From: Actinomyces sp. B33
Lineage (GTDB): Bacteria; Actinomycetota; Actinomycetes; Actinomycetales; Actinomycetaceae
Assembly: GCF_028437565.1 (NCBI RefSeq)
Contig: NZ_JAMRYR010000003.1
Span: 248,001 to 312,000, forward strand
Reading direction: 5' to 3'
DNA: 64,000 bases
Positions 1 through 64,000 of the stretch are shown here, in pieces. The stretch's first letter is position 1; each line of letters starts with the position of its first letter. Made by a program: the position numbers and the translations under genes. Below the pieces are notes generated by a model that was given only the letters and a program-made list of their open reading frames with translations, searched no databases and was not told the origin of the DNA.

Positions 1-1
1 G

Positions 2-223
2 TGGTTCTTCATCGCCCGCGCCCGTGCGCAGGAGACGAGCGACGAGGGGTGGACGGATCTCGAGCGGGACGTCATCGACGAGCAGGCGTGGTGGGATCTC
101 GACGAGTTGGAGGAGGCCAGCGCCGGCCAGGAGGTCTATCCGCGCCGACTGGTGGATCTCGCGCGGAGGTGGCGGCTCGGGTGGGACGGCGTCACGGAGT
201 GGATCGAGGAGAGGCAGTCCTGA
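2..223 (+). CDS. NUDIX hydrolase, C-terminal fragment (partial at window start)
   Basis: An open frame runs from base 2 to a TGA at 221-223 and gives 73 residues that begin inside the protein. The pattern WFFIAR, a DEQAWWDLDEL block, YPRRLVDL and a final G-W-D-G segment is typical of the C-terminal half of actinobacterial NUDIX hydrolases, where the WW-L-EL block follows the last strand of the fold. The catalytic NUDIX box lies upstream of the window, so substrate and activity cannot be judged. It is convergent with serB, with only 18 nt between the two stop codons. The family call rests on general pattern only. Confidence 0.6.
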   Translation, partial: WFFIARARAQETSDEGWTDLERDVIDEQAWWDLDELEEASAGQEVYPRRLVDLARRWRLGWDGVTEWIEERQS

Positions 224-241
224 GCGGCGCGGCCGTCCGAT

Positions 242-937
242 TCATCCGGACAGGCCGAGGGGCTCGATGAGGACGTCGAGGCGCCGGACGTCGACCCGGT
301 AGGGGACGCGCTCGCGCACCGCGGGCTTGGCGCAGAAAGCGATCCCGGTCCCGGCGGCGGACATCATCGCGATGTCGTTGGCCCCGTCCCCGATGGCGGC
401 GGTGCGGGCCGGGTCGATGCCGTGGAGCCGGGCCCATCGGCCCAGGCGCTCGGCCTTGACGTCGGCGGTGACGATCTCGCCGACGAGGCGCCCGGTGAGG
501 GTCCCGTCGCGGACTTCCAGGCGGTTGGCGCACCAGTGGTCGATCCCGAGCCTGCGGCACAGGGGGGCGATGACCTCCTCGAAGCCCCCGGAGACGACCC
601 CGAAGACGCCGCCGGCGCGGTGGACGGCACCGATGAGGTCGGGCGCCCCGGGGGTGACGTCGAGGGAATCGAGGACTGCGGCGAAGGCGGACCGGGGGAC
701 GCCGGCGAGGGCGGCGACCCTGGCCCGCAGGGAGGCGGCGAAGTCGAGCTCGCCGTTCATCGCGCGTTCGGTGATGCGGGCGACGTCGTCGCCGACGCCG
801 GCGAACGCGGCGAGCTCGTCGATGACCTCCTGGGCGATGAGCGTCGAGTCGACGTCGGTGACGACGAGGAGGGGGCGCTCGGCGGAGGTCAGGCGGGGGA
901 CGAGGACGGCGCCGGCACGGGGAGCTCCGGCGCTCAC
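242..937 (-). CDS. serB: Phosphoserine phosphatase SerB
   Basis: 231-residue HAD-superfamily enzyme that hydrolyses O-phospho-L-serine to serine, the last step of serine synthesis. Motif I is DVDSTLI near residue 21 (nucleophile Asp and DxDxT pattern), motif II is the VVSGG segment, and motif IV is [10 protein letters not shown] near the C-terminus. There is no N-terminal ACT domain, so it is a short single-domain form, unlike mycobacterial SerB2. The GTG start at 937 overlaps the glgC stop (GTGA, 4 nt), so the two are co-transcribed and probably translationally coupled. The pairing with glgC has no obvious pathway meaning. Confidence 0.9.
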
Positions 938-2178
938 CTGGTGACGACCGAGCCCTTGGGGACGATCGTGATCCCCGAGTCGGTGACGGTGAAGCCCCGT
1001 TCGAGGTCGCGGTCGCGGTCCAGCCCGATCGAGGCGCCCTCGTGGACCTCGACGTGCTTGTCGAGGATCGCCTTGGAGACGACCGCGTGACGGCCGATGC
1101 GCGACCCGTGGAGGAGCACCGAGTCCGTGACCTGCGCCCACGAGTGGATGTAGGTGTTGGGGGAGACGATCGAGTGGTAGACCTCTCCGCCGGAGATGAT
1201 GACGCCGGGGGAGACGAAGGAGTCGACGGCGTGGCCCATGCGCGAGCGCTCCGCCCCGTAGACGAATTTCGCCGGCGGCAGGGCGCCGTCGATCATCGTC
1301 ATCGTCGGCCACGCCCGGTTGTAGAGGTTGAACACGGGGTGGACGCTGATGAGGTCCATGTTCGCCTCGTAGTAGGCGTCGAGGGTTCCGACGTCGCGCC
1401 AGTAGTCGCGATCGCGGTCGGTCGAGCCGGGGACGTCGTTGTCCTTGAAGTCGTAGACGCCGCATTCGCCGCGCTCGACGAACCAGGGGATGATATCGCC
1501 GCCCATGTCGTGCTTCGAGGAGTCGTCGGCGCCGTCGACGCGCAGGGCGTTGACGAGGGCGTCGGTGGTGAAGACGTAGTTGCCCATCGAGGCGAGGACC
1601 TTCGTCGGGTCGTCGGCCAGTCCCTCGGCGTGGGCGGGCTTCTCGTGGAAGTGCTTGACGTGCCCGTCGACCGCGTCGATGACGCCCAGGGCGGGGGCGA
1701 GCTCGATCGGCTGGCGGATGCCGGCGACGGTGGCGGGCAGGCCGGAGTCGATGTGGTGCTGGACCATCTGGGAGAAGTCCATGCGGTAGATGTTGTCGGC
1801 GCCGATGATGACGATGTAGTCGGGGCGCTCGTCGTCGACGATGTTGAGGGACTGGTAGATCGCGTCGGCGCTGCCGAGGTACCAGTGGGGTCCGCGGCGC
1901 TGCTGGGCGGGCACGGGGGCGATGAAGTTGCCCAGGAGGGGGGAGGTATACCACGTCTTCGTCACGTGGCGGTCGAGGGAGTGGGATTTGTACTGGGTGA
2001 GGACGACGACCTTGAGGTAGCCGGAGTTGACGATGTTCGACAGAGCGAAATCGATGAGTCGGAAGTGCCCCCCGAAGGGGACCGCGGGCTTCGCGCGGTC
2101 CTGCGTCAGCGGCATGAGGCGCTTGCCCTCGCCGCCGGCCAGGACGATCGCCAGTACGTTGTTCTTCGCCATGCGCAT
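934..2178 (-). CDS. glgC: Glucose-1-phosphate adenylyltransferase (ADP-glucose pyrophosphorylase)
   Basis: 414-residue enzyme making ADP-glucose from glucose-1-phosphate and ATP, the committed step of glycogen/alpha-glucan synthesis. The N-terminus shows the nucleotidyltransferase loop LAGGEGKRL, followed by the [14 protein letters not shown] pattern, and the C-terminal third carries the left-handed beta-helix typical of GlgC. Length is normal for the family. Two in-frame ATGs (2178 and 2172) are possible starts; neither has a clear ribosome binding site. It is divergent from the glucan synthase gene at 2344, as Rv1213 and Rv1212c are in M. tuberculosis, and is followed by serB with a 4-nt overlap. 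Confidence 0.95.
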
Positions 2179-2343
2179 ACTTTAAGCGCCGGTGTGGCCC
2201 AGCGCACGTTCGGCTCGCCAAGTGGCGCAAGTCACATTTTTGGACGTAGGCTCTCCCTGTCCATCGGATCCCCTTCGCCCCCGGACCCGGCGGCGTCCGG
2301 CTAGGCTCGATCCCCGGACGTGTCCCGCGCCGAAAGGAAGCAC

Positions 2344-3567
2344 ATGCGCATCGACCTGCTGACCCGCGAGTACCCGCCCCACGTCTACGGGGGGGCCGGG
2401 GTCCACGTCGTCGAACTGGCCAAAGTCCTGCGCGGCCTCGTCGACGAGGTGCGCGTCCACGCCTTCGACGGGCCCCGCGAGCCCGGCGGCCCCGGCGCCG
2501 ACGCAGGAGTCCTCGGGCACCGCGACCTCCCCGAGCTCGAAGCCGCCAACCCCGCCCTGCGCACCTTCGGCGTCGACCTCCTCATCGCCGAGGCCGCGGC
2601 CGGCGCCGACCTCGTCCACTCCCACACGTGGTACGCGAACTTCGCCGGGCACCTCGCCTCGCTCCTGCACGACGTCCCCCACGTCGTCTCCGCCCACTCC
2701 CTCGAGCCCCTGCGCCCCTGGAAGGCCGAGCAGCTCGGCGGGGGGTATCGGCTCTCCTCCTACGTCGAGAAGGCCTCCTACGAGGCCGCGGCGGCGATCA
2801 TCGCCGTGTCCAACGGGATGCGCGACGACATCCTGCGCTGCTACCCGGGCATCGACCCGGACCGCGTCCACGTCATCCACAACGGTATCGATCTCGACGC
2901 GTGGAAGGCCCCCGCGACCGACGACGAGAGGGCCCTGCAGGCCGCCGTCCTCGACGAGCACGGGATCGACCCGGATCGGCGCACCGTCGTCTTCGTCGGG
3001 CGCATCACCCGGCAGAAAGGACTGCCCCACTTCCTGCGCGCCGCCCGCCGCCTGCCCGACGACGTCCAGATCGTCCTATGCGCCGGCGCCCCCGATACCC
3101 CCGAGATCGCCGCCGAGGTCGACGCCCTCGTCGCCGACCTGCGCGCCCAGCGATCCGGAGTCGTCCTCATCACCGAGATGCTCCCCAGGCCCCACCTGAC
3201 CGCCGTCCTCGACGCCGCCGACGTCTTCATCACCCCCTCCGTCTACGAGCCCCTCGGCATCGTCAACCTCGAGGCCATGGCCCTGGGCCTGCCCGTCGTC
3301 GGCACCGCCACAGGCGGCATCCCCGACGTCATCGTCGACGGCCAGACCGGCCTGCTCATCCCCATCGAGCAGGAATCCGACGGCACCGGAACCCCCCTGG
3401 ACCCCTCCCGATTCGAGGCCGACATGGCCGATCGCCTCATCGCCGTCCTCGACGACCCCGAGGGCGCCCGGCGCATGGGGCAAGCGGGTCTGGAGCGGGC
3501 CAGGGACCTCTTCTCCTGGCAGTCCATCGGGGAGCGGACCGTCGACCTGTACCGCGCCCTCGTGTGA
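2344..3567 (+). CDS. glgA: GT4-type glycogen / maltose-1-phosphate synthase (GlgA/GlgM, actinobacterial)
   Basis: 407-residue GT-B glycosyltransferase. The N-terminal TREYPPHVYGGAGVHV block, the FVGRITRQKGL motif near residue 218 and the EPLGIVNLEAMALGLPVV motif near residue 300 place it in the actinobacterial 'glgA_Coryne' group. Proteins of this group were first annotated as glycogen synthase, but the M. tuberculosis member Rv1212c (GlgM) joins ADP-glucose to glucose-1-phosphate to give maltose-1-phosphate. Which reaction this one catalyses is not visible here. The ATG at 2344 is preferred over an upstream GTG because AAGGAAG lies 3-9 nt before it. Divergent from glgC, which makes its ADP-glucose donor. 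Confidence 0.88.
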   Translation: MRIDLLTREYPPHVYGGAGVHVVELAKVLRGLVDEVRVHAFDGPREPGGPGADAGVLGHRDLPELEAANPALRTFGVDLLIAEAAAGADLVHSHTWYANFAGHLASLLHDVPHVVSAHSLEPLRPWKAEQLGGGYRLSSYVEKASYEAAAAIIAVSNGMRDDILRCYPGIDPDRVHVIHNGIDLDAWKAPATDDERALQAAVLDEHGIDPDRRTVVFVGRITRQKGLPHFLRAARRLPDDVQIVLCAGAPDTPEIAAEVDALVADLRAQRSGVVLITEMLPRPHLTAVLDAADVFITPSVYEPLGIVNLEAMALGLPVVGTATGGIPDVIVDGQTGLLIPIEQESDGTGTPLDPSRFEADMADRLIAVLDDPEGARRMGQAGLERARDLFSWQSIGERTVDLYRALV

Positions 3568-3596
3568 GCCCCTCCCCACGGCCGCCCCGGCGGCGA

Positions 3597-3602
3597 TAGG
3601 CT
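3597..3602 (+). promoter_or_regulatory. -10 hexamer TAGGCT of ABC ATPase gene; likely leaderless
   Basis: TAGGCT ends 7 nt before the ATG at 3610, so transcription would be expected to start at or next to the start codon. No ribosome binding site is visible in the 42 nt after the glgA stop. A good -35 box is not evident. The same TAGGCT hexamer recurs before several other genes in this window. Confidence 0.5.
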
Positions 3603-3609
3603 GGGACCC

Positions 3610-4392
3610 ATGACCCATGTCCTCGAACTCGACCGGGCAGTCGTGTCCCGCAACTCCACGACGATCCTCGACAGCGCCTCCTGGGCGACCGACAACGACC
3701 AGCACTGGGCGATCCTCGGGCCCAACGGCGCCGGCAAGACCACCCTCCTGCGCGCCGCCGTCGGACGCGAGCCCCTCGACTCCGGCACGGCCTCGTTCGC
3801 CGGCGCCCCCGTCACCGACATCGACCCCGCCGAGCTCGCCACCCGCATCGGCTTCGCGTCGTCCTCCCTGGCCCCCCGGGTCCGCCCGCGCACCCTCGTC
3901 GGGGAGCTCGTCCGAACCGCCGCCTGGGGAGTCCACGTCGGACGCGGCCTCGACTACGAGGACGTCGACGACGAGCGCGCCGCCGACCTCATGGCGGCCT
4001 TCGGCGTCTCCCCGCTCGCCGACCGCACGTTCTCCAGCCTGTCCCAGGGGGAGGCCCAGCGCGTCCTCCTCGCCCGCTCGCTGATGACCGACCCCGAGGT
4101 GCTCGTCCTCGACGAGCCCACCGCCGGCCTCGACCTGGGCGCCCGCGAGATGCTCGTCGCCGCCCTGACCGAGATCATCTCCGGCCCCGCGGCCCCCCAG
4201 ATCGTCCTCGTCACCCACCAGGTCGAGGAGATCCCCGAGGGCATCACCCACGCCGCGCTGATGAGCGGCGGGAGGATCGTCGCCGCCGGCCCCATCGAGG
4301 AGACCCTCACCGGCGTCGCCCTCTCCCACGCCTTCGCCCTGCCGCTGACCGCCGGGCGCTCCGACGGCCGCTGGTGGGCCCGCGGCATCTGA
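3610..4392 (+). CDS. ABC transporter ATP-binding protein
   Basis: 260-residue stand-alone ATPase with Walker A GPNGAGKTT (about residues 38-46), signature LSQGEAQR (about 144), Walker B VLVLDEPT and the switch His in VLVTHQVEEI. The arrangement resembles the YlmA/ModF-like single ATPases that are annotated in many actinobacteria without a known permease. No permease or substrate-binding gene lies beside it, so the substrate is unknown. The start at 3610 appears leaderless. It is followed 28 nt later by nfeD with a strong AGGAGAAGGAG site, so nfeD has its own translation signal. Confidence 0.85.
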   Translation: MTHVLELDRAVVSRNSTTILDSASWATDNDQHWAILGPNGAGKTTLLRAAVGREPLDSGTASFAGAPVTDIDPAELATRIGFASSSLAPRVRPRTLVGELVRTAAWGVHVGRGLDYEDVDDERAADLMAAFGVSPLADRTFSSLSQGEAQRVLLARSLMTDPEVLVLDEPTAGLDLGAREMLVAALTEIISGPAAPQIVLVTHQVEEIPEGITHAALMSGGRIVAAGPIEETLTGVALSHAFALPLTAGRSDGRWWARGI

Positions 4393-4420
4393 CCGATCAC
4401 ACGCAGGAGAAGGAGAACCC

Positions 4421-4849
4421 ATGTCCATCGGCTGGTGGCTCGCCATCGCCCTCGTGCTCGTCATCATCGAGGTCCTCACCGTCGACCTCGTCTTCCTCAT
4501 GCTCGCCATCGGCACGCTCGCGGCCGCCCTCGCCGGCTACCTCGGCGGAGGATTCGCCGTCCAGGTCGCCGCCCTCGCCGTCGTCTCGACCGCCCTCCTC
4601 TTCCTCGTCCGGCCCGCGATCAAACGCCACCTGACCGCGGGCGGCGTCGAGACCAACGCCCTCGGGCTCGTCGGCGAGACCGGGACGCTCACCCGTCCGA
4701 TCGGACAGGCCCCCGGACTCGTGCGCCTGCCCGGCGGCGAATGGACCGCCCGCACCCCCGACGACGCCCCTCTCGCGCAGGGAACGACCGTGCGCGTCGT
4801 CGCCATCGACGGGGCCACCGCCCTCGTCGTCCACGAACCGACCGACTGA
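4421..4849 (+). CDS. NfeD-family membrane protein
   Basis: 142 residues: two closely spaced hydrophobic segments over roughly residues 4-65, then a soluble beta-rich domain (about 75-142) matching the NfeD C-terminal OB fold (GLVGETGTL, a VRLPGGEW segment and VRVVAIDGATALV). Short NfeD proteins are partners of SPFH/stomatin proteins in membrane microdomains, and an SPFH gene follows after 23 nt, so the pair is almost certainly one operon and one complex. A strong ribosome binding site (AGGAGAAGGAGAA) precedes the ATG. The long NfeD form with a ClpP-like protease domain is not present here. Confidence 0.88.
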   Translation: MSIGWWLAIALVLVIIEVLTVDLVFLMLAIGTLAAALAGYLGGGFAVQVAALAVVSTALLFLVRPAIKRHLTAGGVETNALGLVGETGTLTRPIGQAPGLVRLPGGEWTARTPDDAPLAQGTTVRVVAIDGATALVVHEPTD

Positions 4850-4872
4850 CCCCCGACCGAAAGCAGGCCCAC

Positions 4873-5769
4873 ATGCTCCTGACCGAACTCGCCGCCGGCG
4901 TCGGAGGATTCGTCCTCCTCCTCATCGTCGCCCTCGTCGTCATCGTCCTGGCGCGCGCCGTCCAGATCGTCCCCCAGTCGCGTGCCCTCGTCATCGAGCG
5001 CCTCGGGAAGTTCCACTCGGTGATGTACGGAGGCTTCCACGTCGTCATCCCCTTCATCGACAGGATCGCCAACCGCGTCGACCTGCGCGAGCAGGTGACG
5101 AGCTTCCCCCCGCAGCCCGTCATCACCGCCGACAACGTCGTCGTCTCCATCGACTCGGTGATCTACTACCAGGTCACCGACCCCATGCACGCGACCTACG
5201 AGATCGCCAACTACATCCAGGCCATCGAGCAGCTCACCGTCACCACCCTGCGCAACGTCATCGGCTCCCTCGACCTGGAGGCGACCCTGACGAGCCGCGA
5301 CTCGATCAACTCCCAACTGCGCGGCGTCCTCGACGAGGCCACCGGGCGCTGGGGGATCCGCGTCAACCGCGTCGAGCTCAAGGCCATCGACCCGCCGCCG
5401 TCGATCCAGCAGGCCATGGAGCAGCAGCTGCGCGCCGAGCGGGACAAGCGGGCCGCGATCCTCACCGCGGAGGGCGTCCGCCAGTCCCAGATCCTCAAGG
5501 CCGAGGGCGAGAAGCAGGCCGCGATCCTCACCGCCGAAGGCCAATCCCAGGCGGCCATCACCCGCGCCCAGGGCGACGCCCAGGCCATCCAGACGGTCTT
5601 CGACGCCATCCACGCGGGCAACCCCACCCCCGACCTCCTGAGCTACCAGTACCTCCAGATGCTCCCGCAGATCGCCCGCGGAGAGGCGTCGAAGGTGTGG
5701 GTCGTCCCCACCGAGCTCACCGCCGCACTCGACTCGATCGCCAAGGGCTTCGCCCCCAAGGCCGACTGA
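4873..5769 (+). CDS. SPFH/stomatin-family membrane protein (QmcA-like)
   Basis: 298 residues. One N-terminal membrane helix (about residues 9-30) is followed by the stomatin/prohibitin (SPFH) domain (QSRALVIERLGKFH, then PFIDRIANRVDLREQ). A charged, Ala-rich coiled coil follows at about residues 195-245 with the repeated motif ILTAEG / ILKAEG typical of QmcA and HflK-like proteins. It likely forms oligomeric membrane scaffolds with the NfeD protein encoded just upstream. The ATG at 4873 is chosen because it begins right at the membrane anchor and follows GAAAGCAGG; the same frame stays open further upstream but only as a shadow of nfeD. Confidence 0.9.
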   Translation: MLLTELAAGVGGFVLLLIVALVVIVLARAVQIVPQSRALVIERLGKFHSVMYGGFHVVIPFIDRIANRVDLREQVTSFPPQPVITADNVVVSIDSVIYYQVTDPMHATYEIANYIQAIEQLTVTTLRNVIGSLDLEATLTSRDSINSQLRGVLDEATGRWGIRVNRVELKAIDPPPSIQQAMEQQLRAERDKRAAILTAEGVRQSQILKAEGEKQAAILTAEGQSQAAITRAQGDAQAIQTVFDAIHAGNPTPDLLSYQYLQMLPQIARGEASKVWVVPTELTAALDSIAKGFAPKAD

Positions 5770-5790
5770 CACGACACCGGAGACCAGGAC

Positions 5791-7125
5791 ATGGACGCCC
5801 AGCACGACAAGGTCATGCGCGAGGTCGCCCAGCGCGACATCCGCTTCATCCGACTGTGGTTCACCGATGTCGCCGGCGTCCTCAAATCGGTCGCCATCGA
5901 CCCCGGGGAGCTCGAGGCCGCATTCGACGAGGGCATCGGCTTCGACGGATCCGCCATCGAGGGCCTGACCCGCGTCCACGAGTCCGACATGCTCCTCAAG
6001 CCCGACCCCTCGACCTTCCAGCTCCTGCCCTGGAGGTCCGAGAACGAGGCCGTCGCGCGGATGTTCTGCGACGTACTGACCCCCGACGGCCGGCCGGCCC
6101 GCTCCGATCCGCGCGGCGCCCTCGAGCGGGCCGTCCAACGCGCCCACGACCTCGGGTTCACCGTCATGGTCCACCCCGAGATCGAGTTCTACCTCCTGCA
6201 CCAGCCCTTCACCATCGACCACATGGTCCCCGTCGACAACGCCGGCTACTTCGACCACGTCGCCCGAGGGGACTCCAACGACTTCAGGCGCCGGGCGATC
6301 CAGATGCTCGAGGCCATGGGGATCCCCGTCGAGTTCTCCCACCACGAGGGGGGCCCCGGGCAGAACGAGATCGACCTGCGCGCCGTCGACGCGGTCGCCG
6401 CCGCCGACAACATCATGACGGCCCGGACCCTCATCGAGGAGGTCGCGCTGCGCGAGGACCTCGTCGCCACCTTCATGCCCAAACCGTTCATCGACCACCC
6501 CGGCTCGGGCATGCACACCCACATCTCCCTCTTCGAGGGGGGCGAGAACGCCTTCTACTCGGCCTCCGGCGAATACCAGCTCTCCCGCACAGGCCGGTGC
6601 TTCATCGCCGGGCTCCTCCATCACGCCTCCGAGATCTGCGCGATCACCAACCAGCACGTCAACTCGTACAAGCGCCTGTGGGGCGGGGGAGAGGCGCCCT
6701 CCTACGTGTGCTGGGGGCACAACAACCGCTCCGCCCTCGTGCGCGTCCCCCTGTACAAGCCCAACAAGCGCGCCGCCGCCCGGATCGAGTACCGGGCCCT
6801 CGATCCCTCCGCCAACCCCTATTTGGCCCTCGCCGTCCTCATCACCGCCGGCCTCGACGGCATCGAGCGCGGCCTCGACCTCATGCCCGAGGCGGAGGAC
6901 AACGTCTGGGACCTCACCGATCGCGAGCGCCAGGTGCTCGGCATCGAGGCGCTGCCCGCCTCCCTGTCCTCGGCGGTCGCCGCGATGCGCGGCTCGGACC
7001 TCGTCGCCCGCGCCCTCGGGGAGGAGGTCTTCGACTACGTCCTTCGCAACAAGGAGAAGGAGTGGATCGAGTACCGCCACCAGGTGACCCCCCAGGAGAT
7101 CCGCCAGTTCCTCAAGGTCAACTGA
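5791..7125 (+). CDS. glnA2: Type I glutamine synthetase, GlnA2-like (no adenylylation tyrosine)
   Basis: 444 residues, the size of GSI-alpha/GlnA2 enzymes rather than the roughly 470-residue GlnA1. GFDGSAIEG (about residue 49), PEIEFYL, SHHEGGPGQNEIDLR, GSGMHTHISLFEG and EYRALDPSANPYLAL are the metal, ATP and glutamate site motifs. At the place where GlnA1 carries the adenylylated tyrosine (NLYDLP in E. coli) this protein reads NVWDLT, so Tyr is replaced by Trp. It is the Rv2222c position next to glnE. It may make glutamine or, as shown for some actinobacterial GlnA-like enzymes, use other amines; this cannot be settled here. glnE starts on the last base of its stop codon. Confidence 0.9.
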   Translation: MDAQHDKVMREVAQRDIRFIRLWFTDVAGVLKSVAIDPGELEAAFDEGIGFDGSAIEGLTRVHESDMLLKPDPSTFQLLPWRSENEAVARMFCDVLTPDGRPARSDPRGALERAVQRAHDLGFTVMVHPEIEFYLLHQPFTIDHMVPVDNAGYFDHVARGDSNDFRRRAIQMLEAMGIPVEFSHHEGGPGQNEIDLRAVDAVAAADNIMTARTLIEEVALREDLVATFMPKPFIDHPGSGMHTHISLFEGGENAFYSASGEYQLSRTGRCFIAGLLHHASEICAITNQHVNSYKRLWGGGEAPSYVCWGHNNRSALVRVPLYKPNKRAAARIEYRALDPSANPYLALAVLITAGLDGIERGLDLMPEAEDNVWDLTDRERQVLGIEALPASLSSAVAAMRGSDLVARALGEEVFDYVLRNKEKEWIEYRHQVTPQEIRQFLKVN

Positions 7126-10073
7126 TGCCCCCCGACCCCAAGCCCCTGCGAGGCGCGGGAGTCGTCGACGCGGGGAGGGCGGCCGAGCTCCTCGACGCGC
7201 TCCCCGGCCCCCGCCCGGAGTGGATCCGGGCGCTGGGCGCCTGCGCCGACCCCGACCTCGCCCTCATCCAGGCCCTCAGGCTCTCCGATGCGGCCCCCGG
7301 CGCGACCGCCGACGCGGCCTCGAACGCGGACCCGGAGCGGTTGAGGAGGCTCGTCGCCCTCCTCGGAGGCTCGCGCGCCCTCGGGGACCTCGTCATCGCC
7401 GCTCCCCGCGAGCGCCTGAACGCCGTATGGGAGGATCCCACCGACCCCCGGCCCCTCCTGCTCGCCGCCGTCGGGGCCGACCCCGGGGAACCGGATCCCA
7501 TCGCGGCCCCCGGGCGCTCCGGCGACGACCTGCGGCGAGCCTACCGGCGGGCCCTGATCCCCATCGCCGTCGACGATCTGACCGCCCCCGACGTCGCCGC
7601 CCGCATGCCCGTCGTCGGGCGGCGCCTCGCCGACCTCGTCGACGCCGCGCTCGCCGCGGCCCTGGCCCTGGCCCGCCGGGACATCGACCCCGGGAGGACC
7701 GCCCGTCTCGCCGTGATCGCGATGGGCAAGACCGGGGCGCGCGAGCTCAACTACATCTCCGACGTCGACGTCGTCTACGCCGTCGAGCCGGCTCCCGGCC
7801 AGGACGAGCGGGAGGCCGTCGAGATCGGGACTCGACTGGCGGCGATGCTCACCCAGGCCTGCTCGGGGGCGGGGGCGGAGCCTCCGCTGTGGACCATCGA
7901 CGCGAATCTTCGGCCCGAGGGGCGCAGCGGAGCCCTCGTGCGGACCGTCGAGTCCTACCGGTCCTACTGGGACGCGTGGGCGCAGACGTGGGAGTTCCAG
8001 GCGCTCCTCAAAGCCCGGGCGTGCGCGGGCGACGCGCGGGTGGGACGGGCCTTCGAGGAGGCCGCCGCCCCCTACGTGTGGAGCGCGGCCGGCCGCGAGG
8101 GGTTCGTCGACTCGGCGCGACGGATGCGAGCCCGCGTCGAGGAGACGATCCCCAGGCGCCAGGCGGACCGTGAGCTCAAGCTCGGACGAGGCGGGCTGCG
8201 CGACGTCGAATTCTCCGTCCAGCTCCTCCAGCTCGTCCACGGGCGGGCCGACGAGGAGCTGCGCGTGCGCTCGACGCTCGACGCGATCGATGCGCTGTCC
8301 CGCGGAGGCTACGTCGCCAGGACCGACGCCGCGGAGCTCGCCGACTGCTACCGGTTCCTGCGCGCCATCGAGCACCGCGCCCAGCTGCCGAGGATGCGGC
8401 GCACCCACCTGATCCCCTCGGACCCCGAGGAGCTGCGGATCATGGGGCGGGCGGTGGACCCGCGCAGCTGGAGCGCGCCGGGCGCCCTCGCCGACGAGAT
8501 CGCCCGGGTGCGGGAGAGGGTCCGGGCCCTCCACGAGGACCTCTTCTACAGGCCGATCATCTCGGCGACCGCGGGCCTGAGCCCCGACGAGGCCCGTCTC
8601 GACGAGGACGCCGCCCGCGCCCGCCTGGCCGCCGTCGGCTACCTCGATCCGGCCGGGGCCCTCTCCCACATCCGGGCCCTGACCTCGGGCACGAGCAGGC
8701 GCGCGACGATCCAGCGCCACCTCCTGCCCGTCTTCATCTCCTGGCTCGCCGACGGCGCGGACCCCGGTCTGGGGCTCCTCAACTTCCGTGCCCTGTCGGA
8801 GCGCATCGGGGACTCCCACTGGTACCTCGCGCTCCTGAGGGACTCCGGGGTCGCCGCCCAGCGCCTGTGCCGGATGCTCCCGAACTCCAAGTGGATCGCC
8901 GACGCCCTGGCGACCCGCCCCGAGGCCGTCGCGTGGCTCGACCGCGACGACGACCTCGCGCCCGCGCCCGTCGACCGCCTGCGCGCCGAGGTGGCCTCCC
9001 TGGTCTCGCGCCACCCCGATCCCCAGGACGCCGCCGCCCGCGTGCGCGCGGTCCGCTCGCGCGAGGTCGCCCGCCAGGCGATGGCCGACATCCTCGACGG
9101 ATTGCGCGCCGGGCGCCGGGCGATATCTGAGGCGACCGACGCCGCCCTCGAGGGGGCGCTCGCCATCGCCGAGCGCGAGGACGCGCGGGCGCACGGGGGG
9201 GCCAGGGCCGAGGTGGCCCTGGTGGCCATGGGCCGCTACGGGGGCCGCGAGTCCTCCTACGCCTCCGACGCCGACGTCATCGCCGTCCATCGGCCCGTCG
9301 CCGGCGCCCGCGAGGACGAGGCACTCGAATCGGCGACCGCGATCGTCACCCGCGTTAAGGCCCTCCTCGGGGAGGTGACGAATCAGATGAGCGTCCTCGT
9401 CGACCTCGGCCTGCGCCCCGAGGGGCGCAACGGGGCGATGAGCCGCACCTGCGCGTCCTACGCCGACTACTACGGGAAATGGGCGTCGACGTGGGAGCGA
9501 CAGGCGCTCGTCCGCGCCCGCCGGGCGTGCGGCCCCGACGACCTCCTCGACTCCTTCTTCGCCGTCGTCGAGGGGCACTGCTACGGATCCGCGCTCGACG
9601 AGCCGTCGGCCCGCCAGATCCGCCTCCTCAAGGCCCGGATGGAGTCCGAGCGCCTTCCTCGCGGCATCGAGCCGAGCCGTCATGTCAAACTCGGTCCCGG
9701 GGGGCTCAGCGACGTCGAGTGGGTCGTCCAGCTCCTCCAGCTGCGCCACGGCCACGACCTGCCCGAGCTGCGCACCCCGTCGACGCTGGGGGCGCTGAGC
9801 GCGCTGGAGGCCGCCGGTCTCGTCGCCGGCGCGGACGCCGCGGCGCTGCGCGAGGCGTGGGAGCTGGCCTCGCGGATCCGCGCGGGCAACGTCCTGACGA
9901 GCGGCCGGACCTCGGGGCCGCGACTCGACGTCCTCGCGCGCGAGGCGAAGGACCTCGTCCCGCTGGCCCGGATGCTCGGCTACCCCGCGGGCCGGGAGAA
10001 TATCCTCGAAGAGGAGTGGCTGCGCGCCGCTCGACGCTCGCGGGCCGTGATGGACCGCCTGTTCTGGGAGTGA
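7125..10073 (+). CDS. glnE: Bifunctional glutamine synthetase adenylyltransferase/adenylyl-removase GlnE
   Basis: 982 residues with two homologous nucleotidyltransferase halves, as in known GlnE. The N-terminal (removase) half carries AMGKTGARELNYISDVDVVY (about residues 203-222), and the C-terminal (transferase) half AMGRYGGRESSYASDADVIA (about 702-721). Each contains the catalytic SD-x-D pair. LKLGRGGLRDVEFSVQLLQL and LGPGGLSDVEWVVQLLQL follow in the two helical regions. It reversibly adenylylates the GlnA1-type synthetase according to nitrogen state. The ATG overlaps the glnA2 stop by one base (TGATG), implying coupled translation, although its neighbour lacks the target tyrosine. Confidence 0.96.
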   Translation: MPPDPKPLRGAGVVDAGRAAELLDALPGPRPEWIRALGACADPDLALIQALRLSDAAPGATADAASNADPERLRRLVALLGGSRALGDLVIAAPRERLNAVWEDPTDPRPLLLAAVGADPGEPDPIAAPGRSGDDLRRAYRRALIPIAVDDLTAPDVAARMPVVGRRLADLVDAALAAALALARRDIDPGRTARLAVIAMGKTGARELNYISDVDVVYAVEPAPGQDEREAVEIGTRLAAMLTQACSGAGAEPPLWTIDANLRPEGRSGALVRTVESYRSYWDAWAQTWEFQALLKARACAGDARVGRAFEEAAAPYVWSAAGREGFVDSARRMRARVEETIPRRQADRELKLGRGGLRDVEFSVQLLQLVHGRADEELRVRSTLDAIDALSRGGYVARTDAAELADCYRFLRAIEHRAQLPRMRRTHLIPSDPEELRIMGRAVDPRSWSAPGALADEIARVRERVRALHEDLFYRPIISATAGLSPDEARLDEDAARARLAAVGYLDPAGALSHIRALTSGTSRRATIQRHLLPVFISWLADGADPGLGLLNFRALSERIGDSHWYLALLRDSGVAAQRLCRMLPNSKWIADALATRPEAVAWLDRDDDLAPAPVDRLRAEVASLVSRHPDPQDAAARVRAVRSREVARQAMADILDGLRAGRRAISEATDAALEGALAIAEREDARAHGGARAEVALVAMGRYGGRESSYASDADVIAVHRPVAGAREDEALESATAIVTRVKALLGEVTNQMSVLVDLGLRPEGRNGAMSRTCASYADYYGKWASTWERQALVRARRACGPDDLLDSFFAVVEGHCYGSALDEPSARQIRLLKARMESERLPRGIEPSRHVKLGPGGLSDVEWVVQLLQLRHGHDLPELRTPSTLGALSALEAAGLVAGADAAALREAWELASRIRAGNVLTSGRTSGPRLDVLAREAKDLVPLARMLGYPAGRENILEEEWLRAARRSRAVMDRLFWE

Positions 10074-10079
10074 ACCCGT

Positions 10080-10751
10080 ATGCTCATCGTCCTCGTCCGC
10101 CACGGGCGGACCTACGCGAACGCGCTCATGGCGCTCGATACGGCCCGACCCGGGCTCCCGCTGACCGAGGAGGGACTGGCCCAGGCCTCGCGACTGGCTG
10201 AACGGTGGGAGTCGGAGGTGGCCCCGGCCCCGTCGGTCGTCGCGGTCTCCCCGTTGACGCGCACGCGGCAGACGGCGGCGCCCCTGTGCGCGCGCTTCGG
10301 CGTGGAGCCGATGATCCGGCCGGGGCTGCGCGAGCTGCGCAGCGGCGACCTGGAGATGAACGACGACCTGCTCTCCGATCTGGGGTACCACACGACCGTG
10401 GGGACCTGGTCCTGCGGCGGGACGGGGACCCGGATGGGGGGCGGGGAAACGGGGGACGAGGCGCGGGCTCGGGCCCTGCCGGTCGTCCGCGAGGTCGGGC
10501 GGCTCGTGCGCGAGCGGGCGGGGGAGGAGGGCGTGGGGGCGCTCATCGCCCACGGGGCGTTGATCCGGCTCCTGGCGTCGACGCTGGCCGACAACATCGA
10601 CGGCGGCCTCGTCATGCGCCATTTCATGGGCAACACGGGCACGGTCGTCCTGCGATGGCCCCGCGGGCTCGACCCCGAGGGGCTGGAGGGGCTGGTGGGG
10701 GCCCTGCACGCGCTGACGTGGAATGATCGGCCCGTCGGGGACTGGACCTAA
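10080..10751 (+). CDS. Histidine phosphatase (phosphoglycerate-mutase-like) family protein
   Basis: 223 residues starting VLVRHGRTYAN, the catalytic RHG motif with the phosphorylated His near residue 9. SPLTRTRQTA, the acidic LRELRSGDLE and the second histidine in LIAHGALIRLL complete the active site. This is a broad superfamily of phosphatases acting on sugar phosphates, nucleotides or proteins, and the substrate cannot be read from sequence. The start lies 6 nt after the glnE stop, so it is probably read through from glnA2-glnE. An ORF this similar to PhoE/GpmB-type enzymes is common behind glnE in actinobacteria (general impression, not checked). Confidence 0.85.
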   Translation: MLIVLVRHGRTYANALMALDTARPGLPLTEEGLAQASRLAERWESEVAPAPSVVAVSPLTRTRQTAAPLCARFGVEPMIRPGLRELRSGDLEMNDDLLSDLGYHTTVGTWSCGGTGTRMGGGETGDEARARALPVVREVGRLVRERAGEEGVGALIAHGALIRLLASTLADNIDGGLVMRHFMGNTGTVVLRWPRGLDPEGLEGLVGALHALTWNDRPVGDWT

Positions 10752-10767
10752 TGGTAACGGTGATAAA

Positions 10768-10822
10768 TTAAGCAAAAGCGCTTCATCTAGTATTGTTTAA
10801 GTGAAACAGCTTAATCTAAGCG
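10768..10822 (+). promoter_or_regulatory. AT-rich operator-like promoter of satD-like gene
   Basis: This stretch is far more AT-rich than its surroundings. It holds two imperfect palindromes sharing the half-site TTAAG(C): AAGC-N6-GCTT at 10770-10783 and TTAAG-N8-CTTAA at 10797-10814, with a third half-site CTAAGCG at 10816-10822. TAGTAT at 10788-10793 could be the -10 box, placing the second palindrome on the transcription start. The downstream protein ends in a helix-turn-helix-like segment, so autoregulation is a reasonable guess. Confidence 0.4.
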
Positions 10823-10857
10823 AATGGTCGCCGGGCCACTCGCAGAGGGGAGGACGG

Positions 10858-11442
10858 ATGATCGTCGTGACGATCGACCAAGAGAACTCGCGCCATCGGG
10901 GAGACCGCGTGGACGATCTCCTCGCGGCCTTCCGCTCCGACGGGCCCGACCCGGTCCTCGAACGGACCGCCGGCGACGAGGCCCAGGGGGCCTTCGAGGA
11001 GCCCGCTGCGGCTCTGAGCGTCGTCCTGTGGGCCCTGCGCGACGGCGGCTGGCATATCGGCATCGGAGCGGGCGCGGGACGGCTGTCCCCCGATCGCAGT
11101 CCGCGCGCGGGGACGGGCCCGGCCTTCATCCGCGCGCGCGAGGCCGTCGAGGCCTCGAAAAAGGCCCCGATCTCGATCGCCGTGCGCTCCGAGGAGCGAG
11201 AGGAGCGGGCGGGCCTGCTCGAAGGACTCCTGCGCCTCTACGGCGTCCTCTCCCAGCGTCGGACGGCCCGGCAATGGGAGATCATCGACGCCTACGCGAA
11301 GTCGCACAGCGCCAGTGAGGCCGCGTCGGTCCTCGGGATCAGCGACCCGGCCGTCTCGCAGTCGCTGCGCTCGTCGGCGTGGCGGGAGGAGTCGGCGACC
11401 CACCCCCTCGCCGTCGAACTGCTCGGGGAGATCTCGCGATGA
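10858..11442 (+). CDS. SatD-family protein with C-terminal helix-turn-helix
   Basis: 194 residues. IVVTIDQENSRHRG at the start, TAGDEAQG (about residue 42), IGIGAGAGRL, GTGPAFIRAREAVEASKK and the C-terminal RTARQWEIIDAYAK with LGISDPAVSQSL match the layout of SatD proteins (Pfam SatD family), named from an acid-tolerance locus of Streptococcus mutans; molecular function is not established. The C-terminal part looks like a DNA-binding helix-turn-helix. The ATG at 10858 is chosen because AGGGGAGGA precedes it by 3 nt or more, whereas the in-frame GTG at 10801 sits inside the operator-like palindrome. It overlaps the next gene by 4 nt (ATGA). Confidence 0.7.
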   Translation: MIVVTIDQENSRHRGDRVDDLLAAFRSDGPDPVLERTAGDEAQGAFEEPAAALSVVLWALRDGGWHIGIGAGAGRLSPDRSPRAGTGPAFIRAREAVEASKKAPISIAVRSEEREERAGLLEGLLRLYGVLSQRRTARQWEIIDAYAKSHSASEAASVLGISDPAVSQSLRSSAWREESATHPLAVELLGEISR

Positions 11443-11855
11443 CCCCGATCGGAATCGCCGTCAGCGTCGCCGGGGCGCTGCTGTCCATCGGACTCGGATG
11501 GCTCGTCACCCTCCTCGTCCTCAGGATCGCCAAAGTCGTCGACTCCGCCCCCGACACTGTCGGCGCCGCCGACGGGAGGGCGAGGCTCCTGAGAGGGCCG
11601 ACCGCGTCGTCGCACGTCCTGCGCGGCGGGACCTGGATCGGCATCCTCGAGCGCCTCGCCGTGTACACGGCGATCCTATCGGGCCAACCGATGCTGATCT
11701 CCGCGGTGATCGCCGTCAAGGGCCTGGGCCGCTACCCCGAGCTCAGGGAGAACCCCGCGGCCGCCGAGCGCTTCCTCATCGGCACCGGGGCCTCGATCCT
11801 CACCGCGGTCCTCGTGGCGATCGGCGCCGCTGGGGCCCTCGACGCCCTCGCCTGA
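11439..11855 (+). CDS. Small membrane protein paired with SatD-like gene
   Basis: 138 residues with an N-terminal membrane helix (about 5-28, GIAVSVAGALLSIGLGWLV), a polar loop, then GILERLAVYTAILSGQP and a hydrophobic stretch, the motif KGLGRYPEL (about residue 98), and a final membrane helix (about 117-137). I recognise the ERL-KGLGRYPEL pattern as recurring beside SatD-type genes but know no function. Its ATG overlaps the satD-like stop, so both are made from one mRNA, and the SatD-like protein may act with it at the membrane. Its TGA stop abuts the stop of the convergent gene. Confidence 0.7.
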   Translation: MTPIGIAVSVAGALLSIGLGWLVTLLVLRIAKVVDSAPDTVGAADGRARLLRGPTASSHVLRGGTWIGILERLAVYTAILSGQPMLISAVIAVKGLGRYPELRENPAAAERFLIGTGASILTAVLVAIGAAGALDALA

Positions 11856-12089
11856 TCAGCCGTCGGCCCCGTCCTGCGTCCGCAGATCCTCGATGGGGAC
11901 GAATTCGTAGGGGAACGACCGGTACCGCATGTAATCGGCGAGGAAATCCACGTGCTCGGGGCAGGCGAGCCACGTCTTCGTCCGATGCCGCGGGATCGAC
12001 GGGTTGCGCCAGCGGATCGCCGTCGTCGCCCCCTCCCGGCACCCGCGCGCCGAGCACGTCAGGTCCCGCGGTCCGTGAGTCAGTGCCAT
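11856..12089 (-). CDS. Small conserved actinobacterial protein with Cys/His motif
   Basis: 77 residues. It contains C-x4-C near residues 12-17 (CSARGC), an IRWRNP segment and WLACPEH near residue 42, so a C-x4-C...C-x2-H zinc-binding knuckle is likely. Similar proteins of about 80 residues occur widely in actinobacteria and are often labelled 'acetone carboxylase' by propagation of a wrong name; nothing here supports that function. It is convergent with the membrane gene on the plus strand: the two stops abut as TGATCA. The ATG at 12089 gives a full-length product starting just before the first cysteine. Confidence 0.75.
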   Translation of the reverse strand: MALTHGPRDLTCSARGCREGATTAIRWRNPSIPRHRTKTWLACPEHVDFLADYMRYRSFPYEFVPIEDLRTQDGADG

Positions 12090-12115
12090 CAACGCCTCCT
12101 CGTCGGCTGACACTG

Positions 12116-12121
12116 TACCCT
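12116..12121 (+). promoter_or_regulatory. -10 hexamer TACCCT, likely leaderless sixA-like gene
   Basis: TACCCT ends 7 nt before the ATG at 12129 and no ribosome binding site is present. CTGACA just upstream resembles a -35 box but the spacing is too short, so only the -10 element is proposed. Confidence 0.45.
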
Positions 12122-12128
12122 GGTCGGC

Positions 12129-12623
12129 ATGGCGCGCCGCACGCTGATCCTCGTCCGCCACGGGCACGCGAGTCCCGGCGCCGTCGACGCCGACCGCCCG
12201 CTCGACCGGCGCGGCCAGGGCGAGGCCCGCGCCCTGGGCCTCGCCCTGGCGGCTCTCGTCCCTGCCGTCGACCAGTGCGCCTCCTCCGACGCCCGCCGGA
12301 CCCGGCAGACCGCCGCCGCGATCCTCGATCGCGTATCGGCCGCCGTGTCGTGGGCCGACCGGTCCCTCTACCTGTGCGCCGCCGCCGACCTCATCGACCT
12401 CGCGCGGGGATTCGAGGGGGAGACGGGGATCATCGTCGGGCACGAGCCGTCCTTGTCGCTCGCGGTCCTCGACCTGTGCGGGCCCGATGCTGGCCCCGTC
12501 GTCGACGCGGGAGTGGCGACCGGCACCGCGGTCGTCATGACGTTCGACGGGCGGTGGGAGGACCTGCGGCCCGGATGCGCGCGGGCGGCGCGGCGGATCG
12601 ACCCCGCCGAGGCGCCGCGCTGA
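12129..12623 (+). CDS. SixA-like phosphohistidine phosphatase family protein
   Basis: 164 residues. [12 protein letters not shown] (about residues 6-17) holds the catalytic [16 protein letters not shown] the second conserved arginine, and [10 protein letters not shown] (about 102-111) the second catalytic histidine with the GHEP motif characteristic of SixA rather than of phosphoglycerate mutases. E. coli SixA removes phosphate from phosphohistidine in signalling proteins; the target in this organism is unknown. The divergent Cys-rich small gene starts 39 nt upstream. Confidence 0.82.
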
Positions 12624-12744
12624 CCGGATCGGCCCGGACGGGACCCGTGAGGACACGCCGCCGGGCCCGTCCCCGATTCGGGCGCTGCGGCGGCGGGCGG
12701 GTACGCTGACGACGTATGTCGAACCATCCCAAGGGGGAGCACTG

Positions 12745-13506
12745 ATGTCGGGACACTCCAAGTGGGCGACCACCAAGCACAAGAAGGCGGCGATCGACGC
12801 CAAGCGGGGCAAGCTCTTCGCCCGCCTCATCAAGAACATCGAAGTCGCGGCCCGCACGGGCGGGGGTGATCCGGCCGGCAACCCGACGCTGTACGACGCG
12901 ATCCAGAAGGCCAAGAAGAACTCCGTCCCGGCCGACAACATCGACCGCGCCGTCAAGCGCGGATCCGGCGCCGAGGCCGGCGGCGCCTCCTACGAGACGA
13001 TCATGTACGAGGGCTACGGGCCCGGCGGCGTGGCCCTCCTCGTCGAGTGCCTCACCGATAACAAGAACCGCGCCGCCTCCGACGTGCGCCTGGGATTCAA
13101 CCGCTCCGGCGGGTCGCTCGCCGACCCGGGGTCGGTCTCCTACCTGTTCTCCCGCCGGGGGGTCGTCGAGGTCGCCGGCGGCGACGGCGTCGATGAGGAC
13201 GCGATCATGGAGGCCGTCCTCGACGCCGGCGCGGAGGAGGTCACGTCGACCGGCGACGGATTCGTCATCGAGTCGGAGCCCCAGGACGTCGTCGCCGTGC
13301 GCACCGCCCTGCAGGAGGCGGGCATCGACTACGAGTCCGCCGAGGTCCAGTTCGTCGCCTCGACCGAGGTCGAGATGGACCTCGAGGGGGCCCTCAAGGT
13401 CCAGCGCCTCATCGACGCCCTCGAGGAGTCCGACGACGTCCAGAACATCTACACGAACATGTCTCTTCCCGACGAGGTCCGCGCCCAGCTCGAGGACGAG
13501 GACTGA
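12745..13506 (+). CDS. yebC: YebC/PmpR-family protein (TACO1-like)
   Basis: 253 residues, full family length. It begins [14 protein letters not shown] and contains [31 protein letters not shown] and [14 protein letters not shown], all hallmarks of YebC. Recent work assigns YebC-type proteins a role in helping ribosomes through difficult sequences such as proline stretches, besides older reports of transcription factor activity. It has a good AAGGGGGAG ribosome site before the ATG. It sits directly upstream of ruvCAB, the arrangement seen in many actinobacteria. Confidence 0.95.
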
Positions 13507-13612
13507 TCGACGCGGGAGGATCCCGGGCGGAGCGAAGCGCGGGCGACCGGAGGAGCCGGCGCCCGCGCGCGCGTTCCCGGGGCGACGGGCCGATGGCAGG
13601 AGGGGGCGCGGC

Positions 13613-14242
13613 GTGCGAGTGATGGGGATCGACCCGGGACTCACGAGGTGCGGCCTGGGAGTCGTCGACGTCGACGGGTCGCGCCGCGCCTCCCTCGTCT
13701 ACGTCGGGGTCGCCCGATCCGACAAGGACCTGGCCACCCACTTCCGATTGCGGACGATCGCCGAGGCCATCGACGCCGTCATCGAGGCCCACGCCCCCGA
13801 GGTCGTCGCCATCGAACGGGTCTTCGCCCAGGACAACCTCCAGTCGGTGACGACCACCATGCAGGTCATGGGTGCGGCGATGACGTGCGTCGGCCGGGCC
13901 GGCCTGCCGATGGCGGTCCACACCCCCTCCGAGGTCAAGTCCGCGGTGTCCGGGAACGGCAACGCCGACAAGGCCCAGATCCAGGCGATGGTCACGCGCA
14001 TCCTCGGGTTGTCCCGGCCCCCCAAGCCGGCCGACGCCGCCGACTCCCTGGCCGTCGCCATCTGCCACGCGTGGCGGGGGACCGGGCTGCTGGGGGCGGG
14101 GGACGACTCCCAGGTGTCGGTGTCGCTCTCGGGGAGGCTGACCTCCAAAGGGGACCTGACCCCCGCTCAGCGGGCGTGGGCCGAGGCCGCCGCCGCGCAA
14201 CGCCGCACGGGCGCGGTCGATCCGCGCCTGAGGCGCGGGTAG
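13613..14242 (+). CDS. ruvC: Holliday junction resolvase RuvC
   Basis: 209-residue endodeoxyribonuclease that resolves Holliday junctions together with RuvAB. GIDPGLTRCG (catalytic Asp about residue 7), VAIERVFAQDNLQSV (Glu about 67) and ADAADSLAVAICH (the paired C-terminal acidic residues) are all present. The GTG at 13613 follows GGAGGGGG with good spacing and gives the typical MRVMGIDPG start. The last 45 residues are a low-similarity tail beyond the catalytic fold. It is first in a ruvC-ruvA-ruvB operon, with ruvA 52 nt downstream. Confidence 0.95.
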   Translation: MRVMGIDPGLTRCGLGVVDVDGSRRASLVYVGVARSDKDLATHFRLRTIAEAIDAVIEAHAPEVVAIERVFAQDNLQSVTTTMQVMGAAMTCVGRAGLPMAVHTPSEVKSAVSGNGNADKAQIQAMVTRILGLSRPPKPADAADSLAVAICHAWRGTGLLGAGDDSQVSVSLSGRLTSKGDLTPAQRAWAEAAAAQRRTGAVDPRLRRG

Positions 14243-14294
14243 GATCGTACATGTGTTCGCCCCGGTGTGATGACGCCGGGCAGGGAGGGAATCA

Positions 14295-14897
14295 GTGATC
14301 GCACAGTTGCGCGGGACCGTCGAGTCCGTCGGTCTCGACGAGATCGTCGTCCTCGTCTCCGGGATCGGCTTCGCCGTCCGCGTCGCGCCCGTCCTCGCCC
14401 AGGGCGTCCGCGCCGGTCAGGAGGTCGTCGTCCACACGTCGATGGTCGTGCGCGAGGACTCGATGACCCTCTTCGGCTTCAGGACCGCCGATGAGAGGGC
14501 CGTCTTCGAGACCCTGATGACTGTCAGCGGGATCGGCCCGAAGATCGCCCTCGCCGCGCTCGCCGTCCTCGCCCCCGACGACCTGCGCCGCGCCGTGCGG
14601 GACCAGGACATCGCCGCCCTGCAGAGGATCCCCGGGGTCGGCAAGAAGTCCGCCCAGCGCATGGCCCTGGAGATCGGCGACAAGCTCGGGACCCCGGCGG
14701 CCCTCGACGGGACGGCCCCAGCGCCCTTGTCGGCCCCCTCCGGGCAGGTCGAGGCCGAGGTTCGGGCGGCCCTCGTCGGCCTGGGGTGGACCGAGGCGGT
14801 CGCCGCCAAGGCCGTCGACTCGCTCGGAGGCAACGGCCTGGGGGCCTCGGACCTCCTCAAGGCCGCGCTCGTGACGCTCGGGGGCAGCCGTGGCTGA
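14295..14897 (+). CDS. ruvA: Holliday junction DNA helicase subunit RuvA
   Basis: 200-residue junction-binding subunit. An N-terminal OB fold ([18 protein letters not shown]) is followed by two helix-hairpin-helix motifs, [13 protein letters not shown] (about residue 77) and [16 protein letters not shown] (about 112). The C-terminal RuvB-contacting domain follows a short Ala/Pro linker and begins near residue 150. The GTG start has a GGGAGGG site upstream. The last 8 nt overlap the ruvB start, so the two subunits are translationally coupled. Confidence 0.95.
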
Positions 14898-15945
14898 GCC
14901 CTTCGACCCGATGTCCTCCGACCTCGCCGATTCCCTGCGCGTCGTCGCCCCCGACGCCGGGGAGCTCGAGCGCGCCGCCGAAGCTGCCCTGCGTCCCAAG
15001 CGTCTCAGCGAGTTCGTCGGCCAGCGCACCGTCCGCGACCAGCTCCAACTCGTCCTCGACGCGGCGCGCGGCAGGGGGACCCCCTCCGACCACGTCCTCC
15101 TGGCCGGCCCCCCCGGGCTCGGCAAGACGACGCTGGCGATGATCATCGCCGCCGAGATGGGCACCTCCCTGCGGCTCACCTCGGGGCCCGCCATCCAGCA
15201 CGCCGGCGACCTCGCGTCGATCCTCTCGGGACTTCAAGAGGGCGACGTCCTCTTCATCGACGAGATCCACCGCCTGGCCAGAACCGCCGAGGAGATGCTC
15301 TACCTGGCGATGGAGGACTTCCGCGTCGACGTCGTCGTCGGCAAGGGCCCGGGGGCGACCTCGATCCCCCTGACCCTGCCGCCCTTCACCGTCGTCGGCG
15401 CGACGACCCGGTCGGGCCTGCTGCCCGCCCCGCTGCGCGACCGGTTCGGTTTCACCGCCCACCTCGAGTTCTACGAGACCGACGAGCTCGAATCCGTCGT
15501 CACCCGCTCCGCCTCCCTCCTCGGCGCCCCGCTCGATCGGCGCGCCGCCCACGAGATCGCCTCGCGCTCGCGCGGCACGCCCCGCATCGCCAACAGGCTC
15601 CTGCGCCGCGTCGTCGACTTCGCGCAGGTGCGGGGCACCGGCGAGCTCACCCTCGACGCGGCCCGCGGCGCCCTCGACCTCTTCGAGGTCGATGCCTCCG
15701 GCCTCGACCGGCTCGACCGGGCGGTCCTCGAGGCCGTGTGCGCGCGCTTCGCCGGAGGACCCGTGGGCCTGACGACCCTGGCCGTCACCGTCGGCGAGGA
15801 GGCCGAGACCGTCGAGACGGTCGCCGAGCCCTATCTCGTGCGCGAGGGGTTCCTCGTGCGCACGACCCGCGGCCGGGCGGCGACCCCCAAGGCGTGGGCC
15901 CATCTGGGCCTGACCCCGCCTCAGGACGGCGCCCTCTTCGCGTAG
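14890..15945 (+). CDS. ruvB: Holliday junction branch migration ATPase RuvB
   Basis: 351-residue AAA+ motor that drives branch migration at RuvA-bound junctions. [12 protein letters not shown], Walker [10 protein letters not shown] (about residues 73-81), Walker [10 protein letters not shown] (about 121), sensor 1 in VVGATTRSG and the arginine-finger region [10 protein letters not shown] are intact. The C-terminal winged helix ends with the usual [15 protein letters not shown]. Starts at a GTG inside the end of ruvA (8-nt overlap). Following is a 126-nt gap containing the leader of yajC. Confidence 0.97.
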
Positions 15946-16071
15946 GCCGGCCCCCCGGGCTGTGAGAACCGGCCCAAACGGGCGGCGCGTCGCGTCGGGC
16001 CCCGCGGACGCACTACACTGCAACGGGCGCGTATTCGCGCGCACGAAGGACGTCGACGAAAGAGGCTGTCA

Positions 16072-16467
16072 GTGGCCGAGGTCTTCCAGCAGTACTCGCT
16101 GTACATCATCATGGGCATCGTGCTCATCGGCATGATGTGGTTCAGCTCCAGGTCCCGCAAGCAGATGCAGGCGCAGCAGGCCGAGCGCGAGCGCTCGATG
16201 GCCGAGAACATGGTCCCCGGCGCCTGGGTCCACACCGCCGTCGGCTTCTGGGGACGCTTCGTCGACGCGGACGGGGACGTCATCGTCCTGGAGACCGCCG
16301 ACGGCGTCGAGATGTACTGGGACCGCTCGATGATCCGCGAGGTCGGCACCGAGCCTCCCTTCGCCGCCGATCCCCAGGACGAGGAGGAGGCCGACGACGC
16401 GCCCGCGGTCCTCGGACTGGACGAGCCCGCGGACCCGCAGGAATCGGACTCCGCCGAGCAGCGCTGA
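16072..16467 (+). CDS. yajC: Preprotein translocase accessory subunit YajC
   Basis: 131 residues with one N-terminal membrane helix (about 7-22, YSLYIIMGIVLIGMMWF), then a basic stretch with RSRKQMQAQQAERERSM and a soluble region with PGAWVHTAVGFWGRFVDADGDVIVLE that matches the YajC fold. The C-terminus is acidic and low in complexity. YajC associates with SecDF, whose genes follow at once. GTG start; a purine-rich GACGAAAGAGG stretch ends 8 nt before it. It likely heads a yajC-secD-secF-apt transcription unit. Confidence 0.93.
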   Translation: MAEVFQQYSLYIIMGIVLIGMMWFSSRSRKQMQAQQAERERSMAENMVPGAWVHTAVGFWGRFVDADGDVIVLETADGVEMYWDRSMIREVGTEPPFAADPQDEEEADDAPAVLGLDEPADPQESDSAEQR

Positions 16468-16498
16468 GCCCGAGGGACCGAAGGAAGAAACGAGTAAC

Positions 16499-18505
16499 GT
16501 GGCAACGAAGAAGCGCCGACCCCTGCGCTCCCTGATCGTCCTCCTCGTCGCGATGATCGCGGCCGCCGGGACGCTCGTCTACGGGAACATCGCCAAGGGA
16601 GTCTCCTACATCCCCGACCTGGCCCTCGACCTGCAGGGCGGCACCCAGCTGATCCTCACGCCGACCTCGACGCAGGAGGGCGAGCGGGCCATCACCGACG
16701 ATGACATCGCCGAGGCGATCAGCATCATCCGCAACCGCATCGACGCCTCCGGCGTCGCCGAGTCGGAGATCGCGTCGCTGGGGACGTCGAACATCGTCGT
16801 GTCGATCCCCGGCACTCCGTCGCAGGAGACCCTCGACCTCATCCGCCAGTCCTCGCAGATGAACTTCCGGCCGGTCCTCAAGGTCGGGGCCGCGATGATG
16901 GCCCCTCCCTCGGCGGACTCGGCGGCGGTCGACGCGCCGCAGTCGGGCGAATCCGCCCAGTCGGGGCAGGCCCCTCAATCCGGTCAGCCCGCGGAACCGG
17001 CGAACGGGGAGCAGTCCGGAGCCGTCGCCGAGGACGAGCCCCAGTCGGCCGTTGACGGGCCCCAGTCGACCGGCGTCGAGGCCGCCGCCCCCGTGACGAC
17101 CGCGATGGACGAGGCGACCGCGATGTCCCTCGCCGATTCCGACCAGGACGGCGTCCTGTCGTCCGAGCCCGCGACCGCCCCCGAGAACGCGTCCGACCTC
17201 GCGTGGATCACCGAGCAGGCGCTCTACGACTTCTACACCCTCGACTGCGTGGCCGCCGTCCGCACGGAGGGCCCCGCCGACCTGCCGTACGCGGCCTGCG
17301 ACACGACATCGGGCCTGAAGTACCTCCTCGGCCCGGTGACCGTCCCCGGCTCCGACCTCGAATCGGCATCCGCCGGCCAGGTCTACAACTCGACGGGTCA
17401 GACGACCGGCGAATGGGGCGTCGACCTGCAGTTCAACCAGGCCGGCACCGAGGCCTTCGCCGAGTCCTCCGAGATCCTCTACTCCTTCCATGACGCCGAC
17501 GCCGACGGATCGACCTTCTTCACCACGCCCGACCGCAACCACTTCGCGGTCGTCCTCGACGGCTCGGTCATCACCGCGCCCTCGATGAACGCGATCATCA
17601 GCTCCGGCCAGGCCCAGATCACCGGCTCCTTCACGGCCTCCAGCGCCTCGTCGCTGGCCAACCAGCTGAACTTCGGCTCCCTTCCGCTGAACTTCGACGT
17701 CGAGTCCGAGCAGCAGATCTCCGCCACGCTGGGATCCGATCACCTGCGGATGGGCCTGTGGGCCGGCCTCATCGGCCTGCTCCTCGTCGTCGTCTACCTC
17801 ATCTGGCAGTACCGGGGGCTGGCGATCGTCTCCGCCGGATCCCTCGTCATCGCCAGCGTCATCACCTACCTCGTGATCTCCCTGCTCTCGTGGTGGATGG
17901 GCTACCGACTGTCCCTGGCGGGCGTGGCCGGCCTCATCATGGCGATCGGCGTGACGACCGACTCCTTCATCGTCTACTTCGAGCGCATCCGCGACGAGGT
18001 CCGCGACGGGCGCCCGCTGGTCGCCGCCGTCAACGAGGGCTGGGACCGGGCGAAGCGGACGATCGTCGTGTCCGACGCGGTGAACCTCGTCGCAGCGGCC
18101 GTCCTCTATTTCCTGGCCGTCGGCGGCGTCCAGGGATTCGCCTTCACCCTGGGCGTGACGACCGTCATCGACCTCGTCGTCATCTTCCTCTTCACCCACC
18201 CGGCGATGGAGCTGCTGATCCGCACCCGATTCTTCGGCCAGGGCCACAGGCTCTCGGGCCTGGACCCCGAGCACCTCGGAGCGAAGAACTCCCTGGTCTA
18301 CGCCGGTCGCGGCCGAGTCGTCGCCCGCGGGGACGCCGCCTCATCGGCCCCCGCCGCGGCCGCCCCGGCGATGTCCCTGGCCGAGCGCCGCCGCCTCGAG
18401 CGGATCGAGGCCGAGCGCGAGTCCGCCCAGGAGCGGAGCGCGGCCGACGGACCGGTGACGGCCGTCGACGCGCCCGCCGACGAACAGGAAGGACAGAAGC
18501 GATGA
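16499..18505 (+). CDS. secD: Protein translocase subunit SecD
   Basis: 668 residues, longer than E. coli SecD (615). A membrane helix at about residues 11-30 precedes DLALDLQGGTQLIL, the conserved D1 motif. The periplasmic region (about 40-415) contains a Ser/Gln/Pro/Ala-rich insertion at about 137-190 with several PQSG repeats. Five C-terminal membrane helices follow, with the D4-type motif SLAGVAGLIMAIGVTTDSF and the FERIRDEVRDG loop. SecD uses the proton gradient to help pull proteins out of SecYEG. A charged cytoplasmic tail (about 610-668) ends the protein. The stop overlaps the secF start. Confidence 0.96.
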   Translation: MATKKRRPLRSLIVLLVAMIAAAGTLVYGNIAKGVSYIPDLALDLQGGTQLILTPTSTQEGERAITDDDIAEAISIIRNRIDASGVAESEIASLGTSNIVVSIPGTPSQETLDLIRQSSQMNFRPVLKVGAAMMAPPSADSAAVDAPQSGESAQSGQAPQSGQPAEPANGEQSGAVAEDEPQSAVDGPQSTGVEAAAPVTTAMDEATAMSLADSDQDGVLSSEPATAPENASDLAWITEQALYDFYTLDCVAAVRTEGPADLPYAACDTTSGLKYLLGPVTVPGSDLESASAGQVYNSTGQTTGEWGVDLQFNQAGTEAFAESSEILYSFHDADADGSTFFTTPDRNHFAVVLDGSVITAPSMNAIISSGQAQITGSFTASSASSLANQLNFGSLPLNFDVESEQQISATLGSDHLRMGLWAGLIGLLLVVVYLIWQYRGLAIVSAGSLVIASVITYLVISLLSWWMGYRLSLAGVAGLIMAIGVTTDSFIVYFERIRDEVRDGRPLVAAVNEGWDRAKRTIVVSDAVNLVAAAVLYFLAVGGVQGFAFTLGVTTVIDLVVIFLFTHPAMELLIRTRFFGQGHRLSGLDPEHLGAKNSLVYAGRGRVVARGDAASSAPAAAAPAMSLAERRRLERIEAERESAQERSAADGPVTAVDAPADEQEGQKR

Positions 18506-19581
18506 TGAGCTTCGCCCAGTGGGGCAACGCCCTCTACTCGGGGGAGAAGTCCTACCGAGTCGTCCCCAACCGCAGGATCTTCGCCGGCGTCGCCGCGGCG
18601 GTCATCGTCCTGGGCTTCGCCCTGGCCGCGATCATCGGCCTCAACCGGTCGATCGAGTTCACCGGCGGATCCCAGTTCGACGTGACGAACATCTCCGATC
18701 AGTCGGAGTCGGCCGCGGCCGCGGCGGTCAGGGGAACCGGCCTCGTCGACGACGTGCGCGTGACCCTCGTCGGCTCCGAGGGCGTCCGGATCCAGACCCC
18801 GTCCCTGGACTCGGCCTCCACCGCCGCCGTGCGCGACGCCCTCGTCTCCGCCTACGGCGTGTCCGACGCCGATGTCCAGTCCTCCTCGATCGGCCCCTCG
18901 TGGGGCGCCTCGGTGACGTCGAAGGCCGCCCAATCGCTGGTGATCTTCATGATCCTCGTCGCGATCCTCATGACGATCTACTTCCGCTCGTGGGAGATGG
19001 CCGCCGCCGCCCTGCTCGCCCTCCTCCACGACGTCGCCGTCACCGTCGGCGTCTTCGCGATCGGCCAGTTCGAGGTCTCCCCGGCCACCGTCATCGGCTT
19101 CCTGACGATCCTCGGGTACTCGCTCTACGACACCGTCGTCGTCTTCGACAAGGTGCGCGAGCTGACGACCGACGTCTACGACCAGAAGCGGTACACCTTC
19201 GCCGAGTACGTCAACCTCGCCGTCAACCAGACGATGGTCCGGTCGATCAACACCTCGGTCGTCGCGCTCCTGCCGGTCGGGGCGATCCTCTTCATCGGCC
19301 TGGCCACCCTCGGCTCGGGGACCCTGACCGACATCTCCCTGGCCCTCTTCACCGGCATGATCGCGGGAACCTACTCGTCGATCTTCATCGCCTCGCCACT
19401 CCTCGTCCTGTTCCGCGAGCGCGGGACCCGCACGCGCGAGCACGACGCCCTCGTCGCCCGCTCCCGGGCGGCGTCCTCCGAGGACGGGGCCGCCCCCGCG
19501 CCGGTCCGCGTCGCCCCGATCACCCCGGGTCGCCGCCTGAGCAACGACCACCAGCCGACGAGGAAGAGGACCCGCCGATGA
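18502..19581 (+). CDS. secF: Protein translocase subunit SecF
   Basis: 359 residues. The N-terminal helix (about 28-48) leads to SIEFTGGSQFDV, the SecF hallmark, and the membrane domain carries TILGYSLYDTVVVFDKVREL near residue 210 and NTSVVALLPVGAILF near 251. Six membrane helices are predicted by eye, the usual number. Two adjacent ATGs (18502, 18505) are possible; the first overlaps the secD stop as ATGA. The protein ends in a basic, disordered tail. It partners SecD in the same operon and overlaps apt by 4 nt. Confidence 0.96.
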   Translation: MMSFAQWGNALYSGEKSYRVVPNRRIFAGVAAAVIVLGFALAAIIGLNRSIEFTGGSQFDVTNISDQSESAAAAAVRGTGLVDDVRVTLVGSEGVRIQTPSLDSASTAAVRDALVSAYGVSDADVQSSSIGPSWGASVTSKAAQSLVIFMILVAILMTIYFRSWEMAAAALLALLHDVAVTVGVFAIGQFEVSPATVIGFLTILGYSLYDTVVVFDKVRELTTDVYDQKRYTFAEYVNLAVNQTMVRSINTSVVALLPVGAILFIGLATLGSGTLTDISLALFTGMIAGTYSSIFIASPLLVLFRERGTRTREHDALVARSRAASSEDGAAPAPVRVAPITPGRRLSNDHQPTRKRTRR

Positions 19582-20117
19582 GCGCCGAACTCGGCGAGAG
19601 GATCGCCCGCCTCGTCTCGGACAACCTCGGCCTCGTCGAGGACTTCCCCGAGCCGGGCGTGCTCTTCCGCGACATCACCCCCCTGATCGCCAACGGACCG
19701 GCCTTCAAGGAGCTCATCGACCTGCTCTGCGACCGCTACGCGGGCAGGATCGACGCGGTCGCCGGACTCGAATCGCGCGGATTCATCCTCGGAGCCCCCG
19801 TGGCGGCCCAGCTGGGCATCGGGATGCTGACCATCCGCAAGGCCGGCAAGCTGCCGGGTCGCGTCATCGGCGTCGACTACGCCCTCGAGTACGGCACCGC
19901 CCGGATGGAGATCCACCCCGAGGCCGTCGAGGAGGGCTCGCGCGTCCTCATCGTCGACGACGTCCTGGCGACCGGCGGGACCGCCGGGGCCTCCGTCGAG
20001 CTGCTCCGCCGCTGCGGGGCCGAGATCGAGGCGATCGCCGTCCTCCTCGAGCTCGAGGCCCTCCGGGGGCGCGACGCGCTCCCGGGAGTCGCAGTGGAGT
20101 CCGCTCTTCTCGTCTGA
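19578..20117 (+). CDS. apt: Adenine phosphoribosyltransferase
   Basis: 179 residues. FPEPGVLFRDITPLI near the N-terminus is diagnostic for Apt, AGLESRGFILGAPVA belongs to the flexible-loop region, and VLIVDDVLATGGTAGAS (about residues 122-138) is the PRPP-binding loop. It converts adenine and PRPP to AMP in purine salvage. The apt position between secF and relA is the same as in M. tuberculosis (Rv2584c). ATG overlaps the secF stop. It ends 45 nt before relA, which seems to have its own promoter. Confidence 0.96.
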   Translation: MSAELGERIARLVSDNLGLVEDFPEPGVLFRDITPLIANGPAFKELIDLLCDRYAGRIDAVAGLESRGFILGAPVAAQLGIGMLTIRKAGKLPGRVIGVDYALEYGTARMEIHPEAVEEGSRVLIVDDVLATGGTAGASVELLRRCGAEIEAIAVLLELEALRGRDALPGVAVESALLV

Positions 20118-20150
20118 CGAGGGACGAATGTACCGCAGGTCACACCCGGG

Positions 20151-20156
20151 TATCAT
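20151..20156 (+). promoter_or_regulatory. -10 hexamer TATCAT of relA, likely leaderless
   Basis: TATCAT is a near-consensus -10 box ending 6 nt before the relA ATG at 20163. GGAG follows immediately but is only 2 nt from the ATG, too close to work as a ribosome binding site, so a leaderless mRNA is more likely. Confidence 0.5.
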
Positions 20157-20162
20157 GGAGCA

Positions 20163-22493
20163 ATGAGCGACCACGACACCTCCCAGGGGCCACGGATCCC
20201 CGCCGCCAGCTCCTTCGTCCGCTCGGGGCTCGTGTGGTTCGGAGCCCGGTCGCGCGCCTCGATCCCCGAGATCGAGCCCCTGATCCGCGCGCTGCGCGCC
20301 AACCACCCCAAGGCCGACGTGTCGGTCATCGAGCGCGCCTACCGCACCGCCGAGCTCCAGCACCGCGGGCAGATCAGGAAGTCCGGCGAACCCTACATCA
20401 CCCATCCCGTGGCGGTGGCGACGATCCTCGCGGAGATGGGGATGACGACGCCGACGCTGGTCGCCGCCCTCCTGCACGACACCGTCGAGGACACCGACTA
20501 CACCGTCGAGGAACTGACCGCCGACTACGGGCAGGCCATCGCCGCCCTCGTCGACGGCGTCACCAAGCTCGACAAGGTCCAGTACGGGGCGGCCGCGCAG
20601 GCCGAGACGCTGCGCAAGATGCTCGTCGCCATGAGCCACGACATCCGCGTCCTGCTCATCAAACTCGCCGATCGCCTCCACAACGCGCGGACCTGGCGCT
20701 TCGTCCCCGTGGGATCGGCGAAGAAGAAGGCCCAGGAGACCCTCGAGATCTACGCGCCCCTGGCCCACCGCCTCGGCATGAACATGGTCAAGTGGGAGCT
20801 CGAGGAGCTCTCGTTCAAGACCCTCTATCCGGAGATCTACTCCGAGATCGACCACCTCGTCGCCGAGCGCGCCCCCCAGCGCGAGGTCTACCTGCGCGAC
20901 GTCATCGCCCAGATCGAGGAGGACCTGCGCCGTTCGGGCACCAAGGGCACGGTCACCGGCCGCCCGAAGAACCACTACTCGATCTATCAGAAGATGATCG
21001 TGCGCGGCAAGGCCTTCGACGAGATCTTCGACCTCGTCGCCGTTCGGGTCCTCGTCGACTCCATCAAGGACTGCTACGCGGTCCTCGGCTCGCTCCACGG
21101 CCGCTGGAACCCCATCCCCGGGCGTTTCAAGGACTACATCGCGATGCCGAAGTTCAACCTCTACCAGTCCCTCCACACGACGGTCATCGGCCCGGGCGGC
21201 AAGCCCGTCGAGATCCAGATCCGCACCTTCGAGATGCACGAGCGCGCCGAGCACGGCGTCGCCGCCCACTGGAAGTACAAGCAGAACCCGAACGCGACCT
21301 CGGGCGCCGACCCGGACAAGATGAGCTCGGAGGAGCAGGCGAACTGGCTGCGCTCCCTCGTCGAGATGGAGCGGGAGACCGGGGACCCGGAGGAGTTCCT
21401 CGATTCGTTGCGCTACGAGATCGCCGGCGACGAGGTCTACGTCTTCACCCCCAAGGGCGAGGTCGTCGTCCTGCCGGCCAGGGCCACGCCCGTCGACTTC
21501 GCCTACGCCGTCCACACCGAGGTGGGGCACCGCACCGTGGGGGCGAAGGTCAACGGGCGCCTCGTCTCCCTCGACACCCGGCTCGAATCGGGAGAGACCG
21601 TCGAGGTCGTCACCTCGAAGTCGGACAAGGCCGGGCCCTCGCGGGACTGGCTCGCGTTCGTCGCCTCGCCGCGCGCCCGATCGAAGATCAAGTCGTGGTT
21701 CTCCCGCGAGCGCCGCGACGAGGCCATCGAGGAGGGCAAGGAGCACCTGGCCCGCGCGATGCGCAAGCAGAATCTGCCGCTTCAGCGGCTGATGAACCAC
21801 GACTCGGTGATGTCGGTGGCGACCTCGCTGGGCTACTCCGACGTGTCGAGCCTGTACGCGGCCGTCGGGGAGAACCAGATCTCCCCGCAGAACGTCGTGT
21901 CGAAGCTCGTCGAGATCCTCGGCGGCGGCGACGGGACGGAGGAGACCCTGGCCGAGGCGATCACCCCCTCGACGGCGCGAGCCCGGTCGGGCGCTCACGA
22001 GACCGGCGGCATCGAGGTCTCCGGTATGGACGCCAACGAGATCTGGATCAAGCTCGCCAAATGCTGCACGCCGGTGCCGGGCGACGAGATCGTCGGCTTC
22101 ATCACCCGCGGCCAGGGGGTGTCGGTCCATCGCAGCTCGTGCCACAACGCCGTCCGGCTCGAGGAGCTCCAGCCCGAGCGCTTCGTCGACGTCGCGTGGA
22201 GCGCCGACCGGACGGGAACGCCCTTCAGGGTGCAGATCGAGATCCGCGCGCTCGACCGGGGAGGGCTCCTGTCGGATCTGACGAGGGTCCTGTCCGACTA
22301 CCGGGTGAACATCCTCTCGGTGGCGATGCGCACCTCGGCCGACCAGGTGTCGACGGGCCGGTTCGGCTTCGAGTTGGCGGACCTGGGGCATCTGGACGCG
22401 ATCCTGTCGGCGCTGCGCCGCGTCGACGGGGTGTTCGAGGCCGTGCGCTTGACGGGGGAGCAGCGCAACGGGGCCCAGACCGCGAAAGTGTGA
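20163..22493 (+). CDS. relA: Bifunctional (p)ppGpp synthetase/hydrolase Rel
   Basis: 776 residues with the full long-RSH architecture. The HD hydrolase domain has an intact ALLHDTVEDTD motif (about residues 99-109), so hydrolase activity is expected. The synthetase domain has GRPKNHYSIYQKM and GRFKDYIA; the RFKD (RXKD) form is the one associated with bifunctional enzymes. TGS (about 415-475), a zinc-finger/helical region with CCTPVPGD near 638 and a C-terminal ACT domain follow. It controls the stringent response to amino acid shortage. The order apt-relA matches Rv2584c-Rv2583c. Confidence 0.97.
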   Translation: MSDHDTSQGPRIPAASSFVRSGLVWFGARSRASIPEIEPLIRALRANHPKADVSVIERAYRTAELQHRGQIRKSGEPYITHPVAVATILAEMGMTTPTLVAALLHDTVEDTDYTVEELTADYGQAIAALVDGVTKLDKVQYGAAAQAETLRKMLVAMSHDIRVLLIKLADRLHNARTWRFVPVGSAKKKAQETLEIYAPLAHRLGMNMVKWELEELSFKTLYPEIYSEIDHLVAERAPQREVYLRDVIAQIEEDLRRSGTKGTVTGRPKNHYSIYQKMIVRGKAFDEIFDLVAVRVLVDSIKDCYAVLGSLHGRWNPIPGRFKDYIAMPKFNLYQSLHTTVIGPGGKPVEIQIRTFEMHERAEHGVAAHWKYKQNPNATSGADPDKMSSEEQANWLRSLVEMERETGDPEEFLDSLRYEIAGDEVYVFTPKGEVVVLPARATPVDFAYAVHTEVGHRTVGAKVNGRLVSLDTRLESGETVEVVTSKSDKAGPSRDWLAFVASPRARSKIKSWFSRERRDEAIEEGKEHLARAMRKQNLPLQRLMNHDSVMSVATSLGYSDVSSLYAAVGENQISPQNVVSKLVEILGGGDGTEETLAEAITPSTARARSGAHETGGIEVSGMDANEIWIKLAKCCTPVPGDEIVGFITRGQGVSVHRSSCHNAVRLEELQPERFVDVAWSADRTGTPFRVQIEIRALDRGGLLSDLTRVLSDYRVNILSVAMRTSADQVSTGRFGFELADLGHLDAILSALRRVDGVFEAVRLTGEQRNGAQTAKV

Positions 22494-22590
22494 CCTGCGC
22501 GGGGTTTCGCCTCGCCTCGTTCCGGCTTTCGAACCGTTGCGACTACCATAGGAGAGGTGTGCCACACTGGCACTCGGCGTGCCCGCTCAT

Positions 22591-22614
22591 CCGGGCGCGC
22601 AGCACCGCGCCCGG
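22591..22614 (+). terminator. GC hairpin between relA and the DUF349 gene
   Basis: A perfect 9-bp stem, CCGGGCGCG pairing with CGCGCCCGG across a 6-nt loop, lies 97 nt after the relA stop and 34 nt before the next start. It is followed by the AT-rich ATTACG and AATATTG rather than by a T-run. It could end relA transcripts or form part of the leader of the next gene. Confidence 0.4.
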
Positions 22615-22648
22615 GCATTACGCCCTCGTCAATATTGTGAGGAACATC

Positions 22649-24166
22649 GTGACCACGACGTCGATTCCGCAGGCCAACGACCCCGACACCTCCGAACCGC
22701 AGCAGAGCGCCGCCGCGTCGGAGGAGGCGGCGACCCCGATCGACTCGGCTCCCGCGGCCGAAAGGGACGACCAGGCCCCGGCCTCACCGGCCCCGCAGAC
22801 CTCGACCGAGGACGCGGCCGCCCCCGTGACGCCCTCCTCCGACGACCAGGCGCCCGCGCCCGCCCAGCCCGCCACCGCCGCCCTCGACGCGGGGTCCGCC
22901 GTCTCGGACGAGAAGATCGCCTGGAGCGATGTCCCCGCCCACCCGTTCGCCCGCATCGATGAGGCCGGCACCGTCTACGTCGTCGATGACGGCTCCGAGC
23001 GCGTCATCGGCGGATACCCCGAGGGCATCCCCGCCGCCCCCTACGCGCTCTACGAGCGGCGCTTCGCCGACCTCGAGGCGACGATCCGCCTCTTCGAGGA
23101 CCGCCTGGCCTCCCTGGCGCCCAAGGAGATCGACCAGACCCTGACGACGATCCGCGAGGCCGTCGTCTCCCCGAACGCGATCGGCGACCTGGCCGGCCTG
23201 CGCGCGCGCGTCGAGGCCCTCGGGGCCGTCGCCGAGCAGCGCAAGGAGCAGGCCCGCGAGGAACGCAGGGCCGCGCGCGAGGCGGCCCTCGTCGAGCGCA
23301 CCGCGGTGGTCGAGAGGGCCGAGGCGATCGGCTCCCAGGACCCGGACAAGACCCATTGGAAGCAGTCCGGGCAGGCGCTGCGCGATCTCCTCGACGAGTG
23401 GAAGACCCTCCAGAGGCGCGGCCCGCGCCTCGACAAGTCGACCGAGGACGAGCTGTGGAAGCGCTTCTCCTCGGCGCGCACCCAGTTCGACCGCCGACGC
23501 CGCCAGTACTTCTCCGCCCTCGACCAGGCCCAGGCCGAGGCCAAGCACATCAAGGAGGCGCTCATCGCCGAGGCCGAGGCCCTTCAGGGCTCGACCGACT
23601 GGGGGGCGACCTCGGGGGCCTACCGCGACCTGATGAACCGGTGGAAGGCCGCTCCGCGGGCCTCGCGCAGGGAGGACGACGCCCTGTGGGCGCGGTTCCG
23701 CGCCGCGCAGCAGGTGTTCTTCGACGCCCGACGCGCCAAGGACGAGGCCACCGATTCGGAGTACCGGGCGAATCTGGAGGCGAAGGAGGCGATCCTCGTC
23801 GAGGCTGAGAAGATCCTCCCGATCACCGACCTCGAACAGGCCAAGTCGCAGCTCCGCCAGATCCAGGACCGCTGGGACGAGGTCGGCCGCGTCCCCTCCG
23901 CCGACCTGCACCGCATCGACGCGCGATTGCGCGCCGTCGAATCCGCGGTCCGCCAGGCCGAGGAGAAGGAATGGCAGCGGACCAACCCCGAGACGCGCGC
24001 CCGCGCCGAGGGGATGCTCGGCCAGCTCGAGGACCAGGTCGCCCAGCTCGAAGCGGACGTGGCGCGGGCCCGGGCCGAGGGCGACGACAAGAAGGCCGCG
24101 AACCTCGCCGACGCCCTGTCGACGAAGAAGGCATGGCTCGACCAGATCCGCGCGTCGATGGCCTGA
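22649..24166 (+). CDS. DUF349 repeat protein
   Basis: 505 residues. The first 90 are Ala/Pro/Glu-rich and disordered. A folded segment with HPFARIDEAGTVYVVDDG follows, and then about 350 residues of charged helices made of tandem DUF349 units (conserved W-x-x-x-G...W-K-x-L...LW-x-R-F pattern, visible three times as WKTLQRRGPRL, WKAAPRASRRED and WDEVGRVPSADL). DUF349 proteins are common in actinobacteria; a link to ribosome rescue or tmRNA has been suggested for distant forms but the function is open. The GTG at 22649 is chosen for the GAGGA placed 5 nt upstream; an in-frame GTG at 22637 is possible. Confidence 0.8.
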   Translation: MTTTSIPQANDPDTSEPQQSAAASEEAATPIDSAPAAERDDQAPASPAPQTSTEDAAAPVTPSSDDQAPAPAQPATAALDAGSAVSDEKIAWSDVPAHPFARIDEAGTVYVVDDGSERVIGGYPEGIPAAPYALYERRFADLEATIRLFEDRLASLAPKEIDQTLTTIREAVVSPNAIGDLAGLRARVEALGAVAEQRKEQAREERRAAREAALVERTAVVERAEAIGSQDPDKTHWKQSGQALRDLLDEWKTLQRRGPRLDKSTEDELWKRFSSARTQFDRRRRQYFSALDQAQAEAKHIKEALIAEAEALQGSTDWGATSGAYRDLMNRWKAAPRASRREDDALWARFRAAQQVFFDARRAKDEATDSEYRANLEAKEAILVEAEKILPITDLEQAKSQLRQIQDRWDEVGRVPSADLHRIDARLRAVESAVRQAEEKEWQRTNPETRARAEGMLGQLEDQVAQLEADVARARAEGDDKKAANLADALSTKKAWLDQIRASMA

Positions 24167-24171
24167 TCCCC

Positions 24172-24900
24172 ATGCGGATTCACGTGATCCCGTCGCCGTA
24201 CTACGCGGCGAACTCCCTCGTCCTCGTCCCCGGCGGGGGCTCACAGGCCCTCGTCGTCGACCCCTCGGCGGGAGTGCGCGACGAGCTCCGCTCGGTCCTC
24301 GACGAGGCCGGCGCCCGTGCGGCGGCCGTCCTGGCCACCCACGGGCACCCGGATCACGTGTGGGACTGCGCGGAGGTCGCCTCATGGGGCGGGGACGGTC
24401 GGGACGCGCCGCCGGCGCCGGTGTACGTCCCCGGCCCGGACCTCTACCGGATGGACGACCCCCTGGCGGGCGTCCCGATGGAGCCCCCCATCGAACTCGG
24501 GCCGTGGCGCAAGCCGGAGGATCTGCGGGCCTTCCCCGCGGGCTCGGTCGAGATCGTCGAGGGCGTCTGGCTCAAGATGATCCCGGCCCCCGGTCATTCC
24601 GAGGGGTCGGCCGTGTTCATCGGCCACTGCGACATCGAGGTGCGCGTCGGGCGGGAGACCTTCGTCCGGGCCGACACCCCGGTCCCGTGGGCGATGCCCG
24701 GGGACGTGATCTTCGCCGGCTCGGTCGGCCGCACCGACCTGCCCGGCGGGGACGAGACGCAGATGCGCCATTCGCTGCGGACGATCTCCAACGCCCTCGA
24801 CCCCCGGACGATCCTCATCCCCGGCCACGGCCCGGCCACGCGGCTGTCGGACGAGATCACGACGAACCCGTACCTCATCCGCGCCCGGACCCTCGGCTGA
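24172..24900 (+). CDS. MBL-fold metallo-hydrolase (glyoxalase II-like)
   Basis: 242 residues with a complete metallo-beta-lactamase site: THGHPDHV (about residues 55-62), PGHSEGSAVF, AGSVGRTDLPGGD (about 182-194) and the last histidine in IPGHGP. The SVGRTD-GGD pattern is typical of glyoxalase II-like and persulfide dioxygenase-like enzymes. It lies between relA and hisS exactly as Rv2581c does in M. tuberculosis, where it is annotated as a probable glyoxalase II. Substrate is not proven. The ATG lies 5 nt after the DUF349 stop. Confidence 0.88.
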   Translation: MRIHVIPSPYYAANSLVLVPGGGSQALVVDPSAGVRDELRSVLDEAGARAAAVLATHGHPDHVWDCAEVASWGGDGRDAPPAPVYVPGPDLYRMDDPLAGVPMEPPIELGPWRKPEDLRAFPAGSVEIVEGVWLKMIPAPGHSEGSAVFIGHCDIEVRVGRETFVRADTPVPWAMPGDVIFAGSVGRTDLPGGDETQMRHSLRTISNALDPRTILIPGHGPATRLSDEITTNPYLIRARTLG

Positions 24901-24974
24901 CCGCCCGGGCCGGCGGAGCCGGCCCGGGGCCCGTCCGGTTCGGGTCGGCGGGTCCGCCGTGGAAGAATGGCCTC

Positions 24975-26321
24975 ATGGCACGCACGTCTCTTTCCGGTTT
25001 CCCCGAATGGCTCCCCGACGGCCGCATCATCGAGCAGGCCGTCCTCGACCACCTCCGCCGGGTCTTCGAGCTCCACGGCTTCAGCGGGATCGAGACCCGC
25101 GCCGTCGAGACCCTCGACCAGCTCGAGGCCAAGGGGGAGACCTCGAAGGAGGTCTACGTCCTCGACCGCCTCCAGGCCCTCAAAGAGGCCGAGGCCGGAC
25201 GCCGCTCCTCGAAGGAGAGACGCATGGGCCTGCACTTCGACCTGACGGTGCCCTTCGCCCGCTACGTCGTCGAGAACGCCAACGAGCTCGACTTCCCCTT
25301 CAAGCGCTACCAGATTCAGAAGGTCTGGCGCGGCGAGCGCCCCCAGGAGGGCCGGTTCCGCGAGTTCACCCAGGCCGACATCGACGTCGTCGGCAACGGC
25401 GACCTGCCCTTCCATTTCGAGGTCGATCTGCCCCTCGTCATGGCCGAGGCCCTCAACGGGCTCCCGATCCCCCCGGTGCGCGTCCTCGTCAACAACCGCA
25501 AGGTCGTCCAGGGCGTGTGCGAGTCCCTCGGCGTCGACGACGTCGAGGCGGCCCTGCGCGGCCTCGACAAGATCGACAAGATCGGGCCCGAGGGCGTCGC
25601 CGAGGAGCTCGCCTCCTCCGGGATTGGCGCGGATCAGGCGCGCGCGCTCCTGACGATGGCGCAGATCCGCTCCGAGGACCCCGGGGAGGTCCGTCGTCGC
25701 GTCCTCGCCCTGGGAGTCGGCGGCGAGCTGCTCGACGAGGGCCTGGGGGAGCTGTGCGCGCTCCTGGAGGAGGCCGCGACCCGGATGCCCGGGGCGGTCG
25801 TCGCCGACCTGAAGATCGCCAGGGGCCTGGACTACTACACCGGCTCGGTCTACGAGTCGATGGTCGAGGGGCACGAGGACCTCGGGTCGATCTGCTCGGG
25901 AGGGCGCTACGACTCGCTCGCCAAGGACGGCAAGCGGACCTATCCGGGCGTCGGCCTGTCGATCGGCGTGTCCCGCCTCGTATCACGGATGATCTCCGCT
26001 CCGATGGTGCGCGCGACCCGCAAGGCGCCCAGCGCCGTCGTCGTGGCCGTCGTCGACGAGGCCGACCGCTCCCGGTCGGACGCGGTCGCCGCGCAGCTGC
26101 GGGCCCGCGGTATCCCCGTCGACGTCTCCCCGTCGGCGGCCAAGTTCGGCAAGCAGATCAAGTACGCGGACAAGCGGGGCGTCCCCTTCGTCTGGTTCCC
26201 CGGGGAGGGGGGCGCGGCCGACACGGTCAAGGACATCCGCTCGGGCGAGCAGGTCGAGGCGGACGCGGCCTCGTGGGACCCGCCCGCCGACGACCTCCAT
26301 CCGCGCATCGTGGCGGTGTGA
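24975..26321 (+). CDS. hisS: Histidyl-tRNA synthetase
   Basis: 448-residue class II synthetase. Motif 2 appears as KRYQIQKVWRGERPQEGRFREFTQADID (only part quoted: VWRGERPQ, about residues 118-125), the histidine-specific GLDYYTGSVYE at about 289 and the ATP motif GVGLSIGVSRL at about 326. A C-terminal anticodon-binding domain follows. It charges tRNA-His. The ATG at 24975 sits 6 nt after an AAGAAT -10-like box and no ribosome site is clear, so it may be leaderless. The N-terminal SGFPEWLP is the start seen in many actinobacterial HisRS proteins. Confidence 0.95.
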   Translation: MARTSLSGFPEWLPDGRIIEQAVLDHLRRVFELHGFSGIETRAVETLDQLEAKGETSKEVYVLDRLQALKEAEAGRRSSKERRMGLHFDLTVPFARYVVENANELDFPFKRYQIQKVWRGERPQEGRFREFTQADIDVVGNGDLPFHFEVDLPLVMAEALNGLPIPPVRVLVNNRKVVQGVCESLGVDDVEAALRGLDKIDKIGPEGVAEELASSGIGADQARALLTMAQIRSEDPGEVRRRVLALGVGGELLDEGLGELCALLEEAATRMPGAVVADLKIARGLDYYTGSVYESMVEGHEDLGSICSGGRYDSLAKDGKRTYPGVGLSIGVSRLVSRMISAPMVRATRKAPSAVVVAVVDEADRSRSDAVAAQLRARGIPVDVSPSAAKFGKQIKYADKRGVPFVWFPGEGGAADTVKDIRSGEQVEADAASWDPPADDLHPRIVAV

Positions 26322-26323
26322 CC

Positions 26324-28012
26324 ATGGCCGACGAGCGCGGGCTCGCCGCCCTGCGGGACGCCCTCGCCGGCGTCGGGCCGGTCCTGCCCGTCGACGCGCG
26401 CGAGGACGGCGAAGCGGCGAGGGCCCGTGCGATCCGACGCCTCGACGACCACGTCCTCCCCAGGCTCGCCTCCCTCGACGCCCCGCTCCTGGGCGTCGTC
26501 GGGGGATCGACCGGGGCCGGCAAGTCCGCCCTCGTCAACTCCCTCGTCGGCCGCGTCGTCTCCCGGTCGTCGGCGGTGCGCCCGACGACCCGGCGCCCCA
26601 CCCTGATCTGCCGGCCGGAGGACGCCCACTGGTTCCTCGACGCGAGGATCCTCCCGACGCTCGCGCGCGTGCGCGTCGATGAAGGGGCCCCTGCCGGGGC
26701 CGTCGAAGACGAACGGGCCGGTTCGAGCCTGGCCGTGACGACCTGCGAGGGGCTCGCCGACTCCCTCGCCCTCGTCGACGCCCCCGACGTGGACTCGGTG
26801 GCGGCCGAGAACCGCCGGCTCGCCGGCCAGCTCCTCGACGCGGCGGACCTGTGGATCTTCGTCACCACTGCGGCGCGCTACGCCGACGCGGTGCCGTGGC
26901 GCCATCTGGACGAGGCGGCCGCGCGCGGCGTCGACGTGGCGGTCGTCCTCAACCGCGTGCCCGCGGGCGCCCGGGACGAGGTGGAGGCGGACCTGCGGCG
27001 CATGCTCGACGAGCGAGGCCTCCTCGCCGCCCCGATCTTCCCCGTCGACGAGCAGGACCTCGTCGATTCCCTGCTGCCGACCGGAGCGGTCGCCCCGATC
27101 GCGCGGTGGCTGGGCTCCCTGGCGGCCGACGCCTCGGCCCGGGCCGAGGTCGCCAGGAGGGCCCTCGACGGGTCGATCCGCTCGCTCGCGGATGACGCCG
27201 CCGTCGTCGTTGAGATGGTGGCCGCCCACAACGAGGCGGTGCGCCGCGGCGAGGGGATCCTCGACGAGGCCGTCGCCCACTCCCTGAGGCGGATCCGCCA
27301 GGGGCTGGGGGACGGGGCGCTCCTGCGCGGCGAGGTCCTCGCCCGCTGGCAGGAGGTCGTCGGCGCATGGGACATCAGCAGGACGATCGACCGCACCGTC
27401 TCGTCGCTGCGCGACCGCCTGTCGGCGGCCCTCAGGGGCCGGCCTTCTCCGGTGGCCCCCGTCGAGGAGGCTCTCGAGGAGGGGCTGGCGGGGGTGATCC
27501 GCGAGGAGCTCCTGCGGGTCCGCGAATCCGCCGAGGAGGCGATGCGGGGGGATCGGGCCCTCGCCGCAGTCTCCGCGACCGCCGACTCCCCGTCGGACGC
27601 CCTTGCCGACGAGGCCGCGCGGGAGACGACCGTCGCCTGGCAGCGGGCGCTCCTCGGCCTCGTGCGCGAGCAGGGAGGGTCGCGTCGGACTCGGGCCAGG
27701 GTCCTGGCGGTCGGCGTCAACATCGTCGCCGTCGCCCTGATGATCGTCCTGTTCTCCGCGACCGGCGGGTTGACCGGGGCGGAGGTCGGCGTCGCGGGGG
27801 CGTCGGCGGTCCTCGCCCAGCGGCTCCTCGAAGCGGTCTTCGGCGACCAGGGGGTGCGGACGATGGCGGCCCGGGCCGAGTCGATGCTCGACGAGATGTG
27901 CGCTCGCGCCCTGCGCGACCGGCTGGAGCCCCTCGCCCGAGCCGTGCCGGGGCCGATCGACGCCTCGGCCATTGACGAGGCCCTCCGGGCGGTCGAGGGG
28001 GAGGGGCGATGA
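26324..28012 (+). CDS. Dynamin-like GTPase, first of tandem pair
   Basis: 562 residues. G1 is GGSTGAGKSAL (about residues 60-70), G2 probably the Thr in RPTTRRPT, G3 DAPDVDSV (about 148) and G4 VLNRVP (about 207). Long alpha-helical regions follow, and a hydrophobic segment at about 465-515 (VNIVAVALMIVLF, then GVAGASAVLAQRLL) probably anchors it in the membrane. The end is helical. It overlaps the next GTPase by 4 nt, so both are made together. Tandem membrane dynamins of this kind are known in Streptomyces (DynA/DynB, cell division) and mycobacteria (IniA/IniC); I infer a membrane-remodelling or division role, not proven. Confidence 0.82.
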   Translation: MADERGLAALRDALAGVGPVLPVDAREDGEAARARAIRRLDDHVLPRLASLDAPLLGVVGGSTGAGKSALVNSLVGRVVSRSSAVRPTTRRPTLICRPEDAHWFLDARILPTLARVRVDEGAPAGAVEDERAGSSLAVTTCEGLADSLALVDAPDVDSVAAENRRLAGQLLDAADLWIFVTTAARYADAVPWRHLDEAAARGVDVAVVLNRVPAGARDEVEADLRRMLDERGLLAAPIFPVDEQDLVDSLLPTGAVAPIARWLGSLAADASARAEVARRALDGSIRSLADDAAVVVEMVAAHNEAVRRGEGILDEAVAHSLRRIRQGLGDGALLRGEVLARWQEVVGAWDISRTIDRTVSSLRDRLSAALRGRPSPVAPVEEALEEGLAGVIREELLRVRESAEEAMRGDRALAAVSATADSPSDALADEAARETTVAWQRALLGLVREQGGSRRTRARVLAVGVNIVAVALMIVLFSATGGLTGAEVGVAGASAVLAQRLLEAVFGDQGVRTMAARAESMLDEMCARALRDRLEPLARAVPGPIDASAIDEALRAVEGEGR

Positions 28013-29667
28013 GCGCTCTCGCGCGCGACGGGGCTCCTCGTCAGGAGCCGCCGGACCCCGTGTCCCGGCTGTCGGAGGCCCTCGACCTGACGCGGGGGGA
28101 TCTCGCCCCCGACGTCGCCGATGAGGCCCGGGCGCTGATCGACGCCGCCGGCGAGCGCAGGGTCCTCGGCGCCGAGACGACGGTCATCGGCATGCTCGGC
28201 GCGACCGGCTCGGGCAAGTCCTCTCTCGTCAACGCGCTGACGGGGGCCCGGGTCGCGCGCCCCGGCGTCATCCGGCCGACGACGACCAGCGCCCTGGCGG
28301 TGACGACGGGGGAGGCCCGGGCCGATCGGCTCCTCGACTGGATCGGCATCCCCGACCGCGTCGAGCTCGGCGCGGAATCGCGTCTCCCCGACGGCGCCGT
28401 CCTCGTCGACCTGCCCGACATCGACTCGGTGTCGACGTCGAACCGCGGGCTCGCGGCTCGCCTCGCCGAGCGCCTCGACCTCGTGGTCTGGGTGGTCGAC
28501 CCGCAGAAGTACGCGGACGGGGTGATCCACGAGGAGTGGATCGCGCCCCTCCACGAGCGCCTCGCCTCCTCGGTGGTCGTCCTCACCCACGCCGATGCGC
28601 TGGGGGAGGAGGACCTCGCCCTCGTCATCGCCGACCTCGAACGGCTCGCGGTGCGCGACGGCATCCCGAGCGCCCGGGTGATCCCCGTCTCGTCGACGAC
28701 CGGTCGGGGGATCGACGACCTGCGCGTCCTCATCGGGCGGGAGGCGCAGGAGAACCGACTGCGATCCACCCGCGATCGGGCGCGCCTGCGGGCGGCGGCC
28801 GACCTGATGGCCGACGGCCTCGACCTCGACGCCCCCATCCGGGCGGTCGACACCGGGGGGCTCGCCGACGCCCTCACCGGGATGGCCGGGGAGGTCGTCG
28901 GAGCTGGGCGCGTCGTCGACGCCGTCCGCTCGTCCTACCGCCATCGCGCGGGGCGCCGCGTCGGCTGGCTGGCCCTGCGGTGGCTGCGCACCCTGCGCGC
29001 CGACCCGTTGGCCGCGATGGGGCTGAGGGGAGGATCGGGCTCCGGCCCGATCGAGGATCTCGCCGTTCCGAGCCTCCCGGCCCCGTCGGCGCCCGCCCGC
29101 GCGGCTCTCAACCGGGGGCTGAGGGCGGTCGTCGAGGAGACGACGCGGGGCCGTCCGCAGGTGTGGCGCCGCGCGATGCTCGCCCGGGTCCTGGGGGCCT
29201 CGGACCGGCTGGCCGACGAGCTCGACGTGTCGGTCGCCTCGGCCGACCTGGGACCCGGACGTGCCCCGGCGTGGTGGGCGTGGGCGGACGCCGTTCAGTG
29301 GCTCGGCTGGCTCGTCGGAGCCGTCGGCGCGGGGTGGCTCGCGGCGATCCACCTCATCCGCTCGTTCCTGCTCGTCTCGTGGGAGCCGCCGCAGTGGCGG
29401 GGGGTTCCCGTCCCGGTCCTCCTGGTCGGGGCCGGACTGGCGTGGACGGCGGTCGTTGCGGTCATCGCGCTGGTCGCGGCCGGGATCGCCGCCGGCCGGG
29501 TGGGACGCCGGGCGCGGCGGAGCATCGACGGGAGGATCCGCGCGGCCGTGGAGCGCACCGTCGTCGCCGTCATCGAGGAGGAGGACCGGCGCCAGGGGGG
29601 TGTCTGCGACGCCCTCGCAACGGCGATCCCCCGGGAGGAGGAGTGGGGACGAGGAACCGCCCGGTGA
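28009..29667 (+). CDS. Dynamin-like GTPase, second of tandem pair (YfjP-like)
   Basis: 552 residues. G1 GATGSGKSSLVNALTG (about residues 64-79), G2 in RPTTTSALAV, G3 DLPDIDSVST (about 137) and G4 VLTHAD (about 190) are present, so GTP binding is expected. Two hydrophobic segments at about 431-452 and 464-500 (WLGWLVGAVGAGWLAAIHLI; LLVGAGLAWTAVVAVIALVA) form a membrane hairpin near the C-terminus. It starts within the last codons of the first GTPase (ATGA overlap). The two proteins are alike in layout but not close copies, as in known dynamin pairs that form hetero-oligomers. Confidence 0.82.
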   Translation: MSALARDGAPRQEPPDPVSRLSEALDLTRGDLAPDVADEARALIDAAGERRVLGAETTVIGMLGATGSGKSSLVNALTGARVARPGVIRPTTTSALAVTTGEARADRLLDWIGIPDRVELGAESRLPDGAVLVDLPDIDSVSTSNRGLAARLAERLDLVVWVVDPQKYADGVIHEEWIAPLHERLASSVVVLTHADALGEEDLALVIADLERLAVRDGIPSARVIPVSSTTGRGIDDLRVLIGREAQENRLRSTRDRARLRAAADLMADGLDLDAPIRAVDTGGLADALTGMAGEVVGAGRVVDAVRSSYRHRAGRRVGWLALRWLRTLRADPLAAMGLRGGSGSGPIEDLAVPSLPAPSAPARAALNRGLRAVVEETTRGRPQVWRRAMLARVLGASDRLADELDVSVASADLGPGRAPAWWAWADAVQWLGWLVGAVGAGWLAAIHLIRSFLLVSWEPPQWRGVPVPVLLVGAGLAWTAVVAVIALVAAGIAAGRVGRRARRSIDGRIRAAVERTVVAVIEEEDRRQGGVCDALATAIPREEEWGRGTAR

Positions 29668-29868
29668 GGGAATTCACCGGGGAGGGGGGCGGGAGACGAC
29701 GGAGCCCCCGATAGGCTGGGGGGACGATGAGGCGCAGCCCCCTGTGATGGTGCCCGGATGATCCGGTGAGTGTTGTTGTGGAGATGCGAGGCGGCGCCGA
29801 AGGTCGACCCCGACCCGGCCCCGATCCCGAGGGGCCTCGATCCAGACCGATCCCGATGAGGACCACCT

Positions 29869-32238
29869 GTGCCCATGCATGACGCCCCCTCCCTGTTCGA
29901 CGACGCCCCCGAACCGCGCGCGCTCGACGCCCAGACTCGAGAAGATCCCGTCGAGGCCCCGATCCCGGCGGCCGATCCCGAGGACTCGCAGATCCCCCCG
30001 ACCGACGAGACCCCGGGCGGCGCGGAGGACGGGGGGCCGTCCGTCGCGGATGGCGCCGACGGGGCGGACGATCCCGGCGATCCCGGGGAGGATGGAGCGG
30101 ACGATCCCGACGACCCCCGGGAGGACGAGGAGGACGACTCCGAGGACGATGAGGAGGGCGCCAACGGGGACGAGGGCGTCAGCTTCGCCTCCCTCGGCCT
30201 GCCCGAGGACATCCTCGCCGCCGTCACCGACATGGGCTACCGGACGCCCACGCCGATCCAGGAGCAGGCGATCCCCGCGCTCCTCGACCTGCGCGACGTC
30301 GTCGGCATCGCCCAGACCGGCACCGGCAAGACCGCCGCCTTCGGCCTGCCGATGCTCGCCATCGTCGAGGCCGCCGAGAAGAGGGTCCAGTCCCTCGTCC
30401 TCGCCCCCACTCGCGAACTCGCCCTCCAGTCGGCTCAGGCCATCGAGGACTTCGCGGCCCAATCCCGTGGACTGGACGTCGTCGCCGTCTACGGCGGATC
30501 GCCCTACGGCCCTCAGATCGCCGCGTTGAAGAAGGGGGCGCAGGTCGTCGTCGGGACTCCCGGCCGCGTCATCGACCTCATCGAGAAGGGGGCCCTCGAT
30601 CTGTCCGGCATCCGCATGCTCGTCCTCGACGAGGCCGACGAGATGCTGCGGATGGGGTTCGCGGAGGACGTCGAGACGATCGCCTCGTCCGCCCCGGCCG
30701 AGCGCCTGACCGCGCTCTTCTCGGCGACGATGCCCGCCGCCATCGAGCGGGTCGCCAACACGCATCTGACCGATCCGGTCAGGATCGCCGTCTCCGACGA
30801 GTCCTCGACTGTCGACACGATCCACCAGACCTACGCGGTCGTCCCCTACAAGCACAAGATCGGCGCGCTGACCCGTGTCCTGGCCACCCGCGCCCAACAC
30901 ATCGCCGAGGGGCAGGAGGAAGCCGACGCCGCGATCGTCTTCGTTCGGACCCGGGCCGACGTCGAGGAGATCTCGTTGGAGATGGCGGCCCGCGGTTTCC
31001 GAGCCGCCGGGATCTCCGGGGACGTCGCCCAGGCCGAGCGCGAGCGCATGGTCGAGCGCCTGCGCTCGGGGACACTCGACGTCCTCGTCGCCACGGACGT
31101 CGCCGCGCGCGGGCTCGACGTTGAGCGGATCTCCCTGGTCGTCAACTTCGACGTGCCCCGCGAACCGGAGGCCTACGTCCACCGCATCGGCCGGACGGGT
31201 CGCGCTGGGCGCGCCGGCAGGTCGCTGACGTTCTTCACCCCCCGGGAGCATGGGAGGCTTCGGCGGATCGAGAAACTCACCGGGGCGCCGATGGAGGAGG
31301 TGGCGATCCCCTCGCCGGCGGCGGTCTCGGAGTTCCGGGCCCGGCGCCTCCTCGAGGGGGTGGGACGACGGATCAAGCGCGGCAGGCTCGACATGTACAA
31401 GAGCCTCCTCGCCGATCTGCGGGTCGGGGACGGCGCCTCGTCGGACGGCGGAGGGGGCGTGGACGTCGTCGACGTCGCAGCGGCGCTCCTCGCGCAGGCC
31501 GTGGGGGACGAGGGGCCCGCGCCCCGGATCGACAAGGACCGGCGGGGCCCGGCCAGGACCCGCCGCGAGGAGGAGGTCGACGAGTCCGGGGAATTCCTCG
31601 GCGCCTCCTTCGAGGGCGGGCGGGACAAGGACCGCCCCCTCAAGCCCGGGCGGGACCGCAAGCGCTCGGCGTCGCGCCCCTCCGTCGGCGCCGGGATCCG
31701 CTATCGGGTCGAGGTCGGCAAGAAGGACCGGGTCAAGCCCGGATCGATCGTCGGAGCCATCGCCGGCGAGGGCGGGGTCGACGGCAAGGACATCGGCCAT
31801 ATCGAGATCTTCCCGACCTTCTCCCTCGTCGAGATCTCCGGCGACCTCAGCGAGGACCAGATGCGCCGGATCGGCAAGGGCTACGTCCAGGGGCGCCCGT
31901 TGCGCATCCGCGTCGACGAGGGGCCCGGCCAGCGCGGCGCCCGAGACCGCCGTCCCGGGTGGGACCGCTCGGAGCGGGGGGAAGGCGTCGATCGCCCCGA
32001 TCCCGCGGACCGCGAGGGGAGGGCCCCTCGCGATCGGGAGGGGGCCCCGACTCGTCACCGGTCGGTCCGATCCGAGCGCTGGGAGCGCGAGATCCGCAAG
32101 GGGCGGGACGAGCGCTACGGCGAGGAGAGGCGCGCGTCGGGGGCCCGGTCCTTCAAGGCGGCTCGCGCCGGGCGCCGGGAGCGCGACGACCGAGGGTCGA
32201 CCGGCAGGGCATTCGGCACGAGGCCTCGCCACCGCTGA
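29869..32238 (+). CDS. DEAD-box RNA helicase with DbpA-type C-terminal domain (DeaD/CsdA-like)
   Basis: 789 residues. The first ~105 are acidic and disordered (Asp/Glu/Pro-rich). The Q-motif PTPIQEQAIP, motif I AQTGTGKT (about 146), PTREL, TPGR, VLDEADEM, SAT, and the helicase C motifs ATDVAARGLD and HRIGRTGRAGR are all intact. A DbpA/CsdA-like RNA-binding domain (YRVEVGKKDRVKPGSIVGAI, about 619-638) and an Arg-rich tail end the protein. It likely remodels ribosomal or structured mRNA. The GTG at 29869 follows GAGGA by 6 nt; the ~200-nt region before it holds a TAGGCT -10 box at 29712-29717. Confidence 0.92.
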   Translation: MPMHDAPSLFDDAPEPRALDAQTREDPVEAPIPAADPEDSQIPPTDETPGGAEDGGPSVADGADGADDPGDPGEDGADDPDDPREDEEDDSEDDEEGANGDEGVSFASLGLPEDILAAVTDMGYRTPTPIQEQAIPALLDLRDVVGIAQTGTGKTAAFGLPMLAIVEAAEKRVQSLVLAPTRELALQSAQAIEDFAAQSRGLDVVAVYGGSPYGPQIAALKKGAQVVVGTPGRVIDLIEKGALDLSGIRMLVLDEADEMLRMGFAEDVETIASSAPAERLTALFSATMPAAIERVANTHLTDPVRIAVSDESSTVDTIHQTYAVVPYKHKIGALTRVLATRAQHIAEGQEEADAAIVFVRTRADVEEISLEMAARGFRAAGISGDVAQAERERMVERLRSGTLDVLVATDVAARGLDVERISLVVNFDVPREPEAYVHRIGRTGRAGRAGRSLTFFTPREHGRLRRIEKLTGAPMEEVAIPSPAAVSEFRARRLLEGVGRRIKRGRLDMYKSLLADLRVGDGASSDGGGGVDVVDVAAALLAQAVGDEGPAPRIDKDRRGPARTRREEEVDESGEFLGASFEGGRDKDRPLKPGRDRKRSASRPSVGAGIRYRVEVGKKDRVKPGSIVGAIAGEGGVDGKDIGHIEIFPTFSLVEISGDLSEDQMRRIGKGYVQGRPLRIRVDEGPGQRGARDRRPGWDRSERGEGVDRPDPADREGRAPRDREGAPTRHRSVRSERWEREIRKGRDERYGEERRASGARSFKAARAGRRERDDRGSTGRAFGTRPRHR

Positions 32239-32345
32239 CGGTGGGAGTCGGGGGTCGGGGCTGCTCAGCCCGGCCCCCCCATTTCCCCTCGGCGGCCTCG
32301 GGCATGTGCGTCCGGGGGGTGGGATCGCTCAGCTCAGCCCCCATT

Positions 32346-32403
32346 TCCCCCGAAAACGAACATTTCCCACCTGACCCGGTAGGAAATGTTCGTTTTCGGG
32401 GGA
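32346..32403. repeat. 22-bp perfect inverted repeat (long hairpin)
   Basis: The left arm 32346-32367 begins TCCCCCGAAAACGAACATTT and pairs without mismatch to the right arm 32382-32403; the loop is 14 nt. The arms are AT-richer in the centre than the surroundings. It lies after the helicase stop and could terminate transcription from both sides, but its arm content is unlike the other GC-only terminators here. It lies 8 nt from an IS-like end, so a mobile palindromic element is an alternative. Confidence 0.75.
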
Positions 32404-32411
32404 CGTCCCTA

Positions 32412-32511
32412 GGGGGTGTGTCAAGCGGCGGCGGTCAGTGATGGTGCGGGTTGTGTGTTGTAGAGGGCGCCGTCTCGGATCATGGCGTGCACGGCGAGGA
32501 CGCGGCGATGG
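32412..32511 (-). pseudogene. Possible transposase 3' remnant at an IS-like end
   Basis: On the minus strand an open tail of about 30 codons ends in a TGA at 32421-32423, and reads RRVLAVHAMIRDGALY followed by NTQPAPSLTAAA. The tail is cut off upstream by an in-frame stop at about 32514. Beyond the stop is GGGGGTGTG, the sort of tip found at insertion sequence ends, where a transposase stop often lies next to the terminal repeat. No matching opposite end is visible in the window. The family is not assigned; this is inference from layout. Confidence 0.4.
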
Positions 32512-32536
32512 GCTCAGGCCGACCGGTTCCTCCGCG
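32509..32536. repeat. Direct repeat copy 1 (duplicated end of MFS gene)
   Basis: 28 nt matching 32574-32601 with two mismatches. Copy 2 contains the stop and last codons of the MFS transporter gene, so copy 1 is a detached duplicate of that gene's end lying 65 nt away, directly beside the IS-like remnant. Confidence 0.75.
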
Positions 32537-32573
32537 CGGGTCGAGCTGGAACAGTCCGGGCGAGAAGCAGTGG

Positions 32574-32601
32574 TGGGCTCAGGCCGGCCGGATCCTCCGC
32601 G
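32574..32601. repeat. Direct repeat copy 2 (end of MFS gene)
   Basis: Includes the TGA of the MFS gene (32579-32581) and its last codons (RRIRPA). Partner of the copy at 32509-32536, with 26 of 28 positions identical. Confidence 0.75.
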
Positions 32602-33943
32602 AGGAGGCGAGCGCCGTCGCCCCGATGACGAGGGCGACGACCAGGGCCGGGGCGTAGGAGAGCCCCCCGCTCGCCCCCGTCGCGGCCCATGCCGCCATGA
32701 GGATCGACACGATCGCCAGCTCCACCGACGAGCCGGCCGAGTCGGCGACTTGCAGCCAGCTCGAGACCTTGCCGTGCTTCTCTGCCGGCATCAGGCCCAG
32801 GGCCAGGACGGACAGCGTCGAGTGCATGAGTCCCACTCCGGCGCCCATGATCATCCATCCGATGAGGGCCGGCCACGCGGGGGCCGAGCCGGAGAGGAGA
32901 CTGAGGACGGGCAGCATCCCGCCGACGATCAACGAGGTGCCGATGACGGGCAGGCGCAGCCGGACCTCGTCGTTCGACACCCGCGACTGGATGAACGCAC
33001 CGGCCGCCCACGACACCGTCCCCAGGGTGACGGACAGGGACGCGGCATCGGGCTGCCAATGGTGGATCCTCTGGAGGACCAGCGGCAGGAACGCGCCGAC
33101 TCCCGCCTGGACGCCCATCGCGAGCATCCGGGTGAGGATCGCGGAGGGCACCCCCCGGCGCATGGAGAACGCCCCGCGGGGCATGAGGCGGGGGAGCGCC
33201 CATCCGGTGAGCACCAGACCCGCGAGAACGAGGACGGCGAAGACCGTGCCCGTCACGGCCCCGGACAGCTGGAGGAAGAGGACGCCCAGACCGGCGACGA
33301 GCGCCATCAGGGACAGCGACCGGAGTCGGGGCGGAACCGCGCCCGAGCGGGATCCGAGCCTGGACAGGACGGAGATCAGGGGGATGGTGGCGACGGCGAC
33401 GAGGATGGGCACGGCCCAGAACACCGGCCGCCATCCCGCACGGGCGACGACGATCCCGGCGATGGCCGGGCCGACGAGGGAGGGCAGCACCCACGCCAGT
33501 GAGAACGCCGCGAAGAACGAGGGGCGGTGCGGGGCGGACACGACCGATCCGACGAGGACGTACAGGGGGACGATGAGGAGCCCGGCGCCGAGGCCCTGAA
33601 CGATCCTGCCGATGACGAAGAGCAGGATCGTCGGGGCCCAGGCGGAGGCGAGGAGCCCGGCGGCGAAGAGCCCCAGCCCGGCCAGGAGCACCGGGCGCGG
33701 CCCCTTCCAATCCGCCAGGGCTCCGGCGATGACCGTCGCGGTCAGCTGGGCGGCCAGCGATGATCCGGAGGCGACGGAGAACCAGGATTCGGCATCGAGG
33801 TCCTCGACGACGCTCGGCATGATCGTCGTCGTCGCCAGTCCCTCGAAGGCGCACAGGGTGATGAGGAGGACCGAGCCGAGCATGAGGGACGACTCGAGAG
33901 GGGTCCAGGGGAGATCGCGGCGGCGGGGGGAGATGAAGGGCAC
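32579..33943 (-). CDS. MFS transporter
   Basis: 454 residues with about 12 to 14 hydrophobic segments. The N-terminus is charged, then LMLGSVLLITLCAFEGLATTTIMPSVV begins the first helix. The loop ALADWKGPRPVLLAGLGLFAAG (about residues 75-96) is the D-x-x-G-R/K-P-type MFS signature, and GRIVQGLGAGLLIVP is the motif typical of drug/proton antiporters of the DHA type. A drug export role is possible but the substrate is unknown. It is divergent from aspS. Its 3' end is duplicated in the flanking DNA, a trace of local rearrangement. Confidence 0.85.
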   Translation of the reverse strand: MPFISPRRRDLPWTPLESSLMLGSVLLITLCAFEGLATTTIMPSVVEDLDAESWFSVASGSSLAAQLTATVIAGALADWKGPRPVLLAGLGLFAAGLLASAWAPTILLFVIGRIVQGLGAGLLIVPLYVLVGSVVSAPHRPSFFAAFSLAWVLPSLVGPAIAGIVVARAGWRPVFWAVPILVAVATIPLISVLSRLGSRSGAVPPRLRSLSLMALVAGLGVLFLQLSGAVTGTVFAVLVLAGLVLTGWALPRLMPRGAFSMRRGVPSAILTRMLAMGVQAGVGAFLPLVLQRIHHWQPDAASLSVTLGTVSWAAGAFIQSRVSNDEVRLRLPVIGTSLIVGGMLPVLSLLSGSAPAWPALIGWMIMGAGVGLMHSTLSVLALGLMPAEKHGKVSSWLQVADSAGSSVELAIVSILMAAWAATGASGGLSYAPALVVALVIGATALASSRRIRPA

Positions 33944-34044
33944 GCGCGATTATCCCACCGGTGATTCTCGACCGGCAACGCCGCTGACGTACACTCGCGA
34001 TGCCGCCGCCCGTCTCGCGGATGGCACCGACGAAAGGACTACCA

Positions 34045-35847
<1,803 letters not shown>

Positions 35848-35911
35848 TCGACGATTCCAGCGGTGGGGGGTGCGGGACGGATCCGTCCCGCACCCCCCAC
35901 CGCTTCGTCGA
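35848..35911 (+). terminator. Strong nested hairpin terminator after aspS
   Basis: A perfect 22-bp inverted repeat (35859-35880 with 35883-35904; the central GGATCC forms the loop) is wrapped by an outer 7-bp pair TCGACGA/TCGTCGA at 35848-35854 and 35905-35911. No T-run follows. It begins right after the aspS stop and insulates padR from read-through. Confidence 0.8.
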
Positions 35912-35929
35912 TATGCGTTTCATGAATGA

Positions 35930-35952
35930 AATAGTCTTGTCATTGGACTATT
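35930..35952 (+). promoter_or_regulatory. Palindromic operator-like site before padR
   Basis: AATAGTC and GACTATT form a perfect 7-bp inverted repeat with a 9-nt spacer. It overlaps TTGTCA (35937-35942), a good -35 match, with TATATG at 35958-35963 as a possible -10. A second short palindrome, TTTCAT-GA-ATGAAA, lies at 35918-35931. The placement over the -35 box is what is expected of an autorepressor operator. Confidence 0.5.
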
Positions 35953-35971
35953 GCGAGTATATGCCCATGAC

Positions 35972-36370
35972 ATGGGACGTTCATTGACGCACAACTCATT
36001 CTGGATCCTCACGGCGCTGGCCGACGGGCGCAGGCACGGGTACGACATCCTGCGCGAAGTGTCCTCCCTGTCCGACGGCGCGGCGGCCCTGCGCCCCACG
36101 ACGCTGTACGCCGCGCTCGAGCGCCTCGAGAGGGAGGGGCTCGTCGTCGTCGACTCCGAGGAGATCGTCGACGGCCGCGCCCGGCGCTACTACAGGCTCA
36201 CCGACGAGGGGCGCGACGCCCTCGGCGAGGAGAGCGCGGCCCTCGAAACGATGGCGCGCACCGCCCGGGCCCGTCTTCGAGCCCGGCCCATCGCCCCGGC
36301 GCACCGGTGGGCCGCGCCATTGCGCGCCCGGAACGGCTCGGGACTCGGGAGGAGGCCCTCCCATGCCTGA
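35972..36370 (+). CDS. PadR-family transcriptional regulator
   Basis: 132 residues from the ATG at 35972. SFWILTALADGRRHGYDILREV (in part, about residues 9-30) is the first half of the PadR winged helix, LRPTTLYAALERLEREGLV the recognition part, and RARRYYRLTDEGRDAL the wing. PadR proteins usually repress themselves and a neighbouring transporter or membrane gene. The DNA upstream is AT-rich and has palindromes overlapping a promoter-like -35/-10, and the ATG is about 8 nt from the -10 with no ribosome site, so it may be leaderless. It overlaps the next gene by 8 nt. Confidence 0.85.
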   Translation: MGRSLTHNSFWILTALADGRRHGYDILREVSSLSDGAAALRPTTLYAALERLEREGLVVVDSEEIVDGRARRYYRLTDEGRDALGEESAALETMARTARARLRARPIAPAHRWAAPLRARNGSGLGRRPSHA

Positions 36371-37294
36371 CGAGCGCGCATTCGCCCGCCTGCTGCACTG
36401 GTACCCCCGACGGTGGCGCGAGAGCAACGGCGACGTATTCCTCGCCACCGTCCTCGCCGAGGCCCGCGAACGCGGCTCCCGGGAGCCCGACGCCCGGCTG
36501 AGGGCCTCCTCGATGCTCCACGGAATCGGGATGAGGCTCAACGGCTGGACCGTCGGGATCTGCCTGATCCTCATCGTGGGCTCCGTCTGGGGATGGTCGC
36601 TGATGACATTCTCGCCGGTTCGAGACGGGTCCGGGCAGGGCCCGTGGGAGTGGGTCGACGTGGCCCTCAGGGGGCTCGTCCTCCCCGGCGCGATCGTCGT
36701 CGCCGGCGCGGCCACCCTGCGAGAACGCGGCCTCCTGGGTCCGGTCCGGGCCTGCGGGGCCCTGGCGGCGGGAGGGGCCGCCGTCGTCGCCAACGCCGTC
36801 GCGCAGGGGCTGTGGGTGTGGGGCCCTCTAGTCGGGGCAGAGGCGCCGGTGCTCGCCGACCCGATGGCGTGGACGCTGCGGACGATCGCGTGGGGGCTCT
36901 TCGCGGTAATCGGCGCGGCCGTCGCCGACGAGTCCTCCCGGCCCCGGTTCGCGAGCCGCGCGGTTGGTTGGGCCGTCGGGGCCGGGGTCGGCTGGTCGCT
37001 CGGTGGGATGATCGTCTTCACCTCCGAATTCCCTCCGCTCGGCCTCCTGTGCGCGGCCGTGATCGCGGTCGGGCTCCTTCTGCGCAGGAGCCGTTCCCGC
37101 GTCGCGCGTCGTGGGGAGCCCCTGACGGGCCGGGTTCGAGGGGCCGTCACCGTCCTCGCGCTGACGGCCCTGCTCATGATGGTGGGGGCGAACGCGCTCC
37201 TGCTCCCCGGTGCCGGGGATCTTCTCGCCCCCGTCCTGGGCATGCGCGCCGACGAGCTGTCGATGTGGGCGCTGGTCCCCTGCTCGTCGCGTAG
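36363..37294 (+). pseudogene. PadR-linked multi-span membrane protein, apparent frameshift near 37277-37280
   Basis: Starts MPDERAFARLLHWYPRRWRES, the N-terminal helix pattern common in membrane proteins encoded beside PadR regulators, then has about seven hydrophobic segments. In the given sequence the frame does not stop where hydrophobicity ends but runs on to 37511 as Ser/Arg-rich nonsense that covers the next gene. If one C is added to the CCCC run at 37277-37280, the protein instead ends WALVPLLVA at a TAG (37292-37294), just before the next ATG. So this is either a sequencing error in a homopolymer or a genuine single-base deletion. Function unknown; probably repressed by the PadR protein. 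Confidence 0.65.
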
Positions 37295-37300
37295 GGGATC

Positions 37301-37693
37301 ATGGAGACGGCCGTCACCCGCAGATCCCGGGTGGGGATCTGGGCGATGCTCCTCCTCGTTCTCGTCTCGTGGATCCCCGTCCTCCTGCCGGTGTCGACCG
37401 TGCCCTGGATTGGGGAGGCTATCGCGCAGATCGGCGAATCCGTCTGGGGGCAGTACTACGGGAGTGCTCTCGTCCTCTCGCCGGCGTCGTGGATCGGCGT
37501 GTCGTGGCTGATCTGGCCGCGCCTTCCCGTAGGTCGGTGGGCGCGCGCGGCCGTCCTCGCCGGTCTTGCCGCAGTCTGGTCCCCACTGTTCCTCATCGTC
37601 GCCCACGTCGGACCGTTCTTCGTCTTCCCCGTACTCGCGATCGTCCTGGGCGCATGGGCGTGGACCGTCCGCGTGCCGGTCGTCGACGCCTGA
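37301..37693 (+). CDS. Small membrane protein of the padR operon
   Basis: 130 residues with about four membrane helices (VGIWAMLLLVLVSWIPVLLP, ALVLSPASWIGVSWLIW, AAVLAGLAAVWSPLFLIVA and FFVFPVLAIVLGAWAW). The ATG at 37301 is 6 nt after the TAG that would end the repaired upstream gene and is preceded by AGGGG. It was probably co-transcribed with padR and the larger membrane gene. I do not recognise the family. An alternative view, that both membrane pieces were once one protein, is less likely because a stop separates them in the repaired frame. Confidence 0.6.
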   Translation: METAVTRRSRVGIWAMLLLVLVSWIPVLLPVSTVPWIGEAIAQIGESVWGQYYGSALVLSPASWIGVSWLIWPRLPVGRWARAAVLAGLAAVWSPLFLIVAHVGPFFVFPVLAIVLGAWAWTVRVPVVDA

Positions 37694-37761
37694 GAGCTGT
37701 CGTCGGGAGCATCGGAGGAGAGGGAGGCTCGCCGTCGTCTGCACGCAGGAGTGATCTGGGG

Positions 37762-37767
37762 CACAAT
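37762..37767 (+). promoter_or_regulatory. -10-like CACAAT of yciO-type gene, likely leaderless
   Basis: CACAAT ends 6 nt before the ATG at 37774. The surrounding string GGCACAATA-NN-GGCATG is repeated almost exactly in front of hisI (48051-48066), which suggests a shared promoter type and leaderless initiation at both genes. Confidence 0.45.
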
Positions 37768-37773
37768 AGAGGC

Positions 37774-38391
37774 ATGTCCTACGTCGAAATGCATCCGGTC
37801 AATCCTCAAACCCGTTTCCTCGCGAGGGCCGCGGAGATCATCCGCGGCGGGGGAGTGATCGCCTTGCCGACCGACTCCGGCTACGCGATCGCCTGCCGGT
37901 TGGGCAACAAGGAGGGGATGGACGTCATCCGCTCCGTCCGCCGCCTCGACGACAAGCACAACTTCTCCCTCCTGTGCCGCTCCTTCGCTCAACTCGGAGA
38001 GCTCGTCATCATCGACAACTCGGCCTTCCGCGCGATCAAGGCGCTGACTCCCGGCCCCTACACGTTCATCCTCCCGGGGACCAAGGAGGTCCCTCGGATG
38101 ACGCTCAACAAGAAGAAGCACACGATCGGCGTACGGATCCCCGATCATGCCATCGTCCAGTCGCTCCTCGACGAGCTCGACGAGCCGCTCCTGTGCTCGA
38201 CGCTCATCCTGCCGGGGCGGGAGGATCCGATGATCGACGGATTCGAGGTCGACGAGGAGATCGGTCATCGGGTGGATCTCGTCCTCGTCGGACCGGTGGG
38301 GGACGGCGGGGCGACGACCGTCGTCGATTTCACATCGGGGGGCCCGCAGGTGGTGCGCCGCGGAGCGGGCGACGTCTCGCTCTTCGAATGA
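37774..38391 (+). CDS. YciO/Sua5/YrdC-family protein
   Basis: 205 residues of the YrdC-like fold: GGVIALPTDSGYAIACRLGN (about residues 29-48), KHNFSLLCRSFAQL, LTPGPYTFILPGTKEVP and IGVRIPDHAIVQSLL. The segment order is that of YciO, the paralogue of TsaC/Sua5. TsaC/Sua5 makes threonylcarbamoyl-AMP for the t6A tRNA modification, while the role of YciO is less clear. The basic KKKHTIGVRIP patch fits RNA or nucleotide binding. It seems to stand alone, with its own promoter. Confidence 0.85.
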   Translation: MSYVEMHPVNPQTRFLARAAEIIRGGGVIALPTDSGYAIACRLGNKEGMDVIRSVRRLDDKHNFSLLCRSFAQLGELVIIDNSAFRAIKALTPGPYTFILPGTKEVPRMTLNKKKHTIGVRIPDHAIVQSLLDELDEPLLCSTLILPGREDPMIDGFEVDEEIGHRVDLVLVGPVGDGGATTVVDFTSGGPQVVRRGAGDVSLFE

Positions 38392-38441
38392 TGCCGGCGG
38401 CGGGCTCCGCAACGGTCGGGGGAGGAGCGCTGATAGGCTGA

Positions 38442-39812
<1,371 letters not shown>

Positions 39813-39843
39813 CGGGCGCGCCTGAGCCGATTAGTCTTGACGC

Positions 39844-41187
39844 ATGGACCTTTTCGAGACCCAGGGGATCGCCGACACGGGGATCCCCGCGTATTCGCCC
39901 GACGCGCCCCTGGCCGTGCGGATGCGCCCGACGAGTCTCGACGAGGTCGTCGGCCAAGGGCACATCCTCGCCGACGGAGCCCCTCTCAGGCGCCTCCTCG
40001 AGCCCTCCTCCAACGGGTCGCCCGGCCTGTCCTCCGTGATCCTCTGGGGCCCTCCCGGCACCGGCAAGACGACGCTCGCCTATCTCGTCGCGCGCGCCTC
40101 CCAGCGCCGCTTCGCCGAGATCTCCGCGGTGTCCGCCGGCGTCAAGGACATCCGCGAGGTCGTCGCCTCGGCCAAGCGGAGAACCGCCGCGACGGGCGAG
40201 GACACCATCCTCTTCGTCGACGAGGTCCACCGCTTCTCCAAATCCCAGCAGGACGCCCTCCTGCCCGCGGTCGAGAACCGGTGGGTGACGCTCGTCGCCG
40301 CGACCACCGAGAACCCCTCGTTCTCCGTGATCTCCCCCCTCCTGTCGCGCTCCCTCCTCCAAGTCCTGCGCCCCCTCGACGAGGACGCGATCCGAGCGCT
40401 CCTCGACCGGGCGGTCGTTGATCCGCGAGGACTCGACGGGGACTACGGGCTCGCCGACGACGCGCGCGACGCCCTCGTGCGACTGGCCGGATCCGACGCG
40501 CGCAAGTCCCTCACGCTCCTCGAGGCCGCCGCCGGGGCCGCCGCGCAAGCCGGTGACGCCCTCATCGGTGTCGATCACGTCGAGACCGCCGCCAATCAGG
40601 CGCTCGTCCGGTGGGATCAGGACCAGCACTACGACGTCGCCTCCGCCTTCATCAAGTCGATGCGCGGCTCCGACGTCGACGCCGCCCTCCACTACCTCGC
40701 CCGGATGATCGAGGCCGGCGAGGACCCGCGCTTCATCGCCCGCCGGGTGATGATCAGCGCCGCGGAGGACGTGGGGATGGCCGCCCCCGAGGTCCTCGCG
40801 ACGACCGTCGCCGCGGCGCAGGGCGTCGCGATGATCGGGATGCCCGAGGCCCGGATCCTCCTCGCCGAGGCCGTCGTCGCGGTCGCCACGGCGCCCAAGT
40901 CCAACGCCGTCTACCTGGGCGTCGACGCCGCCCTCTCCGACCTGCGCGCCGGCAAGGGCGGGCCGGTTCCGATGCACCTGCGCGACGCCCACTACTCAGG
41001 CGCCAAGGACCTCGGGCACGGCGCCGACTACATCTACGCCCACGACGCCCCCCACCACGTCGCCGCCCAGCAGTACCTGCCCGACGACCTCGTCGGCACG
41101 CGCTACTACGAGCCCACTTCCAACGGGAATGAGGCGATGCTCACCAAGCGTCTCGCCGCGCTCAGAGACCTCCTCGGCATGCGCTAG
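39844..41187 (+). CDS. rarA: Replication-associated recombination AAA+ ATPase RarA (MgsA)
   Basis: 447 residues. [17 protein letters not shown], Walker [13 protein letters not shown] (about residues 67-78), Walker [17 protein letters not shown] (about 121), the [10 protein letters not shown] sensor and a long C-terminal tetramerisation part with [27 protein letters not shown] are intact. RarA acts at stalled or gapped replication forks. A TAGTCT box ends 6 nt before the ATG, so the gene is likely leaderless. In M. tuberculosis the orthologue is Rv2559c, also close to alaS. Confidence 0.95.
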
Positions 41188-41255
41188 GCTGTACGGGCCG
41201 TCGAGTGACGGCGCCTGGGGTCCTAGCCGAAGGACGCGAGTCCGGGAGTCGACCC

Positions 41256-41282
41256 CATGCCCGCAGCGCCGTTGCGGGCATG
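41256..41282 (+). promoter_or_regulatory. Leader hairpin upstream of rpsD
   Basis: CATGCCCGCA and TGCGGGCATG form a perfect 10-bp stem with a 7-nt loop, 31 nt before the rpsD ATG. S4 represses its own synthesis in other bacteria by binding leader structures, so an S4-responsive element is possible; a simple terminator for rarA is the alternative. Confidence 0.45.
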
Positions 41283-41313
41283 ACACGAGCAACAGGAAAG
41301 AAGAGCACAGAGC

Positions 41314-41937
41314 ATGGCTCAGAACCGTTCCCGCAAGCAGGTGCGCGAATCGCGCGCCCTCGGCCTGGCCCTGACCCCCAAGGCCGTCCGCTACTTCGAG
41401 AAGCGCCCCTACGGCCCCGGCGAGCACGGCCGCTCGCGCCGCCGCCAGGAATCCGACTACGCCGTCCGACTCAAGGAGAAGCAGCGCCTGCGCGCCCAGT
41501 ACGGCATCCGCGAGGCCCAGATGCGCCGCGCCTTCGAGGAGGCCCGCCGTATCGAGGGCCTGACCGGTGAGAACCTCGTCGAGCTCCTCGAGATGCGCCT
41601 CGACGCCCTCGTCCTGCGCGCCGGCTTCGCCCGCACGATCCAGCAGGCCCGCCAGTTCGTCGTCCACCGCCACATCCTCGTCGACGGTAAGATCGTCGAC
41701 CGCCCCTCCTTCCGCGTCAAGCCGGGCCAAACCCTCCAGGTCAAGCCCAAGTCGCAGACCACCGTCCCCTTCGAGATCGCCGCGCAGGGGATCCATCGCG
41801 ATGTCCTGCCCGCCGTCCCGGAATACCTCGACGTCGACCTCGAGCGCCTCAAGGCGACCCTGGTCCGCCGTCCCAAGCGCGCCGAGGTCCCCGTGACCTG
41901 CGACGTGCAGATGGTCGTCGAGCACTACTCGCGCTGA
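41314..41937 (+). CDS. rpsD: 30S ribosomal protein S4
   Basis: 207 residues beginning AQNRSRKQVRESRALGLAL, a zinc-free ('C-minus') S4 form that lacks the N-terminal four-cysteine motif. The S4 RNA-binding domain is at about residues 92-155 with EMRLDALVLRAGFARTIQQARQ and the conserved HRHILVDGKIV. The end VPEYLDVDLERLKATLVRRP is typical. S4 is an early assembly protein of the 30S subunit. In this genome it stands alone between rarA and alaS, as in Streptomyces, and not in the rpsM-rpsK-rpoA operon. AGGAAAGAAG upstream is the ribosome site. Confidence 0.97.
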   Translation: MAQNRSRKQVRESRALGLALTPKAVRYFEKRPYGPGEHGRSRRRQESDYAVRLKEKQRLRAQYGIREAQMRRAFEEARRIEGLTGENLVELLEMRLDALVLRAGFARTIQQARQFVVHRHILVDGKIVDRPSFRVKPGQTLQVKPKSQTTVPFEIAAQGIHRDVLPAVPEYLDVDLERLKATLVRRPKRAEVPVTCDVQMVVEHYSR

Positions 41938-41944
41938 CCCCTCA

Positions 41945-41981
41945 GCGACGCCCCGGAAGCCGAGGACTTCCGGGGCGTCGC
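41945..41981 (+). terminator. Hairpin terminator after rpsD
   Basis: A perfect 15-bp GC-rich stem (41945-41959 with 41967-41981) and 7-nt loop lies 7 nt after the rpsD stop. There is no T-run, as is usual for actinobacterial hairpin terminators. Confidence 0.85.
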
Positions 41982-42047
41982 CGTCTCCGCCCCCGCCTTC
42001 GGGCGCGATGTGCTTTCGCCCCCGGGGCCCGACTACGATGAGGCCTC

Positions 42048-44750
42048 ATGCGTACCTCTGAGATCCGCTCCCGCTGGCTCGACTACTTCGCCTCGAAGGA
42101 TCACGAGATCCGTCCCTCGGTCTCCCTGATCTCCCCCGAGCCGTCGATCCTCTTCACCGTCGCGGGAATGGTCCCCTTCATCCCCTACATCCTGGGGACC
42201 GAGCCCGCCCCGTGGCCCAGGGCCGCATCGGTGCAGAAGTGCATTCGCACCAACGACATCGACAACGTCGGCAAGACCACCCGGCACGGGACGTTCTTCC
42301 AGATGAACGGCAACTTCTCCTTCGGCGACTACTTCAAGGAGGGGGCCATCGGATACGCATGGGAGCTGCTGACCTCCCCTCAGGCCGACGGCGGCTACGG
42401 CTTGGACGGGGACCGCCTGTGGATGACGATCTGGGAGAACGACCAGGTGTCCTGGGACCACTTGACCCGAGTCATCGGCGTCCCCCCCGAGCACGTCCAG
42501 AAGCTCCCCTTCGCCGAGATCTCCTGGTCGACCGGGCAGCCCGGTCCGGCCGGGTCGTGCTGCGAGATCCACTACGACCGGGGCCCCGACTACGGCCCGG
42601 ACGGCGGCCCCGTCGTCGACGTCCGGGGCGACCGCTTCCTCGAGATCTGGAACCTCGTGTTCGACGAGTTCGTCCGCGGAGAGGGCGAGGGCCACGACTT
42701 CGAACTCATCGGCACCCTCGACCAGACCGCGATCGACACCGGTGCCGGCCTCGAGCGCCTCGCGTTCGTCATGCAGGACAAGCCGAACATGTACGAGATC
42801 GACGAGGTCTACCCCGTGATCGCCGCCGCCCAGGAGATGAGCGGCAAGACCTACGGACTGGGCGCCGCCGGCCCCTCGGCCGGTGACGCCTACATGGACG
42901 ACGTGCGCATGCGCGTCGTCGCCGACCACGTCCGCTCGGCCCTCATGCTCATCGGCGACGGCGTGCGCCCCGGCAACGACGGGCGGGGCTACGTCCTGCG
43001 CCGTCTGATCCGCAGGGCCGTCCGCTCGATGCGCCTCCTCGGCGTCGACGAGGCCACCCTACCGACGCTGCTCACCGCCTCCAAGGAGTCGATGAAGCTC
43101 TCCTACCCCGAGCTCGAAACCGCGTGGCCGACCATCAGCGATGTCGCCTTCGCCGAGGAGGACGCCTTCCGGCGCACCCTGAGCTCGGGGACGACGATCC
43201 TCGACGCGGCCGTCGCCAAGGCCAAGGAGTCCGGAGCCCCCGTCCTGCCCGGTGCCTCGGCGTTCTCCCTGCATGACACCTACGGGTTCCCCATCGACCT
43301 CACCCTCGAGATGGCCGCCGAGCAGGGCGTCAGCGTCGACGAGGAGGGCTTCCGCGCCCTCATGCAGGAGCAGAAGGACCGGGCCCGCGCCGACGCCCGG
43401 GCCAAGAAGAGCGGGCACACCGACGTGCGCGTCTTCCAGGAGATCGAGAAGCAGGCGGGCGCGGGAACGGACTTCCTCGGGTACACCGAGACCGCCGCCG
43501 AGGCCAGCGTCGTCGGCCTCCTCGTCGACTCCTCCTCCGTCCCGGCGGCCAGTGCCCCCGCCGAGGTCGAGATCATCCTCGACCGGACCCCGTTCTACGC
43601 CGAGATGGGCGGACAGCTCGCCGACCACGGGACCATCCGCCTGGCCGACGGCGGGGTCGTCGAGGTCCACGACGTCCAGGCGCCGATCAAGGGCCTGTTC
43701 GTCCACCGCGGGACTCTCACCGAGGGGACGGTGACCCTCGGATCCAAGGCCTACGCCGAGATCGACTCCGAGCGGCGGCTCGCCATCGCCCGGGCCCACA
43801 CCGCCACCCACATGGTCTACGCGGGCCTGCGCCGCATCGTCTCGCCCGATTCCGACCAGGCGGGCTCGGAGAACTCCCCGTCGCGCCTGCGCTTCGACTT
43901 CACCCACGGGCAGGCCCTCGCGTCCTCCCAGCTCAGCGACATCGAGGCCCTCGTCAATGAGAAGCTCGCCGAGGACCTGGCGGTCACCACCGAGATCATG
44001 TCGCTCGACGAGGCGCGCGCCAGTGGCGCTATCGCCCTCTTCGGCGAGAAGTACGGCTCCAGGGTCCGCGTCGTCACCATCGGCGACGGGTTCGACAGGG
44101 AGCTGTGCGGCGGCACCCACGTGCCGACCACCGGTCACATCGGCCGCATCGCGATCCTCGGAGAGGGGTCCATCGGCTCGGGCGTGCGCCGTATCGACGC
44201 CCTCGTCGGCGACGGCGCCTACGAGTTCCAGGCCAAGGAGCACGCCCTCGTCTCCCAGCTGTCGACGATGATCGGCGGCCGCCCCGAGGATCTGCCCGCC
44301 CGCATCGAGGCGCTGATGACGAGGCTGCGCGACTCGGAGAAGGAGCTCGAGAAGATCCGCACCGAGGTCGCCCTGTCCCAGGCCTCCGACCTCGCCGCGC
44401 GGGCCGTGCGCCTCGGGCCCGCCCTCGTCGTCGCCGCCCCCGTCGGCGCGATGCCGTCGGCCGACGCCCTGCGCACCCTCGCCCTCGAGATCCGCGACCG
44501 GCTCGGGCCCGACCAGCCGGTCGTCGTCGCCCTCGTCGGACTCGTCTCCGGCAAGCCGTCGATCGTCTCGGCGACGAACGAGGCGGCCCGCGACCGCTCC
44601 CTCAAGGCCGGCGCGCTCGTGCGCCTCGTCGCCCAGCGCCTCGGCGGGGGCGGCGGCGGGCGCGACGACATCGCCCAGGGCGGGGGGAGCGACCCCTCCG
44701 GGATCGACGCTGCCCTAGAGGCCGTGCGACAGGAGATCGACTCGCTGTGA
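42048..44750 (+). CDS. alaS: Alanyl-tRNA synthetase
   Basis: 900 residues. The N-terminal class II domain has RSRWLDYFASKDHEI, KCIRTNDIDNVGKT and FFQMNGNFSFGDYFKE. The editing domain carries HTATHM (about residue 584) and CGGTHVPTTGHIG (about 686), the zinc-binding and deacylation residues. The C-Ala domain ends with GGGGGRDDIAQGGG. It charges tRNA-Ala and clears mischarged Ser. A TACGAT box ends 8 nt before the ATG. The ruvX start overlaps its stop by 4 nt (GTGA), starting the alaS-ruvX-mltG-aroE-peptidase string. Confidence 0.97.
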   Translation: MRTSEIRSRWLDYFASKDHEIRPSVSLISPEPSILFTVAGMVPFIPYILGTEPAPWPRAASVQKCIRTNDIDNVGKTTRHGTFFQMNGNFSFGDYFKEGAIGYAWELLTSPQADGGYGLDGDRLWMTIWENDQVSWDHLTRVIGVPPEHVQKLPFAEISWSTGQPGPAGSCCEIHYDRGPDYGPDGGPVVDVRGDRFLEIWNLVFDEFVRGEGEGHDFELIGTLDQTAIDTGAGLERLAFVMQDKPNMYEIDEVYPVIAAAQEMSGKTYGLGAAGPSAGDAYMDDVRMRVVADHVRSALMLIGDGVRPGNDGRGYVLRRLIRRAVRSMRLLGVDEATLPTLLTASKESMKLSYPELETAWPTISDVAFAEEDAFRRTLSSGTTILDAAVAKAKESGAPVLPGASAFSLHDTYGFPIDLTLEMAAEQGVSVDEEGFRALMQEQKDRARADARAKKSGHTDVRVFQEIEKQAGAGTDFLGYTETAAEASVVGLLVDSSSVPAASAPAEVEIILDRTPFYAEMGGQLADHGTIRLADGGVVEVHDVQAPIKGLFVHRGTLTEGTVTLGSKAYAEIDSERRLAIARAHTATHMVYAGLRRIVSPDSDQAGSENSPSRLRFDFTHGQALASSQLSDIEALVNEKLAEDLAVTTEIMSLDEARASGAIALFGEKYGSRVRVVTIGDGFDRELCGGTHVPTTGHIGRIAILGEGSIGSGVRRIDALVGDGAYEFQAKEHALVSQLSTMIGGRPEDLPARIEALMTRLRDSEKELEKIRTEVALSQASDLAARAVRLGPALVVAAPVGAMPSADALRTLALEIRDRLGPDQPVVVALVGLVSGKPSIVSATNEAARDRSLKAGALVRLVAQRLGGGGGGRDDIAQGGGSDPSGIDAALEAVRQEIDSL

Positions 44751-45232
44751 GCCCGCGCCGAGGAGTCCGCATCGGCGTGGACGTCGGAACGGTCCGCGTC
44801 GGGATCGCCCGATGCGACCCCGACGCCATCATGACGTTCCCCGTCGTCACTCTGCGCCGGCGCGACGACTGGTCCGACGTCGACGAGCTCGCGCGGATCA
44901 TCGACGAGCACGAGGCCATCGAGGTCGTCGTCGGCCTGCCCCGGCACCTGCGCGGCGCGGAGGGCGTGTCCGCCAAGGGGGCGCGCCGTTACGCGCGGCG
45001 CATCAAGGACTTGCGCCCCCACATCCGCGTCGCGATGGTCGACGAGCGCCTAAGCTCGACTCAGGCCCATCAGCGCCTGCGGGAATCCGGAGTGGCCGAG
45101 CGGGATCACCGCGCGGTCATCGACCAGGTCGCCGCCCAGGTCATCCTCGAGCACGCCCTCGAACTCGAGAGGATCGGCGGGCGCCCGCCCGGATCCACGA
45201 TCGACGCCACCGACCGGAAGGACAGCCAGTGA
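44747..45232 (+). CDS. ruvX: Putative Holliday junction resolvase / pre-16S rRNA nuclease RuvX (YqgF)
   Basis: 161 residues of RNase H-like fold: RIGVDVGTVRVGIARCD (first catalytic Asp near residue 12), VVVGLPRHLRGAEG (about 64), and VDERLSSTQA (about 98). The last acidic residue lies in RAVIDQVAAQVILE. YqgF matures the 16S rRNA 5' end in E. coli; a Holliday junction role has been claimed too. GTG start overlaps the alaS stop and its own stop overlaps the mltG start, so it is in the middle of a tightly coupled operon. Confidence 0.93.
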   Translation: MSPRRGVRIGVDVGTVRVGIARCDPDAIMTFPVVTLRRRDDWSDVDELARIIDEHEAIEVVVGLPRHLRGAEGVSAKGARRYARRIKDLRPHIRVAMVDERLSSTQAHQRLRESGVAERDHRAVIDQVAAQVILEHALELERIGGRPPGSTIDATDRKDSQ

Positions 45233-46473
45233 GTGGTTCCGCCCACCAGCCGCCCAGGCGCCCCCGACACGGAGCCCCTCGCGGAGGCGACCGCACCCGC
45301 GTCGCCGGACGCTCCTCCGTTCATATGCTCCCCGGCTCCGCGCCGGAGACCTCGGGGATGAGGGCGCGCCGTCTGGCCCACGAGCGCCGGCGCGCCCGCA
45401 AGCGGCGCTTCTGGAAGCGCGTGCGGGCCTTCATCGTCCTCCTCCTCGTCCTCGGGCTCGTCGGCTCGGCGGCGTGGTTCGCGTGGACCCAACTGACCGG
45501 GGACCAGACGCAGAGCGCCCAGAGCAGTGACGACTACCCGGGGCCGGGCGTCGATCCCGTGGACGTGACGATCGAGCAGGGCCAGTCCGGCGCCGATATG
45601 GGGCAGATCCTCGTCGATGCCGGCGTCGTCAAATCCGTCGACGCCTTCATCCGCGCATTCCAGGCGAATAAGGCGGCCTCGTCGATCCGGCCGGGCACCT
45701 ACACCCTCAAGACGCAGATGAGCGCCTCCCAGGCGGTCGCGGCCCTTCTCGACGAGGCGAACCGCTCAGACAACACGGTGACGGTCGTCCCCGGTCAGAC
45801 CGCCGAGCAGGTGGCCGACAGGATCGCGCAGGTCACGGGGATCTCCGCGGCGGACATCGCTGCCGCCATGGCGGACACCGCGTCCCTGGGCCTGCCCGAG
45901 GAGGCGGGCGGCGTCCTCGAGGGGTGGCTGGCCCCCGGCTCGTACGAGGTCGGCTCGGCCGATACGCCGACGAGCCTGCTCTCCCAGATGGTGGCCGGCA
46001 CCGTGGCCGAGCTCGACCGGCTCGGCGTGGCGGCCGCGGACCGCCAGACCGTCCTCATCAAGGCGTCGATCCTCGAGCGCGAGGTCAACATCGACGAGTA
46101 CCTGCCGATGGTCGCCCGCGTCATCGAGAACCGGTTGACCAAGCCCGACGCCGAGACGCGCGGACTGCTCAACATGGACTCCTCGGTCCTCTACGGCGTC
46201 GGCAAGACCGGCGGGGTGCCCACGGTCGACGACACCGAGGACGACAACCCCTACAACTCCTACCTCTACCCGGGGCTGCCGCCGACGCCGATCGCCCAGC
46301 CCTCCGTCGAGGCCATCGAGGCGGTGCTCCACCCGGCGGACGGGGAGTGGCTCTACTACGTGACGATCGACCTCGACACGGGCGAGACCCTCTTCGCGAC
46401 GACGCTGAGCGAGCAGGAGGCGAACGTCCAGAAGTTCCGGGACTACTGCTCGGCGAACCCGGGGAAGTGCTGA
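45229..46473 (+). CDS. mltG: Endolytic murein transglycosylase MltG
   Basis: 414 residues. A basic, Arg-rich cytoplasmic tail (about 1-62) precedes one membrane helix (about 64-86, FIVLLLVLGLVGSAAWFAW). The extracellular part has a LysM-like region and the YceG catalytic domain with IKASILEREVNIDEYLPMVA (catalytic Glu near residue 285), MDSSVLYGVGK and NPYNSYLYPGLPPTPIAQPS. MltG cuts nascent glycan strands and sets their length. GTG start overlaps ruvX by 4 nt. The order alaS-ruvX-mltG-aroE corresponds to Rv2555c-Rv2552c. Confidence 0.95.
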   Translation: MSGSAHQPPRRPRHGAPRGGDRTRVAGRSSVHMLPGSAPETSGMRARRLAHERRRARKRRFWKRVRAFIVLLLVLGLVGSAAWFAWTQLTGDQTQSAQSSDDYPGPGVDPVDVTIEQGQSGADMGQILVDAGVVKSVDAFIRAFQANKAASSIRPGTYTLKTQMSASQAVAALLDEANRSDNTVTVVPGQTAEQVADRIAQVTGISAADIAAAMADTASLGLPEEAGGVLEGWLAPGSYEVGSADTPTSLLSQMVAGTVAELDRLGVAAADRQTVLIKASILEREVNIDEYLPMVARVIENRLTKPDAETRGLLNMDSSVLYGVGKTGGVPTVDDTEDDNPYNSYLYPGLPPTPIAQPSVEAIEAVLHPADGEWLYYVTIDLDTGETLFATTLSEQEANVQKFRDYCSANPGKC

Positions 46474-46477
46474 GACC

Positions 46478-47314
46478 GTGCCCTGGGCAGCGGTGATCGG
46501 CTCGCCGATCGAGCACTCCCTCTCCCCGGTCCTCCACCGCGCCGCGTGGGACTCCCTCGGCCTGGACGGGCGCTGGGAGTACCGGAGGATCCGGGTCGAG
46601 GCCGCCGACGCCGCCGAGCTCCTCGCCGGGCTCGACGACGAATGCCGTGGGCTGTCGGTGACGATGCCGTGCAAGCAGGCGGTGATCCCCGCGCTGACGG
46701 CGCTCGACCCGCTGGCCCGCGCCGTGGGGGCCGTCAACACGGTGATCCCCTCGGCGGGGATCCTCACGGGGTTCAACACCGACGTCCACGGGATCGTCGA
46801 GTCGATCCGAGCGGCCCGCCGGGCCCGGGGTCTCCCCCCGGCCCGCTCGGCCCTCGTCCTCGGCGCCGGGGCGACTGCTTCATCGGCGCTGGCGGCCCTG
46901 GGGACGCTCGGGATCACCCGGTCGACCGTGGCGGCCAGGCGCTTCGCCGGCCACGGCTCGGTCGTCGCCGCCGCCATGAGGCTGGGCGTCGGGATCGACC
47001 AGGTCGCGTGGGCGGATCTGCCGGCGGTCGCGCGGGCCGCCGAGGAGGCCGACGTCGTCGTGTCCACCGTGCCCGCGGGGGTCGCCGACGTCCTCGTCGA
47101 CCGGTGGCGGCCGCGGGAGGATCAGGCGGTCCTCGACGTCGTCTACTCCCCGCGAGACACTCCGATGCGGCGCGCCTGCGAGGAGGCCGGAGCCTGCGTC
47201 GTCGACGGGACGCAGATGCTCGTCCACCAGGCGGCCCTCCAGGTCCGGCTGATGACGGGCGCTGACCCGGACGTCGACGCGATGCAGTCGGCCCTGGCCG
47301 AGGCGCGGGGATGA
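46478..47314 (+). CDS. aroE: Shikimate dehydrogenase AroE
   Basis: 278 residues. IGSPIEHSLSPVLHRAAW (about residues 6-23) binds shikimate, the catalytic Lys is in SVTMPCKQAV (usual form N/S-V-T-x-P-x-K), and TGFNTDVHG carries the second substrate Asp. VLGAGATASSALAAL is the NADP-binding glycine loop, slightly changed from GAGGA. GTG start 4 nt after mltG with no good ribosome site, so coupling to upstream translation is likely. It reduces 3-dehydroshikimate in aromatic amino acid synthesis. Overlaps the peptidase gene by 4 nt. Confidence 0.92.
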   Translation: MPWAAVIGSPIEHSLSPVLHRAAWDSLGLDGRWEYRRIRVEAADAAELLAGLDDECRGLSVTMPCKQAVIPALTALDPLARAVGAVNTVIPSAGILTGFNTDVHGIVESIRAARRARGLPPARSALVLGAGATASSALAALGTLGITRSTVAARRFAGHGSVVAAAMRLGVGIDQVAWADLPAVARAAEEADVVVSTVPAGVADVLVDRWRPREDQAVLDVVYSPRDTPMRRACEEAGACVVDGTQMLVHQAALQVRLMTGADPDVDAMQSALAEARG

Positions 47315-48003
47315 TCCGCGACCTCCTCCCGGCGTCGATCTCCGAGGACGCCCAGCTCATCGCCGGCCTCGTCACCTGGGCGTCGATCCTCCTGTGGATG
47401 TACCTCTCCGGCTGGAGGATCCAGCGCCGCTACTTCATCGAGGCGACCCGCGCCCCGCTGCGCCGCAACGGGATCGTCTGGGCCTGCGCGATCATCGGCG
47501 CCGTGATCGTCGTCGCCGCCCAGGAGCGCCCCGCGGCCCCCGCCGCGGTGTCCGTGTCGATGATCGGAGCGCTCTCGGCGTTCGTCGACGCGCGCACTCA
47601 CCGCCTGCCCAACGGCTACACGTCGGCGATGGCGGTCGGCGTCGCTTTCGGCCTGGCGTGCGGACTCCTCGTCCACCCGGATCCGGTCGGCATGGGCGTC
47701 GGCGCCGCCGCCGGGGCTCTTATCTGGTTCTTCCCGGCCCTCCTGCTCAACCGGATTCGCGGGGGATTGGGGATGGGCGACGTCAAGCTCGCCCCGGTCC
47801 TCGGGACGGTCGTCGGAGCCGTCGGCGTCGACGCGGCCGTCGGGGGCTTCGTCCTCGCCTTCGTCGCGGCGGGCCTGGCCGCGCTGTGGAGGATCATCGT
47901 CGGCTCGGCGGGCACCGACTCGCGCATGCCGATGGGGCCGTGGCTCATCGGCGCCGCGATGAGCGCCCACCTCCTGTGGGGCGTCGTCCCCGACTGGCTC
48001 TGA
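47311..48003 (+). CDS. Prepilin peptidase, A24 family
   Basis: 230 residues with about seven membrane helices. The two catalytic aspartates of type IV prepilin peptidases are in FVDARTHRLPNGYT (about residues 91-104) and GGLGMGDVKLAP (about 150-161, the GxGD motif). The N-terminal cytoplasmic methylase domain with paired CxxC is absent, so it is a short form. It would process prepilin-like signal peptides, but no pilin genes are in the window. The location after aroE matches Rv2551c. Confidence 0.9.
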   Translation: MIRDLLPASISEDAQLIAGLVTWASILLWMYLSGWRIQRRYFIEATRAPLRRNGIVWACAIIGAVIVVAAQERPAAPAAVSVSMIGALSAFVDARTHRLPNGYTSAMAVGVAFGLACGLLVHPDPVGMGVGAAAGALIWFFPALLLNRIRGGLGMGDVKLAPVLGTVVGAVGVDAAVGGFVLAFVAAGLAALWRIIVGSAGTDSRMPMGPWLIGAAMSAHLLWGVVPDWL

Positions 48004-48051
48004 GCCCCGTTCGCACGACGGGAGGACGACGAGTCGGCGCCCCGGGACTGG

Positions 48052-48057
48052 CACAAT
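48052..48057 (+). promoter_or_regulatory. -10-like CACAAT of hisI, likely leaderless
   Basis: CACAAT ends 6 nt before the hisI ATG at 48064, within GGCACAATA-NN-GGCATG, the same string found before the yciO-type gene. No ribosome binding site is seen. Confidence 0.45.
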
Positions 48058-48063
48058 ACCGGC

Positions 48064-48489
48064 ATGAGCCTCGATCCCGCGATCGCCGCGCGTCTGACGC
48101 GCAACCAGGACGGCCTCGTCGCAGCCGTCGTCCAGCAGTACGACACGCGTGAGGTCCTCATGGTCGCGTGGATGGACGACGAGGCGCTCGCCCGGACCCT
48201 GACCGAGGGGCGCGTGACCTTCTGGTCGCGCTCGCGCCGGGAGTACTGGCGCAAGGGGGACACGTCGGGGCACGCCCAGTACGTCAAGTCGGTGGCCGTC
48301 GACTGCGACGGGGACGCCCTCCTCGTCCTCGTCGACCAGGTGGGGGCGGCCTGCCACACCGGGCTGCGGACGTGCTTCGCGGCCGGGGGAGATCTGGGGG
48401 CGGCGGTGGGGGAGCGGCCGCCCGGAGGCGGAGCCGGGCCCCGGGACGCCGATCCTGCCGATTGTGAGCCGTCGCCGACGGGCGTATAG
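48064..48489 (+). CDS. hisI: Phosphoribosyl-AMP cyclohydrolase HisI
   Basis: 141 residues. [19 protein letters not shown], the hallmark [18 protein letters not shown] (about residues 53-70) and the metal site [22 protein letters not shown] (in part; two Asp and Cys about 78-99) with RTCF are all there. It opens the adenine ring of phosphoribosyl-AMP in histidine synthesis. It is monofunctional, without the HisE half. The last 35 residues are a Gly/Pro-rich tail. Other his genes are not in the window; trpC follows after 35 nt. Confidence 0.95.
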
Positions 48490-48524
48490 CATCGACGAGT
48501 CGCAGGAACGAGGAGGTGGCTGAG

Positions 48525-49370
48525 ATGACGGTGCTCGACGTCATGATCGCGGGGGTCCTCGCCGACCTGGAGGCCCGCCAAGCCGCCGTTCCGATGGACG
48601 AGGTCAAGCGCTCGGCCCTGCGCGCCTCCGACGCCCTCGACGCGTGCGCGGCCCTGCGGTCGCTTCCTGGCGCCGTCAAGATCATCGCCGAGGTCAAGCG
48701 GGCCTCCCCGGTCAACGGGACGCTGGCCCCGATCCGCGACCCGGGGGAGCTGGCCGCCAGGTACGAGGAGGGGGGCGCGGCGATCGTCTCGGTGTTCACG
48801 GAGCCGCGCGCGTTCCTCGGCGCCCTGAGCGACCTCGATGCGGTTCGCGCGAGCGTGGACGTGCCGGTCCTGCGCAAGGACTTCATCCTCACGCCCTATC
48901 AGATCCACGAGTCCCGCGCTCACGGCGCGGACCTGGTCCTGCTGACTGCGGCCGTCCTCGAGCAGCCGGCGCTCGTCTCGCTCCTCGAGAGAGTCCACTC
49001 CCTCGGGATGGAGGCGATCGTCGAGGCCCATTCGCGACTCGAGGCGCTGCGCGCGGTCGATGCGGGGGCGCGGGTCATCGGCGTCAACGCGTGCGACCTG
49101 ACGACGTTGGAGATCGATCGCGACGTCGTCGAGCAGGTCATCGACGTGATCCCCGAGGACGTCATCGCCGTCGCCGAATCCGGGGTGCGAGGGCCCCACG
49201 ACGTGTTCGAGTACGCCAAGTCCGGGGCGGACGCGGTCCTCGTCGGCTCTGCTCTGGTCACGTCGGCGACGCCCCGCCAGTGCGTCGCCGACATGGTGGC
49301 GGCCGGCCAGCACCCGGCGCTCCTGTCCGACCGCAAGGCCCGGGTCCGGGCGGCGCACCGGGTCGGCTGA
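48525..49370 (+). CDS. trpC: Indole-3-glycerol phosphate synthase TrpC
   Basis: 281 residues, TIM barrel. [13 protein letters not shown] (about residues 49-61, catalytic Lys), [13 protein letters not shown] (about 112-124), [13 protein letters not shown] (a variant of the usual GVNNRNL) and IAVAESGV are present. It closes the indole ring in tryptophan synthesis. The ATG at 48525 is preferred to the GTG at 48516 because AGGAGG (48511-48516) lies 8 nt upstream of the ATG but overlaps the GTG. Other trp genes that flank trpC in many actinobacteria are missing here. Confidence 0.94.
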
Positions 49371-49422
49371 GGGGTATGATCCCGGTGCCCGCCGCCTCAA
49401 CGCCCCTCTGAAGGGAGTCCCC

Positions 49423-50364
49423 GTGCTCGTCGCATCGATCCCCTCGCCCGATCAGGGCGTGTGGTACATCGGACCCGTGCCGCTGCGCGCCTACGGCATT
49501 CTCATCGTCGTGGCGATGATCGTCGCCGTCCGGTGGACGTCCAGGCGCTACGCCCGCAGGGGCGGGGATCCCGATCTCATGTACGACGTCGCCCTGTGGG
49601 CGATCCCCCTGGGCATCGTCGGCGCGCGCCTCTACCATGTGGTGACCTCTCCGGGCGCCTACTTCGGCGAGGGCGGCGACCCGCTGCTCGCCCTGCAGAT
49701 CTGGCGAGGGGGATTGGGGATCTGGGGGGGTGTCGCCCTGGGGGCCGTCGGCGCGTGGATCGCCGTGCGCCGAGCGGGGCAGAGGCTCGGGCCGATCGCC
49801 GATTCCCTGGCGCCGGCGCTCCTCGTCGCCCAGGCCATCGGCCGGTGGGGGAACTGGTTCAATCAGGAGCTCTTCGGCTCGGCGACGACGCTGCCGTGGG
49901 GCCTGGAGATCGACGACGCCCACCTGCCCCCCGGATTCGCCTCCGGGACCCTGTTCCACCCGACGTTCCTCTACGAGTGCTTGTGGAATCTGGCGATGGC
50001 GGCGCTCATCGTCGTCGTCGATCGCCGGTTCCGCCTGCGAACCGGTCAGGTCTTCGCCCTCTACCTCATGGCGTACACGGCGGGGCGGGCGTGGATCGAG
50101 GCTCTGCGCATCGACGAGGCCCAGCTCATCGCGGGCCTGAGGCTCAACGTGTGGACCTCGCTGGCGATCTTCGCCCTGGGGGCCGTCGTCTTCGTCGTCG
50201 CCGGGCGCCTCGGGCGCTCAACCCGGGTCGAGGCGGGCGAGCGCGCCGCGGAGCCGGAGGAGTCGGTTCTCACACGGGGGCCGCGGGCCGATCGTGTTCT
50301 CGCAGATGCGGGAGAACCCCATGGGCTTGATCACGTCGCGGACGACGAGAAGATCAGGGAATAA
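49423..50364 (+). CDS. lgt: Prolipoprotein diacylglyceryl transferase Lgt
   Basis: 313 residues with seven membrane helices by eye. PLRAYGILIVVAMIVA, the Lgt signature GRWGNWFNQELFG (about residues 141-153) and HPTFLYECLWNL (about 177) are intact. It attaches diacylglyceryl to the lipobox cysteine of prolipoproteins, the first step in lipoprotein maturation; a candidate client is the lipoprotein at the end of this window. A TATGAT -10 lies near 49375 and AAGGGAG is the ribosome site for the GTG start. A hydrophilic tail of about 50 residues follows the last helix. Confidence 0.96.
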   Translation: MLVASIPSPDQGVWYIGPVPLRAYGILIVVAMIVAVRWTSRRYARRGGDPDLMYDVALWAIPLGIVGARLYHVVTSPGAYFGEGGDPLLALQIWRGGLGIWGGVALGAVGAWIAVRRAGQRLGPIADSLAPALLVAQAIGRWGNWFNQELFGSATTLPWGLEIDDAHLPPGFASGTLFHPTFLYECLWNLAMAALIVVVDRRFRLRTGQVFALYLMAYTAGRAWIEALRIDEAQLIAGLRLNVWTSLAIFALGAVVFVVAGRLGRSTRVEAGERAAEPEESVLTRGPRADRVLADAGEPHGLDHVADDEKIRE

Positions 50365-50379
50365 GGTCCCGGCTCGCGG

Positions 50380-50385
50380 TAGAAT
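50380..50385 (+). promoter_or_regulatory. -10 hexamer TAGAAT of pyk, likely leaderless
   Basis: TAGAAT ends 7 nt before the pyk ATG at 50393, in the 28-nt gap after lgt. No ribosome binding site is present, so transcription likely starts at the ATG. Confidence 0.55.
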
Positions 50386-50392
50386 CTCAGGC

Positions 50393-51841
50393 ATGCGCCG
50401 AGCAAAGATCGTCTGCACCATCGGACCCGCGACAGCCTCGTCCGAGCAAATCCAAGCCCTTGTCGACGCCGGAATGGACGTTGCGCGGATCAACCGCTCC
50501 CACGGCTCGACCTCGGAGCACGAAGCGGTCATCGACAAAGTGCGTAAGGCCTCGACGACGTCCGGCCGCGCCGTCGCGATCCTCGTCGATCTCCAGGGCC
50601 CGAAGATCCGCCTGGAGACCTTCGCCGAGGGCCCCCAGATGCTCCAGATCGGCGACACGTTCACCATCACCACGCGCGACGTGCCCGGGGACAGCGAAAT
50701 CGTCGGGACGACCTTTAAGGGCCTACCGGGCGACTGCGCCCCGGGGGACCGCCTCCTCATCGACGACGGCAACGTCGCGGTGCGCGTCATCGAGGTCACC
50801 GATACCGATGTCGTCACGCGCGTCGAGGTGCCGGGCGTCGTCTCTGACCACAAGGGCCTCAATCTGCCCGGCGTCGCCGTGTCGGTCCCCGCGCTGTCGG
50901 AGAAGGACAAGGAGGACCTGCGGTGGGCGATCCGCCAGCAGGCCGACTTCATCGCCCTGTCCTTCGTGCGCAACGCCGCCGACATCGAGGACGTGCACGC
51001 GGTCATGGACGAGGAGGGCAAACGGATCCCCGTCATCGCGAAGATCGAGAAGCCCCAGGCGGTCGAGGCGCTGACCGAGATCGTCGACGCCTTCGACGCG
51101 ATCATGGTGGCCCGCGGGGATCTGGGCGTCGAGATGCCGTTGGAGTCGGTGCCGCTCGTTCAGAAGAGGGCGATCGAGTTGGCCAGGCGAGCCGCCAAGC
51201 CGGTGATCGTCGCCACTCAGGTGATGGATTCGATGATTAAGAATCCGCGGCCGACGCGCGCCGAGGCCTCGGACTGCGCGAACGCGATCCTCGACGGGGC
51301 CGATGCGGTGATGCTGTCGGGGGAGACTTCCGTTGGGGCCTTCCCGATCGAGGCGGTTCGGACGATGGCGCGGATCGTCGAGTCGACGGAGGAGAACGGC
51401 GGGGAGCGGATCGCCGCGCTGCCGGGTTTCTTCGTCTCGGATCGCGCCGGCGTGATCTGCGAGGCGGCGGGATCGATCGCCGAGCACATCGACGCCAAGT
51501 ACCTCGTGACCTTCACCCAGTCGGGTCAATCGGCGCGACTGATGTCGCGGCTGCGCCGCCCGATCCCGATGCTCGCTTTCACCCCTCTTGAGGCGACGAG
51601 GCGCAGGCTCGCCCTGACCTGGGGCATCCAGACATACCGGGTCCCCCAGGTGCAGCACACCGACGACATGGTCTGGCAGGTGGATCAGGTCGTCCAGAAC
51701 ACGCGCCTGGCCGAGATCGGCGACGACCTCGTCATCGTCGCCGGCATGCCCCCGGGGACGGCGGGCTCGTCGAATATGCTGCGCATCCACGAGGTCGGGG
51801 ACGAGGTCGACTACTCCATCGGGGGAGCCTCGAACCGCTGA
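50393..51841 (+). CDS. pyk: Pyruvate kinase
   Basis: 482 residues. MRRAKIVCTIGPATAS, RINRSHGST, DLQGPKIRLETF, the catalytic Lys in VIAKIEKPQAVE (about residue 219), MVARGDLGVEMP (about 242) and ATQVMDSMIKNPRPTRAE (a variant of the usual ATQMLESM) are present. The C-terminal allosteric domain follows. It converts phosphoenolpyruvate and ADP to pyruvate and ATP. The ATG at 50393 is chosen because the protein starts there in the family and a -10 box is 7 nt away; the frame extends upstream only as a shadow of lgt. Confidence 0.97.
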   Translation: MRRAKIVCTIGPATASSEQIQALVDAGMDVARINRSHGSTSEHEAVIDKVRKASTTSGRAVAILVDLQGPKIRLETFAEGPQMLQIGDTFTITTRDVPGDSEIVGTTFKGLPGDCAPGDRLLIDDGNVAVRVIEVTDTDVVTRVEVPGVVSDHKGLNLPGVAVSVPALSEKDKEDLRWAIRQQADFIALSFVRNAADIEDVHAVMDEEGKRIPVIAKIEKPQAVEALTEIVDAFDAIMVARGDLGVEMPLESVPLVQKRAIELARRAAKPVIVATQVMDSMIKNPRPTRAEASDCANAILDGADAVMLSGETSVGAFPIEAVRTMARIVESTEENGGERIAALPGFFVSDRAGVICEAAGSIAEHIDAKYLVTFTQSGQSARLMSRLRRPIPMLAFTPLEATRRRLALTWGIQTYRVPQVQHTDDMVWQVDQVVQNTRLAEIGDDLVIVAGMPPGTAGSSNMLRIHEVGDEVDYSIGGASNR

Positions 51842-51860
51842 TCCGGATGACGCGAGCGAT

Positions 51861-51895
51861 GGCGCCGGCCCGTGGGGTCGGCGCCGCTCCTTTTG
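51861..51895 (+). terminator. Intrinsic terminator after pyk
   Basis: GGCGCCGGCCC-GTG-GGGTCGGCGCC forms an 11-bp stem with one G-T pair, followed by GCTCCTTTTG. The T-run makes it a classical intrinsic terminator, 19 nt after the pyk stop. Confidence 0.85.
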
Positions 51896-52074
51896 CGCGG
51901 TCCCGTCGATCGTGGAATAATAGGTCGAATGCGGCGTTGAGACGTCCGTGAGGGAGGCGGTGTCCCGCCGGCCCGACGACCAGCCGCACGCAGACGTGCG
52001 CCACTCGGATTGCCTGTGCTACCCGTGCACATATCCGTGGGCGCGTTGAAGAAGAAGGAATGATGGAGAAACAG

Positions 52075-52290
52075 ATGAATACCACCACTCGGACCGTGTC
52101 GGTCCATGACACCCTGTTCGGCCGTCAGGCGAACAATCTCGATGTCGCCCAGCTCTCCGAGGCCGTCAAGCCCTGGTACGCGGACTGCGCCGACTCGAAG
52201 ATCGCCCAGGCGATCGAGGATCTGCGGGCCCCCGAGCTGCGCGGCGACGCCGCGCGTTTCCTCGGCCTGGAAGTGATCCCGGTCGCCTGA
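52075..52290 (+). CDS. Orphan small protein (71 aa) with long leader
   Basis: 71 residues from the ATG at 52075, which follows GGAGAAACAG; ATGs at 52060 and 52063 are also in frame and would add up to five residues. The sequence starts NTTTRTVSVHDTLFGRQ and includes AVKPWYADCADSKIAQAIEDL. It is acidic, likely helical, with one Cys, no membrane segment and no signal peptide. I do not recognise it. A TAATAG/TAGGTC element near 51919 could be its promoter, leaving a 5' leader of about 150 nt. A long hairpin follows 9 nt after its stop. The gene is bracketed by terminators, so it is a separate unit. Confidence 0.6.
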   Translation: MNTTTRTVSVHDTLFGRQANNLDVAQLSEAVKPWYADCADSKIAQAIEDLRAPELRGDAARFLGLEVIPVA

Positions 52291-52299
52291 GACGAGAAT

Positions 52300-52349
52300 C
52301 CACGCGGCGGGGGCGCAGGATCCTTCGATCCTGCGCCCCCGCCGCGTGG
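52300..52349. terminator. Perfect 23-bp hairpin, probable bidirectional terminator
   Basis: Arms 52300-52322 and 52327-52349 pair with no mismatch around a CTTC loop. It starts 10 nt after the stop of the 71-aa gene and lies 83 nt beyond the 3' end of the tRNA gene on the other strand, so it can end both convergent transcripts. Confidence 0.85.
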
Positions 52350-52432
52350 TGCGTCGCACCGGCGACTCGCGCCGCCGCGTCCGGCGTGGGCCCTCGTCGG
52401 CGCTAGAATCGGCGTGAAGAGCCGACTGGCGG

Positions 52433-52506
52433 TACCCCGAGTGGGATTCGAACCCACAACAAGCCGGGTTTGAGCCGACCGCCTCTGCCAGTTGGGCTAT
52501 CGGGGC
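52433..52506 (-). tRNA. tRNA with CAA anticodon (Leu, UUG codon), short variable loop
   Basis: Reading the minus strand, a complete 74-nt cloverleaf folds: acceptor GCCCCGA/TCGGGGT (first pair G-U), a 3-bp D stem GCC/GGC with GG in the loop, anticodon stem GTCGG/CCGGC with loop CTCAAAC, a 5-nt variable loop TTGTT, T stem GTGGG/CCCAC with loop TTCGAAT, and A as discriminator base. The 3' CCA is not encoded (CCG follows). Anticodon CAA reads the Leu codon UUG, but normal bacterial tRNA-Leu has a long (class II) variable arm and this one does not. A tRNA-Leu gene in this place between pyk and pdtaR is familiar from other actinobacteria. Confidence 0.88.
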
Positions 52507-52572
52507 TAAGCGCCGGGCGCTCACCCACAATAGGATAGGCCCTCATAAGCCACCAAACCGAGGACGGGAAAC

Positions 52573-53166
52573 ATGACTGCAGAAGCAACGACCGAGCCGC
52601 GCCGCGTGCTCGTCGCCGAGGACGAGGGACTGATCCGTCTGGACATCGTCGAGACGCTGACGTCAGCCGGCTTCGAGGTCATCGGGGAGGCCGCCGATGG
52701 CGAGGAGGCCGTCCAGCTGGCCCTCGAGCTCGAGCCCGACCTGTGCGTCATGGACGTCAAGATGCCGAAGATGGATGGGATCACCGCTGCGGAGAAGATC
52801 CTCCAGGAGCTGTCCTGCGCCGTCGTCATGCTCACCGCCTTCAGCCAGACCGAGCTCGTCGAGCGCGCCCGCGACGCCGGCGCGATGGCCTACGTCGTCA
52901 AGCCCTTCAGCCCCGCCGACCTGATCCCCGCCGTCGAGATCGCCTTCTCGCGCCACCAGGAGATCGAGTCCCTCGAAGAGGAGATCGCCGACCTGTCGGA
53001 CCGCTTCGAGACCCGCAAGCTCGTCGACCGCGCCAAGGGCCTGCTGATGAAGAACATGGGGATGACCGAGCCCGAGGCCTTCCGCTGGATCCAGAAGACC
53101 TCGATGGATCGGCGCCTGTCGATGCGCGAGGTCGCCGACGCCGTCATCGACCAGGTCGAGGACTGA
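52573..53166 (+). CDS. pdtaR: ANTAR-domain response regulator, PdtaR-like
   Basis: 197 residues. A receiver domain (about 10-125) has the acidic pair in VAEDEGLIR, the phospho-acceptor Asp in CVMDVKMPKMDG (about residue 58), the switch Thr in MLTAFS and the Lys in YVVKPFSPADL. A coiled-coil linker leads to an ANTAR RNA-binding domain (about 140-195) with RAKGLLMKNMGMTEPEAFRWIQKTS. ANTAR proteins act as antiterminators by binding paired hexanucleotide RNA loops. It is the counterpart of Rv1626. No histidine kinase is next to it. Its promoter is back to back with that of the tRNA gene. Confidence 0.95.
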   Translation: MTAEATTEPRRVLVAEDEGLIRLDIVETLTSAGFEVIGEAADGEEAVQLALELEPDLCVMDVKMPKMDGITAAEKILQELSCAVVMLTAFSQTELVERARDAGAMAYVVKPFSPADLIPAVEIAFSRHQEIESLEEEIADLSDRFETRKLVDRAKGLLMKNMGMTEPEAFRWIQKTSMDRRLSMREVADAVIDQVED

Positions 53167-53188
53167 GTCTCCTCGCCGTCGAGCAGGC

Positions 53189-53225
53189 AGGGCCCCGATC
53201 CGGCGCGACAGCCGATCGGGGCCCT
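53189..53225. terminator. Bidirectional hairpin between pdtaR and thioesterase gene
   Basis: AGGGCCCCGATC pairs perfectly with GATCGGGGCCCT (12 bp), with an inner GGC/GCC pair in the 13-nt loop. It lies between two convergent genes, 22 nt from one stop and 23 nt from the other. Confidence 0.85.
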
Positions 53226-53248
53226 CGCCGTCCGGCGCGGGGCCGGAC

Positions 53249-53722
53249 TTATCCCCGGCGGCGCCGGAGGACCCGGTTGGTGACGCGGCCCGTCGCGATG
53301 AGGCGGCCGTTGTCGTCGACGACCTCGACGAGATGGACCGTCTGACCGCGCCCCAGGCGCACGGCCCTCGCCCGGGCGGTCACCGACCCGGAATCCACCG
53401 ATTCCAGGTGGGATACCGACAGCTCGGTGCCGACGGCGAACCCGTCGTCGGCGCCGTGGACATCCCGCGCGTGGAGCTGAGCGGCGAAGGAGGCCGCGGT
53501 CTCGACGAGGGCTCCGGTCGCCCCGCCGTGGAGGATCCCCGCCGACTGGCGGTTGCCGTCGACGGGCATCGTGATCTCGGTGAGGGAGGCGCTGTGGGCG
53601 ATCACCTCCATGCCCATGCGCTCCATGAGGGAGCCGGGCCAGTGCTTGCCGACGAAGCCGCCGGGGGCCGTCGGATCGTGGAGGGGGGAGCGCCGGGGGG
53701 TCATCGGGTCGTCGTGGCTCAT
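53249..53722 (-). CDS. Hotdog-fold thioesterase, PaaI-like
   Basis: 157 residues. The active-site segment GILHGGATGALVETAAS (about residues 62-78) is the HGG-x-x-x-x-x-x-E/D pattern of the PaaI/4HBT thioesterases, and SVSHLESVDSGSVTARARAV with HLVEVVDDNGRLIATGRV forms the rest of the sheet. It hydrolyses an unidentified acyl-CoA; PaaI-type enzymes act on phenylacetyl-type CoA esters or menaquinone precursors. The ATG at 53722 is chosen (53704 is an alternative) because the longer frame would run into polA. The divergent polA starts only 19 nt away. Confidence 0.85.
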   Translation of the reverse strand: MSHDDPMTPRRSPLHDPTAPGGFVGKHWPGSLMERMGMEVIAHSASLTEITMPVDGNRQSAGILHGGATGALVETAASFAAQLHARDVHGADDGFAVGTELSVSHLESVDSGSVTARARAVRLGRGQTVHLVEVVDDNGRLIATGRVTNRVLRRRRG

Positions 53723-53728
53723 GGGATC

Positions 53729-53734
53729 TAGGGT
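53729..53734 (+). promoter_or_regulatory. -10 hexamer TAGGGT of polA, likely leaderless
   Basis: TAGGGT ends 7 nt before the GTG start at 53742, in the 19-nt gap between the divergent thioesterase and polA genes. No ribosome site is present. Any -35 element must lie inside the thioesterase coding region. Confidence 0.45.
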
Positions 53735-53741
53735 GTCATGT

Positions 53742-56450
53742 GTGAGTGAGACCCTGCTGATCATCGACGGCCATTCGATGGCGTTCCGCGCCTTCTACGC
53801 CCTGCCCGCTGAGAACTTCACGACCTCGACGGGCCAGTGCACGAACGCGGTCTACGGATTCACGACGATGCTGATCCGCCTCCTGGAGACCGAGCGCCCG
53901 ACCCATGTGGCCGCCGCTTTCGACGTCTCGAGGCACTCGTTCCGAACAGACGAGTACCCCGAGTACAAGGGGACGCGCGACGCCACGCCCGAGGAGTTCA
54001 TCGGCCAGGTGGAGCTGATCCGCCAGGTCCTCGATGCCATGGGGATCGTGTCCTTGACGAAGGACGGTTACGAGGCCGACGACATCCTCGCCACCCTCGC
54101 GCACCGGGGCGCCCGGGCCGGTCAGCGAGTCCTCGTCGTCTCCGGGGACCGAGACTCGTTCCAGACCGTCACCGACTCCGTCACCGTCCTCTACCCGGGC
54201 ACCGGCCCCGGGGACCTGCGGCGGATGACGCCCGAGGCCGTCGAGGCCAAGTACGGGGTCGTCCCCTCCCGCTACCCGGAGGTCGCCGCCCTCGTCGGAG
54301 AGGCCAGCGACAACCTGCCGGGGGTCCCCGGCGTCGGCCCGAAGACCGCCGCCCAGTGGATCGCCGCATTCGACGGCCTCGACAACCTCCTGAGCAGGGC
54401 CGACGAGGTCCGCGGCAAACGGGGGGAGGCCCTGCGCGCCCATATCGACGACGTGCGCCGCAACCGCCGCCTCAACCGGCTCGTCACCGACCTCGACGTC
54501 GGCGTCGGGATCGACGACCTGCGCCGCCGCCCGACTGACGTCGCCGCCGTCGACGCCCTCTTCGACGCGCTCGAGTTCTCCTCGCTGCGCTCGCGCGTGC
54601 GCGGCGCCGCGCAAATCGGGTTGGAAGAGGACGAGGCCGGGGCCTCCGCAGGCCCGGCCGTCTCCTCGGACGAAGTCGATCTCGTCGTCGCGGACTCCGA
54701 CACCGACCTCGCCGCCTGGGCGTCCGACGGGTTCGAGGCCCTGTGGATCGACGGCGTGGGACGGGCTGGGCGCGCGAGGATCGACCTCCTCGCCCTGGGG
54801 GCCGCCGGGCGGGCCCTCGTCGTCGACCCCTCCCTCCTGACCCCCGAGCAGGAGTCGGCGCTCGCCGGCCTCCTGGCCGAGACCGCCGTGACCGTTCACG
54901 ACTCCAAGGGCTGCGCCCACGCGCTGGCCGCCCACGGGTGGGGGGCGCCGACGATCGGCTTCGACGTCCAGCTCGGCGCCTACCTCGCCCGGCCCGACCA
55001 GCGGTCGTACGAGATCGCCGACCTCGTGCGCCGCTACCTCGGCGAGGACCTCGATGCCCCGAGGACGGACGGCGACTCCGACGCCCTCTTCGACCTCGAC
55101 GCCCCCGAGACCGGGCCGACCCCGACTCAGCTCCGAGCCGGGCGGATCGCGACCCTCCTGATGCCCGTGCGCGCCGCCGTCGAGTCCGAGCTCGCCGCCT
55201 CCGAGGAGCTCGAACTCCTCCTCGCCGTCGAGCAGCCCGTCGCCCGGACCCTCGCGCGTATGGAGGGCATCGGCATCGCCGTCGACTCCGCCGTCCTCGA
55301 TGCCCTGTCCGACGAGCTCGGCGCCGATGTCGAGGCCGCGAGGGACGCCGCCTACGCGGCCCTCGGACACGAGGTCAACCTGTCGAGCCCCAAGCAGCTC
55401 CAGCACGTCCTCTTCGAGGAGCTCGGCCTGCCGACGACCAAGCGGACGAAGACGGGGTACACGACGAACGCCGAGGCCCTCGAGGGGCTGTGGATCGCGA
55501 CCTCGGCCCGCGGCGGCGCGGGCCACGAGTTCCTCGGGCACCTCCTGGCCCATCGCGACCGGATCAAGCTCAAGCAGATGGTCGAGACGCTGCGCGGCGC
55601 GGTCATGGACGACGGGCGGATCCGCACGACCTTCTCGCAGGTGGCCGCCGCGACCGGGCGGCTGGCCTCGTCCGACCCGAACCTGCAGAACATCCCGGCG
55701 CGCAGCCCCGACGGGATGAGGATCCGGGAGGCATTCGTCGCCGGACCCGGCTTCGAGGCGCTGATGAGCGTCGACTACTCCCAGATCGAGATGCGGATCA
55801 TGGCCCACCTGTCGCGCGACGCAGGGCTCATCGAGGCCTTCGACACGGGGGAGGACCTCCACCGGACGATGGCCGCGATGGTGTTCGACACGCCGCTCGA
55901 CGCGGTGACCGGCGAGCAGCGATCCCGGATCAAGGCGACCTCCTACGGCCTGGCCTACGGCCTGAGCGCCTTCGGCCTCTCGCGCCAGCTGTCGATCCCG
56001 GTGCCCGAGGCGTCGGCCCTGCGGGACCGCTACTTCGAGCGCTTCGGCGGTGTGCGCGACTACCTCGAATCCCTCGTCGAGGGTGCGCGCCGGGACGGCT
56101 ACACGCAGACGATGCTCGGCAGGCGCCGCTACCTGCCGGATCTGCGCTCGGACAACCGCCAACGCCGGGAGATGGCCGAGCGCGCCGCCCTCAACGCGCC
56201 GATCCAGGGGTCGGCGGCCGACATCATCAAGATCGCGATGGTCGACGTCGTCGAGGCGCTCGACGCGGCGGGACTGTCCTCCCGGGTCCTCGTCCAGATC
56301 CACGACGAGCTCCTCGTCGAGGTCGCGCCGGGGGAGCGGGAGGAGGTCGAGCGGATCGTCCGGGCGAAGATGGCCTCGCCGATCCCCCTCGACGTCCCCC
56401 TCGACGTGGCCGTGGGCGTGGGGCGCTCGTGGAAGGACGCCGCCCACTGA
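53742..56450 (+). CDS. polA: DNA polymerase I
   Basis: 902 residues in three parts. The 5' nuclease (about 1-300) has LIIDGHSMAFRAFYALP, the acidic GYEADDILAT and VSGDRD. The middle domain (about 305-480) has the exonuclease fold, but where E. coli has the metal-binding D-x-E it reads LWIDGVGRAG, so proofreading is probably lost, as in mycobacterial PolA. The polymerase has SVDYSQIEMRIMAHLS (motif A, about residue 676), the O-helix RSRIKATSYGLAYGLSAFG (about 727) and QIHDELLVE (motif C, about 852). It fills gaps and removes primers. The GTG at 53742 seems leaderless. Confidence 0.96.
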   Translation: MSETLLIIDGHSMAFRAFYALPAENFTTSTGQCTNAVYGFTTMLIRLLETERPTHVAAAFDVSRHSFRTDEYPEYKGTRDATPEEFIGQVELIRQVLDAMGIVSLTKDGYEADDILATLAHRGARAGQRVLVVSGDRDSFQTVTDSVTVLYPGTGPGDLRRMTPEAVEAKYGVVPSRYPEVAALVGEASDNLPGVPGVGPKTAAQWIAAFDGLDNLLSRADEVRGKRGEALRAHIDDVRRNRRLNRLVTDLDVGVGIDDLRRRPTDVAAVDALFDALEFSSLRSRVRGAAQIGLEEDEAGASAGPAVSSDEVDLVVADSDTDLAAWASDGFEALWIDGVGRAGRARIDLLALGAAGRALVVDPSLLTPEQESALAGLLAETAVTVHDSKGCAHALAAHGWGAPTIGFDVQLGAYLARPDQRSYEIADLVRRYLGEDLDAPRTDGDSDALFDLDAPETGPTPTQLRAGRIATLLMPVRAAVESELAASEELELLLAVEQPVARTLARMEGIGIAVDSAVLDALSDELGADVEAARDAAYAALGHEVNLSSPKQLQHVLFEELGLPTTKRTKTGYTTNAEALEGLWIATSARGGAGHEFLGHLLAHRDRIKLKQMVETLRGAVMDDGRIRTTFSQVAAATGRLASSDPNLQNIPARSPDGMRIREAFVAGPGFEALMSVDYSQIEMRIMAHLSRDAGLIEAFDTGEDLHRTMAAMVFDTPLDAVTGEQRSRIKATSYGLAYGLSAFGLSRQLSIPVPEASALRDRYFERFGGVRDYLESLVEGARRDGYTQTMLGRRRYLPDLRSDNRQRREMAERAALNAPIQGSAADIIKIAMVDVVEALDAAGLSSRVLVQIHDELLVEVAPGEREEVERIVRAKMASPIPLDVPLDVAVGVGRSWKDAAH

Positions 56451-56506
56451 GAACGGGCCCCGGGATCGCGGGCCGTCCGTCGTCGGACGGCTCCCGGGAA
56501 CCGGGG

Positions 56507-56535
56507 TTCAAGGAGGGGGCGAAGACTGGTAGGCT
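56507..56535 (+). promoter_or_regulatory. rpsA promoter (TTCAAG-N17-TAGGCT)
   Basis: A -35-like TTCAAG (56507-56512) and a -10 TAGGCT (56530-56535) are separated by 17 nt. Transcription from here would give a leader of about 90 nt before the rpsA ATG. A hairpin GCCGTCCG/CGGACGGC (56472-56491) just upstream could terminate polA. Confidence 0.5.
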
Positions 56536-56633
56536 ATTCCGCGGTGAAGTGGATCCGGCGCGCCCACGGGAGCGCCCCGCCTCGCCGAGCACTGTCCACC
56601 TACTATCCAGTCCGTTTCGGAGAACACACCTAC

Positions 56634-58073
56634 ATGACCACCAACACGCCGCAGGTCGCGGTCAACGACATCGGGACCGAAGAAGACCTGCTCGCCGCCA
56701 TCGACGCCACCATCAAGTACTTCAACGATGGCGACATCGTCGAGGGCACCGTCGTCAAGGTCGACCACGATGAGGTCCTCCTCGACATCGGCTACAAGAC
56801 CGAGGGCGTCATCCTCTCGCGCGAGCTCTCGATCAAGCACGACGTCAACCCCGACGACGTCGTCGCCGTCGGCGACAAGATCGAGGCCCTCGTCCTGCAG
56901 AAGGAGGACAAGGAAGGCCGTCTCCTCCTGAGCAAGAAGCGCGCCCAGTACGAGCGCGCCTGGGGCCAGATCGAGAAGGTCAAGGAGGAAGAGGGCGTCG
57001 TCACCGGCACCGTCATCGAGGTCGTCAAGGGCGGCCTGATTATCGACATCGGCCTACGCGGCTTCCTGCCGGCGTCCCTCGTCGAGATGCGCCGCGTCCG
57101 CGACCTCCAGCCCTACATCGGTCGCGAGCTCGAGGCCAAGATCATCGAGCTCGACAAGAACCGCAACAACGTGGTCCTCTCCCGGCGCGCCTGGCTCGAG
57201 CAGACCCAGTCCGAGGTCCGCACGAACTTCCTGCACACCCTGCAGAAGGGCCAGGTCCGCACCGGCAACGTGTCCTCCATCGTCAACTTCGGCGCCTTCG
57301 TCGACCTGGGCGGTGTGGACGGCCTCGTGCACGTCTCCGAACTGTCCTGGAAGCATATCGACCACCCGTCCGAGGTCGTCGAGGTCGGCCAGGAGGTCAC
57401 CGTCGAGGTCCTCGACGTCGACATGGATCGCGAGCGCGTGTCCCTGTCGCTCAAGGCCACCCAGGAAGACCCGTGGCAGGCCTTCGCGCGGACGCACGCC
57501 ATCGGCCAGGTCGTCCCCGGCAAGGTCACCAAGCTCGTCCCCTTCGGCGCGTTCGTCCGCGTCGAGGACGGCATCGAGGGCCTCGTCCACATCTCCGAGC
57601 TGGCCCAGCGCCACGTCGAGCTGCCCGAGCAGGTCGTCAAGGTCGGCGACGACGCGTTCGTCAAGGTCATCGACATCGACCTGGAGCGCCGCCGCATCTC
57701 CCTGTCGCTCAAGCAGGCGAACGAGGGCGTCGACCCGACGTCGGAGGAGTTCGACCCGTCGCTGTACGGCATGGCCACCGAGTACGACGAGGACGGCAAC
57801 TACAAGTACCCCGAGGGCTTCGATCCGCAGACCCAGGAGTGGATGGAGGGCTTCGAGGCCCAGCGTGAGGCCTGGGAGGCGCAGTACGCCGAGGCCCAGG
57901 CCCGGTGGGAGGCCCACAAGGCCCAGGTCGCCAAGGCCCAGGAGGAGGACGCCGAGTCCGTTCCGTCGGTCGAGGAGCAGGCCTCCTACTCGACGCCGGT
58001 CGACTCCGAGGGCACCCTCGCCTCCGATGAGGCGCTGGCCGCTCTGCGCGAGAAGCTGACGAACAACAACTGA
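56634..58073 (+). CDS. rpsA: 30S ribosomal protein S1
   Basis: 479 residues with four S1 (OB) domains, the number usual in actinobacteria (E. coli has six). The domains start at about residues 33 (GDIVEGTVVKVDHDEVLLDIGYK, in part), 121 (GVVTGTVIEVVKGGLIIDIG), 206 (GQVRTGNVSSIVNFGAFVDLG) and 292 (GQVVPGKVTKLVPFGAFVRVE). The first two are more divergent, the last two are canonical. An acidic Glu/Ala-rich tail from about residue 385 ends LREKLTNNN. The ATG at 56634 has GGAGAAC upstream. S1 guides mRNA to the 30S subunit, mainly where leaders are structured. Confidence 0.97.
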   Translation: MTTNTPQVAVNDIGTEEDLLAAIDATIKYFNDGDIVEGTVVKVDHDEVLLDIGYKTEGVILSRELSIKHDVNPDDVVAVGDKIEALVLQKEDKEGRLLLSKKRAQYERAWGQIEKVKEEEGVVTGTVIEVVKGGLIIDIGLRGFLPASLVEMRRVRDLQPYIGRELEAKIIELDKNRNNVVLSRRAWLEQTQSEVRTNFLHTLQKGQVRTGNVSSIVNFGAFVDLGGVDGLVHVSELSWKHIDHPSEVVEVGQEVTVEVLDVDMDRERVSLSLKATQEDPWQAFARTHAIGQVVPGKVTKLVPFGAFVRVEDGIEGLVHISELAQRHVELPEQVVKVGDDAFVKVIDIDLERRRISLSLKQANEGVDPTSEEFDPSLYGMATEYDEDGNYKYPEGFDPQTQEWMEGFEAQREAWEAQYAEAQARWEAHKAQVAKAQEEDAESVPSVEEQASYSTPVDSEGTLASDEALAALREKLTNNN

Positions 58074-58112
58074 GCCGGTTCGCCGGGAGCACCCGGAGGA
58101 CCGTTCATCGGG

Positions 58113-58143
58113 CGGGGCCCGCAGGAGTCTCCTGCGGGCCCCG
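58113..58143 (+). terminator. Hairpin terminator after rpsA
   Basis: CGGGGCCCGCAGGA pairs with TCCTGCGGGCCCCG in a perfect 14-bp stem with a 3-nt loop, 40 nt after the rpsA stop. Confidence 0.85.
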
Positions 58144-58522
58144 TTCGTGTCGTCGGCGGAGTGCTCGCGCGCCCCGGAACGCGGAGGCGCGGGCGCGTCG
58201 GCACTTGGTGTTCATCGAGGGGGAACTGCCCGCGCGCGGGTCCGCCCGTACACGCGCGAGGCCCCTGGGCGACGACCCGGGTGCCGCCGATGCCTCCGGT
58301 CCATCGGTGCGCGCGGGGGCGTCAAGGTCTACGGTGGCGGCGTCGATGAGCCTTCGGGTCCGTCCGTGCGCGCGGGGGTTCGCCTGCGATGGGGACGGAC
58401 GGGCTCTCAGCGACGGCGCCCTCGTTCGGCCGGGGACGCCCCATCCTGGATGGGAGAACGCGCGGAACAACGTTGAGCCGATCCGCGGCGTCGACGGCGG
58501 GGGAGAGGGCGTGTGCCTGGTC
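58144..58522. other. Gene-free region between convergent rpsA and brnQ with degenerate triplicated motif
   Basis: About 380 nt with no supported gene; the open frames present are GC-rich shadows with biased Arg/Ala/Gly content. It contains three related blocks of the form GGTCC-N2-C-N-GT-N-C-N-CGCG at about 58239-58262, 58298-58320 and 58358-58380, about 60 nt apart. Copies two and three share GTGCGCGCGGGGG. No promoter, terminator or RNA gene is recognised in the rest. Confidence 0.5.
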
Positions 58523-59869
58523 TTAGCGCCGCCTGCGCCCGACGGTCAGGTCGATGAGCAGGCCGACGGCCGCGGCCACGAGGGTGGGCGCGATCCACCC
58601 GAGGCCGAATCGCTGCCCGGGCGACCAGGAGAGGAGCGCCGTGAAAATGTCCGTCCCCCATCCCAGGCCGTAGACCGTGTCGCACGCCGACCAGATCGCC
58701 GCGGTCCACGCGCTCAAGCGGAAGGTCCACGTGCACGGTGAGGTCAGGCGCAGGGGGTGGCCGATGAGAGTCGTGAAGATGATGGTGATCGCGATGGGGT
58801 AGAGGAACCCGATGATCGGGCCGGCGACCGCCAGGACCTGGCTGAGCCCGGCCGAGGCCAGGGCGAAGGAGATCGCCGCGAACGCCACGAGCCACGTCCG
58901 GTAGGCGATCGAGGGGAGGAGCCGCTGGAAGAACTCGCTCGTCGCCGCGAGGAGCCCCACGGCGGTCGTCATGCAGGCCGTCAGGACGATGAGTCCGAAG
59001 GCCCCCTGCCCGATCCTGCCCATCGTCAGGTGCGAGGCGTCGGCCAGGAGCAGCGCCCCGTCCTCGTACCCCTGCCCTTCGGGGATCAGCCGGCCGACGA
59101 GGCCCAGCCCGATGTAGACGACCGCGAGGAGGGCGCCCGCGATCGTGGCGGCGGCGGCCGTCCGGCGGACGGTCTTCGCGCCGACGACGCCTCCGGCACG
59201 CCCCAGCGAGGTGACGACGATGATGCCGAAGGCCAGGCCCGCGATCGAGTCCATCGTCATGTACCCGGCGAGGAGCCCGCCCGTCAGGGGATGGTCCTCG
59301 TAGGGGCCGACGGGCGCTCCCGGAGCGCCGTCGAGGGTCGTCAGGGACAGGGCGACGAGGAGTGCCAGGAGGCCCAGGAGGATCGGGGTGAGGATCTTGC
59401 CGAGCTTGTTGATGATGTCGCTGGGGTTCCACGCCAGGTACAGGGCCAGGCCGAAGAACGCGGCGTTGAAGAGGATCGAGGCGGTCGTCGAGTCCCAGCC
59501 GGTCAGCGGGACGACGGCCGTGGAGAAGCTCACCGCGCCGGTGCGCGGCAGGGCGTAGAACGCGCCGATCGACAGGTACGCCAGGCAGGAGAAGACGACG
59601 CCGAACACCCGGCCCGGGCGGCTGGCCAGGTCGCGCAGATCGGTGCCCGACAGGGCGACCGCGATGATGGCGACGACGGGCAGGACGACGGCCCCGATGA
59701 GGAAGCCGATGATGGCCGGGGTGAAGCTGGTCCCCGCCTGGGCGCCCATGATCGGCGGGAAGATCAGGTTGCCCGCCCCGAAGAACATGGAGAAGAGGGT
59801 GAGCGAGGTCGCGATGAGCAGGCCCGTCGAGGAGGGGCGGCCGGTGGAGGGGACGTGGGACGGGTTCAC
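58523..59869 (-). CDS. brnQ: Branched-chain amino acid transporter BrnQ (LIVCS family)
   Basis: 448 residues with about 12 membrane helices. The start SLTLFSMFFGAGNLIFPPIMGAQAG (in part; FSMFFGAGNLIFPP at about residues 26-39) is the hallmark of BrnQ sodium- or proton-coupled carriers for Leu, Ile and Val. AYLSIGAFYALPRTGAVSF and TACMTTAVGLLAA are further family segments. It starts at a GTG (59869) and has no clear ribosome site. It is divergent from coaE and convergent with rpsA. No regulator is adjacent. Confidence 0.92.
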   Translation of the reverse strand: MNPSHVPSTGRPSSTGLLIATSLTLFSMFFGAGNLIFPPIMGAQAGTSFTPAIIGFLIGAVVLPVVAIIAVALSGTDLRDLASRPGRVFGVVFSCLAYLSIGAFYALPRTGAVSFSTAVVPLTGWDSTTASILFNAAFFGLALYLAWNPSDIINKLGKILTPILLGLLALLVALSLTTLDGAPGAPVGPYEDHPLTGGLLAGYMTMDSIAGLAFGIIVVTSLGRAGGVVGAKTVRRTAAAATIAGALLAVVYIGLGLVGRLIPEGQGYEDGALLLADASHLTMGRIGQGAFGLIVLTACMTTAVGLLAATSEFFQRLLPSIAYRTWLVAFAAISFALASAGLSQVLAVAGPIIGFLYPIAITIIFTTLIGHPLRLTSPCTWTFRLSAWTAAIWSACDTVYGLGWGTDIFTALLSWSPGQRFGLGWIAPTLVAAAVGLLIDLTVGRRRR

Positions 59870-59969
59870 GTGGCGTCGATTCGTTCGTCGGAGGGTGGTA
59901 ACGGTGGATCATCCCATGTCGGATCCATCGATTCCAAACGCCGGGCGGATGACTGCCCCGTGGATCGTC

Positions 59970-59975
59970 TAGTGT
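59970..59975 (+). promoter_or_regulatory. -10-like TAGTGT of coaE, likely leaderless
   Basis: TAGTGT ends 6 nt before the GTG at 59982 and no ribosome site precedes that codon. Confidence 0.4.
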
Positions 59976-59981
59976 CGCATC

Positions 59982-60647
59982 GTGGACAGGATGATGATCG
60001 AGGGCGGCGCGCGGGCGCGGCTCCTCCAACGGATCCGTCGACGCCCCGATGGGCGGGGCCCGCGGCTCGTCGTCGCCGTCACGGGCGGCATCGGCTCGGG
60101 CAAGTCGACCGTGACCCGGGGCCTCGCGCGCGCGGGGGCCGTGGTCGCCGACGCCGACGCCATCGCCCGCGAGGTCGTCGAGCCGGGGACCGAGGGTCTG
60201 GCGGCCGTCGTCGAGCGCTTCGGGGACTCGGTCCTCGATGCTCGCGGAGGACTCGACCGAGGGCGCCTCGCGGACCTCGTCTTCTCCGAGGCCGGGGCCC
60301 GAGCCGACCTCGACGCGATCCTCCATCCGCTCATCGCCGAACGGGCCTGGACGATCCTCGACGCGGCCCCGGAGGGCTCCCTCGCGGTCTACGACATCCC
60401 CCTCCTCGTCGAGACGGACTCCGCCGCCCTGTTCGACGCGGTGATCGTCGTCGACGCCCCCGACGACGCGCGGATCGAGAGGCTCGCCGCCCGGGGCGTC
60501 GATCGCGCCGACGCCCGGCGTCGGATCGGCGCTCAGGCGGACCGGGACCAGCGGCTCGCGATCGCCTCGATATGGATCGACAACGAGGGCAGCATCGCCG
60601 ACCTCGACGCCCTCACGGGGAGGATCATCGCCTCCTGGCTCGTGTGA
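59982..60647 (+). CDS. coaE: Dephospho-CoA kinase CoaE
   Basis: 221 residues. The P-loop is VTGGIGSGKSTVTRGLA (about residues 33-49), the substrate Asp is in VADADAIAREVVEPG, and the lid has RLAARGVDRADARRRIGAQAD. HPLIAERAW and YDIPLLVET are conserved CoaE segments. It adds the 3'-phosphate in the last step of CoA synthesis. GTG at 59982 is taken as start; ATGs at 59991 and 59994 are alternatives. There are about 30 residues before the P-loop, more than usual. The fused C-terminal GrpB-like domain of mycobacterial CoaE is absent. Confidence 0.94.
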   Translation: MDRMMIEGGARARLLQRIRRRPDGRGPRLVVAVTGGIGSGKSTVTRGLARAGAVVADADAIAREVVEPGTEGLAAVVERFGDSVLDARGGLDRGRLADLVFSEAGARADLDAILHPLIAERAWTILDAAPEGSLAVYDIPLLVETDSAALFDAVIVVDAPDDARIERLAARGVDRADARRRIGAQADRDQRLAIASIWIDNEGSIADLDALTGRIIASWLV

Positions 60648-60831
60648 GCACGGGGAGCGCGCGCGTCCCCGCAGTCGGCCCGCGAGCGGAGTCGCCGTCC
60701 CCGTGGCCGCGGGCTCGTTCCGGGCGGTCTTCGGGGACGCCGGGCGGCGAGCGATCGAGTCGACCGGGGAGCTCCGCGAGTATCCGGGACGGGCCGAGGC
60801 GGATTCTGCGCGGGGCACCCGTCGATGAGGC

Positions 60832-62232
60832 TTACCCCTGGCTCTTCGGATTGATCGCGAGTCCCTGGACGGACATGTCGTATTCCCTGAGGACTCCGGC
60901 GTCTTCGATCGTGAGGACCTCGTCGCGGGCGCCCGTGGCGAATGAATAGCGCGACAGAGCGAAGGCGGGGCCTTCTTCACCGTCCCCCTGGTTGAGGATG
61001 TACGCGTAGTCGTCGGTCATGGCGAAGACATCGATATGCCCTTCCCCGTCCGTGCGATCGACGACGAGATCGCATTCGGTGACGCCGGTGGCCAGTTCGG
61101 TCGAGCAGATCGAACGGGTCTGGCGGGTGATGAACACGTACCGACCGTTGACGAATCTCCCCATTGGCACGGTGAAGTCGTCCTCCGTCAGGTCGAGGAA
61201 GCCCCCCTCGGGGGTGACCAGATCGATCACTGTCGCGGTTCCGTCGGTCGTGTTCCACGCCTGCAGGGCAGCGTGGCCCGCTTTCGCATCGAGTCCGGAG
61301 TCCTTGTCGACGTGCGCATGGTCCCTGAGGAAGATCGGGCGGTAGATCACGCCCTCGGCGCAGGGCATGTCCTGGTTGCCCCCCGTCACTCTTTCGTCTT
61401 CGCGAGCAAGGCCGACGATGCTCGGGTAGTGACTCGTCGTCTCGGGGTAGACGCGGACGAGCACCTCCTGCGCGGGCATCGTCGCTCGATTCGGCAGTGC
61501 GGTTCCCCTGTCCCGGGCGAAGCTCGTGACGTCGTCGAGGATTCCGGGAGTCAGGCGCGTGCTCGTGATGGCGTAGGCGCTCTCCTCGCACATCCCCATG
61601 TCCATGTACTGGCCGTGGACGTCGATCTCCCGGACGCCGTCGGCGTTGCCCAGGGTGAGGCGCTGGAGGATCTCCCCGTCGACGAAGCCGTAGCTCGAGA
61701 AGGAGAGGAAGCCGTTGACGTCGGGCAGGGGCCAGCGCATCAACTCGTGGGCGACGGGGTTGGGGCGGGGCAGGCGGGTCAGGCCGTCGTCGGTGACGAG
61801 CATCTCCTCATCCGTCGCCGAGAAGAACAGGCCGTCCTCGGTCCACACGGGCGTGGCGCCGACGTTGGGGCCGACTTCCATCGCGATCCCCGTCCCGTCC
61901 TCGCGCACGGCCGCGATGTACCCGCGGTTCTTATAGCCGGCGTTGTAGGGCGGAGAGCTCACCTGGAATGCGGCGACTGCGCCCGCGGTGGTGAATTCCT
62001 CCGTGCTGACGACCCGGATGGAGGACGGGTGCGGAGCGATCATGGCGCATGCGGCTGCGAGAGGGGCGGTTAGCAGGGCCGCGGCGAGGCCTGCGAGTCG
62101 CCGGCTCTTCCCGCGCGGGGATCGTGAAGGCTGCGGTATGGTCGTCCCCTCCCGGCCGGGTGGTCGCCCTATACGGCGCGCACGTGAGTGTTCCTTCGCT
62201 GATGAACGGCCACCGCTTGTGATGAAGGTCAT
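60832..62232 (-). CDS. Predicted lipoprotein of unknown function (start uncertain; AUA at 62139 possible)
   Basis: From an ATG at 62232 the protein has 466 residues, but the first ~31 look non-native. A lipoprotein signal follows: basic PRGKSRR, hydrophobic LAGLAAALLTAPL and lipobox LAAAC. If it began at the ATA at 62139 (435 residues) the signal peptide would have a normal length, and a GGGAGGGG ribosome site lies exactly 6 nt upstream. No other ATG, GTG or TTG is in frame between. The mature part has repeated aromatic/beta segments (PVWTEDGLFFSATDEEM, GRYVFITRQTR, DYAYILNQGDGEEG), suggesting a beta-propeller-like extracellular domain. I do not recognise the family. Confidence 0.7.
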   Translation of the reverse strand: MTFITSGGRSSAKEHSRARRIGRPPGREGTTIPQPSRSPRGKSRRLAGLAAALLTAPLAAACAMIAPHPSSIRVVSTEEFTTAGAVAAFQVSSPPYNAGYKNRGYIAAVREDGTGIAMEVGPNVGATPVWTEDGLFFSATDEEMLVTDDGLTRLPRPNPVAHELMRWPLPDVNGFLSFSSYGFVDGEILQRLTLGNADGVREIDVHGQYMDMGMCEESAYAITSTRLTPGILDDVTSFARDRGTALPNRATMPAQEVLVRVYPETTSHYPSIVGLAREDERVTGGNQDMPCAEGVIYRPIFLRDHAHVDKDSGLDAKAGHAALQAWNTTDGTATVIDLVTPEGGFLDLTEDDFTVPMGRFVNGRYVFITRQTRSICSTELATGVTECDLVVDRTDGEGHIDVFAMTDDYAYILNQGDGEEGPAFALSRYSFATGARDEVLTIEDAGVLREYDMSVQGLAINPKSQG

Positions 62233-62494
62233 GATACCTGTGCGGGGGAGGCGGATCCACGGGGCTCTGGCCAATGCGGAGGAAACGTCTGCGGAAGGAG
62301 GAGCCGCGCGCTCCTCGTACGGGCAGCAGCCCATCCCCGAGGCGGCTCGGGAGACTGGGCTCAGGCGGGAGCGCAGGCGATGGGAGGGCCGTTCGCCGGG
62401 TGCCTCGGCGGTCCTGTCGGGGGCGAGGGGCTCGGGAGGATCGGGGGAGAGGGCCTGAGACGCAGACGCCCGCGGGGGCGGCTACCGTAGGAGG
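62233..62494. other. Intergenic region between divergent lipoprotein and uvrB genes
   Basis: About 260 nt without a supported gene. A short hairpin GAGGAGC/GCTCCTC lies at 62298-62316. TACCGT at 62483-62488 is a -10-like box ending 6 nt before the uvrB GTG. Nothing else is recognised. Confidence 0.5.
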
Positions 62495-64000
62495 GTGAGC
62501 GAACGTCCCGTCCTGCGCCAGGAGAACCCCTTCGAGGTGATCTCCGAGTACACGCCCTCCGGCGACCAGCCGAAAGCCATTCGCGAGCTCGCCGAGCGCA
62601 TCCGCGACGGGGAGCAGGACGTCGTCCTCATGGGCGCGACGGGCACCGGCAAGTCCGCGACGACCGCGTGGCTCATCGAGGAGCTTCAACGCCCGGCCCT
62701 CGTCATCGAGCCGAACAAGACCCTCGCCGCCCAGCTCGCCGCCGAATTCCGCCAGCTCCTGCCCAACAACGCCGTCGAGTACTTCGTCTCCTACTACGAC
62801 TACTACCAGCCCGAGGCCTACATCCCCCAGACGGATACCTTCATCGAGAAGGACTCGTCGATCAACGACGAGGTCGAGCGCTTGCGCCACAGCGCGACGA
62901 ACAACCTCCTGACGCGCCGCGACACCGTGGTCGTCGCCTCCGTGTCGTGCATCTACGGCCTGGGCACGCCAGAGGAGTACGTCGCCCGGATGGTCGAGCT
63001 CTCCCGCGGCCAGCGCATCGACCGCGACGACCTCCTGCGCGCCTTCGTCGCGATGCAGTACGTCCGCAACGACATGGCGTTCACCCGTGGGACCTTCCGC
63101 GTGCGCGGCGACACCATCGAGATCATCCCCGTCTACGAGGAGCTGGCGATCCGCATCGAGATGTTCGGCGATGAGATCGACGCCCTGGCGGTCCTCCACC
63201 CGCTGACCGGCGACGTCATCGACGAGGTCGACCACACCTACCTCTTCCCGGCCAGCCACTACGTCGCCGGGCGCGAGCGCATGACCCGCGCCCTGGCCTC
63301 GATCGAGGAGGAGCTCGACGAGAGGGTCTCCTGGTTCGAGTCCCAGGGGAAGCTCCTGGAGGCCCAGCGCCTGCGGATGCGCACGACCTTCGACCTGGAG
63401 ATGCTCCGCGAGATCGGCTCGTGCGCCGGCGTCGAGAACTACTCGCGCCACATCGACGGGCGCGGGCCCGGGACGCCCCCGCACACCCTCCTCGATTACT
63501 TCGCCGACGACTTCCTCCTGATCATCGACGAGTCACACGTCACCGTCCCCCAGATCGGCGCGATGTTCGAGGGCGACATGTCGCGCAAGCGCACCCTCGT
63601 CGACCACGGGTTCCGGCTGCCGTCGGCGATGGACAACCGGCCGTTGACCTGGGACGAGTTCACCGAGCGCATCGGGCAGACCGTCTACCTGTCCGCCACG
63701 CCCGGCCCCTACGAACTCGACCGATGCGACGGCGTCGTCGAGCAGATCATCCGCCCGACCGGCCTCGTCGATCCGCTGGTCATCGTCAAGCCCACCCACG
63801 GGCAGATTGACGACCTCCTCGAGCAGGTTCGCGTGCGCGTCGAGAGGGATGAGCGCGTGCTCGTGACGACCCTGACGAAGAAGATGGCCGAGGACCTGAC
63901 CACCTACCTCGCCGAACGGGGCATCCGCGTCGAATACCTCCACTCCGACGTCGACACCCTGCGGCGCGTCGAACTCCTGCGGGAGCTGCGCACGGGGGCC
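62495..64000 (+). CDS. uvrB: Excinuclease ABC subunit UvrB (partial, runs off window end)
   Basis: 502 codons are present and the frame is open at the window edge. [17 protein letters not shown], Walker [11 protein letters not shown] (about residues 48-57), the beta-hairpin segment [20 protein letters not shown] (about 97-116) and the DEAD-like [13 protein letters not shown] (about 342) identify UvrB. It is the damage-checking helicase-like subunit of nucleotide excision repair. The GTG at 62495 directly abuts AGGAGG, too close for normal use, while TACCGT ends 6 nt upstream, so a leaderless mRNA is likely. The last helicase motifs and UVR domain lie beyond the window. Confidence 0.97.

Follow-up and report, generated by a model that had tools for sequence, protein, structure and literature searches.

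A class I-shaped tRNALeu(CAA) gene in Actinomyces sp. B33 and the spread of short-armed leucine UUR tRNAs in Actinomycetes and phages

Introduction

Bacterial tRNA-Leu, tRNA-Ser and tRNA-Tyr are class II tRNAs, whose long variable arm helps keep their synthetases apart. According to the available sections of a 2023 identity review, tRNALeu keeps this arm except in animal mitochondria (PMC9976931), and a review of non-canonical tRNAs, in its accessible passages, places tRNALeu in class II (PMC7609411). For E. coli, the same sections of the identity review name A73, the A15-U48 pair, G18G19 and A20a as leucine identity elements, report that long-arm sequence and folding do not correlate with leucylation, and describe variants from which the anticodon and variable arms are missing and which stay active with E. 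coli LeuRS (PMC9976931).

The human mitochondrial tRNALeu(UUR) also lacks the long arm, with a leucine identity given in those sections as essentially A73 and A14 (PMC9976931), but it is organellar and loosely folded, whereas the tRNA reported here is encoded on a bacterial chromosome, forms a full cloverleaf and has class II siblings. A mycobacterial tRNALeu(TAG) shares the short variable loop and the actinobacterial setting; in the available part of its report, however, it is a cluster-encoded additional copy, accompanied by a normal isoacceptor (PMC6582537), whereas ours is the only CAA gene found. The general notion of class I "takeovers" of class II functions has been put forward, with trees that mark short-armed leucine tRNAs, but the passages concerned, as far as they were accessible, contain no lineage, isoacceptor or identity test of the kind given below (PMC2265525, PMC2474678). 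In M. tuberculosis, tRNALeu-2, 3 and 5 are named as the long-loop ones, which implies that the other tRNALeu lack the long loop, although the available text gives no anticodons and does not treat the short ones (PMC11541572). Within the open-licence literature, which omits most subscription papers and was available in part, we found no description of class I tRNALeu(UUR) in bacteria; databases hold such genes, and the class and its spread seem undescribed.

Results

The window analysed here, a 64-kb stretch of Actinomyces sp. B33 DNA, contains a sole tRNA gene, called by ARAGORN as tRNA-Leu(caa) at 52431-52506 on the minus strand and matched by Rfam RF00005 at 52433-52506 minus with 53.4 bits (gathering score 29, E 9.3e-10). 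Read directly, the 74-nt gene (52433..52506, minus) encodes a 7-bp acceptor stem, GCCCCGA/UCGGGGU, with G1-U72 as its first pair, followed by U8 and A9 and by a D arm (52481..52497, minus) of the form GCCC-AACUGGCAGA-GGC, which pairs 10-25, 11-24 and 12-23 and carries the leucine-type loop AANNGGNAGA; C13 can additionally pair with G21, A22 then being bulged. A 5-bp anticodon stem presents the loop CUCAAAC with anticodon CAA (C34 A35 A36; 52470..52472, minus), as ARAGORN also assigns it. A 5-nt variable loop, UUGUU (52458..52462, minus), with U48 facing A15, stands where class II tRNAs have the long arm, and the T arm, GUGGG-UUCGAAU-CCCAC, has a 5-bp stem. CCA is not encoded, since the genome reads CCG after A73. 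ARAGORN, Rfam and direct reading thus confirm the structure proposed in the initial annotation in every detail named there (minus strand, length of 74 nt, anticodon, length of the variable loop, first pair, discriminator and lack of an encoded CCA).

Some tRNAs have 8/4 or 9/3 acceptor branches, in which the acceptor stem has 8-9 bp and the T stem 3-4 bp; the window tRNA, with 7 and 5 bp, is not of this type. Its variable loop falls within the 4-5 nt of class I and short of the at least 10 nt of a class II arm, a limit taken from the available part of the review of non-canonical tRNAs (PMC7609411). A73 (52433..52433, minus) corresponds to a main leucine determinant in E. coli, as given in the identity review sections (PMC9976931). 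The gene encodes a real, functional-looking, class I-shaped tRNALeu(CAA), which we infer to be expressed and charged; it is not a class II tRNA.

The single-sequence fold was modestly better than shuffles (z -1.15), and a sigma-70 promoter/terminator scan around the gene gave no match. Downstream of the tRNA, positions 52300-52349 form a hairpin whose 23-bp stem is perfect and whose loop has 4 nt (-58.6 kcal/mol, z -11.4); it has no T run and is perhaps a shared transcription stop. On the other side, separated by 66 nt and divergent from the tRNA, lies a 197-aa ORF (52573..53166, plus) with response regulator receiver and ANTAR domains (Pfam), which we take to be pdtaR, as did the initial annotation.

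The assembly from which the window comes (2.28 Mb, 11 contigs, 100% complete) yielded 48 Rfam tRNA matches, including five leucine tRNAs: the CAA and UAA genes are both class I-shaped and alike, and the CAG, GAG and UAG genes are class II. The second, class II tRNA-Leu(CAA) that the initial annotation proposed looking for was found neither in the Rfam/ARAGORN set nor by a class II UUR pattern, which gave 0 matches over the genome. Wobble may let the UAA tRNA read UUG as well, in which case the CAA tRNA would not be the sole UUG reader. A single LeuRS scored above the family cut-off, its three pieces spanning 5-842 of the 843 positions of the model, and five weaker matches fell below the cut-off. 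The class II siblings share with the window tRNA the D loop AANNGGNAGA, A73, a leucine anticodon and leucine codons, but have G12-C23, G13, G9 and the long arm where the window tRNA has C12-G23, C13, A9 and the 5-nt loop.

Aligned with 18 tRNAs of its own genome, the window tRNA scored highest against Leu(UAA) (44.0, the next being 26.1), although by gap-free identity, a ratio that leaves gaps out, the Arg, Gly and Thr tRNAs equal or exceed Leu(UAA) over shorter aligned stretches. On the alignment scores of these 18 tRNAs, derivation from another isotype by anticodon change is not favoured. The pairing of short CAA and UAA genes recurs by pattern in Schaalia odontolytica, Paraoerskovia sediminicola and Pauljensenia hongkongensis, in which the CAA and UAA genes match the class I pattern and nothing matches the class II UUR pattern, while Arthrobacter sp. 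zg-Y844 and Varibaculum cambriense combine a class I UAA with a class II CAA by the same patterns. Trueperella bernardiae has a class II CAA, and its UAA gene fits neither pattern.

Given that the note made from the sequence had left open whether the tRNA is an unusual leucine acceptor, carries another amino acid or has a non-decoding role, we examined what UUG stands for in genomes with this locus. Genes for pyruvate kinase, PdtaR, DNA polymerase I and a neighbour of pdtaR, presumably thioesterase-like, were aligned, and for each given codon of class I-type loci we recorded the residue that class II-type loci encode opposite it by codons other than TTR. We kept matches of at least 35% identity and columns with at least 5 references, and called a column conserved at or above 70% in class II-type loci. 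TTG occurred in 261 cases in class I-type loci, 158 of them on conserved columns, and 150 of these 158 were leucine columns, the other eight being I (4), V, A, W and F (one each); counted as distinct columns, 79 of 87 from 31 loci were leucine. The 38 TTA cases included 22 on conserved columns, 21 Leu and 1 F, and TTG and TTA had the residue profile of CTG and CTC. Of the compared genes, those in the window contribute 4 scorable TTG codons, one of them in a fully conserved leucine column, so the weight of the test lies with the relatives, in whose class I-type loci UUR codons are rare (TTG 4.7 and TTA 0.7 per 1000 codons).

With leucine at 150/158 conserved TTG cases, UUG still means leucine in these lineages, and recoding of UUG is rejected on the codon alignment. 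A reassigned UUG, with the tRNA carrying another amino acid, would fit the odd tRNA shape, yet it runs against both the TTG and TTA columns and the conservation of A73 and the leucine core in all 45 distinct bacterial sequences described below, making it exceedingly improbable. The idea of charging with another amino acid was thereby contradicted, whereas that of an unusual leucine acceptor gained support from the leucine codon columns and the retained leucine determinants.

Covariation was measured on two class I sets, one bacterial with 45 distinct Leu(UUR) sequences (81 before duplicates were merged, a few genes having been collected twice) and one viral with 161 distinct sequences. In the bacterial set the acceptor stem paired in 100% (shuffle mean 86%) and the anticodon stem in 97% (63%); the corresponding viral values were 98% against 57% and 93% against 54%. 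A73, a position that the collecting pattern left free, was present in 45/45 bacterial and 161/161 viral sequences. A15-U48, G18G19 and A20a, the E. coli leucylation elements, occur in the window tRNA and in 45/45 bacterial sequences, although the pattern fixed AA, GG and A20a, so that across the set only U48 counts independently; among the viral sequences U48 is found in 158/161. C13, G21 and A22 were likewise present in 45/45 bacterial sequences, most of whose loci were gathered without use of these positions, L130-L159 having been gathered by a pattern that fixes G21 and A22. Positions 13 and 21 are pairable in 92% of the 161 viral sequences (shuffle mean 77%, maximum 81%), and the class II leucine tRNAs of the genome have G13 where the window tRNA has C13. 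The gene does not look like a tRNA pseudogene, which would have broken stems and a drifting anticodon: the stems covary, and CAA is constant in relatives.

Among 80 pdtaR loci from titled records, 76 carried a tRNA-Leu(CAA), 49 of class I and 27 of class II, as set by ARAGORN length with part of the CCA included (75-79 nt for class I, 82-87 for class II); with the window added the counts are 50 and 27. The fetched stretches of L073, L078, L088 and L093 showed no tRNA-Leu(CAA), that of L093 ending early upstream of pdtaR. All 76 ARAGORN tRNA-Leu genes at these loci have the anticodon CAA. On this evidence, the earlier view that a conserved place beside pdtaR argues against random decay held in that the place is conserved (76/80), although class II occupies it in 27/80; the anticodon persists in relatives (76/76), the short variable loop in 49 only. 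Nothing like a degenerating copy with a changing anticodon was seen, CAA being constant at the 76 loci and the stems kept.

The conserved divergent neighbour, 66 nt away, could also suggest a non-decoding, regulatory tRNA-like RNA tied to pdtaR. Against this reading, which we consider very unlikely, no other CAA tRNA was found in the genome, and an ordinary class II tRNA-Leu(CAA) sits in the same place at 27 of the 80 loci, so the place looks like the home of the isoacceptor and not a link to pdtaR. A non-decoding role, as initially considered, thus found no support, the stems being maintained as well. The leucine-decoding reading is the one we carry forward: the window tRNA is very probably a working elongator tRNALeu of class I shape, the only CAA tRNA found in its genome, which would decode UUG as leucine and be charged by the single LeuRS.

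The PdtaR of the window is 93-94% identical to those of the Schaalia cardiffensis and Actinomyces culturomici loci, and a tree of PdtaR and PolA groups the window among these, which points to a probable Schaalia-like actinomycete. This tree comprises 65 of 81 rows, those above 250 residues, and was built by a quick method, with some long rows of unsure place and no fixed root; it requires at least 6 class changes, 5 of them forced by starred branches. The class II Promicromonospora and Myceligenerans nest in a group that is mostly of class I, suggesting a reversion to class II. The orientation of the gene differs with class: class I is 48 minus and 1 plus, class II 12 minus and 15 plus. As a separate observation, three records (L033, L037 and L077) take odd places in this tree, Xylanimonas cellulosilytica 352_XCEL and Sanguibacter keddieii 250_SKED adjoining Schaalia odontolytica and Sphaerisporangium cinnabarinum falling among Cellulosimicrobium, and from these positions their names look wrong.

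Beyond this locus, a looser class I Leu(UUR) pattern with class I spacing built in matched 106 of 394 sampled Actinomycetes genomes in 48 of 138 genera, with 0 matches for the reversed control; by hand count, CAA occurs in 34 of these genomes and UAA in 87, including 15 with both. The pattern for class II UUR tRNAs matched 79 of the 394, and 227 fit neither pattern; the census is thus incomplete and the two counts are minima. Both class patterns occurred in 18 genomes, always with different anticodons by hand comparison, and none had both classes for one anticodon. In a phylum sample, a stricter class I pattern matched 17 of 119 genomes, all YAA; this sample overlaps the class sample in 10 genomes, and the other 109 give 11 matches. 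Class I spacing with NAG (CUN) anticodons was rare in Actinomycetes genomes, at 6/197 against 106/394 for UUR.

A distant search for short tRNA-Leu genes listed 129 records, and the six phage or plasmid stretches that we opened each held at least one class I-shaped tRNA-Leu (TAG, CAA or TAA). Known carriers include a prophage of M. abscessus, phages of Streptomyces and of mycobacteria, a Felixounavirus and, from pattern scans, many IMG/VR contigs. The combination of D-arm motif and class I spacing is tied to leucine anticodons in viral contigs. When the anticodon was left free, at least 120 stretches matched, and the 80 loci listed comprised 81 hits (79 distinct), all 81 with A73 and a leucine anticodon, covering all six types (TAA 32, TAG 30, CAA 13, GAG 3, AAG 2, CAG 1). 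With only A36 fixed, the matches listed were 81 hits in 80 loci, all 81 YAA and all 81 with A73. A looser D arm with YAA fixed gave 167 pooled viral hits, of which 121 keep C12, C13 and GAG at 21-23, the rest being other D arms.

Discussion

A long variable arm counts as typical of tRNALeu and is used as a class marker; both UUR isoacceptors found here are without it, and of 394 sampled Actinomycetes genomes 106 have one or more UUR tRNAs that lack it. Charging of the window tRNA most likely falls to the single ordinary LeuRS, which would act through A73 and the D-loop and core elements A15-U48, G18G19 and A20a, the long variable arm not being needed. In the three-dimensional core that we infer, the C13-G21 pair would close a class I-like arrangement with one bulged A. 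A class I UUR tRNA beside class II CUN tRNAs under one LeuRS constitutes a natural experiment in which the purpose of the arm becomes testable. UUA-based regulation of the bldA type is known in bacteria, and class I Leu(UUR) bears on such regulation. It matters, too, for isotype checks in tRNA annotation and for which tRNAs can be reached by arm-dependent toxins such as MenT3, as described in the available part of a report on these toxins (PMC11541572).

What drives the class switches may be arm loss in place or replacement by copies from phages or neighbours. If the long arm was deleted in place from an ancestral class II tRNA-Leu(CAA), several times, under a LeuRS that did not need it, one would expect the two classes to share locus, anticodon and leucine D loop, as they do, and the repeated class changes on the PdtaR/PolA tree fit, as does the tolerance of LeuRS for a missing arm in the identity review sections (PMC9976931). 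However, the class I forms of distant species share C12-G23, C13 and mostly A9, a set not expected from repeated simple deletion, and the orientation of the gene differs between the classes, leaving deletion less likely than not.

Replacement is the other route, in which class I tRNALeu from phages or mobile elements repeatedly took over from host class II UUR tRNAs at the same locus. The short tRNA-Leu genes of phages and IMG/VR contigs, the class changes and their forced branches on the same tree, and the finding that none of the 394 genomes holds both classes for one anticodon all agree with it. Against it, 42 of the 45 distinct bacterial class I sequences lie nearer to a bacterial than to any of 169 viral sequences (1 tie, 2 nearer a virus), and a tRNA tree of 71 columns shows 13 label changes, of which 2 are forced, with the direction not fixed; phages could equally have acquired the short genes from hosts. 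We regard this replacement as rather unlikely. Doubtful, and more speculative again, is a wider scheme in which a separate class I tRNALeu lineage, recognisable by C13-G21 and a bulged A22, circulates between phages and actinobacteria and repeatedly displaces the essential class II UUR tRNA at a fixed place, possibly escaping toxins that grip the long arm; if true, a core translation gene would be swapped in whole.

Several further observations concern the phage and plasmid genes themselves, which phage records annotate as plain tRNA-Leu. A Felixounavirus-group coliphage (OM386664.1) has three class I-shaped tRNA-Leu genes, TAG, CAA and TAA, at 1501, 1996 and 2737, while its tRNA-Ser and tRNA-Tyr retain long arms, and a plasmid of the cyanobacterium Calothrix (AP018275.1, 1494-2340) encodes three short tRNA-Leu (CAA, TAG, TAA) and a tRNA-Ser. 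TAG is frequent among the listed viral hits (30/81), while class I CUN is rare in Actinomycetes genomes. Finally, L293, L302, L307, L324 and other viral records hold class I-spaced tRNA-Leu(YAA) with other D arms (for example AGGCAAA..GGCAAAGCC), which are perhaps further short-arm leucine types.
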